A stretch of 64,000 bases of DNA, from positions 1 through 64,000 of the forward strand of contig SGPM01000043.1 in the NCBI GenBank assembly GCA_004802725.1. The letters are read 5' to 3'. A model generated the notes under the pieces. That model was not told where the DNA came from. It saw only the letters and a list, made by a program, of their open reading frames with translations, and did no database searches. The stretch is from Antrodiella citrinella (Eukaryota > Basidiomycota > Agaricomycetes > Polyporales > Steccherinaceae). Shown here piece by piece: positions 1-64,000 of the stretch; the stretch's first letter is position 1, and the number at the start of each line of letters is the position of its first letter. Position numbers and translations under genes: made by a program.

Positions 1-1
1 A

Positions 2-23
2 TTTTTTTTTTTTTTTTTTTTTT
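2..23. repeat. poly-T run at the window edge
   Basis: An uninterrupted run of 22 T. It sits directly upstream of the open transposase frame. It may be a low-complexity contig edge or an internal T tract; nothing else can be said. Confidence 0.8.
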
Positions 24-24
24 C

Positions 25-3000
25 GACGAACACCGCTTGAAAGACAGCACGTCCTGGGGGGCAGTGGGCATTTGCGACCTGTCTACACTGTCTTTGCGTT
101 GCGCCGTCTTAGGAGGAAGTCGCAGGGCAAATGATGAGGGTACGGCGGCATATTTCTTTGTTCCGCTTTGTTCTAACTCGCCCTGTTGACAGCAAAACCT
201 AAACCGTCTGCAACAGAGGGTACGCAGCTGATTCTATCGGTCAATAAGTCGGCATGCATCCCTGCTAACTATTTCATTGCAGCTGCGCGCATTCAGCGTG
301 CTGCCGTTCAAAGACGTGCACGCTTGGCCCGCGTAACTCAATTTGGAGGGGAGGTTGAAGAGCTGCCGTTATCCGGACATCTTGCCTCTCCTTCAGCTTC
401 CTCCGCCCGCGCAACCGAGCAGCGAATCGACACCAAAGCTGAAACCACCACTTCTTCCTACATCGAGTCACCCGAAACTGCATCCAAAAGAGACCTGAGC
501 CACATTCTGTCCGAGACGTCTCATCGGATGACGTCATCACCTTTGACCCCAACTGGCCTCCAGTTCATAAACACGCCCGATCTCCTGAAATCATTCCAGC
601 ATCGTAATCTAGCCGCAGTCATGCAGGCTAACTCTGGTCCTCATGCCTTGGATCCTGCGTCTCCCTTGAATCAACAATTCCTTGATCGTGAATCATACAT
701 TCTGTCCACGGCTGAATACGCGCACACTGTCAAGACATTCGGCCGGCCCGATATTCAAGACCTTTACGCTAAGGTATGCGCGCATCTTGATCGAGCCTAC
801 ATCGAATTGGAGATTGTCAAGGAGCGTGAATGGGAACGGCAGCAGATACACTTGACTTCGCTGGCGCAACCGTTCGCAGACAAATCTCAGCCACTTATTG
901 TCGACACAGGTATTTATGATTCATATGCGAAGGAGATGAGGTGCTAATGCAATACTCCGACAGGCCGTTACTTTAGCTATGCATTCACTGGGACCAATCC
1001 TGTCATAGCGGCTGCCTATTTGTTGGTCCTGACGATGAGCTTGCTATTCAATGTGTCGTTTGATGGCACCGTGGTTCTCCTTGCTGGGCTTAGAGGTATT
1101 CTCAGACTTGTACCATTAGCGAACCCGTCAGCCTCCGCACCCCTCTCTGCTAGTATACCTAAGGATCCAAGAACAGTCCTCAGCCGAGCGAAGCTGGATA
1201 GCGAGTTCGATGCCTATGCACAATGTCCTTCATGCTATGCATTGTACTTTGAGACACCACTTCCTTTACACTGCACGCACCAGGAGACAGAGTCCAGCGA
1301 ACCCTGCAAGGCCAAGGTTCTGCGGAGCCGAACGATACGCGGCGAAGCACGATCCCATCCTATTCGCACCTATTTACATCAACGTATGCGCACATGGATG
1401 GCCAGATTTCTCTCCAGGAGAGGGATTGAAGATACCGTGGATGCAGCCCATGCTAGTTCCATGTGTCCTTTGTCCGGCCCCATGAAGGACATCTGGGATA
1501 GTCCTATGATGTCCGAGATCAAGAATGACGATGGAACACCCTTTATTCTCCCGCCGACAGTCAAGGACAACTCACAAGCTCCAGAAGGACGATATATCTT
1601 TAGTCTTGCTGTTGACGGGTTCAACCCCTTTGGCTCTAAGACGGCAAAGCAGACAGTCACTTCCACCGGCATCTACATGGTGTGTCTCAACTTACCCCCG
1701 GACCTCCGATACCTCGAAGAGAACCTCTACCTTGTTGGCGTTGTTCCGGGCCCAAGCAAGCCATCTCTGCAGGAGATGAATCACTCGTTGAAGCTCATAG
1801 TCGACGACCTGCTAGAATTTTGGAACCCAGGCGTATTCTTTTCACGCACCGCGAACTATCCCACAGGTCGGTTGGTTCGTTGTGCGCTCGGACCAGTCGT
1901 ATGTGATCTACCGGCGGCGCGGCAGCTCCTGGGTATCGCTGGTGTTTCGTCCACGCATTTTTGTAGCCATTGCTGGATTACTCTTGACGAGATGGAGGAG
2001 CTGGATCCGCAGAAATGGCCGCCGCTTCGGACTGGTGAGGAGCATCGGGTACTTGCCGAGCAATGGAAAAGTGCAAACGCGTCGGAGAGGGCTCGGTTGT
2101 ATAAAGAGAACGGTGTCCGGTGGTCCGAATTGCTGCGATTACCATACTGGGACCCTATCAAGTTCACTGTCATCGACTCTATGCATAACCACTACCTGGG
2201 GCTTTTGCATGCGCACTGCCGGGAGGTCTTTGGGATGGACATAGACAAAGACGATAACGATGGAGTCCGGCGTTCCGAGCGCAAGGCCGTCAAGGAGCCC
2301 CCCCCTGATGAGATGAATGCAGCGCTCCGCTTGTTGTGGATGGGAGATAGAAAGGCTTTGCTAGAGACATGTGGCGTTCCTCTTCTGTGGCATCTCTGTC
2401 TTCGCTTTGACTTACGACGCGCCAAGAACAAGAAAAAATATCTGACAAACGAACTGATGGATTGGGTACGTCACAGTTGGCCTTATTCTAGTAATTCACA
2501 AGATCTCATTCAGGAGATATCTCTACTATAGCGTGCCAGACAACCGCAGGATGCAGAAGGCCGTCCAACGACTATCACTCCAAAGCCTGCTCCGAATCCG
2601 GTCTCCTCTCTCCCATTGGGAAATCGGGTGGATCGTTCTAAGTTAAAGACGATCAAGGACCTTAAGGCAGCGGAAGGGCTTTTTCTTGCCCCGCCTGATA
2701 TGCAAAGGCTCGATACAGCGATGGGTCGACACACAAACGATGTTTTGAAGGCTATGTGTGAGGATCGTATACTATCACCAAGAAGGTTGAAGAAAGACAT
2801 TGTCGAGCAGCTTATAAGTTGGGTACGTGTCAAGTTCGCGTCCGACTTAGGCACTCGTTAACACATATACAGCGCGAAGATCGTATTCGTCAGGGCTTGT
2901 CATTTGGGCCGTTGATTCAAATCCAGCCGTTACCGGTTGCAGTCTCTGATACCCCAAAGGAAGCGTCCAGTAAACCGCCAGCAGGCGTTGTATTGGGACG

Positions 3001-4413
3001 CAAAACCCTGGGTGCGATTCAGAGCGACATGGAGCGCACTATCACGCCGTCATGGGTTAGCCCTGCACCTGGAAATCTTGGTGCAGCATCTCGTGGCAAG
3101 CTTAGTGCGGACGAATGGCGGACGTCTTGTACGATCAATTTCCCGATAACACTCATTCGTTTATGGGGAGGGTCTGATGCCACGGAGAGGCATCGGAGCA
3201 TGCTGCGTAACTTCATGGACCTTGTTACAGCTATCGAGATAGGAGGGATGCTGGTCATGTCCGAAGAGTTGATCGCCCAGTACAACCTGTCGTTGACGCG
3301 GTACTTGCGTAGCGCAAGGACCCTATACAAAGAGGCGGTGTTCAAGCCAAATCACCACTTGGCACTACATATTGGCCTTCAGATTCTGCCGTTCTATGGA
3401 CCTTTGCACTCAGTGCGAGCTTTTCACACCGAGCGAATGAATTACAAGCTGCAGCAAGAGAAGACCAATCGGAAATTCGGTATGTTTCCTTTCAAATTTC
3501 TCAATTCTCGCTTTTGACCAGCGTCGAGCAGGGGAGATGGAGAACACATTCATGAGACAAACTTGTCGCGCGGCAAATCTTCAAGCTCTTTTCCAAGACA
3601 ACGAAGTCAGACGTACAGCGTCGGAGATGGTGAACGCATACTGGAACATCTTCAAACGTGATTCGCGTGGCACCAGGCTTCGAGAGATGTTCCATGTCAA
3701 CAGTCGCATATCCACACGAGGGAAGGCTGGTAGACTTGGCGATCTTACATTCGCCGCCCTCATTGCATTGCTCAACAGCCGAACCGATGGGCCATTATAC
3801 CGGGATATTCGTCTGAACCAGCGCACTCCTGGTTGGCTCATGATTGACAACGGGGCTGAGATCGTATCGGACGTCTACGTGAAGGGCATCAAATATACGT
3901 CTGAGAAGACCTCCCCAGGCGACTCGTATGTGGCCTTCACCCACCCCATCTCCGGCGAGGAGCACGTTGGGAGCATCCAGTGCATATTCTCTCATACACA
4001 CAAGGTCTCCTCCGGAAAATCTTCCACGGAGCTGTTTCTTGCTGTTCAGCCACTTCTCCCTCTTGCACCCTCTGATCAAACTCTAGATCCATACCCTTAT
4101 TTTAAGCACTGCGGAGGGAAACTTGGATATGCTTGGCGTGTGGAAGAGTTTGTCGCCATCCAGGAAAATCATCTGGTATCCCATGTTGCATGGACCTTGT
4201 TCGATGCAGGTGAGTTTGGTATCAGTCAAGCAACCATTCATACGCTGCCTTTGGACCGTGTAAGTGTGAATTTTCAGTTCAAGGATCAGTACTCTTTGCC
4301 GTTCAAACGTTCATACTTTTACTTTCTTTGTTTAGATGACCCATCTTATGGATGCAGCACCTGTTGACGACGCAACTGTTCCCCATGACGACGACACTTC
4401 AGGGGAGGAATAA
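25..4413 (+). CDS. Tnp2-type (CACTA-like) transposase, 5' partial
   Basis: Transposase of the Tnp2 family, expected to cut and paste a CACTA/EnSpm-type DNA transposon in the nucleus. Exons by splice signals and frame: 25-139, 193-219, 283-909, 964-2465, 2532-2822, 2873-3479, 3532-4259 and 4336-4413; all eight join in one frame with no stop before TAA 4411-4413. The frame is open back to the window edge and no convincing start ATG was found, so the N-terminus is probably cut off. Family signatures: a C-P-S-C-Y-A-L-Y cysteine motif near 1225, the block ending VVPGPSKPS, then FWNPGVFF, FCSHCWITL, RWSELLRLPYWDP, IDSMHNHYLGLL, and downstream GGSDATERHRSML and FHTERMNYKLQ. The acidic tail is typical. 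Unlike many genomic copies it shows no frameshift or stop, so it may be recently active. TIRs and target-site duplications were not identified. Confidence 0.85.
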
Positions 4414-4589
4414 TCGAGAGATGCGGAGATATGTGATGCTGTACACAAGGATGCCATTCAATTTTTCCATGTTACGCATATGGGCGTCTGTGTGATCGAT
4501 GTCTTTCGCTTCAAAATGTCCTTTGTCGTCTCCCACCATGTCTGAAGTCTGAATCATCTTTGCTCCCTGAAACATATATATCTGTAGAG

Positions 4590-5965
4590 ATGGCTGGATG
4601 TCCATCCTCAACATTTTCACTCCCTATCTCTGCCATGATGCGCGGCGAGGAACAAGATCGCAGCAAACCGCGTCCCCAACGGGTTTTTGTGAAGGCCACA
4701 AATCCATTCCAACGTAGTCGTCAGCAAGCTACCATCAAGGAAGAATGGAGGGCCACTTATCTCAAGCGTAGACGGTTCTCTTTGCGTCACTTTGGGAGTC
4801 CTGGAGACTCCGAAAGAATGAATGTAGACCAGGGGGATCATCGGTGCGTTCCATACTACTCAGAATCGTGACACTGTAGCTCAATAGTTTTGTGATTTGC
4901 ATAGTGCACGAGCTGTAGATCAGCCACACATGCAGACTCAAACTCAGTCACGTCAGTCAGCCATGCCGCTTCGTATCACTAGTGGTCAAGAGCCCTTCGA
5001 TAGCGATATGAACCGCTCGGACGAAGAAACAGCAGCGAACAGGAACTCAGATATTCAGAATCATACCCCCTCTACTTCTTCCTCTTCTTCCACCCCCATT
5101 CAACACGCACATGGCATGCATACATGTCACTGCACCAGCAACCCATCGCCAGTGGTCGTATCTGTGGCTGGCTCTCATGCACCAAACGGGAACTCCCTTA
5201 CACAACATCATACCTCCTCTACTTCCTCCTCCTCTACTTCATCCTCCTCTTCCACCCCCATCCAACACGGACCTGGGCCGCACGCATGTCATTGCTCGTC
5301 AAGCAATGTATCGCCCATGGTCTCGTCTATGTCTGGCTCGCACGCACTGTCATCAGGAACGCAACTTAGTGAACATTGTGGGGGTGAGTTTCATGTGCGC
5401 AATGGAAAGTTCAAAGCTGATATCTGTTGTAGAACCAAGGTCGGATATGTCGCCCCTGTCAGGCAGCTCACCATGTGGAAGAGCTTCGGATGTCTCTCCC
5501 TTCCCGGCTACCACCACGACAACGTTCTCAGTCGCACCGGCAGCTGCACCTAGTCTCCCGACCCCATCCACAGTCGCACCCGTAGCATCATCTTCCACCA
5601 ATTCCTTCATCATGTCTTCTGCCAACCATCCTCTCCAAGTCCAGAAAGGCTCTCGTATGTTTATGCGCGGTTCAGGCTCTACTCGTTGGCACAAATCAGC
5701 TGGCCTGTCTCAGCTCGGGTGTCCTCCTCCCATGACCACTGAAGTGCAAATTGGAGATGTATACGTGCATACAAACATTTCGGATGGGTCGATTCAGGCT
5801 TGGGTCTGGTCAACGGTGTGCGCATGGGAGCTGGCCACGACTGGATATGTACATCCTACCTTAAGTGATCGGCTCCTCAGCTTCCGCGCCGATCTGCCTA
5901 GTTGGGTTTTGAAGCAGTCGTTCAACACGTATTTGAATAAAGCACGACGGGAGGAGTGTAGATAG
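4590..5965 (+). CDS. Ser-rich protein with paired CHC motifs, possible transposon-carried gene
   Basis: Function not recognised. Exons 4590-4843, 4905-5383 and 5433-5965 join in frame to 421 aa; introns are 61 and 49 nt with GTGCGT/ATAG and GTGAGT/TAG borders. The first ~85 residues are basic (KRRRF, a likely nuclear signal). The middle is Ser/Thr-rich with two similar modules, each made of a poly-Ser run, TPIQH, a G-P/M-H segment and then CHC. The last ~75 residues are hydrophobic/aromatic and look folded (GDVYVHTNISDGSIQAWVWS onward). It starts only 176 nt after the transposase stop on the same strand and is followed 190 nt later by a coiled-coil gene, so it may be an accessory or cargo gene of the same element. 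A host regulator next to an insertion is the alternative. Confidence 0.6.
5040..5300 (+). repeat. imperfect tandem duplication inside a coding exon
   Basis: Two similar ~120-nt blocks, each a TCC/TCT-rich stretch followed by ACCCCCATCCAACAC-like sequence and a GCATGTCA(C/T)TGC core, encode the duplicated poly-Ser/CHC module. The TCC-rich parts are microsatellite-like and probably drove the duplication. Confidence 0.65.
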
Positions 5966-6155
5966 ATTGTGGTGAAGGGATGGCGTAGAATCATTGAATA
6001 TTTATTTTTTGACAATATGTTATGACTGAGACATCTTATGACCGACATCTTACGGCCGACTGGTAAGATCGAGTGGCAAGGGTGAGTGGCGCACAGCTGA
6101 GAAGTGGTGATATGCTTCTTGGTCTGTCCCATTCACACTCACCAAGCCTCACATT

Positions 6156-6792
6156 ATGAACTCAGACGTTGAACATTTAGATTGCGAACTCTCAGTTTTG
6201 CAAGGTCGAATTGCGGCAGCTCAAGAGGACATCGACAACTATGCGCGTCAAGATCAAGCCAGAAACAATAGACTTCACAAGGAACTACAGACGTTGAAGA
6301 GTCAAAATGTGCGTCCTTCTAGTATTTTTCTGCTTCAGTTGCTGAGAGACATCTTCAGCTTGGGTTTAGAACTCAGATCGCAGAGATGGAAGACACTCTC
6401 CGTACGCAGTTGGAGGCGAACTGCCGCTCGTATATTGGCCTCAATCGAAAGATCCAGCTCACAGAACGGTCTACAGGAGAGACTTACACAGATGCTGTAA
6501 GTGTCTTCGGCCTTTGCGACGCATACTCACTGAACTTGTATCCTAGGAAGCAGCACGATCTGAAGAAGCGAAGCTCAGCAGCCAAATCGCACATTTCAAC
6601 CGCGAATTGAAAGCTGTCAGGCAGTTCAATGAGCAGCAACAGACGCGTTATTTCATACAAGACTCCGAGATCCTCAAACTTCGAGAGGCCTTGGTGAAGG
6701 CAACGAAGCGATCGGAAGCATTGCAAGAAGCTATTGCGAGGAGGGACGAGGGATTGGATGGTATCGATGCGGCGAATGGTTCAGGTGCATAG
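6156..6792 (+). CDS. small coiled-coil protein
   Basis: No family recognised. Exons 6156-6308, 6377-6496 and 6547-6792 give 172 aa in frame. The ATG at 6156 is the first in frame and gives MNSDVEHLDCEL. Almost the whole protein is charged and Gln/Glu/Lys/Arg-rich with spaced Leu/Ile (LQGRIAAAQEDID, LRTQLEANC, IAHFNRELKAVRQF), which predicts a long coiled coil; it ends in a short Gly/Ala tail. For intron 1 the acceptor at 6376 (AACTCAG) keeps the frame, while the closer TTTAG does not. It follows the Ser-rich gene on the same strand by 190 nt, so it belongs to the same compact + strand cluster as the transposase and may be a third element gene. Confidence 0.6.
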
Positions 6793-7074
6793 CCTGCTGT
6801 TGCCGGTATGTGTTTTTGTATATGAGCTGATGGCAATTAACTAATAGTCTCTTTCCTTGACCCACAGATATGCATGAACCAGCCAGAGCTGAGCGAAAGT
6901 GGCGCTATCTGGTAATATGTGCGAACGATGGGCTGATGGCGTAGATTGTACAACTTTACAAGACGCTACAAGAGATTTCAAGTATAGAGGTTAGCAATCA
7001 CGAGTTTCAAATGCCACATTCCACACTTTAGCTTTGTGAATGCACTCACGGCAGTTGATACAGCGATTCTGAGT

Positions 7075-7245
7075 TTGGCGAATGCGCCCATCGCTAAATT
7101 TGGGGATTGAGCGGCGGCGAATGCGCCCAATGCTGGATTTGGGGATTGGGCGGCGGCGAATGCGCTCATTGTTGAATTTGGGGATTGGGAGGCAGTGAAT
7201 GCGCCCAATGGGTGGCGCCGTGGCGGCGAATGCACCCATTGTTGA
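7075..7245. repeat. ~50-bp minisatellite, about 3.5 copies
   Basis: Tandem units of the form GAATGCGCCCATTG, then TGAATTTGGGGATTG, then GG(C/A)GGC(G/A)GC. Copies diverge by a few bases. The unit length is close to 51 bp, so reading frames stay open through it on both strands; these ORFs are a by-product of the repeat and I do not call a gene. Confidence 0.75.
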
Positions 7246-7319
7246 ATTTGATGATCGGGGTTCGGGCTGTTTGCTGAATTTGGTATTTGGGCGGGATTCG
7301 GAGTTCGGGCCAATTGCTG

Positions 7320-7420
7320 AATTCGGTTGGGGCGGGATTGGTAATCCTGAATTCGGGAGAGAATTCGGGAGAATTCGGAAATTCGGGAATTTCGCTTACC
7401 TCAAATTTGGTGAATTTCGG
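7320..7420. repeat. GAATTCGGGA short tandem repeats
   Basis: Repeated GAATTCGG(G/A)-type words (about eight in 100 bp) directly after the 50-bp minisatellite. They have the look of subterminal or satellite-like repeats. Confidence 0.6.
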
Positions 7421-7499
7421 AATTCTCCGATTCGATTGTTCGCCTGAGAAGGATTCAGACTCCGAGCTTCCCCGTATCTTCTTGCTTATGTTCTCTGTA

Positions 7500-7990
7500 T
7501 AACCTTTCGGTTTATACGTGGGGTCAGATCACTGAGGATACCGTGATTTGCGTCAGAAGATACTGTGACCTGTGACAATGATACCATGGCCTAGTCTGAT
7601 ACACGTGAAATCGACCAATCTTATCTGAGTTTATACCCAGACAGAAATCAGCGGCATGCTCTTAGTATGATCCCGGGTTATACCTGGCCAATGTATGGTC
7701 GGAAATTATACTGAGATCACTCCATGATTGTACGCATGATTATACCATGATAACATTGTCCGTCTGACCCCGGTTATATCCGGATTATACCCAGTACATT
7801 TGCTGATAATCATCTGAGAACGATCTTTGTATGACTCACCATATAAACAGAATTGTTATCCAGATTATACCAGGATCACATCGGGATCACTGTGGAAAAA
7901 TAACTCCAGATATAATTTTTGAAGACACATTAATCTGACTGTTACAGTACTACACGTATAATCCGGCTATAAATCATGTTTTTATCGTCT
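7500..7990. repeat. cluster of TTATAC-type interspersed short repeats
   Basis: Repeated short words such as GGTTATACC, GATTATACC(A), GTTTATACCCAG, GGTTATATCCGG, GGATCAC and GATCACT recur about a dozen times in 490 bp, in no coding frame. Dense clusters of a short motif near one end of an element resemble the subterminal repeats of CACTA transposons, which transposase binds. No clear CACTA terminal inverted repeat was found, so this is a candidate only. Confidence 0.45.
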
Positions 7991-8582
7991 CATGCCCCCA
8001 GTGCCTGCCTTGCGTCTTCTTCAAAAAATAAGGTTGCTGTGATTAAACATGTTTCGGGGTTCATCGGATATCAAAATGTTTGTGCTATATTTGATTCGGA
8101 GTTCTATTCTATCATGTGATATGTGGCTGATATATTGGGTTCAGATATCGCTCAAGTCATGGCCGTATTTTTTGAACGAAGACGCAAGGTAGGGTGGTTA
8201 GGAGTCTGCGTTTAGTCGTGCCGTGGAGTGACCAGCCCTAATCCATGCAGACGCCCTCCTTGCCAGTGAATCCGCACTTGCCAAAGTATGTCTAAATTTT
8301 CGATATTCAAATTCTGATCAGTGTTGTGTCAGCGTAAAATACAATGGAAGTCCGTTACGCTTTTAGAAGATTGATGAAACCGTACGGATAAAGAAAGGCA
8401 ATACATGGTCAACGGTTTGACTCGGTGCCATCCGATCGTAGAATATTGTTGATGCGGGTTCAACGCCGAATCAACGGGCGTGGTGAGTTGTGATCACTCC
8501 CACTTCAAAATTTGTACTATCCGGCGATACGACCGTACTCTGTACCAACTCTACTTTTTCTTCTGGATAATGCTCTGGCGAA

Positions 8583-9920
8583 ATGACTGATTACTCGTCA
8601 ACGGAGCCCTCAACAGCGGGGCCCCGATCCCCTCTCTTCGGGACGGCTACTTTTTCAACACTATCAGCTACACAAACACCATTGTCGCCCTCATACCTCT
8701 CGTCCACAAACCGGTCTCGTGAGTCCGGCTCTCCTGCTGTCATGTCTGTCTACTCACCATCCCGCAGTGACACCAACACCGTCTTCATATGATAGCGACG
8801 AAGTCTCGTCCGGCCGTCAAATGAGGAGAATCAACGTGTCGCCTACACCATCACGAACATCGTACACGACGACGATTCGTACGACGAGGAAAACGAAGTC
8901 GCAGCCTCCCTCAACTTGATCGACGATGAGCTTGACGACGCCATTACGTCTTGGTCAGGCGGACCTTCTCCATACACGTCTTCGACAACGCCAGTCGACT
9001 CGTACCTCTCGCAAACGCCTCAAGATATCTACTCTTCCTCAAGCACGCTTCTCGATCGCGACAGAAGGGTCCTGAGCACATTCTCGGAGCATACGGAGAA
9101 TGTCTCTTCTCGGCCTGTCTCTTTTGCCCAATCCGGCGCTCAGAGTGGTAGCAGACCGGTCACCATGTACTCGAGTAACTCTGGCGAACACAGGCGATCA
9201 GCAACCCTGGCCGACATCACCACTCCCATTGCTCATGTAAGATCATCCATGGACCCGGACTCTCGTGAGGCTACCCCACGACGAGATGCGACCCCTGCTC
9301 CTGGGCGTGTAGGTCAATTGGTCGCATCTTTTGAACAGAACGCGTCGCCCGGGTATCTTCAAGGCCATACGAGGACGGCTTCAGCACCCTCCGGCCCAAG
9401 ATCGCCCAGTCCATATGCCACGACCAGCCAATCCATGCCCACTCTCAGCTTCACCGCGACAACCACTGGATACGGCTATAGCAGCGCAACGGGGTACGGC
9501 ACCACTACAGGGTATGGCACTACGACGGGCTATGGGAGCGGGTACAGCTCGCGACCTTCGTCTCCTACGAAGAGCAGGTCCGGTTCTTCTGTGGGTGGCT
9601 CTAGCTTGATGTCACCGCCTCCTTACGCAGGCACTTCCATGTCCGGAGACTCTAGGATCCCTCCCAGCTCGTACACGCGCAGCACCACTGGTACGGGTAC
9701 CTACACGGACACAGTCACGAATTCGAACACGTTCACGAATACTTTCACCACCATGTCGGGGACCGTCACAGGAACTCCTACCGCTTCGTCATTGCGCCGC
9801 CCACAGACTTCTCCACTTTCTCCTCTCACTTCAGTTCGCAATATCGTGGCGGCATGGAAGGAGCGCACGCCGTCACTCAACAAGTCGACGCGGTCGGCAC
9901 TCTCAACGTCAGAAGTCTAA
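8583..9920 (+). CDS. unassigned Ser/Thr/Pro-rich low-complexity protein with an apparent frameshift
   Basis: Function not recognised. ATG at 8583. A 49-nt intron at 8719-8767 (GTGAGT...CCCGCAG) joins exon 1 to the frame reading TPTPSSYDSDEVSSGRQ. The next clearly coding frame (NEENQRVAYTITN, then acidic DDDSYDEENE and LNLIDDELDDAITSW, to TAA 9918-9920) is out of phase. The switch falls at a CAAATGAG near 8818-8824. One missing A there would restore the frame; a 53-nt intron at 8836-8888 with a weak GTGTCG donor is a poorer alternative. The protein is highly Ser/Thr-rich, with a GYGTTTGYGTTTGYG repeat and a conserved-looking C-terminus (LTSVRNIVAAWKERTPSL), the part most likely to be a functional motif. 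It is probably intrinsically disordered. Confidence 0.6.
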
Positions 9921-10864
9921 TAAGGGCCTGTTCGGTGACAAAATGTATATATTATATACCGGTATATCTTGCCCTTAAACAGAAATCGATATTTGTGATT
10001 CCGAAAAATATGTTCAGATCGTAAATTCGGTGTCCGGATGGCACATTGACAGGCGCCGCGTCGCGCGTAGTGCAAAGGCTAAAACTAAAACACATATCGA
10101 CGAGGGTGTTAGAATTCCTGAGGACAGTAGGAATANNATGAATGTATTGCGTTTGGCTGAGCTCTTGCAAACACATGAGAGAGGGGGAAATACACGAAAA
10201 GAGGGCTTTATCTACGAAAACGGGATCAATGATAAATCCGTTGTTGATCTACGAGAACTGCCTCATCAAAGATTTCAACAAACCGACCTACACAGCAGTT
10301 GGGACCCCTAATGGGTCAGCCGCACCCTGCAGGGATGATGGCGACATTCTTGACAGGAAGTGGCTATGAGGATGGGTGCTGTCGGTGAATCTAACTATCC
10401 ATCATGATATTGGGTGGTTCATCGTCGACGATCCGACAGTGCAAGGATGTGTATCTTACACACAGTACATATACCGGCTGTGGTATGAAGATTGCGAACA
10501 CTAATTCGGAAATGGACTTTGCTACTTGTGCGATTGAATATGTACACGGGGTAGTCGGAAGGTGCTCGAGCGTGCAGTCCGTGATTAGTGATACGAGTGC
10601 GTCGCATGTGTTTGAGGCGTTGGACAGAGGAGGAGCCTGTAACCGCAAGGAGCCGACGTGGGCGGGACCGAATCGACGGGGAGGCGCCGTGATTGGCTGC
10701 CCGGACGGTGGGAAGCCGGCGGCAAAGGTGTGGCGGCTCCGAATGGGGCTAGGTGACCGGGTTCTATTCCGAGAAGAGCAGATGACCGGTTCACTTAATG
10801 GGTCCCGTGTCGAACGTCTCTCCTCCTCCTCCTCCTCCTCATCCACCACCACCACCCCGACACC
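9921..10864. other. intergenic with assembly gap
   Basis: No supported gene. NN at 10136-10137 marks an assembly ambiguity. A CTC/CAC trinucleotide microsatellite at about 10818-10856 lies in the presumed 5' UTR of the next gene. Confidence 0.7.
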
Positions 10865-12440
10865 ATGGCGACGACAGCGACCACGACGACAGCGACGACG
10901 CCGAGAACCCCGCCTTCACCGCTGCACACCATGCACGTCGTCAATCTGCACACCGACACCGACCCCGCCCTCATATCGCCCGCCCTTTCTCGTGTACGCT
11001 TCGATTCCGAATGTGTCCTCATCCCTGAGCCTGTCGCCCCCTCGCGCATGCCCCGTCTCCTCATGAAATCCTATTCACTACCCTTGTGGCGAAAGAAGGC
11101 TCCTTCTCTGTCGCCGTCTTCTTCCTCCTTCGCAGACGCCAGCGAGCAACCGTCCCCTGACGACGGACGCCCACGCTTTGGCTTCCGGTTAGTAAACAAA
11201 TTCGAATGACTGCGACGGGCTCTCATTCTTTGCCTACAGCAGCTCAAGCAAGCAATCACGAGCACGGTCGTCGTCGCGAGACCCGAACGATCCCACCCGT
11301 CGTCCTCTCGTCCCCTGTATCGTCGATCATAATCACCCACATAGACGCACCCGTCGTCCCTCCCTCCCTATCGCCCCCAAGCTCGACGTCGTCACCGTTC
11401 CTCTGCGCGAATGCTGCCTTGCATGCCACCCTGTCATTGAAGAGACCCTCGTGGAAGGCAGCGCGTGGCAAGAAAAGTTCTCCCGTGGTGCACGCCGGCG
11501 ACGCAACTCCAGTGCGGACGACCTTCGCCCCTCGCACCACAAACGCGTGAGCGAAGACCTGCCCGGCTTCGAGTCCATCTTGAACGTCGACGAAGTGGAC
11601 AAACGCCGTCGATCGCGGGGAACGTCGCCTGACACGCGAACCCCCACCAGTATCACTCTGAACGACTCGCTCGAGAACACGAACGACACTGCAGACGATA
11701 TTGGTTTGCTGCCGTCGTTGACACGCCAGAAACTGACCGTCACGACGCTGCCAAGGGTGCTAGACACTGCGAGGGAAGAAGATGAGGAGGACCAATTGTT
11801 CCCCTTACCTTCCCCCCGTCGCACGCCTAACGGTTCGCCCATCCCCTCCCCTGTTCCTACACCAAGCTCATCCACCACTAACCTGACCAAGACCATCCGT
11901 GGTCAGAAGAGTCTGCAGAACATGAACGGCAGTTCCGGTTCCCTCCCGCTGCCTCGCATGCAGGGAAGCCCGAGACTCACTGTCCCTCCATCCCCTCGTC
12001 TCCAGGAGGGAAACGCAAACACGCAGCTGAGCAGCACGAGCCTGAGTACGCGCGGGAGAGAGACTGGCGGATGTTTTGAGAGTGCGGCGTCGGATTCGTC
12101 GACGGACAGCGTGCCTGAGCTCACGCGCTCCGCTTCACTGCTTAACGTGTCGTCCTCCACGACGGACTCGCCATTCTCCTCGCCGTCCATTCCGTATTCG
12201 CGTCCTATGCTCATTCCGGCGCAGCGCAAGTTCGAGGAAGACCCGTTTATTCCTGTTTCGCCACCGCCCAGCCCACAGGTTGCGAGGCATCGTGAGCGTG
12301 GGAACTCGGTGTCGATGTCCCCGCCGAATTGGCGCAAGATCCCGCATACGGCGGGGATGGGTGTCGGCGGGTTCTTGAAGAAGGCGGGCGCGGATGTGTT
12401 GAAGGGGGTGACTGGGGTGAGCGGGGTCGTCGCTGTGTGA
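10865..12440 (+). CDS. unassigned basidiomycete protein with a short cysteine motif and disordered tail
   Basis: Function not recognised. Exons 10865-11187 and 11240-12440, joined across a 52-nt GTTAGT...CTACAG intron, give 507 aa in one frame ending at TGA. After a Thr-rich start there is an ordered-looking segment with IPEPVAPSRMPRLLMKSYS, then after the intron a basic SR stretch followed by LDVVTVPLRECCLACHPVIE and GSAWQEKFSRGARRRRNSS. The rest is Ser/Pro/Arg-rich and probably disordered, with many S-P sites and a C-terminus rich in Gly and hydrophobics (GVGGFLKKAGADVLKGVTG). The C-C-x-x-C cluster could bind metal or be lipid modified, but this is a guess. Confidence 0.7.
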
Positions 12441-13263
12441 TCTTCCCGTATGTTGTTGTTGTCTGAGGTGTTTTTGCATACGTGTAGTGAGGGTGAGGAT
12501 CGATGATGGTGTGGTATATTGGGTGTTGGTTGTTGGGTATATGTACGCGTCAGGTTGACGCGTCTTGGTCATCTCGTGCGTTGCGGCACCGAGGGTGTCA
12601 TCCAGAGATTGTGATATCGCGACTGTCTCGGAGATGAGTGCGAGCGGCAGCTTTGGGGTGGTTGGTCGTTCTTTTGGATTCTGTTCTGTTCTTTTGTGCA
12701 TATCGTGTTTATGTCTTGTGTTCTCTGTTCTCTGTCTTACTTGCGTTGATTGGTTTCCTCCCTCGTCATCACCCCAGTCTCCTGCACGCCATCACCCTCC
12801 GAATCCTTTCCTTATCGCAACCGCCTCCCTCCTCATGATCCTGATCCTTGCATCTCTTGTCTTCCTCATTGCTCATCCCTTGCATGTTCATATGTTTTTG
12901 CATCGTTGTCACTGTGCTTGTACCATCATCCCCATATTATAAGTAGTCTACGTCGGTGTTTGGTAATTGTTGTCCTGGTTTGTGGGTTTGGAGTATCTAT
13001 GTCTGGTGTTTTTTGTTTGTTTGAGGTGTCAGCGTTCGTTCACTGCAGGCAAATCTTGTAGGACGGTGTGCCAACATGCTCGACTGGAATTTTAGCTGTA
13101 GGGCTCTACTTTAGGAGGTCCCTTGGCTCTATGGTACTCATCTTCATCCGCCTTGCCGCCACAGCGAATATCAATGTGGATCGTCGCCTCCGACATCTAA
13201 AATGATCATTCTTAATGATACCCACGAACTTTTCTACCCTCTGCTATGTACTCACCCGAATCC
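12441..13263. other. convergent 3' region
   Basis: Lies between the stop of the + strand gene at 12440 and the stop of cullin-4 on the - strand. T- and GT-rich, no supported gene; presumably 3' UTRs and terminators of both genes. Confidence 0.6.
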
Positions 13264-16200
13264 TTACGCAACATACACAAACACGTTCATATCCGTCTCA
13301 TGCCTCCTCAAATACTCCTGCTCGACGAGCTCGTCGATCCTATCCTTGATCAGCCCGACGTTCGGCACGAAATGGTTCTTCACCGCGTCGATCGTCGCGG
13401 CCTTGAGCTGCTCATTGTGCATCTCCTTCTTGGCTTTCATGAGCCGCACGATCGCGGCGTCGAGCACGTGTTTGCGGTCGGATTCGATCAGGGTGTGCGT
13501 TTTCGTCGTTTCTTCGGCCTGTGGGGGGCGCGCGCAGCAGCGAGCAAGCGTGAGTAGATGTGTACATGTGTGGAGGGAGAGCTTACGGTTTCTTTGACTT
13601 GGATGGAGTTGATGTGCACGCGGTGCGCGGCGTCCACGAAGTCCGCGTTGAACACGAACACGTCCGTGTCCAGCACGTCCTTCCCCATCGGCTGCTTCTT
13701 CAGCACCCTCTTCTTCCCCAGCGCGAGGCTCTGGAGCGTCCGCCGGAGCTCTCCGTCCTCTGTAAACCGATAAGTATGTCAGGGAAAGCAAGGGGAGACG
13801 TGTTTTCGTATGTGTATGGGCGGATACGCACCGATCCCCGTCGTCTCCTTGATATCCGCAAACCCGATCTCCGTGTCCTCCTCGTTGAACAGCAGTAGCA
13901 CCAACGCCTGGTACAAACTGACACTCAGCTCCTTCTCGCCGCGGGCGAACCGCGCGCGGAGCGTCGCCGTGCCCAACGCGTGGTCCCAGTCGAGCTTGTG
14001 CCCTTGGTGCTTGAGCTTGTAGAACGCGGTGTACCGCGTGAGGTCGGCTTGCATCTGCAAAGGAGACAGACGTGTTAGTGGGTCGGGAGTGAGGGAGTGG
14101 AGGTATGGGTGGTGCGTACGTCGGGCGGGAGGTCCGCTTCGCTCTTGCGCGCTGTGAACGGCCAGAAACTGCGTTGGAGGACCATGACGTTGAGTTTGTG
14201 CCCCGCGGGGTCGTCGCTTGGCGTTCTCTGTGCGCGTAGTACTCCCGCACGCCTTCTCTTGAGAGCGCGAGGTCGTTGAACATGTGGTCGCCCATGCTGA
14301 ACTCGGGGTCATATTCTATCCAAGACGATGGTGAGTTATCAGACACGAAAAGAGATATGAGACGAGGACTCACGTTCCTTCAGCTTCTTCAACATCGCCT
14401 TCTCGAAATCATCGCTCGCGCTCTTCTCCAACAACAACCGCTTCGCCAACGCCTTATGATAGAACGTCCTGAACACATCCTTATCATCCGTGAACCTATA
14501 CAGCCCCAACACCTTGTCCAGCTCTCCCTCAAAGTCCTCGTCCTTCCGCCCCTGCTGGCCCTTCCGCATCGCCTTGTCCAGGTGCTTGGCGAGCATCTCC
14601 GCAGGCTTGTTCCGCCGCTGCTTGAACCCGCGCCGGAAGGAGTCGGACAGGGCGTAGGCGAATTCTTGCCGGGGCTGTTTGCTGGGCGCCGTGAGGTCGA
14701 CGAGCACCTTGCTGCTGCTGTCGTCTTCTTTCTTGACGGTTGTGGGTGGGGGCGTCTCGATGGTTTCGGCGAAGGTGTCGGAGACGAGGATGTCGGTGAA
14801 GTGTTTGTATGCGAGGAGGTTTTGTACCATGTCGTCGTCGTGTGCTTTGTCGGTGACGATCGTCTTGACTTTCGCCTGCAAGCAATGGTCAGGACGGTCG
14901 AAAGCGGAGCATCAGGAGCGGACGGGAGCGGATTCACGCACTTCAATGTGCTTGGACCACCCGTTCAAGAACACCTGCACTCCACCAACGGCCCCAAACA
15001 GCTTGAACATCCTGCCCAAATCCACCTCACTTCTCGCATTCATCAATGGCTCCATAGCTGCCCCGATCTCTTTAGCATTCGACGACATATAACAGAAACA
15101 ACAAAGACACTCACCCTCCTCCACCAACCACTGCAACCTTCCGTCCAGCAGCGCTTTATCTGCCTTCTCCCTAGCCTTGACCCAACTCACCTCCGGCATC
15201 GTCTCCTTCGCTCTCGCGATCTCCTCCTCACGTCTCCCTTGACAGTGCACAAGGAACTTCTGCGCATCCAGCTCCGTCGTCTTCTGCACCGACTCGGCGG
15301 TGTAGAACACCGCTGTGGTGGATAGGTACGTGCTTTCGAAGATCTCGGCGTATTTATTATGGTGCGAGAGCCGGGCGATGAGGGAGAGGATGGAGGGGCG
15401 TTGGGGGTGCGCGGCGTGCAACGTGCGTTCGTAGGCGACCCATTCGGTGATGCCGGATTGGAGCTTGAGGACGATGGCAGCGTTTTGGAAGATGCCGAGG
15501 GCGAATTGGTCGTAGCAGAGTGATCTGGGAAGATCGAGGTGTGAGTCTAATTTGGGAGGGGGTGTACACTGTGGTGGACGAACCGGATGGACGGTGATCC
15601 AGGAAGAGCGTAGATGTACACTCTGTCTAGATAAGCAAATAACGACTGCAACAACCCCTAGACACACGAAGAAAGTAAATGCATCAGCTCAATACCTCCT
15701 AGACCGGAACATGATGATATTTACCACTTGTCGTTCGAACCACTCGCACTTCTCCACAAACGGCTGTACCCATTCCACGCCCTGCCTCGCATCCTCCTGC
15801 AGCAACCTCGCCACTTCTCCGATACATCTCTGCACTTCTAACTTGAGGTTATCGTAGATACCTTCAGCACGGTAAGTGGCGCAGACGCGGCATGCGGCGT
15901 AGATACGCTCGTAAGATTCTGGGAGCCTATCGCCCGGAGTGAAGAGGGCGCGGAGCGTCCGCCTGAGGGTGGCGAAAGACGTGTCGAAGTGCCGATCTGA
16001 GTACTGTTGAACTGTCCGGCCAGTGTAAGTGATATGACCTGCTTGAACGGTGAAAGAGGGTACGCACTAGACGGTCCGACCAGCTGGATCCTGATCGCCA
16101 CTTTCTTCACAGATGCATTCCCCACTTTGTCGTCTGTGACCAGCCTCGACCTCGACGCCGACGCCGAGTCGAGGTCGGCATCGAGGCGGGGGGTCTTGCG

Positions 16201-16320
16201 AGGTGGTGAGCCCGACGATGTGTCTCTGGACTCGGTGATAACGGAGAACTCGGTGGGGTGGTAATCCTCGAACGCCTTCGATCCGGGGAAGGTGAGCAGG
16301 TTGAAGATGTCTTCACTCAT
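13264..16320 (-). CDS. CUL4: cullin-4, scaffold of a CRL4 ubiquitin ligase
   Basis: Scaffold that binds DDB1-type adaptors at its N-terminus and the RING protein RBX1 at its C-terminus to ubiquitinate chromatin and replication substrates. Exons (5'-3'): 16320-16068, 16012-15725, 15645-15584, 15524-15115, 15069-14942, 14875-14374, 14315-14120, 14054-13832, 13759-13587, 13519-13264. Signatures: DRVYIYALPGSPS in the cullin repeats, then KDVFRTFYHKALAKRLLL of the cullin homology domain, KELSVSLYQALVLLLFNE, and the neddylation/winged-helix end AIVRLMKAKKEM (acceptor Lys in the KAKK context) to NVFVYVA, the normal cullin C-terminus. The DDVFRF- and KPAEMLAKHLDK-like blocks fit CUL4 better than CUL1/3. 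Exon 14315-14120 contains a one-base frame break at about 14225-14245 between EYYAHRER and DDPAGHKLNVMVL; see findings. Confidence 0.93.
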
Positions 16321-16560
16321 AGCTAGCTGTCGTCGTTGTCGTAGACGTCGAAGAGAGTGACAATCGACCGACGGTGAGAGCGGATGAGTTCAAGCGGGAT
16401 GATGCAAGCAGATCGGCAGCGTCGGCCCGCTCAATTATAGCACTGTCCGCGGTCACTGCAATTTCAAAGCTCAAACGCTTTCTCGACCGCTACCACACGT
16501 CGGTCTCGCGTCTTGAAGCTTGAACATCACAACGTCTGAAATCGGATTGTACATTGACTC
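16321..16560. other. upstream region of cullin-4
   Basis: Short spacer between the cullin-4 start and the micro-exon array. Because the array reads on the same strand toward cullin-4, its downstream end lies here. No clear TATA was seen. Confidence 0.4.
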
Positions 16561-19500
16561 GCGATACTATTGGACCCCAGGCTCCTCGAGGAAACAGAAA
16601 GCTATCTACGAGCCCCCGTGAGGCCGCAGACATACAGCCACCAACTGGAAAAGAGATGAGGTTAGCAAGTCTTCCTCCTGAAGAAAGACGCGTCTACTTA
16701 CCACCTAGAACACCCCCTTCCCTCCCAGTCTGTCAGAAAAGATGGTTAGTAAGAGCACGGCTGGGGGAACTTGAACGCAATGTTGACTCACATGCGAAAG
16801 AAATGAATACCCCACGTCCTGGAAAGAGAAGAGGTGAGTAGGTTTAAGCAACTAACGACCACACGAGTACTCACCGTTTGAAACGTCTCTCCTCCTTCCA
16901 CGAACCTAGAGGAACGTATCAGCGACTCGTCAATACTTGATAATCAAGAAGTCGCTTACGTTTCGCGCCGCAAACTTAACCACAGCGTGGTAAGTAAATC
17001 AAGATGAGACGAGGTGAAAATGTCTACCTGTTAATCTGTGAAACAACAGGTTAGTACCCGCGCACTGGAAAAGAGACGAGGTTAGTAAGTCTTGATCTTG
17101 AGCAGAAGCACGTTTACTTACCACCTAGGATTCCCCATCCGCTCCCGGTAATCTAGAAAACTAGTCAACGAGAGTCTGTCGGAGACGAAGCGAAGCTACT
17201 ATATACCTTTACATGAAGCTGATCCCGAAGCTGTAAAGAAGACGAGGTCAGTACGTGCTGATTCTCGACGGATGCATGTTCACTTACCACCTGTCCCGTC
17301 CTCCTCCCTCCACGGAACCTAACCAAACAGTGAGTGAGTACGTGATAGAGAAGAATACGTAGCCACTTACCTTGGAAGCTAAAACAGACCGTAGCACGGT
17401 AAGTAGCTCAAAATGAGATCAGGTGAAGGTGCTTACCTACGGATCTGTGAAGCAAAAGGTCAGTACGACACTAGAAAGAAGAATGGGTTAGTAAGTCTTA
17501 ATCTCTAGCAAAAACACGTTTACTTACCACCTGCGACGTTCCACCCTCTCCCTAGAAACCTGCGAAAACATTCAGCTTAGTCTATGGCAGAAGCAGATTG
17601 ACTTACTGCATGTACAGTCCTCCCTCCTTGAGAATCTAAAGAAGCTATTTAGACTCGTCTATGGCGGAGGGTTATGAGACCTACCTTTTTACCTGGAAAC
17701 GGACCACAGTATGGTAAGTCATTCAACCATGAGATGAAGTGCAAGTACTCACCTGCATATCTGTGGAACAAAAAGTCAGTACCCTGCTGGAAAAGAGACG
17801 AGGTTAGTAAATCCTAATCTATAGCGAAAGCACGTCTACTTACCACTTATGTCGCCCCCTCCCCCTCCCTGAATCTAAACGAGATAGTCAGCAAGCATAT
17901 CCTTGGAGTTGGAACGACGGCACTTACCTTCGGCTGCTGTCAATGGACCACAGCATGGTAAGTAGCTCAAAATATCAGAAGGGAAAACGACTCACCTGCA
18001 CAGGAAACTGTAAACAAAACTACAGCACGGTAAGTTAATCAAAATGAGATGAAGTAGAGGTGCTCACTGATGCGTTTGTGAAGCAAAAGTCAGTACCGCG
18101 CTGGAAAAGAGACGAGGTTAGTAAGTCTTGATCTCAAGCAGAAGCGAGTTTACTTACCACCTAGAACGTCCCGCCCCCTTCCGCGAACCTGGGAGAAAGA
18201 GTGAGCGACTTGTCCCTCGCGAGAAATGACGAAGCTACTTATCTTCGACGCTGAAAATGGAGCATAGCTCGGTAAGTAGCTCAGACTATGAAAGAAAAGA
18301 ACGACTCACCTGTGCAGATACCTGTAAAAGCCACGGCGCGGTAAGTTGTTCAAGACGAGAGTAGTTGAAGGTACTCACCTGTTCATCTGTAAGAAAAACG
18401 TCAGTATCTGGAAAAGAGACGAGGTTAGTAAGTCTCAATCTCAAGCAGAAGCACGTTTACTTACCACCTATATCAACCCTCTCCCTTCCGCGAATCTAGA
18501 AGAAATAATGAACGACTCGTTACTCATGATGCATCACGAAGTCACTTACCTCCGACACCTGTAAATGGACCACAGCACGGTAAGTAGCTCAAAATATCAG
18601 AAAGAACGACTCACCTGGTGATATACCTGTAAAACCACAGCACGGTCAATAGTCCAAGACGTAATCATGTGAATGCGCTCACCTGTGTACCTGTAAAACA
18701 AAAGGTCAGTACCCTGCGGGAAATGAAGTGAGGTTAGTATGTCTTAATCCTGAGCGAAAGCGCGTTTACTTACCACCTAGACGTTCCTCCCCCACCTCTT
18801 AGAAGCCTAGACGAAAGAGTCAGCGCGGACATGAGGGAGAAGATATGAAATGACGTACCCGAAAAGCTAGAAATAAACCACAGTATGGTAAGTCGCTCAA
18901 AACGATATGAGTTGATGGTGCTTACCTGCACATCTGTGAACAAAAAGGTTAGTATCCCGCTGGAAAGGAAATGATGTTAGTAAGTCTTACTCTCCATTAA
19001 AGCGCGTTTACTTACCACCTATACGGACCCGCCCCCTTCCCGCGGACCTAGAAGACATGATTAGCGACTCATCTACAACCGGTTATGAATTCGCTTACGT
19101 TGGACGCTGCAAATGAACCACAGCATGGTAAGTAAGCTCAAAACGTTAGAGGGAAAACGACTCACCTAATCAGCAACCTGTAAACAAACACACAGCGCGG
19201 TAAGTCATTTAAGGCGAGTGTATCGAAGTGTGCTCACCTGATCATCTGTAAAAAACGTCAGTATCCACTCCTGGGAAGAGACGAGGTTAGTAAGTCTTAA
19301 TATTGAGTGAAGACATGTTCACTTACCACCTACGCCATTCCACCCCCTTCCCCGGACCTAGAAAACACGATCAGGTTATCTTCAACATATACCGATGGAT
19401 GTGCTTACCTTCGACGCTGCAAATGAACCACAGCACGGTAAGTAGCTCAAAACATCATAGAGAAGAACGACTCACCGGTGCAGAAACCTGTCAACAAAAC

Positions 19501-20256
19501 CACAGCACGGTCAGTCGTTCAATATGAGATGGATCGAAGGGACTCACCTGATCATCCAGTCACGTACCTGGGAAGAGATGCGGTTAGTATGTCTACATCT
19601 TGAGTGAAAGCGCGTTTACTTACCGTCTACGCCGTTCCCTCTCCCCTCAGAAACCTAGACGAAAGAGTCAGCGCGGGCGTGAGAAAGGAGATCTGAAGTC
19701 ACATACCCGCAAAGCTGAAAATGAACCAACGCATGGTAAGTCGTTCAAAATGATATGAAGGGGAGGTGCTCACCTGTGTATCTGTGAACAAAATGTTAGT
19801 ATCCAGCTGGAAAGGAAATGAGGTTAGTAAGTCTTGATCTCGAGCGGAAGCGCGTTTACTTACCACCTGGAACATTTCGCCCCCTCCCAGAAATCTAGAC
19901 GAGCGAGTCAGTGATTCGTCTATGATGGAAGAAGGCATGATCTCGCTTACCTTCTCACCTGAAAATGGTCCACAGCACGGTAAGTAGCTCACAATATGAG
20001 AAGGGAAAGTGACTCACCTGATGAAGAACCTGCAAAAAACCACAGTACGATAAGTAGTTCAAGATGTAATGTGACGAAGGCACTCACCTGGGTGATGAAG
20101 AACCTGTAAAAACCACAGCACGGTCAGCAATTCAAGATGCAATGAGGTGAAAGTACTTACCTGTGCGGAACCTAGGATGAAGCAATCGTCAGTAAGTCTG
20201 AACGACGAACTTGCGGAAACACTTACCGTTGTGGGTCCTTGTGTACGCGTCTTCAT
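16560..20256 (-). repeat. tandem array of micro-exons and mini-introns (about 12 units of ~170-410 bp)
   Basis: On the - strand almost every 55-65 nt looks like a complete minimal intron: donor GTAAGT/GTGAGT, branch site ACTTACTAAC or CTGAC, pyrimidine tract, and CCAG/ACAG. Between them are exon-like pieces of mostly 8, 11-12, 28-31 and 33 nt. The plus-strand copy of the branch site (GTTAGTAAGTC or close) recurs at about 16661, 17081, 17249, 17487, 17803, 18117, 18423, 18733, 18976, 19286, 19583 and 19823, so most units are about 300-315 bp, with some of about 240 bp. The direction is set by the pyrimidine tracts (CTCGTCTCTTTTCCAG), which are purine-rich on +. Exon pieces are conserved in size but not as an open frame, so a protein-coding role for the whole array is not supported. 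Confidence 0.8.
19633..20256 (-). other. candidate start and first exons of the array transcript
   Basis: At the upstream end of the array an ATG at 20256 opens a 30-nt exon (20256-20227, MKTRTQGPTT), followed by a 55-nt intron with ACTTACTGAC branch and CATCCTAG end. Next come an 11-nt exon (20171-20161), a 57-nt intron, a 16-nt exon (20103-20088), a 12-nt exon and 8- and 28-nt exons. Joined, these stay open for about 35 codons and, in the simplest model, reach a stop at a GGCGTAG in the next unit (about 57 aa). This could be a very short coding gene with a long spliced 3' UTR, or a spliced noncoding RNA with a chance ORF. Confidence 0.35.
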
Positions 20257-23200
20257 GGGCCTCGGACTTATTGCTCGAGTCTTCCGCTACTTGCTCGAGC
20301 CTAGACTAGATGTCTAGAAGGTCAGACGGAATTCTGGAAACGTGAGCAAGTGTTCTGGAAGACGGGAGAAGCACGGGCGTACTCAGTGTTGTCGGTGCTG
20401 ACCGGACTCGCCGTCACGATCTTGACTGCTCAGTCCGGACTTCCAGAAATCCGGCGACGGCGGGCAGCGTCCGCGCACGGTCACTATGAATTCTAGAAGA
20501 TAAGCACAAAGACAAAGAAACACACGAAGATGAGGTTGGAGGCTGGCTAGTCTGCGACACGAACGCATACAAGCGGGGCAAATATCGATCCAGTCGGAGG
20601 GTGTCAACGATCAAGTCAACGGCGCCCCGTAAACCCAGTCCATCCTTGGCTCCCTCTCAACACCGCATCTCAACGACTCGGAAACATCTCCGATGGAAGA
20701 AGAGGCGAAGAAGGAAGGGTAGAAGAGAAGAGACACTCGCCTAGTGTATGATCTCAAAGCCTCTCATCCCTTCGCGGCGGAGACAGCTTGCGCTCAAAGC
20801 GGCTCGTGTACGAAGTGTCGCTGTGGCGTCCCATAGCTCAGCGTGTTGGAGCAGTGTATGGTAGATGTGTAGATTCGAAGGTTCGAAGATGGCAGTAGAA
20901 GACTTCGAAGTCGGGCAATAGAACCGTGAGTGATGGACGTTCGAGAAAAGGAAGGTGGGGCGCGGGGAATGCAGAAGCTAGCAGCTTATATGTCCATGCT
21001 CATTCGGGGCTGACACGGTCAGAAATATGTTCTGAGGCTGGTATATGTATGTTGGAAGCTGAGATGCTAACAATGAGTAGAGAAAACGCGTCACAGATGC
21101 GGCGGACGCGTCGTTTTTCAGTGGGGTGAGGCTGGTGCGGGATGTCTCAAAGTGTGCTTCTTACCCGAGGAGCACAGAAATAGCACATGGTGCAAAGTCG
21201 TGTGTAGTACTTACTAGTGTTTCTGAGTAGTTGTGAGGGATGAATAGTAGTACTAGTCCCGACCCCAGTTCTGCTCCTCATGACTATGCCACTGTGCGGC
21301 GCAAACAACATGCCAGTGTTGCCATAACTCGACTTTGTTGAGCCACGATGAACCAGTTCAGATTTCTCGAAAGCCACAGAGAGCCGTGGTGGCACTATTG
21401 GAGAATACCATGTATTGAAAAGGTACAGCATCAGCGGGTATGTGAACAAACAAAGTAGCGGCCATAGATGTGGGCGCGCGTGTACTCCCTTCCCTTCCGT
21501 TCTGTAGCCAAGCTGATCTTGACAGATCTTGGCGTGCTCCCGGCGTATGACGTAGTTGATATCTTCAACACAACAATCCGCTTATCCGACGGGACCAGTT
21601 CATCCTCTAAAATCCTGAAATTCAGTGACGGCGTTGCATTTCAAGACGGCCAGACTGAGCAAAAGACGTCCTGAAGAGACTTTTACATTATAGAGACTTC
21701 CTATGATATGACACTCGAAGTACGAACGCCAGTATCTCTGTCGCGAACATGAGAACAAACACACTCCTTGGGTAACACGATACGTGACGTAGCGAGCTCG
21801 AGTTCTATGTAAGCCTAATCCGTCGGACGTTGTACTTCACACATACCATCAGACGGATGAGGATGACAAGAGATCTCCAGGGATGCAGTCAAACCAGGGA
21901 TCAGCCGTCACAGATAGCAAGCGGAGCGACCAAGGAGCGACGAAAACTAACGTAGCAAGGTGGCGTGGGGCTCGCGGGCCGCTCGTGCTTGTGACCCGGA
22001 CACAAAGAACGCTGAACGTCGGACGCACATCGGCACGGTTCAGAAGCCAGACCACGTTGCCCTGATCTGTAACGCCGCACGCTACATTCCTCCAGGTAAG
22101 TGTGGAAGTGGGCCATAATTGTCCGCCACCGATTTGCGGCACCGCGCCAAGACAAGACATGCGCGAGAATGTGCATCGGGGACGCAGCAGCATACGAGCG
22201 AACGGACAATGTCCATGGGGTAAGTAAACGCTGTCAAAGAGGATCACAAGTCACCGGCACCAGTAAATATGTCCAGCTCTAGAGCCTAAAGAAATACAAA
22301 AATGCGCACCAGGTCTGCCTGATCTTTGGAAGAGAGAAGTCGCGTGCGTTCGGAGCAAAGAGAAGCCTGTCCTCCCCTGCAGTTTTGCCGACCACGGGTC
22401 ACTTTTCTCCGCCGATGGGCTGAGAAGATGGTACGTGCAGAAAGAAGATGGATCATTCGCAATGCCCCGTTGTGAACAATTCCGCCCGGATAGCGGTTCA
22501 TGAAAGGGTGTTGGTTGCTTCCAGGCGTTCAGTGATATGGTGTTTGGAAGTGGCGGTCGTAAAGGACCAGGATGACGTGTGCAGTTGTAACACATTGCAG
22601 AGCAGACTGGGAGATCCACACGCCTCGAGGCTGGTGTGGTGGCAGCTGTAGACGTTGCGGCTGAGGTTCCGGGCCACGAGCAGCGGACTTTCTAGAGAAC
22701 GCCACCACGGAGCGTTAGACGTTTTGTGCAGCAGTGAGAAAGCCTTGGCCATATGCCAAGACTAGAACGTCGAAAAGCTAGATGTGAGGCCGGATGAAGC
22801 AGAGACTCAGATAGAGCTGGACACAGAAAACATAACATACCTATAGTTCAGCGACGTAGTAGTGATAGCGACTGGTTGGTAAGGCCTAAGGGTTCAATTT
22901 GGGTGCAGTTCGAGTGGCAGGAAAAGTAATTGGGAAACGTAGGTTTTTGCGGAGCGCCACGCCGATGTTTCACAGGTGGTTGACAGATTTGGTGTTCGGG
23001 AGAGCGATGAACAACGACGCCGCAGGGGTGTCAAACGTGTCCGAGCAGCCGGTAACTGTCTCTCTCGACAGTGTGCGGTAAAATGTTTACGTCCATCGTC
23101 ACCGTTCACCGAGAGGATATTTTTGCTGCTGCGCTGCGACGGCGATGGCTGGAAGCGCAGTACTTGGAAGATCCAGGTCGGTAGGTACGTGGCACAGAAC

Positions 23201-23560
23201 ACAAGAACCTTTCGGGGCCGCGCCGGACGAGGTACGAGATTCGAGAACGTTGATTGTGCTCGAGACAGGCAATAACCCTGACGAACCTGTGGATACCACG
23301 CCTGATGGGAGGTCAGTTGCGATGAAAAGCGCTGTCATGGTGAGCGTGTGTGCGGGCAGGTGTCGACCGGAAAAAATCATGCGATTCATGCAAAGTCTCC
23401 CAATGACTCGGATGCATCTGGTCTTGGTATGGTCCGTTGGAATCCGAATCGTGTGCGACGACGAGCTCGAGGGTAGAATTCAGGACGAACGGCGACGATC
23501 AGCAGCGATGATAATTTAGCTTGAATATCAATGCGGCGTTTAAGAGACAAATTCGAAATT
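20257..23560. other. long gene-free stretch
   Basis: No supported gene. It includes the presumed promoter of the - strand array; on the - strand a GGACATATAAGC box lies near 20985-20996 and a 26-codon ORF (20834-20754, starting MGRHSDTSYTS) follows. The rest, 21.1-23.5 kb, shows only short chance ORFs on both strands. Confidence 0.5.
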
Positions 23561-23569
23561 ATTATCTTT

Positions 23570-23700
23570 CGCCTTCTTCCCGTTTGAGCATAATCCTCCA
23601 ATAATCCTCTCCGACGACCTTCCTCGTCTCCTCGTCTCTCTTTTCCTTTCTCTTCCTCCTTGTTCTTTCCTCTTTTCTCTATTCTTACTTGTCGTCGACG
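23570..23700 (+). promoter_or_regulatory. pyrimidine-rich promoter tract of the G-alpha gene
   Basis: About 130 bp made almost only of C and T on the + strand (CTCGTCTCCTCGTCTCTC and similar), roughly 270-400 bp upstream of the G-alpha start. CT-rich tracts just upstream of transcription starts are a common feature of strongly expressed filamentous fungal genes. The assignment rests on position and composition only. Confidence 0.5.
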
Positions 23701-23967
23701 GGCGTAGAACTGCACATTCTCTCGAGGTACGGCCCTGCACGTCCATCATCATCAGCATCTCAGCAGTTTTTCACCTTCTGACCTCAGTTTCTGACATTCC
23801 ATTGATATCGCGGGCCTCTCACACCATCTCCCACTTCCTGATTACGCTCCACCACGACCCACCGCCCTCTCTCGACGTTCCTTCTCCGTGTGCTACCCTC
23901 TCGTCAATTCGGCGGCCTCAGTCCGCTTCATCCTTGTCAATAGTCTGTACATACCGCTGTCACAATC

Positions 23968-26125
23968 ATGGGCGCTTGCTTTTCGGCCGGAGGTCTCGAG
24001 GTTAGCGAGGAGGACAAGAGGCTGCATCGAGAGGCAGAGAAGAGCCTGAAGGAGGTGCGTGTTCCATTTTCTCTATGTGTCATACTGGACAACCTCTCAT
24101 GAGTACCTTAGGCAAAGAGCAAGATGGGGCACCAGGTCAAGGTGCGGATTTTGCGTGCTATCTTCTCCTAGTGAGATAAACTCAGCATATATGCGTATCA
24201 TAGGTCCTCCTGCTTGGTTCTGGAGACTCGGGAAAGTCTACCGTCTTGAAGCAGATGCGTCTCATCCACCGAGTCCCCTTCTCCACACAAGAGATTGAGT
24301 CGTATCGACAACTCGTGTTCAACAACCTCACGCATGGCATGAAGTACCTTATCGACTCTATGGAAGACATGGGCATCTCATTGTCGGAGGCATATGGGGA
24401 GTATGTGCAGCTCATTGACGATGCGACGGATCTCCGAGACGGACAGCCATTCCCTCCGGAGTATCTCGCGCCTCTGCGGAAGCTCTGGGAGGACCCGTCG
24501 GTACAAAAGGCTTGGGATCGAGGGAACGAAGCTGCTTTACCGGAAAAGTATGTCACTCTTTACTCGGTGCATGCCGCCAATGATCTATCTATGCTGACCT
24601 AATACCCTCTGTGCAGTCTGATCTACTACTTCTCGGATTTGGACCGGCTGTTCGATTCAGAGTATACCCCTAATGAACAAGACATCGTACACGCGCGGGC
24701 TCGGACAATTGGTATCACGGAAACAATCTTCCACCTCCGAGATCATGAAATGCTTATGGTCGACGTTGGTGGCCAGAAGAGTGAACGACGGAAGTGGATC
24801 CACTGCTTCCAAGATGTAACGAGTATTTTGTTCCTGGTCAGCTTGAGTGGGTACGACCAGTGCCTGATTGAAGACAAGGACGCGGTATGTTTCCTGAGTT
24901 TCTGTGCGACGTCCAGAAAACTAACGGCGGATTACTCAGAATCAAATGCAAGACGCTATGACAATCTGGGATTCAATATGTCATTCACAATGGTTCAAAA
25001 ATACATCCATAGTGAGTTCAGATGATTGTGAGATTTCACAGAGCATCTCGTGACTTACTGTTCGTTCTCAGATTCTGTTCCTGAACAAGAATGACCTGTT
25101 CGAACGCAAGATTGAGCACTCGGATATAAAGAACTATTTCCCCGTATGTATTCCTCGGCTGTGAAATGTGTTGCGTTCTCATCTTCGCTTCGGCGTGCAG
25201 GATTACGATGGTGAGGCTGCTGATGCCAGAGCAGGTCGAGACTACTTCAAGAAGCGATTCGCCAGACTGGCCCAGAAAGCAAACCAGAAAGAGCGAGAGA
25301 TTTACATCCAGTACGTCGCATTCTGACAGTCCTTTTCACATGCCTCGCTGAATTGACACTGATCCGGTGACCTAAGTACCACAACTGCTACTGACACTGG
25401 AATGCTGCGAGTTGTAATGGCCGCTGTTGAAGGTGCGTTTTGATTGCATTCTCACGTCGGCGTATTGACACTGACATATGTTTCACAGAGTGAGTCTTTC
25501 TTCCCATTGTTTCCCCCACACCCCACACCGTTTTTGTTATACCTGTTCCGTCTCAACAACACATGGCTCAATGTTACGGTCCGTGTACCACGTTCTTCAG
25601 CATTATTCTAAGACAAGATCTGGAGAATGCTGCTCTGCTATAACGCCTGCCTTTCGGAGCCTTCCTTTGACTATTTATACAGTCATCTTATACTCCCGTG
25701 CTATCTTCTTTGATATCATGTGTGTCCGATATTCCCATTGCTTTCATCTCTTCTCCAGGCTTGTACTACCATCCGTTTCTTGCATATGTCTATAATCTCA
25801 ATATGTCTCATACTCATGGTTCTTTTCATTGGTTACCTCTTCGCGCCGCTCTCCTCCTCCATCCTCCGGGTACTTTTGCAATTCAAACTCGCTGCCCACG
25901 ACACGTTATGCTCTCTCAAATTTCGATTTGATGAAAACTGCACTACAATATTTGCGTATGTCCCTCAATCCTACCAAACATGCGCGATTGATCTGCTCTT
26001 CAACCCAACCTGGGACTACCAATTGTCTAGTACGATCATCAGTAGGAATGTACGTGATCGACCTAGCATGCTACGAAACGTTTGCTAACGCGAGATCCTT
26101 CCAGATTCGCCAGATCATGTTGTAG
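23968..26125 (+). CDS. heterotrimeric G protein alpha subunit (with a 1-nt exon)
   Basis: GTP-binding switch of a seven-helix receptor pathway at the plasma membrane. Exons: 23968-24054, 24112-24141, 24204-24547, 24617-24884, 24940-25011, 25072-25143, 25201-25310, 25377-25432, 25489 (single A), 26031-26049, 26105-26125; total 1080 nt, 359 aa, the usual G-alpha size. MGACFS at the N-terminus gives Gly2 myristoylation and Cys4 palmitoylation sites. P-loop GSGDSGKST at residues 44-52 (normally GAGESGKS), switch [11 protein letters not shown] with catalytic Arg181, switch II DVGGQ with Gln207, NKND at 272-275, and TATDT before the last helix. The C-terminal helix reads AVED-TIISRNIRQIML. The Asp is assembled from three exons (G, A, T). 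Without the 1-nt exon the frame stops at AVEE and the receptor-binding helix is lost. The last long intron is 541 nt, unlike the others (55-70 nt). No Cys at position -4, so not a pertussis-toxin-sensitive type. Confidence 0.93.
25489..25489 (+). other. single-nucleotide exon in the G-alpha gene
   Basis: The A at 25489 is flanked by an acceptor (ACTGACATATGTTTCACAG, with a CTGAC branch) and a donor (GTGAGTC). Including this one base brings the frame into phase with the downstream exon at 26031 and creates the Asp conserved in G-alpha C-terminal helices. Confidence 0.7.
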
Positions 26126-29100
26126 GACGGGCGCTCCTGGATGCACGGGTGTGGATATTCCTAGCAGGGAACAAGAACATCAATACGTCCGGGCGTGCCA
26201 CTTCTCGTGTTCTCGTGTTATGCTTCGGCCGTCCACTCTGCAAGGGTTTTTCCGAATGTGGAATCACACCCCAGCTTTCGGAAATCGCAATGCCCCCTAC
26301 AATACATTCCTCCTACTCATCCGTCATTCGTTATATTCTCCATCGCCCTCCATCTGCTCCCGCCGCCCACAACGTCGTTCGCGCCCTTCGGTTTACCGAT
26401 CCACCAACGCCCCCGCCCCTTGTAACCCTTACATAACTTATTCCTCCGCATCCTCGCCTATTTCCTCTCCCTTACCTCGGTCGACCTTCCATTCGGACAA
26501 GTCGGAAGTCGAAATACTCGGTGGCGCTTTTGCGCCCTGGACGGACCTGCCTTAAGTTTTGACCGATTGTCAATCGCCGATCGTGCTGCAATCGCTGTTG
26601 GCTCGTGTGTGGCCCGTTTGGGAAATCCCGCCGGCTTGGTGACTGTTCACCGATGCCGAGGCTTGTTGTTTTCGTGACCGTCGGTCGCGCATCTGACTTT
26701 TTGTCGTTCGATTGATACCAGGTTGTCGTTAGATCAAGACGCTCGCTGTCAGTTTCCTCGTCTTTGTTGTCGATTCGTGTCTTCTATCCGTGTTTTTCTC
26801 ATCAGGCGATGTTCAAACGTACAAGTTCGACATTCCCCCTTTCGTCCCATCTCATTCTTCTGTTACATATTCACGTTAGTACGTTTGATCCCCATCCCCA
26901 TCCCCACCCACTCGATGCCGTACATGCCATTTCCTGTTTTTGTTTCTCTTCTTTTGCATCATCCATCGTCACCTCTCTATGCCTCACCTCACTTGTTGTT
27001 TGTTGTTTGTTGTCGTTCTAATCTGTCTGTTGTTCGTCTGTTCTGCTGTTGCATTGCCCCCCAATCACGCCCCCACGCCATTGTTGTGATAAGTAGTGTA
27101 GTCACTGTGTACGGTCCATAGTTCAGTTCGACGCCCCCATATTTAATGCCTCGTCTTTACCGGAATTTTCACCTCTTCATCGGACTGTGAGGTTTCCGAT
27201 GATGGCGACGATCACCGGTGATCTACGCGCGCGGTGTCTGGTTGGTGGCTGTGGGTGGTCGTGAACGTCCCAGTCACAGCCGACGTCGATCTCACACATC
27301 TGCCAAAACTCATCCGTGGTGACGTCGAGTTGTGATAGCTTTCATTTTTGGTCCGGGATGTACGTGGAGACTGATAATGAATGCCGTGGCATATGATGAG
27401 TGCATGGGAACCGTGTGCACATGGCGTCCTCAGAGACCCACGAGAGTCCGAAAGCACGTGCACGGTGCGTGTGAGCACTGCAGCCGCGTGCATGACATCC
27501 AGGCAGCTGAGCTGGGATCTTTATTGACGATCAGTGCACCTTCCAGAGCGTGTTATCTGTGGTATACTATTGTTTGAGGAGTCCATCATGAATGATGAGT
27601 GATGGTTATCATGAGATGTATTTCTCGGACTCCCAGGGCGTGCAACTTCAAGTGGTATACGTAGTAGCTTCGGTCGTTGGTGCCTGCGGCCTGGAGGCTT
27701 CCGAGAAGCTGAGTGAACTTTTCGCATCATGAGACCGAGAGACCCGCGTTCCTTCTGAAAGGGGAGTAATGTTGAGCTAAGAACGTGCCTGAGCAAGGAG
27801 CAAGTTCACGCTACGAGACAGAAGGCCCATTACTTTTGCAGCGGTGAGAGAGGTTTGTCATATGAGACCAGTCCAAGTTTACATCATTTTCCATAACAGA
27901 AGAACTTTGACACGTCCAAACCTTTTACATGCGCTTGGGAGGCACAGATGCCCCAGTTATAGCGACGCGCCTTGAACCTTCCACCGATGTCCTGTAACTC
28001 TGCCGCGACGACGGTCAATGCATCGGCACTATCTGAATACGGACTGCAGAGTCAAAGGCCTCTGCGCTTCGTACATCCTGCGATAACGAAGACTAAGCAA
28101 GCCAATGTAGACCGTCTGTCCGATACCGGCCGTGATGCTCTCCGAGCTGGTTGTTTGTCTGCGATATAAAACTTGGATGACCTCCTTACTGATTCTCGGG
28201 CAAGGCGTATCTGCACAACAAAAGGCATAGGCGAGACAAGATGCTGGAGAAATTGTAGTACAGGCTCACCTCGCTCTGAACTACAGACTTGGAAGATGCG
28301 TCTGTCGTATACAGCCGTTCTCGGCCCGGGTATAATGGGCGGTGGTTTTCGCATTAGGCAGCTCTGTCGTCGCAGAGCCTGCGATTCTTGAGGACAGGTA
28401 CGCCGACGCTGGGCGTCGCTGGGACTGATTCTAGACAAACGTTACCATGTTGCTGTAGGCAAGAGAACGATGTGATCCGCTGTTGAGCTGTGGACTAGAG
28501 AGAGGACCGATGAAACGAGGCGACAAGATAGATACGTACCACCACGAGAGTGTCTCGGCAATGAATTTGTATGGAATTCGGCGTTCACTGGCGTAGTGCA
28601 GCCACCAAAGAGCAAGATCAACGAGACGCAGCAAATTGCTCACAGGAGCAGTCGAAAGTAAAATCAGTCCCCTCGGCAGTGCAAACCAGGCTGACAGACC
28701 AGTGCAGAGTAGATCTGGATGACCGGGACCAGAGTCTTCACCGCGGCGGTACAATCGAAATACCAATCAATCCGAATGTAGAATGAATTAGCTGACCAGA
28801 ATTCGATTCTTGACCACAGGAGCGCGGGTTGATGTAGTCCGACGAGAAGGTAGCTACGCGGCGGACAAATTCCATTCCAGACGGGTAGAACATAGCACTT
28901 TCGAGGGCTTTCCCATCAGTTGTCGGCCAAACATCCAGCTACGCGGCTGGTAGAAGATTATAATGCAGACCGTCGCTGCTCCTGCAGTGAAGAGGCTTTC
29001 CTGGCAGTCGGATTCAGAACCCGACTGAGGGACCTACAGCGGCCACATCCGAAAAGCTCGATTGCAGTGCGCGATCAGCACGGGAATGTTACGCGGGAAG

Positions 29101-30700
29101 GCTATCGTCAAGGCCAAAGCTCCACCGTAGTTGATGTCGAGGAACTGCCTTCGGAGTAGGACCGGGAAGTCCGCGTGTGCATCTTCCGATGGCAGAGGGG
29201 CGGCAACAAAGTGAGGACTTCGTGAGATGCACGAACTCGGAGCTACCGGTCAGCACACAAGGGCTCTAACCCAGAAGGCCGGTGCACCGTGGTTCTGACC
29301 TTCTGTAGATGTGGATCAGAGACAATGATACGATGCGCTGTGGCTCTCCCGACGCGATGCGCTCACAAAGGGTGGGCCCGATCATCGTGGCCGGCTTGTT
29401 TCAACTCAGGCCGCCGTTAGGAGCGCCTTTACATAGATGTGGGTCCATGTGGGTATAGGGGCATCTGTCAAAATTTTAATATGCCTCCGAGCCGAATATC
29501 GCGTTGACGCTGACGGCTACGACTTGAAATAGGCTGCGGGGTTTTGCCGCTGGTAGCTTGAAAGTATATTGTTTGTCAATTTGGAGGCGCGGTTTAGAAT
29601 CCAAGCAGACCGTTAGCCACGCTGCGCGCACCCTACACCGTGTTCCGAGTCGTCCCGTAACTCTGTTCAATGATTGAAACATGTCCGACTCAGTGGGGTT
29701 CCAGCCTCTTGGCTTTGGGATCCGGATCGGAGCGTCACTACAGAAACGATAGTTCAGTTTTGACAACCTGACCTGCCAGGACATCGATAAACTAACATAA
29801 AAAAGCTGGGTGGCATGACAGTTCCGATTCCAACGGGAGTTTAGGGTTGTTGCTAGCCACAAGTTCCTCCAGGGGCAACTTGAACGATGGTGCTGACGGA
29901 GCTTACAGCCTTATGCTGCCTCTTCTGAACTGGACAGTCCGGTTTAGTAAAAGACTCTGCGAGGCTTCAGTATGGATCTCGACCGGAGGAGGTTTCAAGG
30001 AGGTTCGGTGGGATAACTGACCGTGACTCTGCGGAGATGTCCGAACGACTAGCCTGAGTGTGGCGCGTTATCTGCATGATCGACCAGATCTGCCGCAGCA
30101 GCAGCAAGCACTCTGGCGGACCATTGCTTTCTAGTCATGGTCTGCCCCATTCGAGGAGCTCGATGATCCGAGTCGATCACGCGCATGAAGATTAGACTCA
30201 GACGAAAGCGTCGGGATCGGCTCAAGACTCAAGAAGTTGAAGTTTAGCGGGCCCAAGGACAACATTCATGCATACGGTCCATGGACCATACCAGGGGCCG
30301 CTGCTTCGCACAGCCTCGGGATCGCAACCATGCTGCGAGGTCTCCTTTCTCTCAACACCGGCGCCGCTGTCGTCATTTGTATGGTTTTTAGGAAAGCAAA
30401 CTGCGAGACCCCCCTATTCGATGAGAATTTTGCGATTCCGTTCTTTGAGGCTATGCACATTCGTACTGCACCTTGGCCGCCACACCACTAGAAAGGGATG
30501 CGTTCAGTAAGATATGCAGAAACGGATCTCAGATGTCTCCTCTCCCTTTCACGCGCACGGAAGGCCCACTTGCAATGCGGTTTGAAGTTTCATGCATAGA
30601 GTACAACAATAATATAGATAGTCTGACCAGTAATAGTGTGTAGTGTTGTCTCCCCAACGCGACCTAACAAAATGCCGATCAAGGAAAATGAAGCAGAACC
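26126..30700. other. long gene-free stretch
   Basis: No supported gene on either strand. 26.1-27.1 kb is pyrimidine-rich on + and probably includes the G-alpha 3' UTR. 27.1-30.7 kb contains only short ORFs without recognisable motifs or convincing splice structure. Confidence 0.6.
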
Positions 30701-32012
30701 TCAGATACCCTGACCGCCAGTGACCTCCAGAGTGTGTCCTGAGACAAACGAAGCCAAAGGAGAGGCCAAGCTAGAGAACATCATAAGTCCCTGACATCAC
30801 ACAGGAGATACTACGCGGCACTTACAAAAGAACACTACCCGCGGCGTCGTCTGGGGTTCCAGCTCGGGCGAGGGGAATGTGAGGAAACGCCGAAGCTGCT
30901 GGTCCTGCGGGTGCTTTGGCAGACTGCGCTCCGGGTATACCAAGTGTGACTTTCTTTCCGTCAATCTCAATGGTCGCGCCGTCTTCCTTCGCTAATGTCA
31001 ATCTGCGAAATTTTGTCAACTGTCGAAATGGGCGTCGAGGGTATCCGAACTTCTCGGCCTCACCTTGTCGTGATATGTCCGAAGGCAACGGTATTGGCGC
31101 GGACACCGAATGCACCCCACTCTTTGCAGAGGGTTTTGGTGAGACTAAGCACGGCGGCTTTGGCAGCAGCATAATTCGCTTGTCCAATATTACCGTGTAG
31201 ACCAGATGTTGAAGATACGTTGGTCACAGAGCGGTTTTCCGTGTTACCCTCCATGTGATGGAACATCAGAAGATTGACTACGAGAGGCAGGGAGATGACA
31301 CACACCTTGATGCGCATATATGGCGCGGCGGCACGGATGAGTCTGAAGGGCGCGCGAACGTGTACCTTCATAATGATATCAAACGCATCGTCCGGCGTTG
31401 TGTGGAACATACGGTCGAAGGTGAAACCAGCATTATTTACGATATGGTTGAGCTTTCCGTACTTCCTGGGTGTGCCTGTCAGAAACCCTGAATTATGAGG
31501 TAAATGGGTTAGACGTACTTGATTGTAGCTTCCAATATCCGCTGCGGGAAGTCGTCCGCGGACACGTCACCACCCACAGCAATAGCGTCGCCTCCTGCGG
31601 CTTTGATTTCTTCGACGACTGCCTCTGCCTTCTTTACATCCAGACTGCAGATATAGGGGCGTAGTGAGTGTAATAGAATTCATCAGCATCGTATATGCGG
31701 AATAGAAAGGTAAAATACGACATACTCTGACACGACAACCTTTGCACCCTCCTTCGCAAACAGGATAGCGCAGCTGCGTCCGATACCCTATATGTTGAGA
31801 CCGGTCAGTGCCGGATTCCTACGTTTGTAAGGCTTATATCCTGACCTGGCCAGAACCTATAATACAAAAGTTGTATGAGTATCTACACCCGCGTCCATTC
31901 CGAGAAAAACATTGTATGACGCACCTGTGATAATTGCAACTTCTCCTGCCAACAGTCCCCGACTATATGTGTTGCTGAGATGGCCAGCGACTTGGGACAA
32001 ACGGTCTGCCAT
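30701..32012 (-). CDS. short-chain dehydrogenase/reductase, 3-oxoacyl-ACP reductase (FabG)-like
   Basis: NAD(P)-dependent oxidoreductase of the classical SDR family. Exons (5'-3'): 32012-31925, 31856-31846 (11 nt), 31787-31726, 31644-31519, 31465-31306, 31248-31064, 31002-30826, 30770-30701; total 879 nt, 292 aa. Signatures: cofactor motif TGSGQGIG (formed by splicing the 11-nt exon), an acidic Asp after the second strand (VVVSDLD, which favours NAD(H)), NNAG, catalytic Ser in NVSSTSG, and YAAAK with catalytic Tyr and Lys. The end GHTLEVTGGQGI is the usual FabG-type finish. About 45 extra residues between VAFGHITTRLTL and PLARAGTPDD form a lid insertion also seen in fungal fatty-acid or multifunctional-type SDRs. 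The substrate cannot be deduced. Confidence 0.92.
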
Positions 32013-34424
32013 TATGGGGTTTTCTACGTTGACTGTGCAAGGGAAGTTTTCGCGGTTACTGAAGTGAACGTGAGGTCGTCGACGAGGATGCAGACGAGAC
32101 AAGTATTTGAACGAATGTGGGGAAGGTATGGGGATGACTCTGCGATCGTTATGTCCGGGTAGACAGGTAACCGGTGTGCGACAGTAACGGTCCTTTTCGG
32201 GCCGACACTTTGCTCCGAGAGAATCCGACGACCGATTCGTTGTCATCGTCCAGCACGTTCTACACACTCGTTCGACGTCCCCCAAGGAGTTGAACGTTGA
32301 ACGTTGAACGTTGAGCCCGAGAGCGTGTACACAAGAGATGTCCTGCAGGTACGTGTTTACCGGTCTGTGATTATCTGATCGCGTACTGACTGAAGTCCAG
32401 TATTAAATTTACAGTGTCCAACTGTTCAGTGTCACTGCCCCGGAGGATGCTTGCTCCCGACTAGTAGTGTGGTCGTGATCAAGCTCGACCATGCTTTGCG
32501 TTGTTCAGACTTTTGGAAAGCCTTGGGAAAGCCTTGGTATGCTGTCTGACTTCCTGCAGGGAATGCGAGGAGCGCCTTGCAGATCAATCATATCACGGAC
32601 GCCCCTGCAGTACGCTCTTGCTTTGTGAGTTGTTCATACAATTTTCCATACAATTGATCGTTGAACATTTCCCTCGAAATATATATCGCTGCTAAGAGCT
32701 CTACAACCTCGTCACATCAAGTAGTGATGTCGGCCTTGCGCATCATCTTTTCCGGTATTGCCTAGTGTCTCTTGTGGTGCACGTCTCTGGTCTGCAAGCT
32801 CAGATCGACCACAGAGTCGTTTGGTTCAACGGGAAAATCGCTTCTTTTACCGCAATATGTGACTACAATGACATACATTGCGTCTAGTGATTACATGCTC
32901 AGGTGAATGCAACTATTGATCCTTCTCTGGGTGCAATACAGTACCGGAACCTGCTACGTCATCAATGATCCTTCCACCAAGTAGGCGCAATCTGGATATC
33001 TGATAACCGAACATACATGTGCACCCGGATTCCGTGGCATTTTCAAGAGATCTTTCTCAAACATGAATGCATCCCTCTACCTGATTCCGACTGGTTTCCA
33101 CGATCCTCCGCGTCTCGGACCAGCCACGACAGTATCGGTCTCCTTGTACATAAAATCTTCTTTACCCGAGCTAATCCTATACTTACGGAACAGATTTTGT
33201 GCAGGATCACCTTGAGGCCCGACAAACCTTGTGTAACCGCGTCTTCTCATCGTCCCTGCGAGATACCGAAGTCAAAGGGTCAAAAATACCGGAGATTTCT
33301 TCGCCTTCCTGGTCTAGCTTCGTATGCTATGGCAGATACGCGCAGGGATCGTGGCTTCAAGATGATGTACACGCGGAACGCTGCTGGCTGGTACGAACAG
33401 CCTTCTCAGGACTCAAGAAGAATACTCAAGACCAATGTACGCTCTCTCACAGAGTTCCGTTCACCGAATTGAATAACAGGAACCGGAACGGCAGCGCCTG
33501 CTGTGCGTTTATCGCCTGCCCCTCCTGGATCAATTCACCGTACGGAATTCTTCTTACGTGGTGTATTCAATAGATGTACTCCCCTGGAATGTGGTCGGCC
33601 CCGTCAAAATCAAAATCCAGGTCTAGAGAACCGTCTGAGCCCCGAGCCTTGCCTATATACACTAACGGTCTAGAATTAAATAGTCAACCAGCCGGTTATT
33701 CGCCCAGCCAGCCAGTTCAGATCTCGTCCACTGTGTCATCCTCAGACGTTAAGATTCGAATACTGGCCAGCCGATCCGTTGGTTTCCAGAACGCGGCTGT
33801 CTGCAAAGGCGCCGACGCTCGCGGTCCAGAATGTAATTGACTAGCTGCCCGCGTCCGCCGCGTAGCCACCCATATTCGGATCTCGACGACTGTGTCACAG
33901 TCACCCTCTAATGCGGTCAACTTTGAAACTTGTCAGCACAACACTCTGTTGGATTCAGATTCTGACCGACAGGAAAGCTTCCAGACGTCTACATCTGCGG
34001 TCCAGAATTGAATTATGAGCCAGCCGCTGAGACTTCTCGCGCACTAGCCACTAGGTTCGAATCTGGTTACCCTTCACCGCAGTCAGGGTTCGAATTCTGG
34101 TCAGCCCGTCTGCCTGGGTTGCTTTGAATCTTGACTGCTACTGTCAGCAGGCAACGGCTCGCATCGATCTCGGTTGGACTACCCCAGGGAATACGGAATT
34201 GACCCGCCTCTCTGTTCATGAATCTGTCCTGATACCTTGCAAAACATGGCCTAGTACCGAATGTGGTTCACGTGCTACAGAGGATCGCTTGTACGGTCCT
34301 TCGATTCTACAGGAACAAACCGCGGTCATTCTGCTCCTTTGGTCTCTTGGTCTTCGGTCTCAGCGCTGCCTTGATTGACTGCGTGTGATTCGGTTTCCGA
34401 CATTGAAAAATACATCTTCTTGCA
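32013..34424. other. gene-free stretch
   Basis: No supported gene. It starts with the promoter side of the dehydrogenase and continues with sequence lacking recognisable coding motifs. 33.6-34.4 kb repeats short AGCCAGCC- and TTCGAAT-like words, too weak to call. Confidence 0.55.
32290..32313. repeat. GTTGAAC 7-bp tandem repeat
   Basis: GTTGAAC repeated three times plus a partial fourth copy, about 280 bp upstream of the dehydrogenase start. It may lie in the promoter; no function inferred. Confidence 0.8.
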
Positions 34425-34571
34425 CTATAGTCTTAGGCTTCGGGCTCTCCGACAACAACGTTTTCCTGATGCAACGTAATCATTCTCGATGACAGGCTTT
34501 GCGACGGCAGTGCCCAATGCAAGGACCACCATCGCGAGACTGAGGACAGTGGATGTGAACGCGACACGCAT
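34425..34571 (-). CDS. putative small secreted basic peptide
   Basis: A 48-aa ORF. Residues 1-24 form a good signal peptide: MRVAF start, a hydrophobic core (VLSLAMVVLALGTAVA) and a small residue before the predicted cut ahead of KPVIEND. The remaining ~24 residues are basic with KRCCRRAR, so a dibasic protease site and a Cys pair are present. No CaaX end, so it is not a typical mushroom pheromone precursor. It is short and unsupported by homology; an intron changing the C-terminus is possible. Confidence 0.35.
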   Translation of the reverse strand: MRVAFTSTVLSLAMVVLALGTAVAKPVIENDYVASGKRCCRRARSLRL

Positions 34572-34964
34572 TTTAATGTCTGGCTGGAGAGGTGAGCTTC
34601 GTTCTACCATCCATTGAGCGTGTATCTCACCAGAGGGTCTTGCTGTGCAGGTGCTTGGCTTGAGGACCCGTGCAGGAAAGTCATCAATGTATACCACATA
34701 TATACCACAAGGCAATGTTCTCAATCGCGCACGGAGCTTTGGGACACCTTTGGTACAAGGACAGCACCGATAACCAACGCGCTCACGTTCAAAGAACACG
34801 ATGTGGTCAGTCGGTCTAGTAAAGCGTTTTGCTTATGCGTTCCTGCGACTCAGAGAGACGAGTATGTCATGCATAAGATTCGTGTATGCATTACGTCCCA
34901 TCGTCATACTATGAATTTCTGCAGGATATATTGATACATAGGGGCGCATCAAGATCACCCGGGT

Positions 34965-35628
34965 TCACGTAGAAGAAGGTTCCGACCCGGGGTGCTCATT
35001 CGATATTTGATATAGCCAGTAATCTGTCATACCACACAAGTAAGCCATCATCCTGTCAAACATTCTGAAGAAGGGCAGCGATGTGGACGTACCCAGTGTA
35101 TACAGTGGATTGCTGTGACGCCTTGCCAGTTCCGCTTCGACCTTGTCGCTGTGTACAAGTTCAAGTTCAGGTTTCATGTCAAGCATGCAATGACAGATGC
35201 TGGCAGGCGGAAGAAACACTTACAGACACTGCGTGAACTTACTCAACGCCATCTCAGAGTTATCCACCATCGTCAGAAAAGAGTTGTAGAAGCATTGGAA
35301 TAAGACGGAGTTCGGATCGTAGACTTGCGCTTGTAATTCTGCCAAACAATCAGCTTTACCACACAAAACACGCGTTGTCGCGTGTCTGGTATCCTAAAGT
35401 AACATGCGCACCTGGTGGGAGTGGGCCAAGGACGTGTGCATAACTGGGATACACGACGGCAACTTCTGACGGCGAGGTCGAGGTTGTTTGGTGTGGCGCG
35501 GATGTTTCTGCCGTGTTCTGCTACAAGATAAACATCAGTCAAGTGTCTACATCCTTAGGTGTGAAATCGAAACGTACTGGAGTAACTGGTTGTGGCTGAG
35601 TTAGTTGTGGCGCGTGTCCTGAGGCCAT
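34965..35628 (-). CDS. unassigned 152-aa protein
   Basis: Function not recognised. Exons 35628-35578, 35520-35412, 35338-35224, 35148-34965 join in frame to 152 aa. Introns are 57, 73 and 75 nt with GTACGT, GTGCGC and GTAAGT donors. The N-terminal third is Pro/Gln/Thr/Ser-rich and disordered. The middle (VYDPNSVLFQCFYNSF, then ALSKFTQCLDKVEAELARR) looks helical. The last part depends on whether a GTACGTCC donor near 35094 is used; unspliced, the frame runs to TGA at 34965. It is divergent from the GPALPP gene, the starts being 324 bp apart. Confidence 0.6.
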
Positions 35629-35952
35629 AGTAGTAACGAGTTAGTAGTCTCAGGAGGCTCGAACTTGAAGCCTAATTTCGATGGAGGGCTGCTGAATCGG
35701 TCAAAATTAAATCCAGATGTGAGGTAACGTCAACTGGGAACATGTATATGTTTGACAGACAACTTTCCGGAGGTGGTAGTTTAGTCCAGAACGTTCAGAC
35801 TTGGTTCAGACAACATGGTCAGAACAAAGCAGGGATTACAGAGACGCCCATTGACGACCCTTCGGCGCTTTGAGCCTCTGTCAGTGTCATCGACTCATCT
35901 TACCTTCCCCGACCAAACGCATATTGACCACTACGGCATATTTTCATTCCAA
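35629..35952. promoter_or_regulatory. shared divergent promoter region
   Basis: 324 bp between the starts of two divergent genes (35628 on -, 35953 on +). It must hold both promoters. No clear TATA or CCAAT box stands out. Confidence 0.5.
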
Positions 35953-37130
35953 ATGATAGGCCCAGATCTCCCATCCCACCTCCTCCAGCCAAGAGAAACC
36001 AGTGCAACGGAGGACGATGAACCCGAAGCAGGTCCCTCCGCAGGTCCTTCCGTAGGACCACAAATTCCTACACATATCCTCTCCGCTTCATCAGCACCAC
36101 CAAACCACCCATTACGAGAAGAGGAAGAAGAGGAGGAAGATGACTACGTGCCTGCACTACCGCCAGACTTGCTCGCCGCTAGGTCAGCCAGTGCGAACGA
36201 CCTGCCGAAGCCGAAGTTGCAGGGACCTACGTTCCCTCGCGGCTTGGCGAGGAGATACGAAGAGGACAGTGACGATGATGATGACTATGGGCCGAAACCG
36301 CTCCCTGCTGGTGTAGTCATGGAAGAGAAGAGTGCTGTAAAGCAGTTCATGGAACGAGAGGAAACGAGGAAGAAGTTGCTTGAGGTATGTAGCTAGTCAT
36401 TCACTATACTACATACTTCTGACAATGAGAGCTCAATGATTGACTTGTGGTGGGTGTGTACACATAGGAAGCCTCGAAGCCAAAAGCGTTGAAACGAGAT
36501 GATTGGATGCTTACTCCGCCATCGGGATCTGACCTCCTTGGGAGTTCGTGCCTATACAAGTCCTTGGCGAGGCTCTTTACTGACTCCTCTACGTAGATAT
36601 CGACCCGACAAAGCTGAATAAACCACGACAATTCGCACGTACGGCAGCTCCAGCGCGAGCTGTAGATACGTCGCTCTGGACCGAGACGCCAGCCGAGAGA
36701 CAACAACGGCTGGCGGACGAAGTCGCGGGCAAACGAAAGCGGGCGGAGGATCAAGCGGTAGATGTAGCTGAACGTGGTAAAGATGGAGATGAGGTGCGAG
36801 AAAGGGAAAGGAAGAGGCAGAGGGACGAGGAGATTCGGATTGGTGTGGATGAGCATACGGTACGTGCAACAGTACAACAAACCCCATATGATACTGACTC
36901 CAAAGTGTCCCATGTAGCGCAAGAACCGTGGCGCAGCGCTCGTGAAGCAACACAAGTCGAAAGATAAAGAAGAAGACTCTACAGAGGGCCCGCCGGCTCT
37001 GTGGGACCATACCCGTGACATGGGTTTGGGTGGACGGCTTATGGATGATAAGAGTAGGGAGAAGATGATCAAGGATGCGAGAGGTCTAGGGGACAGGTTC
37101 GGAGCGGGGAAATCAGGTGGTTTCTTATGA
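35953..37130 (+). CDS. GPALPP-motif / DUF3752 protein
   Basis: Homologue of the GPALPP motifs-containing family, whose role is poorly known but probably nuclear. Exons 35953-36384, 36468-36543, 36597-36859, 36918-37130 give 327 aa in frame. I chose ATG 35953 because MIGPDLPSHL matches the family's opening G-P-x-L-P; an in-frame ATG at 35815 would add 46 residues. GPxLP-like motifs recur (VGPQIPTHIL, VPALPPDLL, GPKPLPAGV). After acidic stretches (EEEEEEEDD, DSDDDDD) comes the DUF3752 core with DDWMLTPPSGSDLL, a Glu/Arg-rich helix, and the conserved end LWDHTRDMGLGGRL followed by FGAGKSGGFL. Low-complexity acidic and basic runs fit a nuclear protein. Confidence 0.88.
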
Positions 37131-37147
37131 CCTTGCACAATGTATAC

Positions 37148-37581
37148 TTACCAAATGCTAGCCTGTACACATTTGTCGCTGTATTGCTTCGCGACCTCTG
37201 GTTCTGACGCTTTCTCTGCTTCGACTTTCCGCCCCTTCCGTGCTCTTTTACGAACTGGTTCGAGATGCGACTCCTTGACTTCTTTCTCTTCCTCCCTCTC
37301 ACGGCTTCGCTTTTGTTCCTGGCGAGTAGGCGAAGGGACAGTGGAGGTAGCAGGTGCAGGTCGACGTTTCTGCGGTAGACTCAGGCTTCGTCTCTGGTGC
37401 GAAAATGGGCATGTTGACAAAGGCATAATGATCATTGCGTGTGCCAAAGAGGGGGGTATGGTGCTTGCGTTCTCAGGGAGGGAGACCTTCGATACGGACG
37501 AGCTTTTTCTCCCACCACCCTACGAGAGCTGAGGGGTAACCTTTGGCTTTCCATCTTGTGGCAACTTCGCCTGGGCGTTGG
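37148..37581 (-). pseudogene. PWWP-like domain fragment with an in-frame stop
   Basis: After an acceptor-like CCCTCGTAG at 37582, the - strand reads PGEVATRWKAKGYPSALVG, WWEKKLVRIEGLPP, then TGA at 37475-37473. In the same frame past the stop it reads TPLFGTRNDHYAFVNMPIF. The first half resembles the (K)xKGYPxWPG strand of PWWP chromatin-reader domains and the second the FFGTxDYAFV strand, so the two halves of one domain are split by a stop. Further on, another frame is Lys/Arg/Glu-rich (KRSREREEEKEVKE) to a stop at 37148, typical of the linker after such domains. Either a pseudogene, a base-call error, or a small unrecognised intron. The upstream exons are not resolved. Confidence 0.35.
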
Positions 37582-38199
37582 CTACGAGGGAATAAGACTT
37601 TATTCTGGCTTGGAACGAGGACATGGTCGGAGGGATCGACCAACGACAGGCGTACATATGGATCGACGCGTTATCGTTGCTTGTTTGGCACTCGCTTGGG
37701 TCACTAGCCTTCCTCAACCAGGAGTGATCTCTTGTTTTGTTACTCAGCGTTTTCAGCATCATCGAGGACTGGGTAACATTCCTTGTGCTAAGGATAATCA
37801 TAGAACGTTCTGTTATAGCTGATATTTGAGGCTTGGTCGTAAGTTATCCACTACGGAGGCACAAGCGCTCGACGTCAGCGTACGAGTATGATCAATTCAA
37901 TCAACAAATCGCTACTAGACAGAGGCATGAAGCCAGATTCTTGAGAACTTGCACTACATGAGATCCAAAACCTCGAATGCAGGGTGACTTCAACAAGTGC
38001 GACGACTCGTGAAGGAAGCTACTCACGGAACTCAGCATCCTTGCGAGTCCATGGTAGCACTCGTCCGAGTCACCAATCTCGATCGTGCTTTAGGGTCCCC
38101 GATGTCGAATGTGACACGAAAGTGAATCATGAAAATATTAGCGACGAACAAGAAGCAAAGGAAGAAGGAAGATGAGATGCGATCAGTCATACTACCCGG
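37582..38199. other. unresolved region upstream of the PWWP-like fragment
   Basis: Possible additional - strand exons (a GTACGC donor near 37659 would pair with the acceptor at 37582), but no frame is convincing. Confidence 0.3.
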
Positions 38200-40960
38200 C
38201 CCTAGCAAGAATCCAACTCAGAGTCTCCAAAAACCCACCAAGTCCAACGGTCTCCTCAGTCCTCGGTCCTCGGTCTTGAGCACACACACACGCGGATGAT
38301 GTTGAGGCGAATCTAGCTAAAAAAAACAAAAGGGAAAATAGGGGAGGAGTGGAGTGATGGCGGAGGAGACTGTTGTTGTCAGAAATGGTACGAAGAACAT
38401 AGATGTAAAAAGCTGTCGGAGTCTACAATACCCCCGAGAATGCCAAATAGAAAAGAGCCCTGCGAACATGAAGGAGAGCGGTTAGCGAATCTGCGTTAGG
38501 ATGCCTTTGATAAATTACTGACGACCGAAGAACGGAAACGCAAAGAGGAGATCTGAAAGAGCAGAGGGGGATAGGCAGTCAGTGGCGGCCTGTGTACTGC
38601 CAGTGGAAGAGATACCGAAACACCATCGAGAACACCGTGACCCAACAATTGTACCTGACCAGCCCGCAGGCAAGCGAACCCATAATCCTATCTATCCAAT
38701 GCTTGTCGCGTCTCCTCAGCTCCTTGTCTTGACTCGGAGCACACGCACGCAGATGATTTTGAGGCGAACCGCTGGAAAAAAGGGGGATAACAACAAACAC
38801 GTGAACGCGAGAATGGACGACATGAACCGAAAATTCACCTAGATTAGAAATACGCTACCTTGACTCTTGACTCTTGACTTTTGATGACAACCAAGCTAAC
38901 TTAAATCAAGGGAAACGGTTAGTAAGTCAAAGATAGAAGCCGTTGACGAGATACTTATCACCGAAGTGGATGAGAACGCGAAGCGAAGGAGGAGATCTGA
39001 AAGAGCAAAAAACAGGAGTAAGCTTGCTCTAGAGCATATATCAAAACACCGTCCGAGAACACCGTGTTCCAACAGCCGCACCTTCTCCGGCTTACATCCG
39101 GCGACTACTAGCTTCCGCGATATCACGCTATGTATCCACGTCTCCTCGATCCTTGGTTGTCGCGGTACTTGTAGGGATGAACGGGATGGCATTTGACTCG
39201 TGTCCAGCTAGACGCACTCGAAGTCGATGATGACGGTCAGTAAATCTGATAAGTAGTAGCGATAACGAAGGTACTTACGGGGCGCGAGGCCCCACCGCGC
39301 GGAGCAGTGGAATCAAGGGACCTGCAAAAGAAAGCAAGAAATAACAGCAAACATGTCCATAATAGAAACGGAAACGACAGAACAAAACAAACAAAAAGAT
39401 AAAGTCAACTTGAAGTACGGAAGGTCGACTGGCAGCAACCATGGCCTCCGTTCCAACCTCGCAGAACCTCGCACAAGCACCATCTCAGCGGCGCTGACAA
39501 ACCGCCGAGACAGCACCCACACAAGATCCCCGACGTCAAAACCTCATCGACCATCGCACAGAGCGAAACGAGCGGGTAGAGATCGACAGCGTCAGCATGC
39601 CATCGACCTCAACCCAGAACGAAATCAGCTCTGGTGCGTCCATGATCCCCCAGAACCCGAAAGTTGAAGCCCCCAGAGCCTGAATGAATTCCCCTGAGCC
39701 CAAGTGAAAGTCCCCAGAACCCTAACAAATAGATACAACAAAAATCAACGCGACTCACAAGTGGAAAAGGGCACCTGATGACATCGACGCCCACCGGCTA
39801 TCACAGTAGACAAACCTTCAAGTTAAAAACATTAGGAGAAGCTGTTAGTAAATCTGAAATAGGACCCAGCAATGAGCTACTTACCGCTGAAGTGTGCAGG
39901 GGTGTAAGAAAGAAAGGACGAGATCTAAAAGCGCAAGACATTATACACAGTAAGCTTGTTCAAAGAAAGAGACTCGAATGCCGTCGAAAGATGGCGCAAC
40001 ATACGTACCTTCAATCCAGCCCACAGACGGCTAGTTCTATGTCCTGTGTACTCAATGTCCATCGCGTCTCCTTGGTCGTTGGTCTTCAGCACACACATGC
40101 GATCGATCTTGAGGCGGACCTAGCTAGAGATAGGGGGGAAAGAACAAGACATGCGTGAGTGCAAGATCGGAAGAACAAAAATCGAGAGTTCACCTGTTTT
40201 CAAGACACGCTCTTGATGACATCTAAAAACGACCACAAAAACGACGAATCTAATGAACAACAAGGAAAGCGGTTAGCAAGTCTGAGATAGAACCCGGCAA
40301 CAAACTACTTACCGCCGAAGGGAGAGGCGACGCGAGAAAGAACGATATCTAGAAGAGAAGAACAGAAAACAACACAGTAAGCGCGTTCAAAGAGACAGAC
40401 TCAAATGCCGTCGAGAATTGTCCGAACAGCCGTACCTGAGTAGCCCGCATACGGCTGGTTCCAGAGCCTGTCCATTGCATCTCCTCGGTCTTCAGTCTTG
40501 ACTGTTGAATGCATACGCACGGATGATCTTGAGGTGAACCTAGCTAAGAGAACATATAGATTCGAAGCGTACCTGACCAGCCCGTGGCTGGTCTCAATCA
40601 CAATCAGTCCAACATCCCAACGGTCTCCTCGATCCCGGCCCGGTCCTCGGTCTTGAGCACACACACACTCGAATGATCTTCAGGCGAGTCTAGCTGTGGA
40701 AGAAAAGAGAAAACGTAATTTCGAAGCGTACCTAACCAGCCCCCGGCTGGTCTGAATCCCAATAAGTCCAACGGTCTCCTCGATCCCGGTCCCGATCCTC
40801 GGTCTTGAGCACACACACACACTCGAACGATGTTGAGGCGAATCTAGCTGTGAAAGAAGGGGGGAAAGATCAGCACGCAAAATGGCCACTCGGCCCCAAG
40901 GCGGGCACAACGAGGGTATCTCCAAGTCCGAAGCCCAATCCGTGTCCATCGCCACCACTC
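38200..40960 (-). repeat. second exon/mini-intron array
   Basis: Same style as the array at 16.6-20.3 kb. On the - strand, units contain GGCGGTAAGT...GACTTRCTAACC(G), a full minimal intron with TACTAAC-like branch; plus-strand copies of the branch (GTTAGTAAGTC or GTTAGCAAGTC) lie near 38480, 38918, 39235, 39843 and 40273. A second unit type is a ~125-nt exon-like block containing CTAG(A/G)TTCGCCTC, a GTGTGTGTG dinucleotide run and GACCGAGGAC, at about 38230-38320, 38670-38770, 40020-40130, 40430-40545, 40610-40692 and 40745-40852; the last three copies are ~155 bp apart. Frames are open across some single exons but not across the array. Confidence 0.65.
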
Positions 40961-41150
40961 CAAGTCCAAAGTCCAGTGTCCATCGTCACCACTCAAAGTC
41001 CAAATCCCAGTGTCCATCGCCACAACCCAAAGTTCAATGTCCAGTATCCATCTTCACCACCCAATGCACAAAGTCCACTCAAGTCCATTATCCCAAGGTC
41101 CGATGTCCGAAGCCGAATGTCCAAATGTCCAAATGTCCAAACGTCCGATG
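40925..41150. repeat. GTCCATCG(C/T)CACCACTC-type short tandem repeats
   Basis: About five imperfect copies of CCAGTGTCCATCGYCACCAC plus CAAAGTCCAA (unit near 37 bp), then CAAATGTC 8-bp repeats. It lies downstream of the stop of the - strand gene at 41212, probably in its 3' UTR or spacer. Confidence 0.7.
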
Positions 41151-41211
41151 AACCCAAAGAAATGAGAATGATACGCGGCGTAATGTCGAAGAGGGGGAGC
41201 GGAGGGAGACC

Positions 41212-41901
41212 TCAACGCCACGGATTGTAGAGCACGTCCTCAGACCAGTCGCCACAACTGTACCTGACGACCTCCCGATCCCGCTTGAAAAGCTCGTGGT
41301 TCCAGGCGCGGAAGACGGTTGACTGGTGTCGAAGGACCTCGAGGTAGTGGATCGGGGGGTGGGCCGGGATGGGGTTGAAGAACCATTTGACGGCCGCGTC
41401 GAGACTCGGAAGGGGCGCGCGCTCGTGAATGGGACGGACGAGGCTGACGAAGGCGCGCTGGTCGCCGTTGCCTGGAATGGAGGTGGCGGGTCTAGGGTAN
41501 GCGACGCGAGTGGGGACGGCTGCACGCTTTTTGAGCACTGCATCGTCAACGACAGGAACGGCAGGGCGTTCTTTGGTGATGGGAGCGGAGGAAGCGACGC
41601 AGGCGGGAGTGGCTTTGTCGCGCTTTGCATCGTCAACGGTGGAGATGGGGGTGGGCTTTTCGGTGGGACGAGGGGGATTCAAGTCGTATACTTGGAATAT
41701 TTTGTCCACGAGCTCAGCCATACTGAAAGGCGAGCGTTCTTTGGGGGGTGGGGCGGAACCGGCAAGGTTCTCGGAGGACGAGTAGGGGCTGATATACGGG
41801 TACATCGCCACAGTGTCCCAGCTAGAGAAGCGGACCTTTTTGCCACGGCCAGCGCGACGAACTATGGCGTTTGAACGCCGAAGAATTAGAGTGGTAGGCA
41901 T
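41212..41901 (-). CDS. unassigned single-exon protein
   Basis: Function not recognised. Start ATG at 41901 gives MPTTLILRRSN and 229 aa; an in-frame ATG 105 nt upstream (42006) is possible but gives a low-complexity leader. No intron. The N-terminus is basic (RRAGRGKKVRFSSWD), the centre has a helical SMAELVDKIFQVYDLNPP segment and the C-terminus is rich in Trp, Arg and aromatics (VKWFFNPIPAHPPIHYLEVL, then FRAWNHELFKRDREVVRY and DVLYNPWR), a compact domain that is likely conserved. The N at 41500 makes one residue uncertain. It lies directly upstream of the second array, on the same strand. Confidence 0.6.
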   Translation of the reverse strand: MPTTLILRRSNAIVRRAGRGKKVRFSSWDTVAMYPYISPYSSSENLAGSAPPPKERSPFSMAELVDKIFQVYDLNPPRPTEKPTPISTVDDAKRDKATPACVASSAPITKERPAVPVVDDAVLKKRAAVPTRVXYPRPATSIPGNGDQRAFVSLVRPIHERAPLPSLDAAVKWFFNPIPAHPPIHYLEVLRHQSTVFRAWNHELFKRDREVVRYSCGDWSEDVLYNPWR

Positions 41902-43065
41902 TGTAGTGGGAGAGAGTAAGGTAGAAGAGAGGATGGCGTAAGATATAGTATGACTGGGGGAAGATCGTAGAATGGGAGCAAGTGGGGAAAGAGGCTGAGT
42001 TGTCACAGACGGAGACTATATGTTTTTGATTTCGTGGCTGACAATTCGCATTAAAATGTAACGGGGACTAACGCATGAATGCCTCGCAACGCAAGGAAGA
42101 CAAAAAGGGAAAATAATAGGCTGACTTGCATTCCAGCTTTGTCTATTTTGCCCTGTGAGATAGACTGATTGAAGAGGGCCACTACTAGTACTGCTGAATT
42201 GACAGTACGGCTGCAACGTCTGAGAATATGGTTTCACAACTCTGTATTCTGCGACGCATAATATCAATAAGAGTCAATGAAATACATTCAACACAATCTG
42301 ACACGTACAAGACATTGAGTATTGGGAATGAACACGTAAACTTTGAATCGCACTACTTGGCGCGAACTTGACGAGTTTCCTGTTTGAGCATGTCGTCCAA
42401 AGCGACACGGCAACCTCCGATCGTTCACTTACAACTCTCTTCTCATGCGCACCTGCAAACGGAAACGGAGTCTCCACGCTCTGTGTCTGCACTTATCGGA
42501 TGTCCAGAAAATTGACTATAGCATGCGGTCAAGTCAAGATAACTTCGCCAGCGAGATTAAGTTAGTGACGACAACTCCGATGACTCGACTTGCCCAGTTA
42601 CCGAGCGAGTCCTAGTGCATGGCAACTTGACTGCGTTCCTTGTCATACGAAGGAAGGAACAGCGGGACGGACTTGTGTGGCTCAGACCAGTTGTACGTCC
42701 AAACACTCTATGCCCGGTCCAAAATTCTGACTCGCTGTTTGTCATTTGTGCAGCGAACAAGTATGCATGAAGACTGGCCTGGGAACTTCGAAGCGAATCC
42801 ACACTGGTCTGAGCGCTGTTCTACGCCAAAAAGTGGGTCACCGGTCATCACGCACATTGAAGCAATATCGGATAGCACGCTGGAAAGGGAGGGGCTTGGG
42901 CTTGGAAGCCTGATCATGAAGCTTTGAAGGTGCCAGTGCACACGAGCGTTAGCAATATTCAGTAGGCGCTCATAGTCTGAATAAATCCATCCGTTGATCA
43001 CCATTGCAAAGGTCTCTCCTCTCTCCGTCCTATCTTGCTCAGACCTGGCACCTTGACGTCAACAA
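41902..43065. other. gene-free spacer
   Basis: No supported gene; contains the promoters of the divergent genes starting at 41901 (-) and 43066 (+). Confidence 0.6.
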
Positions 43066-44319
43066 ATGTCTATATCGAATCTTGCAGGCCCTGCCTACGC
43101 TGCCTACCACAGTCTCACGCCCGCACAAATCACCTTAATTCAAAACCTCCCGAAAGCTGAGCTGCATGCTCATCTGAACGGATGTATTCCCATCACTACA
43201 CTCCAGGAGATCGCGAAGGAACGTCTCACTGCCCAATCGTCCATGGACCCAGTGTTCTCCGATGCCGTAAAAGCAGGCATAGAACGGTTACAGTCTGCTT
43301 TTGAACTCAAGGAGTTGCACGACTTCTTCGGACTGTTTCCCGCCATCTATGCTCTGACGTCCAACCCATCTGCACTTGCTCGTGCAGCGCGTGCGGTTCT
43401 GTCGCAGTTCTTGGATCCAACGCCGGAGGGACCTGCACAAGCGGCGTACATGGAGCTTCGCTCGACCCCTCGGGAGACTCCCGCTATGACTCGTTTGCAG
43501 TACATCCAGACGGTCCTAGATGAGGTCGAGCAGTATCCTCCGGAGCGTGCGGCTTTGATTGTCAGTGTGGATAGACGTATGACTGAGGAGGTTGCACGGG
43601 AGTGTGTTGAGTGCGCTATCAAGCTGAGAAAGGAAGGAAGGAGAGTTGTTGCTATCGATTTGTGTGGTGACCCTTTGGTACGTATGCATACGTTCCGTTG
43701 GACTGGGACTATGATAATAACATTTCGGCTTGCCATATAGGCTGGGAATATGGGTGCCATGAAAAAACACTTCCGTCTCGCAAAGGAAGCCGGCCTAGGA
43801 GTAACCCTCCACATTGCAGAGGCACGTACGATCACGTTCACACCGTGTATTCTCTGCTACACGGTATCTTTTCTACCTCAGACGAAAGAAAATACCCTTG
43901 ACGATACCCTCAAACTTCTCTCCTTCGCTCCAGACCGGCTGGGCCACGCCACATTCCTCAAAGAGACCGAAAAGGACTTCGTCCGGAACAGCAAGATCTG
44001 CGTGGAGATTTGCTTATCGTCAAATTTGCTCTGCAAAACGGTGGACACGATAGAGGAGCATCATATCCGACACTACCTGAACTACGACCATCCCGTGTGT
44101 ATTTGCGTGAGTGCTCTTTTTCTGTCGCTGCATGCAGGACGCGTGTTTATGTTTGATGGGTAGACGGATGATACCCTTCCATTCAAGAATACCCTGGTCG
44201 GTGAGTATGCACTGCTCATGGCTGCAGCTCCCTTGGGTCTTGGTATGAGTGAGGTTGAAGTCACCCGCGTTGCTGAGATGGGTATGAGCTCTCGTTTCAA
44301 GCTGCCTCTCCTCAATTAG
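43066..44319 (+). CDS. adenosine deaminase-like protein (ADAL/MAPDA type)
   Basis: Zinc hydrolase of the adenosine/AMP deaminase family; ADAL enzymes deaminate N6-methyl-AMP to IMP. Exons 43066-43677, 43741-43825, 43889-44106, 44164-44319 give 356 aa, normal for the group. Zinc and substrate motifs: KAELHAHLNG (His34, His36), DLCGDP, HIAE (His and catalytic Glu), PDRLGHATF (catalytic His), EICLSSNLLCKTV, and CTDDTLPF with the zinc Asp. Intron 2 uses donor GTACGA at 43826; the acceptor at 43888 (GACGAAAG) keeps the frame and gives AEAQNTLDD, whereas the nearer CCTCAG does not. The end ...AEMGMSSRFKLPLLN is unspliced; a 38-nt GTATGA...TTAG intron just before the stop is possible but short. Confidence 0.92.
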
Positions 44320-44781
44320 CCTGCATTTCGACCGAGGAGGCTGCAAATTTGTATAGATCATCCACCTGCATTGACATCACTAGAAATTGCGCAAAGCCTC
44401 ACCCGTCTCCTGACTGCTGTTGATCGTGACTGTATCGCGCACGTATCTACCACCACTCAATATTCATCGTAGTCCCAACCAGTTTGGTTGTCCCTGCCAC
44501 GGCCCACTGGTAACATGAATCAGCACCCTCTCAAGCTCCGAATCGTCTCGTATGGATCCACCAGGAACCAAGCACCGTTGACGTGGTACTCAGTACTCAC
44601 GACCGAGTAACTAGCATATTCCATCGGATTGTGCGAGTAGGAAAATAGTCTCGAGTAGTCACGGATGAAGTGTCCGAGGTTGGGAGAAAGCTAAAAACAA
44701 AAGAGAGAAGAGAGAATAACCACGATGTCCATAATGTTACTTTATATCTCTCCGCCTCTGCGGTCATCGACATGAACGACC
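44320..44781. other. convergent 3' spacer
   Basis: Lies between the stops of the deaminase (+) and CHS7 (-). No supported gene; 3' UTRs expected. Confidence 0.5.
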
Positions 44782-46132
44782 TCAGTACCTCTCACCGGTG
44801 GGGTACCCGTTCCGGCCGACGACACCGGTCAGTGGTGGAGCGTTGTAGAGTTGCTTTCCGGAAACGCCACCCACGAGACTCGCTGGTGCGCCGTTGTAAT
44901 TGCTTCCATTATCTTCGACGTATTCGTCGCCGCCAGCCAATAGTGGGTCCTTGACCTCCCAGACGGTAGCTTTGGAACCGACTGAGAATTCGAGGTCTTC
45001 GCGCTAAAAATGGTAAAGTTTTGAGTGACTGAAGAACAACACGAGGAGTAAAAGACGCACTGTAATGGAATCCCAGTACTTGTAGACCATCATCACACTC
45101 AGGAGCATACACAGTGTGAAGAAGAACAGGCCGTCGATGTAGTGCTTGATGGCGTCACATATTGTTACGCTGAATGCGAACAAGATGACCTGCGCGATGG
45201 TGAAGAAGGCGGTACCGAAAACAATATCACCAATGGGCCAGCGATCGTCAAGCGTGCGGAAGACGAGGACAAGCTGGGAGACAATGTAGATAACTGTGCA
45301 GATGAGTGGCCATAGGATGTAGATGATCCACAGTGCGAGCGGTTTGGCGAAGTTGAAGCCTGCAATGTTCTTGAAGGTGGCGATTGCGATGAACAAAGAG
45401 ACACCAAAGACAGCAAGACACGATAGACGGAGAAACTACACGATCACAGTCAGAAGGAAGAATATATGCGCGATGACATAATCGACGTACCCATAGCGAT
45501 AATGGTGTACCATCCTCTGCAAATTGGAAGCCCACAAATCCATTGATCAAAAGACAGCAATACGCCGCTGCTACTAGACCCGTGTATACTGCCGCGAACC
45601 ACTAAAGTATGAGACATGTCAGTCAGAATTTCAAGTTATACAGCATACTCTACTCACCGGATAGCTGACGTTACTTGTTGGGATGATACCGGAATCCAAG
45701 AATATTGCAAGCAATTCAATTATGGCGTATAGATAAAAGAACATGATGATCTCCTTTCGCCCTATAAAAACTGTGGTCAGAGCATAGCTTGTGGAGCAAG
45801 GCGTAAGTCACTCACCAACCGCTGTGTATTTACTACGAATATGAAAAATCATTATAGCTGTCATGATAATTGCGACAATGTGGATGAAACATGTTGCTAG
45901 AAGAGTACGAAAATCAGTCAATAACTTAATAGGACGATGGATGGATTCATGGCCACAGATCGCCGTGACAACGGCAAAGGAGAGGCTTACAAGGCTGGAA
46001 GATGAGAGTGCCAGAGATCTCGACATTCCGACTGTAGCACGACGGCTCTATACCCTGGTCCGAGCCGATGAGAGGACAAACGACGAGAGCTGCTGTTTGG
46101 CAGATACTATCGAAGGAGCCAAACTTGACCAT
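44782..46132 (-). CDS. CHS7: chitin synthase export chaperone CHS7
   Basis: ER membrane protein needed to export class IV chitin synthase (CHS3) to the plasma membrane. Exons (5'-3'): 46132-45991, 45896-45816, 45761-45658, 45601-45491, 45435-45061, 45003-44782; total 1035 nt, 344 aa, matching the family. Signatures along the protein: FGSFDSIC at the start, [107 protein letters not shown], and [22 protein letters not shown] before a hydrophilic tail. About seven hydrophobic segments alternate with short loops. All introns have GT-AG ends and are 54-94 nt. Nothing odd. Confidence 0.95.
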
Positions 46133-48963
46133 TGCGGAGATGGAGAGAGGTGCAGCGGTTCAGAGGGCCTGGGACTTGAAAACGAGAGACGATAGCCGTG
46201 GTGGTGGTGGTGATACCAATAGCAATATGGTGGTAGCCGGGAACGAAGGACGGACGGTTCGTGAAGAATATGGTGGTCGATGAGGAAGTGGAAAGGGCCA
46301 CGCCCGGCGACGTTGTGAACGGTGTTGAAGCCTTCAAGCACGTTCTTGGCGACATCGCTCCCAGCGTGACGCACGACGGGTCACAGTGGCGTCACACGTA
46401 TCATGTGTCACACGCTGTGGTTATTGTCTGCGACCAAGACTATTCTACGACGACCAAACTACGACGACGAATGGATATGACAGAGAGCCGTACGGACGGG
46501 TTCTACTTCTAGCTCGTGTAGAACAACAGGACAACGAGCTGATGCCATGAACATGACCAAGTTTCTGAAGTTGGGCTGCAAACTACTTGGACTGGCCCAA
46601 CACTGCGAGCGATCTGGTGCGGTGTAAAGCGGGACGGCAGGTCGCTGAACAACGTCCCTCAATGTCTTACGAGCTTGATTCCATATGGTACTGCAGTCGA
46701 AGGTCCGCCGTTCTGCCGCTTTCTGCGAGGGAGTCTAGGTCAACATCGGTCGAGACAGATCTCTATTCGGAGGGTATCCTGGTTAGTTGCATCGTGAGAC
46801 GTATTCGCCGTAATCACAACGCACTATCGTAGTAGCCCCACAGGCAGCCGCATGAGGCAGACGAAGACATCCGGGCGGACATATCCGTATATCTGAGGGT
46901 TTGTAACAGGGTCATGCCAATGTAGGGTCTTCCAACAGTCAGTGGACCATTAACGTTAGGTTCTAGCACATGAGGGACTCAGGAGTGCTCCTGCGGTGAC
47001 GTGGTTAGCCACATACTCTTCTCGTACTTGTCCAAAAAGCTCATCAGTGTCGTAGTATGCCACGAGCACGGTGTCTTCTGTCCGACCGAAGCAAGATCAC
47101 TCAGCTTTGACCAAGCTGGAGTCCTGGCATACTCTGATGTGATGCTCACCTTACTTGTGGTCAAGTCAACCGACTGGTTCGAGCTGCGATTCTCGTTGAA
47201 ATTTTTGACGCATATCTGAAGCTGCTCCTTCGTGGTGAGCTTCTCAGTCAGAAGGTGGGAAGACGTTAAGTAACGGTGTGCCATAAGTTTGGACTGGTGT
47301 GGCCAAAACTCGAAGAACTGTCGTAAGTGCAAAAGGAGAGGTGAAGTCAGCACCGAAAGCAACACCATCGAGATTCAAGACAGTGCCCCGTGTAGAGTCA
47401 ACCGAGTTGAAGCCGGTCGTCCGACAACGGCGGCGAAGGACAGCGTAGCCGAGGTGGTCCTCGAAGTTACTGTCTTGGGGATCATAGTAAGTGTAGCATC
47501 TCCATGTACACGTCAAGACACCGCAGTTGGTCAACAGGTCGGTACCGGCTTGGACACCCATGCATCACGTATCGCGAGCCACACGGCGTCGACTGAATTT
47601 CCTCGGATGACCACACGCCGCCCTTCGCGTACAGGCCACGTTGTCCGACGCCTTCCGTGTCCCAGCCGCCGCCGTGTGTAGCAGTGTGAAAACTACGCAC
47701 GGAAACGGCAGACCGCCTGAATCGTAAGAGGTAAGACATACCGAGACCTCCGACTCCGAGACCGCCTCAATGCTCATGACACCCAGTTCAACGTGTTTGT
47801 CACTTGATGTTCAAGGAGTACTCCGAGTCCGAAGAACACAGATTATCGGATGCATACTAGCATCCGAATCCGCTCTCCTACGCCGTCAAAGGCGTTATGA
47901 ATGAGAACGAGATGAGAAAGGCGTCGGGAACATCAAATGAGGCTAAGTGAGTGTGCTTACCCGTTTCCAGTTGTTCTCCACACGACACGACGCCCCCATT
48001 CTCCCTGATTCATCTCCGCACCGGACTACTGGCACCCACTGCTGCCAGTGGCAGGTTCTGGATTCTCGGCGTGAAAACCACGTTGAGCAATCGCGAATCT
48101 GCACTTGTCTGCATCCATGCAGGTCTGATATGACAATACAGTATTGACATCCAGGAACATGTCGATGTATTTGTCAGATAAAGAGGACCCTTGGGTGGTT
48201 ACCTGAATCGCTCCGTTAGGAAGTGAAAGCTTAGAGAAGAAGGATTTTGTAGATGTAGATTCTTCTTGAGGTTCATGATCATGGTGTCTGGACAAGCACG
48301 GAGGCCTGAGGAAACAACATACCATACAAAGGTGTTTGCGAACGTTTACATCACTCAAACAAAATGTTTCTCGGACCACCGGTGACCTGTTCTGTTCTCT
48401 CGGATTGCTTGTACGTATACAAAAAGAATTTGAACCCATCTATCGACTACTAGTACCTTCTGTCGGCGCGTACCAGCTAAGCTTATATCGACCGAGTTCA
48501 CAATTACAAATTCAGAAGAAGTCGGACCATGCTTCATACCGATTACAGATCTTCAGAACTTGTGTAGGCCGTAAGATATTATATGAGATCAGAAATAGTC
48601 AGAATCAAACAGGGACGGACGAAAACAGTTTCATGAGACGGACGGACGGTATCCTCATGTGTACCCTTGTATAATACGCCTTCACGGCATTACTTGTCCG
48701 GGCACAGCCATACTACCTGAAGAAAGAACAATTGAAGGCTACAAAGGTCCGACGTCCAGGATCGTTGTGTTGTCGATGAGATGAAGGCGATACAGATGAT
48801 ATTTTGCCATTCACGACTAGTAGGGTGACAGAGCAAGTATAATTACTTGAGCTGTAGACGGTTTGGGGTTCAGAGAGGCAGCCTTCAACAGAAATCCAAA
48901 CAGACAGACACCGCCGCGAGCCCTAGGATAAGCACAGCCAGAAGGAGAGCACAGTAGGGCGTA
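46133..48963. other. mostly unassigned; possible - strand gene at 46979-48440
   Basis: No recognised gene. On the - strand between 48440 and 46979 several open segments with splice-like ends exist (ending LPNGAIQ before a GTAACC donor, NFEDHLGYAVLRRRC, FFEFWPHQSKLMAHRYL, AWSKLSDLASVGQ), which could be exons of one unidentified gene, but I could not join them in one frame. Confidence 0.25.
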
Positions 48964-51900
48964 TCAAGAAACGTTTGTAGGGTCAAGAACTTGAGCGCTT
49001 GAGCGACCACCGGGAGTATACCGAGCGAGAAGGTGCGAATAGGTGTCAGATATCTGGGAGAGTTCAATATCAGTACGGGCGAATTGTATATGGTGCCATT
49101 GGGGGAAGCGTCCACCTTTTCAGCACGCGCGTTTCCGTCCGGAACAAAGCGACAGATCACTGTGGACGATTCGAACCAGCGTTTAGCTTCGTCCACCATC
49201 GAGGCACTATAAAATGTCAGAGAGCGTGCCGACGGCATGGACCGCGGACGAAACGAACTGTAGGCATTCTATTCCAGTGTTGTATGCTGTCCCAAGTAGC
49301 CACTGGCGTTCATCTATAGGGTAGACCTAGATTTCGGAGCGTGAGTAACATGAAGAAATATTTCGTAGTAGGATGTACATTGTCGCCTTCTTTGGCTTCG
49401 CCGTGTTCCTCAAGAACGGCGACGGCCTGTTCAACGTATCCGATTGCTTTAGACCGATCGGCCGGACTGCCCCGAGACAACAGAATGGTGCAGATAGCGC
49501 GCAGCCACCTTGAGAATTTCGTGACTGAAAGTGACATCCGGTCGAGACTGGCGTGAAGTATAGCCTGAAAAGGAAAGCCCGAGGCGATGAGTAAAACAAG
49601 GAAAGCCGCAAAGGGTGGATGACCAAAGATACTTCTAACGCTGCAAACAAAACTTCGGTGACATCAGTTGGGAAATACAAAACTCATGTATCAAGATTGT
49701 TACCATCTGCTGGACATTCCTTTTCAACCCACTACACGGACAGGTTCGAGAGTTGCGATGTTAGGTCTAGGTTCGATGGAATAGAAGGATACGCACCACT
49801 AAATCAGCGATTGCTTCGAAAGTGTGGACCGCAAGGTCGTCGGAGTGTGTAGCCTCCTGGCCGTGGCTAAGTACATGCACAGACGAGACCTATATCATCA
49901 ATGACGTACGCACCTCGATTGTAAGGAGCATGAGCTTCCATTCTTTCCGCAAGCACAATACCTCCGCTTCAAATATCCGCAAGATATGTATGAGAGATCG
50001 CGCGCGATCAGAGTCCTCTACACTGGGAAATTGGTTGCTGTCGATCACTCCCTGTATCCGGATCTTACAGCTCTTGATGTCGTCGGAGATTGTGGCGAGT
50101 GGAACGTCCTTAGGAACGATTTAAGGGCGCATGCAGGCATCCTGAGAGATGACCGCACTCACCTCCAACGCTGATCCGGATGTGATCTTACGACGTGCTG
50201 CGAACACTGCGTCGAGCATGAGTAAAATGTCACATAGCCAAGGTATTGAAACGGTACTTCTTCCGGCTGTCGCTGCAAATGATGCATTGACAAGATGCAC
50301 GTACAGCTCCGCATCGACGTCCGTCAGAACGGAGGCACAGTATGTTTCTAGCAACTGAAAAGCGAACTCCTGAGTTTCATATTACGACAACGACAGGAAC
50401 ACGTACCGGCCTAGCGATGTCAAACAGGTCAGAGACTGCTTCATCCAAATCTTCCCAATCAGTGCATCCTTGCACGGCACAGTTGTACGCAGTTCTCCAC
50501 AACCACGATATGTCCTTGGATGCTATGGTAGCCTTGTTCTCGTCACGCAGGTGGCTAACGAAATCATTGGCTTCTAGCCGGTGAGATCCATCCCATAATA
50601 GTAAAATTTACACATGTTACTTACCAGTGCGGAAGTGACGGATAAGAGTGGGAACAAGGACAGCCCTAAGGATCCACACCCACAGAAGCTAGTAAGCAAA
50701 TTACAACACATGGAGCCAAGTTTTGTTCACCTGTTTGCAGCCGGTTCGCCGATCAACTTCACGACTAGACGAAGTATGCAACGGAGCAGCGTCAAGGTCT
50801 CTGCCTCGAAGTCGGAACTGTCCTGGCTGCCCAAGTTCTTGAGCAGCGCTTCTAAGACGGAAAGGAGCAGAGTTTTCATGTCGGACTCGTTAGCCAATTG
50901 AGTCGCCAATAACAACATTTTCCGATCAAAATCTGAGGCTTTGACCATGGACTGTACCGCTCGAACAGCTAAAGTGAGCAAAATTTCAGTACAACAATTC
51001 CGTATGACACCGGATACACCGCCAAACCTTCGCTCTCTAGGCCTGTTGTTTGGTAAGAACTGTGATCTCGCATGTAAAGAAGTATCATCACCTTGATGGA
51101 CTGCAGTGAGCAACATGACATAGTACGTTGTTGCTTCGTTGGCCGGACAGCGGCGGAGAATCGCGGACGCTTTGGAGTGGTCTCGTTGTTGAATATAACA
51201 GAGGGCCGCTTTCCGCAAACATTTCGCCCCACTTGCGTGCGCCATGCTGGCAAAAATTGAATGGGTTCCGGCGAGGAACCAGTCGGCAGCCTGCACCCAG
51301 TGTTTGGCGTTAAACAGACGGTCTCCGAATTGCCACAACAGCTATCAATGAAAGCGTCCGGTCAGCACAACCTTCATCAGACAGCGCAAAGTCTCACCGT
51401 CAAACATGCTGTTGTGGGAACCTTCGGAAGCGTGTATTCGGCTTCGCTAAGACCTGACCGGAGGTTATGCGGAGTACTCGATGGGAGGCACCGAAAGACG
51501 CGTACATGAGAACGCCGCAGCGACGTCTTGAATGGCTCTAGGATGGTTCTCGTCCCGGGAACAATGGACGACCAAGGAGAGGAGCAAACGGTCGACATGC
51601 GGAAGACCCACATCACCCTGCGCCTCCAACACCTTCTTCAATGCGTGCTGATGGACCGCTGTTACCAGTACACTAACGCGCGGTCAGCAAACAACGTCCG
51701 AGTTCGAACCCAAACTGCTTACCCGTGTTGTGACATTGTACGAAGCTCCTGGAGGATACTGAACAGCGAACAGAACCTTGTTCAGTACAGACTCCGACAT
51801 GAGCGTTTTGATCGCGACGTACTCCGTTACACTGTCAGCGGAGTCAAATCCTAGGTGATCAATGATGGACTTGAACGCTGAAGGGTGTTAGCGAACGCAT

Positions 51901-53763
51901 GGGACGGTCTCTCGGGTCCATGGCATTACTCACCTTCCAGCAGATGGGTTTCAGGAGCTTTCCGCCGCTTCAAGATGGCAACTCTCATCCATCGGAGCTG
52001 CTGGTGTTCTGAGCCATCCTATGTGGCGGCACACAGTGAGAATGCTAAGGACACGCCGGACGTCTGATACAACTCACGCGGTCAACTGAGCTATCGATGG
52101 ACGAAATCAATTCGTTGAGAGACGCCTCTGCACGGTCTAAATTGTCTGGGTTGTTAGTGGAAGTAAGGAAATAGGCCCTCGCTGTAAACATTCTGATGAG
52201 TACGGATAGCACACAATAGGCAGTATTATGCACCTAGACTTCTCAATATGGAGCGCTACAATAACGCCATTAATACAATAGAAATGAAATGTGGAGAAGA
52301 TTCTGGCCCTACCTTCAATTCCGCAAACCCGGGTGTATCCGCATTATCAGATAACTCAATGACTGAAAATGCCTTTTGCAACCATTTCACCGAGTCCTGA
52401 GCTTGTGATGAATTCGCCGCCGCAGGATTGCCGGGTGCTGCTGCCCTCAGGAATGTCTTGCCTATTTCGAGCAGTTTCCCGGCCAAAGCCATTCGCTGGG
52501 GGCCGGCGAAATTACAAAATGAGCTACAACAACAAAGATGGAACAAGACGTACGTCTCGTGGTTGCAACAGAGAGAGACGATGTTCATTTTCTGGACGAT
52601 GATGTAAGCGATGCGCCGGAGATGGACTCAACAGCACGACTTACCAATGATTTTTTGCAACATGAACTCAGCCACGCCGTCATTGCCTTCTCTACATGCC
52701 TGCAGGTGTCCGCGCGAATTGAGCTAGGAAATCAATCTGTTTTTGCAATCATGACTGACCGCCTCCATCCGACTGGAATGATACAGGACGATGGCGCGCG
52801 CCTTGTTCTGTTCAAATTGTGGGCCCTGCACGTCGTCCGCATTCTTGAGATCCTCTTCATACTACAATGATCAAAATTAGATCAAAACACTCCAGTAGAC
52901 GAGGAGACGTTGTACGACCCGACCTTTGCTGCACACGCCAGAACGCCGGCCGCGACATCATTGCGCCCTATCTCTGATTGATTTGGAAGAATCGTCAGAA
53001 ACACAACGAGACGCCATCGCTGGTTATACACTATAGGGCACGTACCTGAGAGACTTGCTCCGGCTTTGCTCGCGATCTGAAGCACGTGAATGAGAGCTGG
53101 ACAGAGCCACCGCGATCTTAGGCATCAATACGAAGGATTGGCATGGAAATGGGAAAAATAGACGTACTTTCGGGTGTAGGCTTTAGCTCTAAGCCGGCTT
53201 CAATCAGTCGGAAGCCTGCCAATCTTACTGTCCGCAGATACGTCGGAGAACAAAAGGTCGCAGTAAGAAGGGGTCGTTCGTTCCCGTGAGTAACCGACCA
53301 ACAACCAGAGTAGTAATCCGGTACTCACATGCCGCGAACACTGCTCGAATATCGTCATCTGCAACATCGCGAAGCTGGGCTGATATATTCCAGAGATGGA
53401 CACCTGTGGAACACATGAGCCCTAGGCCTATATGCGCACTCCGAGCATGCAAGCAACCCCAGAATGCAGACCTTCCCTATCTAATGCATCAGCGAGGGGG
53501 AGCCAGTCCTTATTGGCTAGGTGTCGCTGCTGAGCAAAGGTCTCCGCTAGAGTCGTCAATTTCTGGAGGTCTTCGAGTACAGAGCGTGATGACGATCGTT
53601 TGAGGCTCCCCTCGGCCACCTTGGGTTTGATGGAAATGAGAACATCTGGGGAGAAATCAGTCCCGAGAACCCGGATGGAAACCCGCCGGAGCTGATACTG
53701 ACCTTGTATAGCATTGAACACCGGCTGAAGGTCCTGGGTTTGTTTCCTCTTTCGCGCCGACAT
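48964..53763 (-). CDS. SPO22: SPO22/ZIP4-type meiosis protein, TPR superhelix
   Basis: Meiotic crossover protein of the SPO22/ZIP4/TEX11 family, a TPR scaffold for the synaptonemal complex. More than 20 exons, about 1,000 residues. First ones: 53763-53703, 53645-53472, 53403-53329, 53227-53168, 53096-53046, 52973-52924, 52861-52760, 52723-52645, 52591-52554, 52495-52313, 52255-52234 (22 nt), 52181-52078. Family motifs: GVHLWNISAQL near the start, LARAYFLTSTN and EYVAIKTLM in the middle, CLRKAALCYIQQRDHSKA-x-x-ILRRCPANEATTYYV, then DFDRKMLLLATQLA, WLWRTAYNCAVQGCTDW, and the ending VICRFVPDGNARAEK-ISDTYSHLLARYTP. I followed the frame through most exons and found no stop. Splicing oddities: a 36-nt intron (52759-52724) with an in-frame stop, and a GTTTGG donor near 51019. 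Confidence 0.88.
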
Positions 53764-56700
53764 TGTTGTTGGAAGGACATGTACACGGTTTCACACAAGC
53801 GACGCGACGCTCAGGGAGGCAGGGTGACAGCACGCATCACGGGTAACGAAATGCGTGACACTTCGTGACGAAACGCGTCTCCCGGGTCACAGCAGCGAAG
53901 AGGGCCAACAACTCCTGAGCTGTATCTGCTCCAAACTTGAAAGACTCAATTGCAAAATGTCTTCGGAGGTGGTCCCTAACAGCAGGGTCCCTATCGATGT
54001 CGTTGCACGCTGTACACGAGTACGTTATTGTCAGGCAGATGATTTCGTGTGACTGAGAAACGTGTGGCTCTTTTTGCTACTAGGAGGCGCAGAAGGATGG
54101 GGTCTTCGCCGGGTTGTCTGCGGGTCTGACAGGAGGTAAGCAGCTCCGTTAGTTCCACGAGGACATCACTCACTTCTCTCGTGCCAATTTTTTTCTCTAT
54201 ACATTCCATGCGACGTGGCTCTGACTCTCCCTGGCTCTGACATGCTTCGGGCTCAATATGTCTCGGACGCATGCAGCCATCATAGGCTCCAAACTCTTTC
54301 GGTTGAACAGGAATACCACGATACTGTGCGGTGTCGGTAAGCAGTGTGTACCCATTGAGACGCAGCGAGAGCGCACAGCTAACCTCCTATGTCGTTAATG
54401 GTGTTGCGCTTTGAACTTGAACCTACGCTTCCATAACCAGTGACAGGCGTTCTGGCCGGATATCAATTCACCCAGGGCTTCCTATCAGCAAACCTAGCTC
54501 GCTGGGAGGCTGAGCAAGCAATGTTGAATCAATCTCATCAAAAGGAGTCCGATAGACCAACGTCCTGATCCGCCACATTGAACGCAGTCTACTTTGGACA
54601 TGCAAGCTCGCGTTCTGACTTCCTGTTACTCTGGCGGAATCTCCGAATCCAACCTGACCCCTCCTGATCAGCTTCTCTAGCGCTTGGGATGGCGTATAGC
54701 AGAACAGCAGAACTGTCGAGGGTTCACGTTGCCCGCATTGTCATTTCCTGTATGTACCCGTCGATGATTGAGCGGACCCATATCAATGACTCCTGATGTA
54801 TGTGGCTGAACCTTTCCGCTGCACGACCGTGCACAGATCAGACAAGATTGTGACCGTTTTCCTATGATGATATCGCGCACGGCGCACGCTCGATCGGACT
54901 CGCACAACAGCTTAAACTTACCCTGCCCCTGTGAGTCTAGTTTCTCATTTGCGATGATATACAATGTTCTCTAAACGCGCTCCCCGTTTGTTTCCCTCTT
55001 TTTCGCTAGCTTGTCCTGCGCATATTGAATTCCGGGTTGAATGTGTTGAGTTGAACAGTACGGTACGAACCCTCCGGCGCAGGCATACGCGTGTATCTGG
55101 ACGATGGCATGGGGTCCTGCCTCTCATTTCGCTTCCAATCCGGTCATCTCTGTCCACACTTCCAAGGACACGTACCGCATAGTGCACCCACCTCGAGTTC
55201 CTTTGTCCTTCCCCATGCACACACGAGCGCGTGAAATAGTCCGATGACTCCTGCTCCAATCCAGAACCCGAGGTCTTTAGACGCTGTCATCGCGCATTAT
55301 CGCGGCACGCCTGTGCCACTGCCTGCAGGACGCTGTCGATAGCAATATTGGCAAGCTTATTTCACCCGTTCGTCTGGACGTCCGTTGCCCAGATCGCGCT
55401 CGAATCATTGGAGCCTGGATCAGCAGCAGAGTTTGTGTGCGTTCCTGGATCCACACTACCAGCCCTGCGAGTGACCTTACCGACTCTACTCTTCTCGGGC
55501 AACAAACATGAATTTACTTCCGTGTACTCCTTTGAGTTCTTCCGGAATAACAGACTGGTAACACGTTCCGGTGTCGGAGCAGGTCGGCTTTCGGTGTAAT
55601 AGGAGATCTTTATTGCTGCAGTGTACCTAGTTGGCTTGGGTCGCCGTGAGCCCGTGGCTCACGGAGGCACAGATCAGTTAGTACCGGCGAGCTCGTGGTC
55701 AAAGCGCGTCATCGTATGTTTTTTTCTTTGGAAACCCTCCGACCCGCATAATCGAACTCCAGAGGTGCGAGCGTGAGGCTGGTGCTATATACGCGTCTCC
55801 ACGGTGATCGTCAAAGCTCGGATCGTCCGTCTCAAATTGCGTATATCTTTTTTCAGTGGTGGCGGTATCAGTGTAAGCTCCAATAACTGTTAGATCCATC
55901 TCGTTGGCCAGAAGACCACCAGAGACCACCCCCAAGGGTCATATGGATATGTAAATAGGGAGATCGTAACACCCCAGGGGTTGCACACGCACGTCCGCAG
56001 TTCGTGGGTGCTCATCCGGAAATCAAGTATGGCGCGACAAATGGCATTGACGGTCGGGCCACGGAGAGATCCCTGCCCACATAGACTCGTCATTCGTTCC
56101 TCGAGCGGAGAAGGCAGAAAGATGCATCTGCATCTACACCCCATCCGATCCTCACGATATGCACACATACAGTCAAGCTCCAGATGTATCATTATCACTA
56201 GTATCAATTCACCCGGATGCCTTGAGTATCAATTCACCCGGATGCCTTGAGCTTCGCGACCAACAAAAGTATTGCGTGAAGGAGAATTAGCATACACAGG
56301 TCTGTTTTCGGCCTTCGGGGAGACGACGAAAGCCCAGGGATGTCCGGTCCCGGTCTTGGCAAGGTCACTGCAGTCTGAACTCAGCTGGATGATCATCAAT
56401 ACCATACACGTCACCCTCTCTTCGCTGCTCTGTTTTGTGGCACACAAGGAACGAACACAGAGGACGTGCTTAGTTAATCCACTGCACTACCACTACAGAC
56501 CAACGCAGCAATCAGCAGAAAGAGAAATCAATGCTAATATCGACGCACCGAACACTGCTTGCAATAGACTCTCAGTTGAGCCGCACCCTTCCACCAGAAC
56601 ACTTCTGCGGCGCGAACGAAAAGAGTTCCTTTTTCTCTCGCGATATATCATCCTAGGTACCTGGGTCTTGTAACGACAGAAACAGCTTTATCTCATATAC

Positions 56701-57877
56701 ATGTCCCGTCGCACTGCGTCGACCGGCCGCCACTTCCTAACATCTTGGGGCTTATGGCAGCGGGAGATGGAATATTGTCGCCACATCCCTCCCGGCATCG
56801 GAACGGAGAGAAAAAACGAGTATTGTGCTGCTTGAGATGCAAGAGATGAACGAGACCTTGATGGCCTATTTCAAGTTCACGAACGGCGGACGATGGGGTA
56901 AGTGGACATGGGCAGTGTGCACCTCACTATTAGTATATCTCCCGAATACGTCCTCCGGAACCCACCCGCCCGGAATCAAGGGCCTCTTCTTACTTGAACT
57001 TCTTGGCTGAGCCTCTTCTTGTCGAGAAGTCACGCACGGTGAGTGGATAATACAAATTCGTAGGTGTGTGCATCGTACAGCCAGGGCAGGGGAAAAGAAC
57101 ACACATCCGCATTGCATTCGTACGATCGCAAGTACTGTATCACTCGCCCAACAAACTCCGAACGACCGCAGAGAATGTTGATTCAAGCTCATGCTTTGAA
57201 CTCAAAAAAACAGAATCAAGACAGATCGGTCGGTGTATGTAAGTTCGTTCGTGCGTGCGTCCACAAATTACAATCAACGTAACATCTCAGAGCGTCCCCT
57301 CACTGAGTCACAGCTTCGATATTTGAGCTTCTTTCTTTACGGGAGCGTGTTACGGGATCTTGAACCCGTTTGCAATACAAAAAAGTCCACATAAATGAGT
57401 GTCAATTTGGTTTAATTTGAAGACATTGATGACGAGGTCTACGTTGAACGAGGCTGTGTTATTATACGAAAAAACGCTGCAGCGAAGAGACGCAAATGCA
57501 AATAGAGGGGATGCTGACTATACGGTGATAATAATAAAGTGCTATCAATGTCCGACTTTTTCTTCTCGACTTTCGAGTGCCAAAGAAAGAAAGAAACTGA
57601 CGTGTATCTACGAACCGGACTCCCAAAGATGACTCAGAGAAGAGAAAACACGATAAATGAAATGCTATGTCACGTATGATAATGGGTGGTAAAATACAAA
57701 TGATTGCTATGCGTGCGAGGGTGGTTGGGTGTCTGTGAGATATGCAGAATGAGGATCGAATGACGAGAAAAATGCGAATGGAATGCTGTAACGTATAAAC
57801 ATAACTGTGAATAGACAGACGAGAGCGTTCGTAACGAGAGACAGAACATGTGCATCAAAAATATAACTGGGGGAGCA
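53764..57877. other. long gene-free stretch
   Basis: No supported gene. The SPO22 promoter lies at its left end, the cyclin 3' region at its right. Only chance ORFs on both strands. Confidence 0.55.
56201..56250. repeat. perfect 25-bp tandem duplication
   Basis: The 25-bp unit starting GTATCAATTCACCCGG occurs twice head to tail without mismatch (56201-56225 and 56226-56250). A third GATATCAATTCACCC-like word lies at about 54458. Confidence 0.95.
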
Positions 57878-60038
57878 TTAGAGTCGACGACTACGTGCCC
57901 AATAGTATTCGGGCGACGTGCGCACATCATTAGAATAAAAATGGACTCCAGGCGGTCCTGCATTAGCGAATGGCGCGGCTGGGATAGTCCCTTCGCCAGC
58001 GGAGGGGGTGGGTGCATAGTGTTGCTGCTGCTGCTGTGGTTGATGATGGTGATACCCGGAAGAGTAGTGGTTGCGAGCACTGTCGTACCGTTGCTGCCAG
58101 TACCCCTCACTGAAGTTCGGCAGGGCCGACGTCGACGGGACATGAGAATGTAGCGGACTTGCACTCGCGGACTGGATCACCATCGGCATGGTGGGCTGAG
58201 GTGCCGCCAGAGACGTCGGCGGCGGCGGTTGATGGTACCGCAGCCGAGCCTTGCGAGTCCGCTCATCGCCCACAGCCTCCATGGGAGATCCGGCCAAGGA
58301 GTAAAAGTACAAATTCTGATGATACAACATGAGCGATTTTGCCCGTGAACTGAGATATAGACATACCTGTGGGGTTACATACGGACGCTGATCATCCACA
58401 CGATACGCAGACACGAGAGTTTTGGGGACCTGATCTTGACCGACGGATCCTTGCCACGCAGGGCTGTGATGGTTCTCGGGGGCACTGCGCACCACAACTG
58501 GAGACGCGCCCGAGCCAAGAGACAACTTGGAAAAGGCATGCAAGGGCTCTGATGGAGAGATGGAACTCGCGGATGACGGGGCGGTGTGACTGAGCTCCGG
58601 AATTTCGAGAGAAAGTCCCATAGCTCTCTTGGGAGGCTTGATAGGCGGGAAGGAGGCAGAGGTGGGAGAAAACGCATCCTCTGCCGTTCGCTTCGCGCCT
58701 GAGCGTGGCGGTGTCGGATACATGTTTTCCTGGGATACAGGGACGTATGTCGGCGTAGGTTGGACGGGCGGCGTAGAGAAGGGATACGAGACAGACGTCC
58801 GGCTTGGCGAGGTCGAGCGAGCACGGAATGCGATCGGTCGGTGGGTGGACGAGAGACGCGTCGGATGTACGGAAACCAGTCGAGAACGAGATGGCAAGCG
58901 AGCGTTTGACCAGGACTGGCGCCACTGCCGTGAGTCCTTCTCTTTCGCCATGACCAGGCCCTTCAAAAGGTTCAACCACGAGTCATACGTCGTCTTGTCG
59001 ACGTAGAGATCGAAGTCGATTCCAAGCAAAAACTCCCGCTCCATCCTGTTCAGCTCCGTCAACTCGATACCAGAAACTTCCGACCAAGTCTTGTTCGTGT
59101 ATGTGTTGCTGAAAATCACAAGTAAATGAGTTCCCGTGTGAGGCGGAATCATACAAATTAAGTACGTACTCGTCCACAAACTTGTTCGCTAGAATCAGCG
59201 CTCCAATCGCTACTCGGTACTCACTTCCCGCCTGCCCGTTCGTGAATCCGTTCCGCATTTTGAGGCGGTAGATGTAGTGCAGCGAAAGAACAATGACCGA
59301 CTGCGAGACTTGCGTCGTCTCGAGGACTTTCTGCATGAAGCGGGTGAATGCGTATGATACCGCAAACTGCAGAGAGGCTGTCGCCGAGTTGGGCTTCGGG
59401 AAATAGGTCGACTGCACGAACCGGCTCCGCTTCGAAGGCGAGCAAGTCGTCTTGGACAGGGCTGAGAACCACAAGTAGCAGACCATCTCGCACATCTTTT
59501 CCGCGATGAAGTGAGACGATCGGTGGGTCGAAGGAGTGAGCCAGTCCAAAGTGACTTGGGGCGTAGGCGAAAGTGACCACTTCCATGACTCGTAGCCGTC
59601 TTCCTCAGATGTCTCCATCGGCGAGCTACTCCGAGATGAGGTATACTGCGAGTAGACAGGAGGCAGCTTCAGCTCCGATACCCCGTTCGTGTGCCATTGG
59701 GCAGAATCGTCTGCTTGAGGCGGAGTGACTGGTCGGGTGGCGCGAATGAGCACGGTGCTCCTGAGAGGCTTAATTGAACGCGACTTACTTGGTGAATGAC
59801 GCGACGGGTGGCGGTCAAAGTGGGCTATGGATGGCAGCGTTGTTTGCGAGTGCTGCCATGGTTGTGCAACGCGTCTTTCAGCGACGACGGAGAGCGGGGG
59901 TGTAAGGGGTGGTTCTGGCTTGACTGGGGGCCTCCAAGTGGACCAGGTGGAAAGGAGTTCAATAGGGAGAGGTGGTAAAGTAGCGTTCATGTTCAGGACA
60001 TGCGAAGACGGGGTATGAGGAGGAGTACAGAGGGCCAT
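57878..60038 (-). CDS. PHO85-type (PCL/PHO80-like) cyclin
   Basis: Regulatory subunit of a cyclin-dependent kinase, most like the PCL1/PCL2 G1 class. Exons 60038-59170, 59108-58367, 58315-57878, 682 aa. ATG 60038 starts MALCTPPHTP; an in-frame ATG 30 codons upstream is unlikely. Residues ~1-160 are Pro/Ser-rich. The cyclin box follows: AEKMCEMVCYLWF, the helix [64 protein letters not shown] (the Asp and TYTNKTW across the first splice junction are hallmark of this group), and LNRMEREFLLGIDFDLYVDKTTYDSWL. The long C-terminus is Ser/Pro-rich with many S/T-P sites and a His/Gln-rich patch (HHHQPQQQQQ); it is disordered and probably controls turnover. Length exceeds yeast PCLs because of this tail. 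Confidence 0.93.
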
Positions 60039-63000
60039 AATATAGAGCTGATTTGAGCAAGAGACATGGCAAGCACTCAAAAGATATTTTATGGCTGCAA
60101 CGGGAGGGGCTGGGACGGTGGCGGACAAAAGTGGCCAAGGCGCTCGATCGCAGTCTCACCCGTGAGGTCCCATCACGTAAGCAGCTGGTCCCATCCTATT
60201 TCTCGTTTCTCCTTTATTTTCACCAGGTTAACCCCCTCTCTTTCATTCTCCGCAGCATCCCGGCTCCTCGGCTGATGGGGAATCCCCAGGGAATCCCCCT
60301 CGTCGCCCCATATATGGCAAAACGCAGTCACGTGAGGGTTCGCACGCCCCCTCGACGAACGCCAGACAGGAGCCTGCGGGTCGTTTGCACCGCTGGAAAT
60401 GCCAAAATCGTTTTTGTTTGCATTTGCCCCGCCAGGTGTCGTTCCGGTGCCTCGTTACTGGATCTTCCGTCCCGTGTTCGAATCCGTCGCTCGACGCCTC
60501 ACTCGTCCTTTCCACTTCCTGGCCTGCACAGATCACGCAGCACAACTCTGATCTTCATGTGGTCGATTTACTGGTGGCGTTTTACTCCATCTGCGTCCTC
60601 TTCCACCATAGCTTTTCGCGTCGGTCTTTGTTCTACTGTCTCACTTCGAAATCTCGCTTGCTTCGATCATAGCTCCTCTAGCTCCCCGCGCCCGCCCAAA
60701 CCAAAACACTCCTAGCCGTTCATTTGAGCTGACTGCGCTTGCTTCCCTGTAAATGACACGTCCTTCCTGATTTGCACCATGATTTTCCTTATCCGGCCCA
60801 ACACCCGCCACACGTAATCATGGGGGTCTAGTGCTACCTCCGTCCTGGTCCCCGGCTCCTCCGACGTCTCCGGTCCGTGGTCTCTCGCCTGTTCCTGGTC
60901 TGGCGCACAGCGAGCGAGAGATCTTCCGGGACAACGCACTTCGTATTTTGCATTTTGCATTTTCGCCAGCAAGCACGCGGTGCTGGGAGAGAACGGGTCA
61001 CCTCGTTACGACAACTGTTCCTCTGTATGCGAATCTTTCTTTGTCCTCACGAGAATGACAAACGATGTCCATCTCGCGAGAGCTCTGGGCGGGCATCTTT
61101 TGCAGGAGCACAATGAATGATCCATGACAAGAATCCGCGGGTCTTTGTGTTCGAATCACACGGGAGCTCAGCGCACTGTGTCCGTAACTCGTGCACCGCA
61201 ACCACGTCCGGTATGGCTAAACCCTATGGTTTAGTATTCCACTCATTCCATCATTCCCTACTGATGTCGTGTCTCGTCGTTTATAGCCAACAGCCCTTTC
61301 ATCGACAACGAACTTCTCGTATCACTCCGCACGTGCATACGACACGGCAACGCGCGTGAGCGCTCCCGTTGCTGACCAGTGCTGCTGCATTCTCCGTACA
61401 GCGCATCGAATACCGCATCCATCTTCTCAATCGATATATCACGTTACCACGCCTCTCACGCCAACAATGGCCCAGCGTTCTGCGGACGGACACTCGACGT
61501 CCGGTAAGATGGAGATCAGTGGCTTGCTTTGCACAATGTGAGTTTATTTCTCTGGTGTCGTGCTTCTGCTCGAAGGTGCCTCCAGATAGATTCCAAGTAC
61601 ACGCGTCCTTGCACGCCTCATGATGTCTGTGATGTCCAGACCTTCCGAGGGCGGCGCGCGAGCAAGCCACGTACACGTCCACCCCCATTGAACGGGTTCT
61701 CCGCTGATACTTCCTTGACGGTTGACCCTCTCCGCCGATTCTCAAGTTAGTTCGTTCTATGGAACGTCCACATATGCAAAGTAACCAAAGGGATCAGCGT
61801 GGTCCCTCGCGACAATGAATACACATTTCACGCCACTGCCTGTACAGCCCAAGGGCTGGCTATTGCCTGTCTGCACCCGAGGTTCCCAATCCATTGCAGC
61901 TTGTTCTCATCGGCATTCTCGCTTCGTCGTCACTCCCTTCCCTTCCCTTTTCCCTTTGTCTGGCTTGGCCCCCCTTTTCCTCACGATCATTTCAACCTAC
62001 TTGATTTGCCGATCGTCATGTCATGTCATGCATCGTATTAGGCTAACAGAGGCCTCTAATTCAACCTGACTTGGATACATCCCGTCATCACTGGCGAGAA
62101 TCAGCCCCATCAGGGCGTTGCGCGCCTCTGTTCCGTGTCGTCCGAGCAGGTCCACGGGAGGATGTGTGCAGTGGCACGGGTATCGGTTTCTCCGGTGCAA
62201 ACAGCACTAGAATTGGACGACGACGCTGCAAGGGTCGCGGCCTTCTACTTCTTACCTTTGCATGCTCACAACCCTACAAACGCGGTGAGTGCTAATCACA
62301 GAATAGTTTTTGTGACTCGACGTTATTACTGCCGGGCGAAGGCGAGAGCCACATGCTGGCGGTCCTGGAAAAGGAACAAACGCAATTCCGGATAGATATG
62401 CAAGGTAAGTGGAGGCTTGTGGCGGCGCTCTTGTCTTTTTTTTTCTCCTTGTAAAGGGGACTAACCTACGTTGTAAAAGATCCGGTTTAATATGCGAATA
62501 GGTGTAGCCTTTGTAGGGATGCGGGTGGGGGTTATAGAATAACCAAATACGAATAGAAACCTCTGTGATAGGCACGACGATGGTCCCTACTTGTTATTTC
62601 AATTGAGACATGGACGAGCGCCCCCAGCGAGAGGCCAGACCCTCGACCGGCGATGATTGGAGCAGCCATACTGGGCCGCCTCACCGTTTAGGAAAATGCT
62701 TTTTATTGATCCGTTCTCGTTGTCCGAGACTCCGATGTGTCTATCATCGTCGTAATAGGCGCCTAATCAATATAACCTTCTCGTGCCTTCTCGTTGGTCC
62801 TGAGGAGACACGTCACCAAAACCCAGAACAGAACATACGGCGAGCACCGATAGCCTTCGTTCTCTTCCATTGGTATTTGAAATCACTGATGCACGCACGG
62901 TAACATTCGTTTGTTGTTATAGGTTCTTAGAAAGCATTTCAAACCCTCGTTTCACTATACTGTTTATTGTGCGCCGAGCCCAAGCGATCATCGTTCCTGC

Positions 63001-64000
63001 GGAGTCAAACAACGAACACAGCGCGCGTCACGGAGGTCGCTTCGTTTAGAGGATGAGTCGGTGGAGCCCTCAGCCTAGTGTTAGGGTTCCAATTGTGGCG
63101 ATCGTCGTTATATGCCGCTAGCTTAGATTTATCCCCAGATAACACCGGCCGATAACCTTCCACATGGCAAACTCCGACGTACCGTACTCCGCCAGCCTAA
63201 ACAAGTCGGGTCTTTAGGGTTACCGTGCTTTACATAGTAGGTGTCCGCTTTGACTAGCCCAACGAGCGGTGCGTACATTCCTTCTCCGTTGCGATATGAG
63301 CCGCTTCGTCAAATCTTAGCCATCGCGCGTAGGCTACTGCTGGCACGGATGCAACGCTATACAGCAACCTACGAAAAAGCCAATTTGCGGCTGTCAAAAG
63401 GCAACAGAAAGTAAGACCGACGTCGCCGTTCCTTCGTCGTGGCGTTCTGGAATGACAAGGAACTTTCTTCTCACTCCTATGAGACACCTGTCAGAACCAG
63501 GGCCCGGACCTCCGAACGAAGAAGGCTTGCATATTTTGAGCTTTTCGATATTATGCGTGTACATCTTACATGTACAAATGTGGCTCGTTCGACCGCGCTG
63601 CGAACGCGGAGCGGGTATGTTGTCCACGGCTTCGAAGGCTGGAAGTTTTACAACACGCATATCCAATATCGTATTTGCGTCTCGACGGCAGCGGCGCGTT
63701 CTCGCTGCCTGGGCGCACGGCCTGCGAATTGGTGTTGACGACGTCGACGTCTGGTTGAAACAACCCGAGATTATCTCACAGGATTGTCTCGCCCGAATCG
63801 TTCGTATTAGTGGTACTTGGTAGGAGTGGCGAGGTATGTTGGAACAGAGCACGACGCTTCCACGCGTTGACGTTCCATTGAGGATTACAGAACAAACAAC
63901 TTCAGGACGCCGCCAAATAGCCTCGTGTTTGGACGGAGAGGGCCACCACATCACTGTTCTCGATCGCTCCTCTTCTGGTCGCCAGGCATATCCCGTCCGG
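60039..64000. other. gene-free or unassigned end of window
   Basis: No supported gene. It includes the cyclin promoter (pyrimidine-rich, 60.17-60.7 kb). Coding-like pieces on + at 61468-61540 (MAQRSADGHSTSGKMEISGL, followed by a GTGAGT donor) and 62250-62404 (LLPGEGESHMLAVLEKEQT, followed by a GTAAGT donor) could be exons of an unrecognised gene, but they could not be joined. Confidence 0.4.

Follow-up and report, generated by a model that had tools for sequence, protein, structure and literature searches.

The locus described here raises the question of why a stretch of DNA should retain dozens of well-formed intron-like pieces while the exons that separate them drift. The window, i.e. the whole stretch of 64,000 nt of Antrodiella citrinella DNA that was analyzed, carries an array of tiny introns and micro-exons in the very place and on the strand, minus, where the original prediction had put it. 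Parsing from 20256 down to 16645 gives 46 intron-like pieces that measure 47-62 nt, with a median of 57, and sum to 2591 nt or about 72% of the array, and 45 internal exons of 8-37 nt when the first acceptor is used, totalling 991 nt and most commonly 8, 12, 31 or 33-34 nt long. With its 46 upstream and internal exons the array spans 16645..20256 (minus strand) up to the last acceptor and is organized in 13 tandem units and one short extra unit; the earlier figure of about 50 introns was somewhat high.

The array opens with a leader (19895..20256, minus strand, as are all the units) whose first exon piece of 30 nt starts with ATG, followed by five introns and exons of 11, 16, 12 and 8 nt, and which is partly made of a 73-nt intron-plus-exon tandem. 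Unit 1 (19655..19894) consists of a D exon of 31 nt, intron I1 with two 3' splice sites, A, I2, C and I4, exon B being absent, and unit 2 (19358..19654) of D, I1 with its second 3' splice site lost, A of 20 nt, I2, B of 12 nt, I3, C of 8 nt and I4. The full D-A-B-C set with two 3' splice sites is found in unit 3 (19048..19357) and in unit 5 (18496..18806; D of 33 nt). Unit 6 (18189..18495) is complete with a broken I4 donor, ATAAGT at 18242, and unit 7 (17875..18188) is complete with the second 3' splice site lost (CACAA). Two 3' splice sites without exon B characterize units 4 (18807..19047; D of 32 nt), 8 (17636..17874), 9 (17319..17559; D of 32 nt) and 11 (16906..17152), the last of which has an I2 with donor GTAGAC and a broken acceptor, GCGG at 16968. 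Between units 8 and 9 lies the short extra unit, a D-type exon of 29 nt with a 47-nt intron (17560..17635). Unit 10 (17153..17318) is shortened and devoid of the second 3' splice site, unit 12 (16730..16905) is shortened and diverged, and unit 13 (16645..16729) is limited to a D exon of 28 nt and the last intron.

The splice signals, which had been described as perfect, are mostly so: GT-AG is intact in 44 of the 46 introns and GTRAGY donors are present in 40, the broken sites being those at 18242 and 16968. A yTnAy branch site occurs in 42 of the 43 introns aligned by class, three introns outside the classes not being counted. For comparison, 13 introns were inferred in chaperonin genes of this genome; they are of similar length (50-62 nt), and their donors are weaker, 2 of the 13 being GTRAGY (P 2.7e-6 versus the array, whose introns are however related to each other). 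The set comes from 18 gaps, of which 5 were dropped because they scored low; in one of these 5 the best candidate has a GTGAGT donor. By donor, branch site, acceptor and usual size, the array introns qualify on sequence grounds as spliceosomal (U2-type) introns. Tandem 3' splice sites, each with its own branch site, do exist as predicted, but they are intact in 8 of the 13 units rather than in all, with a spacing of 21-29 nt instead of 20-26 nt. The TAG described at the end of several exons before the donor is found just ahead of the last three bases of exon D in 8 of 13 units. Acceptors accompanied by a branch site and a pyrimidine tract number 45 on the minus strand and 10 on the plus strand, and a plus-strand gene was rejected despite the 27 GTRAGY donors found there.

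Comparison of the units of the array with each other, within this one genome, gives a mean pairwise identity of 0.906 for splice-signal columns (n=52), against 0.615 for the other intron columns (n=153) and 0.560 for the columns of exons B, C and D (n=51); the corresponding rank tests return P 4e-13 and P 1e-11, on alignment columns that are not independent. Overall, drift has left exons and intron interiors with a mean pairwise identity of 38-80%. Neutral decay was simulated on the tree of the units themselves: against simulated means of 2.6, 4.1 and 7.9, the number of GT-AG introns observed intact is 23 of 24, and none of 5000 simulations reached the observed retention under each of three trees. 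The interiors of the 12 I4 introns, at an identity of 0.377, are about saturated, since sequence that was shuffled and then realigned gives 0.339 (maximum 0.381); even so, GT-AG and the yTnAy branch site are each kept in 11 of the 12. The interiors of I1, I2 and I3 (0.64, 0.65 and 0.80) stand well above the shuffled level, so that selection may reach beyond the core signals, unless homogenization has acted on these parts. Both column identities and simulation strongly support the earlier claim of splice signals better conserved than exons. Between the units of the array, splice sites are under stronger constraint than exons, as in spliced lncRNAs with conserved splicing. In all 13 D exons, 11-13 of the 14 core bases are purines, and 34 of the 44 departures in majority-purine columns remain purine; the 31-nt D exons keep their purine content and not their sequence, and in this they resemble splicing enhancers.

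The explanation that we prefer, and to which we would give an even chance, is a spliced non-coding RNA locus maintained for its splicing. Tandem duplication of an intron-plus-microexon unit would have built the locus, and splicing itself would be the feature under selection, as suggested by the retention of donors, branch sites and acceptors amid drifting exons and, to a large extent, drifting intron interiors, and by the lack of a detectably kept reading frame. The minus strand would be transcribed by RNA polymerase II, possibly from a candidate promoter recognized by eye as a TATAAG stretch ahead of a pyrimidine-rich region (20981..20998, minus strand). The introns would then be removed one by one, the completeness of splicing would set the fate of the transcript (stability, export or turnover), and 46 serial introns would turn this completeness into a steep switch. 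Against this, the two introns with broken GT or AG indicate that decay may have begun, the well-kept interiors of I1 to I3 suggest that splice signals may not be all that is kept, and a search with part of the spliced sequence retrieved no spliced retrocopy. A bolder and less probable reading is that the act of splicing is itself the gene product: 46 strong introns in series, maintained for splicing alone, would serve as a spliceosome-loading device or as a sensor of splicing capacity, with a yield that falls as splicing efficiency to the power 46, and would control the RNA of the array itself or the cullin-4-like gene beside it.

That neighbor lies downstream on the same strand (14339..16320, minus strand; Pfam Cullin matches at 14339-15688), its first exon, with ATG at 16320, having no Pfam match and being joined to the gene by position. 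Upstream, a divergent G-protein alpha subunit gene (23968..25025, plus strand) is recognized by two exon pieces matching PF00503. In the basidiomycete Cryptococcus, most of the introns in the genes tested increase mRNA accumulation, in a manner both cumulative and post-transcriptional, which favors the preferred explanation; two introns act negatively, and nuclear run-on shows transcription unchanged by introns (PMC3744415). An action of the array in cis on the cullin-4-like gene is weakened by this post-transcriptional mode and appears doubtful.

Among the alternatives, a fast-evolving microexon protein gene with alternative splicing, or its relic, with exon C skipped and the short A used, is rather unlikely. 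Standard units would then measure 51 nt (D31+A8+B12) or 39 nt (D31+A8), both multiples of three, and frame 0 of exon D carries a stop in 1 of the 13 exons, the other two frames in 7 and 5, as a coding reading would predict; the same genome also holds microexon genes. The product would read as a repeat of about 17 residues, of the type V-R-G-R-G-x-x-V-x-G-D-x-Q-V-x-x-Q. However, splice-site context would by itself place V where exons start and Q where they end, and exon lengths are not mostly multiples of three, some combinations alone summing to such. In the C-skipped, short-A model itself, the best frame contains 7 stops in 235 codons (shuffled median 8, P 0.34) and stays open over at most 84 codons, compared with 73 for shuffled sequence (P 0.30); over 12 class-wise splice models, one nominal stop deficit (P 0.048) and no significant length were obtained. 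Dynamic programming over the listed acceptor choices yields a longest open path of 92 codons (shuffled median 102), free exon skipping one of 274 against 269, and codon-position identity in the nine 31-nt D exons reveals no periodicity (P 0.75), all these tests being bound to the exon parse made here. No candidate homologue of the 84-residue stretch was found in the protein collection by a search that needs shared 5-residue words. A cullin fragment used as protein query returned no score, probably because candidates are limited by length. No open frame of the kind expected of a coding micro-exon gene was seen through the spliced exons, and a coding gene is unsupported by the open paths, exon skipping, the 12 splice models, codon-position identity and the protein search. 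A neutral satellite derived from an intron-bearing gene fragment would account for the tandem structure, the drifting units and the two damaged introns, but signals and remainder do not diverge alike between units. The original prediction had named as its refutation a satellite whose splice-like words are no better conserved than the rest, and the reverse was observed. Together with the simulations, this makes the satellite very improbable; to hold, it would require gene conversion that acts on splice signals alone.

The array could also belong to the cullin-4-like gene, as its 5' leader or as one very long complex intron, and be removed stepwise in a recursive or nested, stwintron-like manner from a transcript that would start near 20.96 kb and reach the cullin gene. 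Strand and position agree with this, the last array acceptor lying about 325 nt upstream of the cullin ATG, and a 3.6-kb intron is unlikely to be removed in one step since ordinary introns measure 50-62 nt. Many exons begin with GT or end with CAG beside a GTRAGY donor, which on paper permits nested or zero-length-exon pathways. Most exons nevertheless have a distinct acceptor and donor of their own, and the cullin-4-like gene shows, by eye, a pyrimidine-rich leader of its own as well as a TATAAT-like word, so that we hold this alternative to be improbable. More improbable still is that the introns are the product, with excised introns or stalled spliceosomes giving rise to stable intron RNA, small RNAs or a splicing-factor sink. 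The well-kept interiors of I1 to I3 favor it, as does a GTGCTGTGG-like word located between branch site and acceptor in 16 of 18 I2/I3 introns with up to 2 changes (exact in 6 of 18); introns are also said to help restrain transposons in Cryptococcus (PMC5851062). On the other hand, 46 introns are few against all the introns of a genome. No Rfam family, and hence no snoRNA within an intron, was detected at gathering score in the window, the mean folding z is -0.44 over the 46 introns (single introns down to -2.8), and no covarying consensus fold was found in 17 of the 18 I2/I3 introns. A mirtron or known snoRNA is therefore not indicated.

A conserved ACTTACC, equal to the U1 5' end, is present in 14 of the 18 I2/I3 introns. 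U1 mimicry was dropped because GTRAGY reversed reads RCTYAC, which is also present in the chaperonin introns. The U1 model gave no match in the genome and none in the controls either, and U2 matched three times.

The statement that no gene family of this kind has been described agrees with our literature search of open-access papers. The nearest systems share some features with the array. Host ('inside-out') genes of snoRNAs have drifting non-coding exons and introns that matter; the array appears to share this pattern, but no Rfam family was detected in the window, and its introns, at 47-62 nt, leave little room for a snoRNA. Enhancer-associated lincRNAs, which are animal multi-exonic enhancer transcripts, are similar in that splicing is apparently kept, exons are free and an effect in cis is possible (PMC7035876). 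The array differs from them by its 46 introns in 3.6 kb generated by tandem duplication and by exons down to 8 nt, and its transcription is a prediction. Runs of very short exons are shared with the Schistosoma micro-exon genes, which encode secreted proteins with 10-20 exons, mostly multiples of three, and introns of 0.1-5 kb (PMC10526429), whereas the array has 46 introns of about 57 nt and no frame detectably kept. The stwintrons and proliferating introns of the Hypoxylaceae offer a fungal case of intron multiplication and of complex stepwise excision such as proposed here (PMC8469720); these introns are dispersed through genes, unlike the tandem array, which a DNA search of the genome placed at one locus. 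If transcribed, the array would exemplify, in an extreme and natural form, selection that acts on splicing but not on the sequences thereby joined. It would then provide a single locus in which to test whether the act of splicing has a function of its own in fungi and how the spliceosome handles adjacent introns 8 nt apart, and could serve as a natural assay for splicing efficiency.

A DNA search of the 30-Mb assembly retrieved no other copy, the matches (at least eight) being all in the array. No spliced retrocopy was found with the first 701 of 1082 nt as query, the 16 matches being all single array exons. Eight matches of one 16-mer to viral contigs were attributed to chance. The GTRAGT..YAG..GTRAGT pattern occurs 349+331 times against 386+406 in the reversed control, and this motif pair is thus not enriched genome-wide. 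A loose chain finder links 26 consecutive introns in the array (18251-20226, minus strand), compared with at most 3 in 16 arbitrary stretches of 10 kb and at most 10 in four 10-kb stretches picked for clustered pattern matches; these 20 stretches cover about 0.7% of the genome, beyond which other arrays are possible. A stricter finder does not recognize CTTAC branch sites and for this reason stops at 3 in the array itself; its longest chain in 20 random first-order versions of the window is 2. Two loci of the same genome share microexons and short introns with the array, in shorter chains and without tandem units. One (L034) is a protein-coding microexon gene with a Pfam DUF6533 domain and a chain of 3 intron-like pieces. 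The other (L035) has exon-like pieces of 10, 12 and 16 nt and a chain of 10 intron-like pieces, its introns being about 54-65 nt long and many of them starting with GTRAGY donors.

The minus strand of the window from 20256 to 16645 parses as a serial array of 46 putative introns of 47-62 nt (median 57, sum 2591 nt), preceded by a 30-nt first exon piece and separated, when the first acceptor is used, by 45 internal exons of 8-37 nt (sum 991 nt). Tandem Repeats Finder reports a period of 307 nt at 17914-18793 and one of 73 nt at 20019-20163. A leader, whose introns are separated by exons of 11, 16, 12 and 8 nt, is followed by 13 D-type units, some of them reduced, and one short extra unit. Exon classes (A to D) and intron classes (I1 to I4) succeed each other in the order D - I1 - A - I2 - B - I3 - C - I4. 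The D exon is purine-rich, measures 31 nt in 9/13 units and mostly ends in AGGTG. I1 reads GTAAGTAAAC..TACTAAC..CAG and spans 56-57 nt to the first acceptor in 12/13 units. The A exon has 8 nt, or about 33 nt when the first of two acceptors is taken; B, missing from some units, has 12 nt in 6/6, C has 8-9 nt, and I4 covers 49-56 nt.

The aligned classes display a mean pairwise identity of 0.906 for the donor, branch and acceptor columns, 0.615 for the non-signal intron columns and 0.560 for the columns of exons B, C and D. Interior identity amounts to 0.64 in I1, 0.65 in I2 and 0.80 in I3. The I4 interiors, at 0.377, lie near the value of 0.339 (maximum 0.381) obtained with shuffled and realigned sequence and are therefore about saturated; GT-AG is nevertheless intact in 11/12 I4 introns, which constitute the clearest case for selected splice signals. 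Neutral decay of GT and AG was simulated on trees of 12 units built on non-signal columns, in three runs differing in the columns used for the tree. The observed 23 intact introns out of 24 compare with simulated means of 2.6, 4.1 or 7.9 depending on these columns, and were reached in 0/5000 simulations of each run. The parse sought signals and is thus biased toward finding them, but the positions compared correspond by homology from unit to unit. For gene conversion to mimic their retention, it would have to act on the signals alone. As to how the array works, everything beyond the selection of splice signals is what we infer.

A chain finder based on a GTRNGN donor, a yTnAy branch site and YAG linked 26 consecutive introns on the minus strand of the array. 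With the same finder and genome, the longest chain was 3 across 16 arbitrary 10-kb stretches and 10 across four stretches chosen for clustered pattern hits. A stricter finder used earlier returned array chains of only 3 and chains of 1-2 in 20 randomised windows, the short array chains being due to the CTTAC branch sites of I2 and I3, which it did not count. A chain of six intron-like pieces was also found opposite the array, on the plus strand at 17958-18404, and over the whole array that strand holds 27 GTRAGY words. Both stem from the reversed forms of minus-strand signals: GTRAGY gives RCTYAC, one form of branch site, and the conserved ACTTACC gives GGTAAGT. Acceptors are scarce there, 10 versus 45 on the minus strand.

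The main rival explanation is that the array codes for a protein, or is what remains of a gene that did. Frame 0 of the D exon holds a stop in 1/13 exons, as against 7 and 5 for the two remaining frames, and skipping C with a short A gives standard units of 51 or 39 nt reading as a V-R-G-R-G-like repeat. This model nevertheless contains seven stops, about the number expected, and a protein search based on shared 5-residue words gave no homologue for its longest piece. When acceptors are chosen from those listed, the longest open path spans 92 codons versus a median of 102 for within-exon shuffles, 204/300 of which reach 92; if exons may be skipped freely, it spans 274 versus 269, and 123/300 shuffles reach 274. 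Twelve class-wise splice models gave no coding signal except one nominal P of 0.048 (stop count), and no codon position is distinct in the nine 31-nt D exons (P 0.75). The D exon drifts (identity 0.575) and keeps its purine content: its core has 11-13 purines among 14 bases in 13/13 units, and 34/44 departures in majority-purine columns are from purine to purine. These kept purines fit a purine-rich splicing enhancer. Between branch site and acceptor of I2 and I3, a GTGCTGTGG-like word is exact in 6/18 introns and within two changes in 16/18, CTGTGG being present in 12/18. No consensus structure accounts for its retention, which may reflect partial homogenisation or a putative binding site. 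The word occupies the place expected for the pyrimidine tract, e.g. in the intron at 18559-18614 (minus strand).

Thirteen reference introns were deduced from 18 between-match gaps in this genome's chaperonin (PF00118) genes. Their lengths (50-62 nt) are as in the array. GTRAGY donors occur in 2/13 of them versus 40/46 array introns (Fisher P 2.7e-6, the array introns being mutually related), and their commonest donor is GTACGT (5/13). Microexon-like pieces flanked by strong splice sites are present in a DUF6533 gene (stretch L034, G000:C36:20000-29999) and in a gene of stretch L035 (G000:C45:5000-14999) with many GTRAGY donors. Strong donors may therefore accompany microexons generally in this fungus, which, judging from these pieces, can apparently splice in exons as short as 10-16 nt. 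Gene content suggests a fungal host, and the presence of the DUF6533 family points towards agaricomycetes. The L035 gene looks like a membrane-protein gene, and its one tested piece gave no Pfam match; ten intron-like pieces form a chain at 4942-5735, in which the exon-like pieces include ones of 10, 12 and 16 nt. Two similar gene copies lie side by side on the minus strand of L034 at 4000-7800; in both, GTGAGT-type splice sites flank an exon-like piece of 10 nt, and part of one copy matches DUF6533.

Transcription of the array would be driven by a promoter perhaps near 20.99 kb, where a candidate TATAAG word was found by eye, and the transcript would undergo up to 46 splicing events. As the joined-exon sequence is not kept, the selected step would be splicing itself. 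According to a Cryptococcus study (PMC3744415), the majority of introns in the genes examined increase mRNA accumulation cumulatively, two introns act negatively, and run-on transcription is unchanged, so that the effect is placed on the RNA. In mouse, the cis effect of enhancer lincRNAs is reported to depend partly on their splicing (PMC7035876). On account of these reported effects, the favoured reading is a non-coding RNA whose own fate would be set by its splicing; a cis effect on the downstream cullin-4-like gene would be a weaker extension of it. With introns in series, complete splicing depends steeply on the efficiency at each intron. MEG genes, snoRNA hosts, stwintrons and spliced lincRNAs resemble the array in one property apiece and differ, or may differ, in another. 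Among the papers listed by searches of the open-access literature, no comparable locus was found described. No Rfam family was matched in the window, and a DNA search of the 30-Mb assembly revealed neither a second array copy nor, with the first 701 of 1082 nt as query, a spliced copy.

The downstream neighbour, on the same strand, is taken to be a cullin gene from its sequence matches. Its ATG lies about 325 nt past the last acceptor; Pfam Cullin is hit by two exon pieces further downstream, no match was obtained for the first exon, and the best solved-structure matches of one piece are cullin-4A and 4B. Upstream, a divergent G-protein alpha subunit gene (PF00503) starts at 23968. A short ORF, MGRHSDTSYTSRFERKLSPPRRDERL, is located at 20754-20834 (minus strand), between the array and the TATAAG word, in what would be the leader. 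The sequence GTAAGTAAACGC, with which a number of I1 introns begin, has a single plus-strand occurrence at 22220-22231, about 2 kb from the array start. An open frame matching Transposase_21, likely a DNA transposon, is found at 948-2531 on the plus strand.
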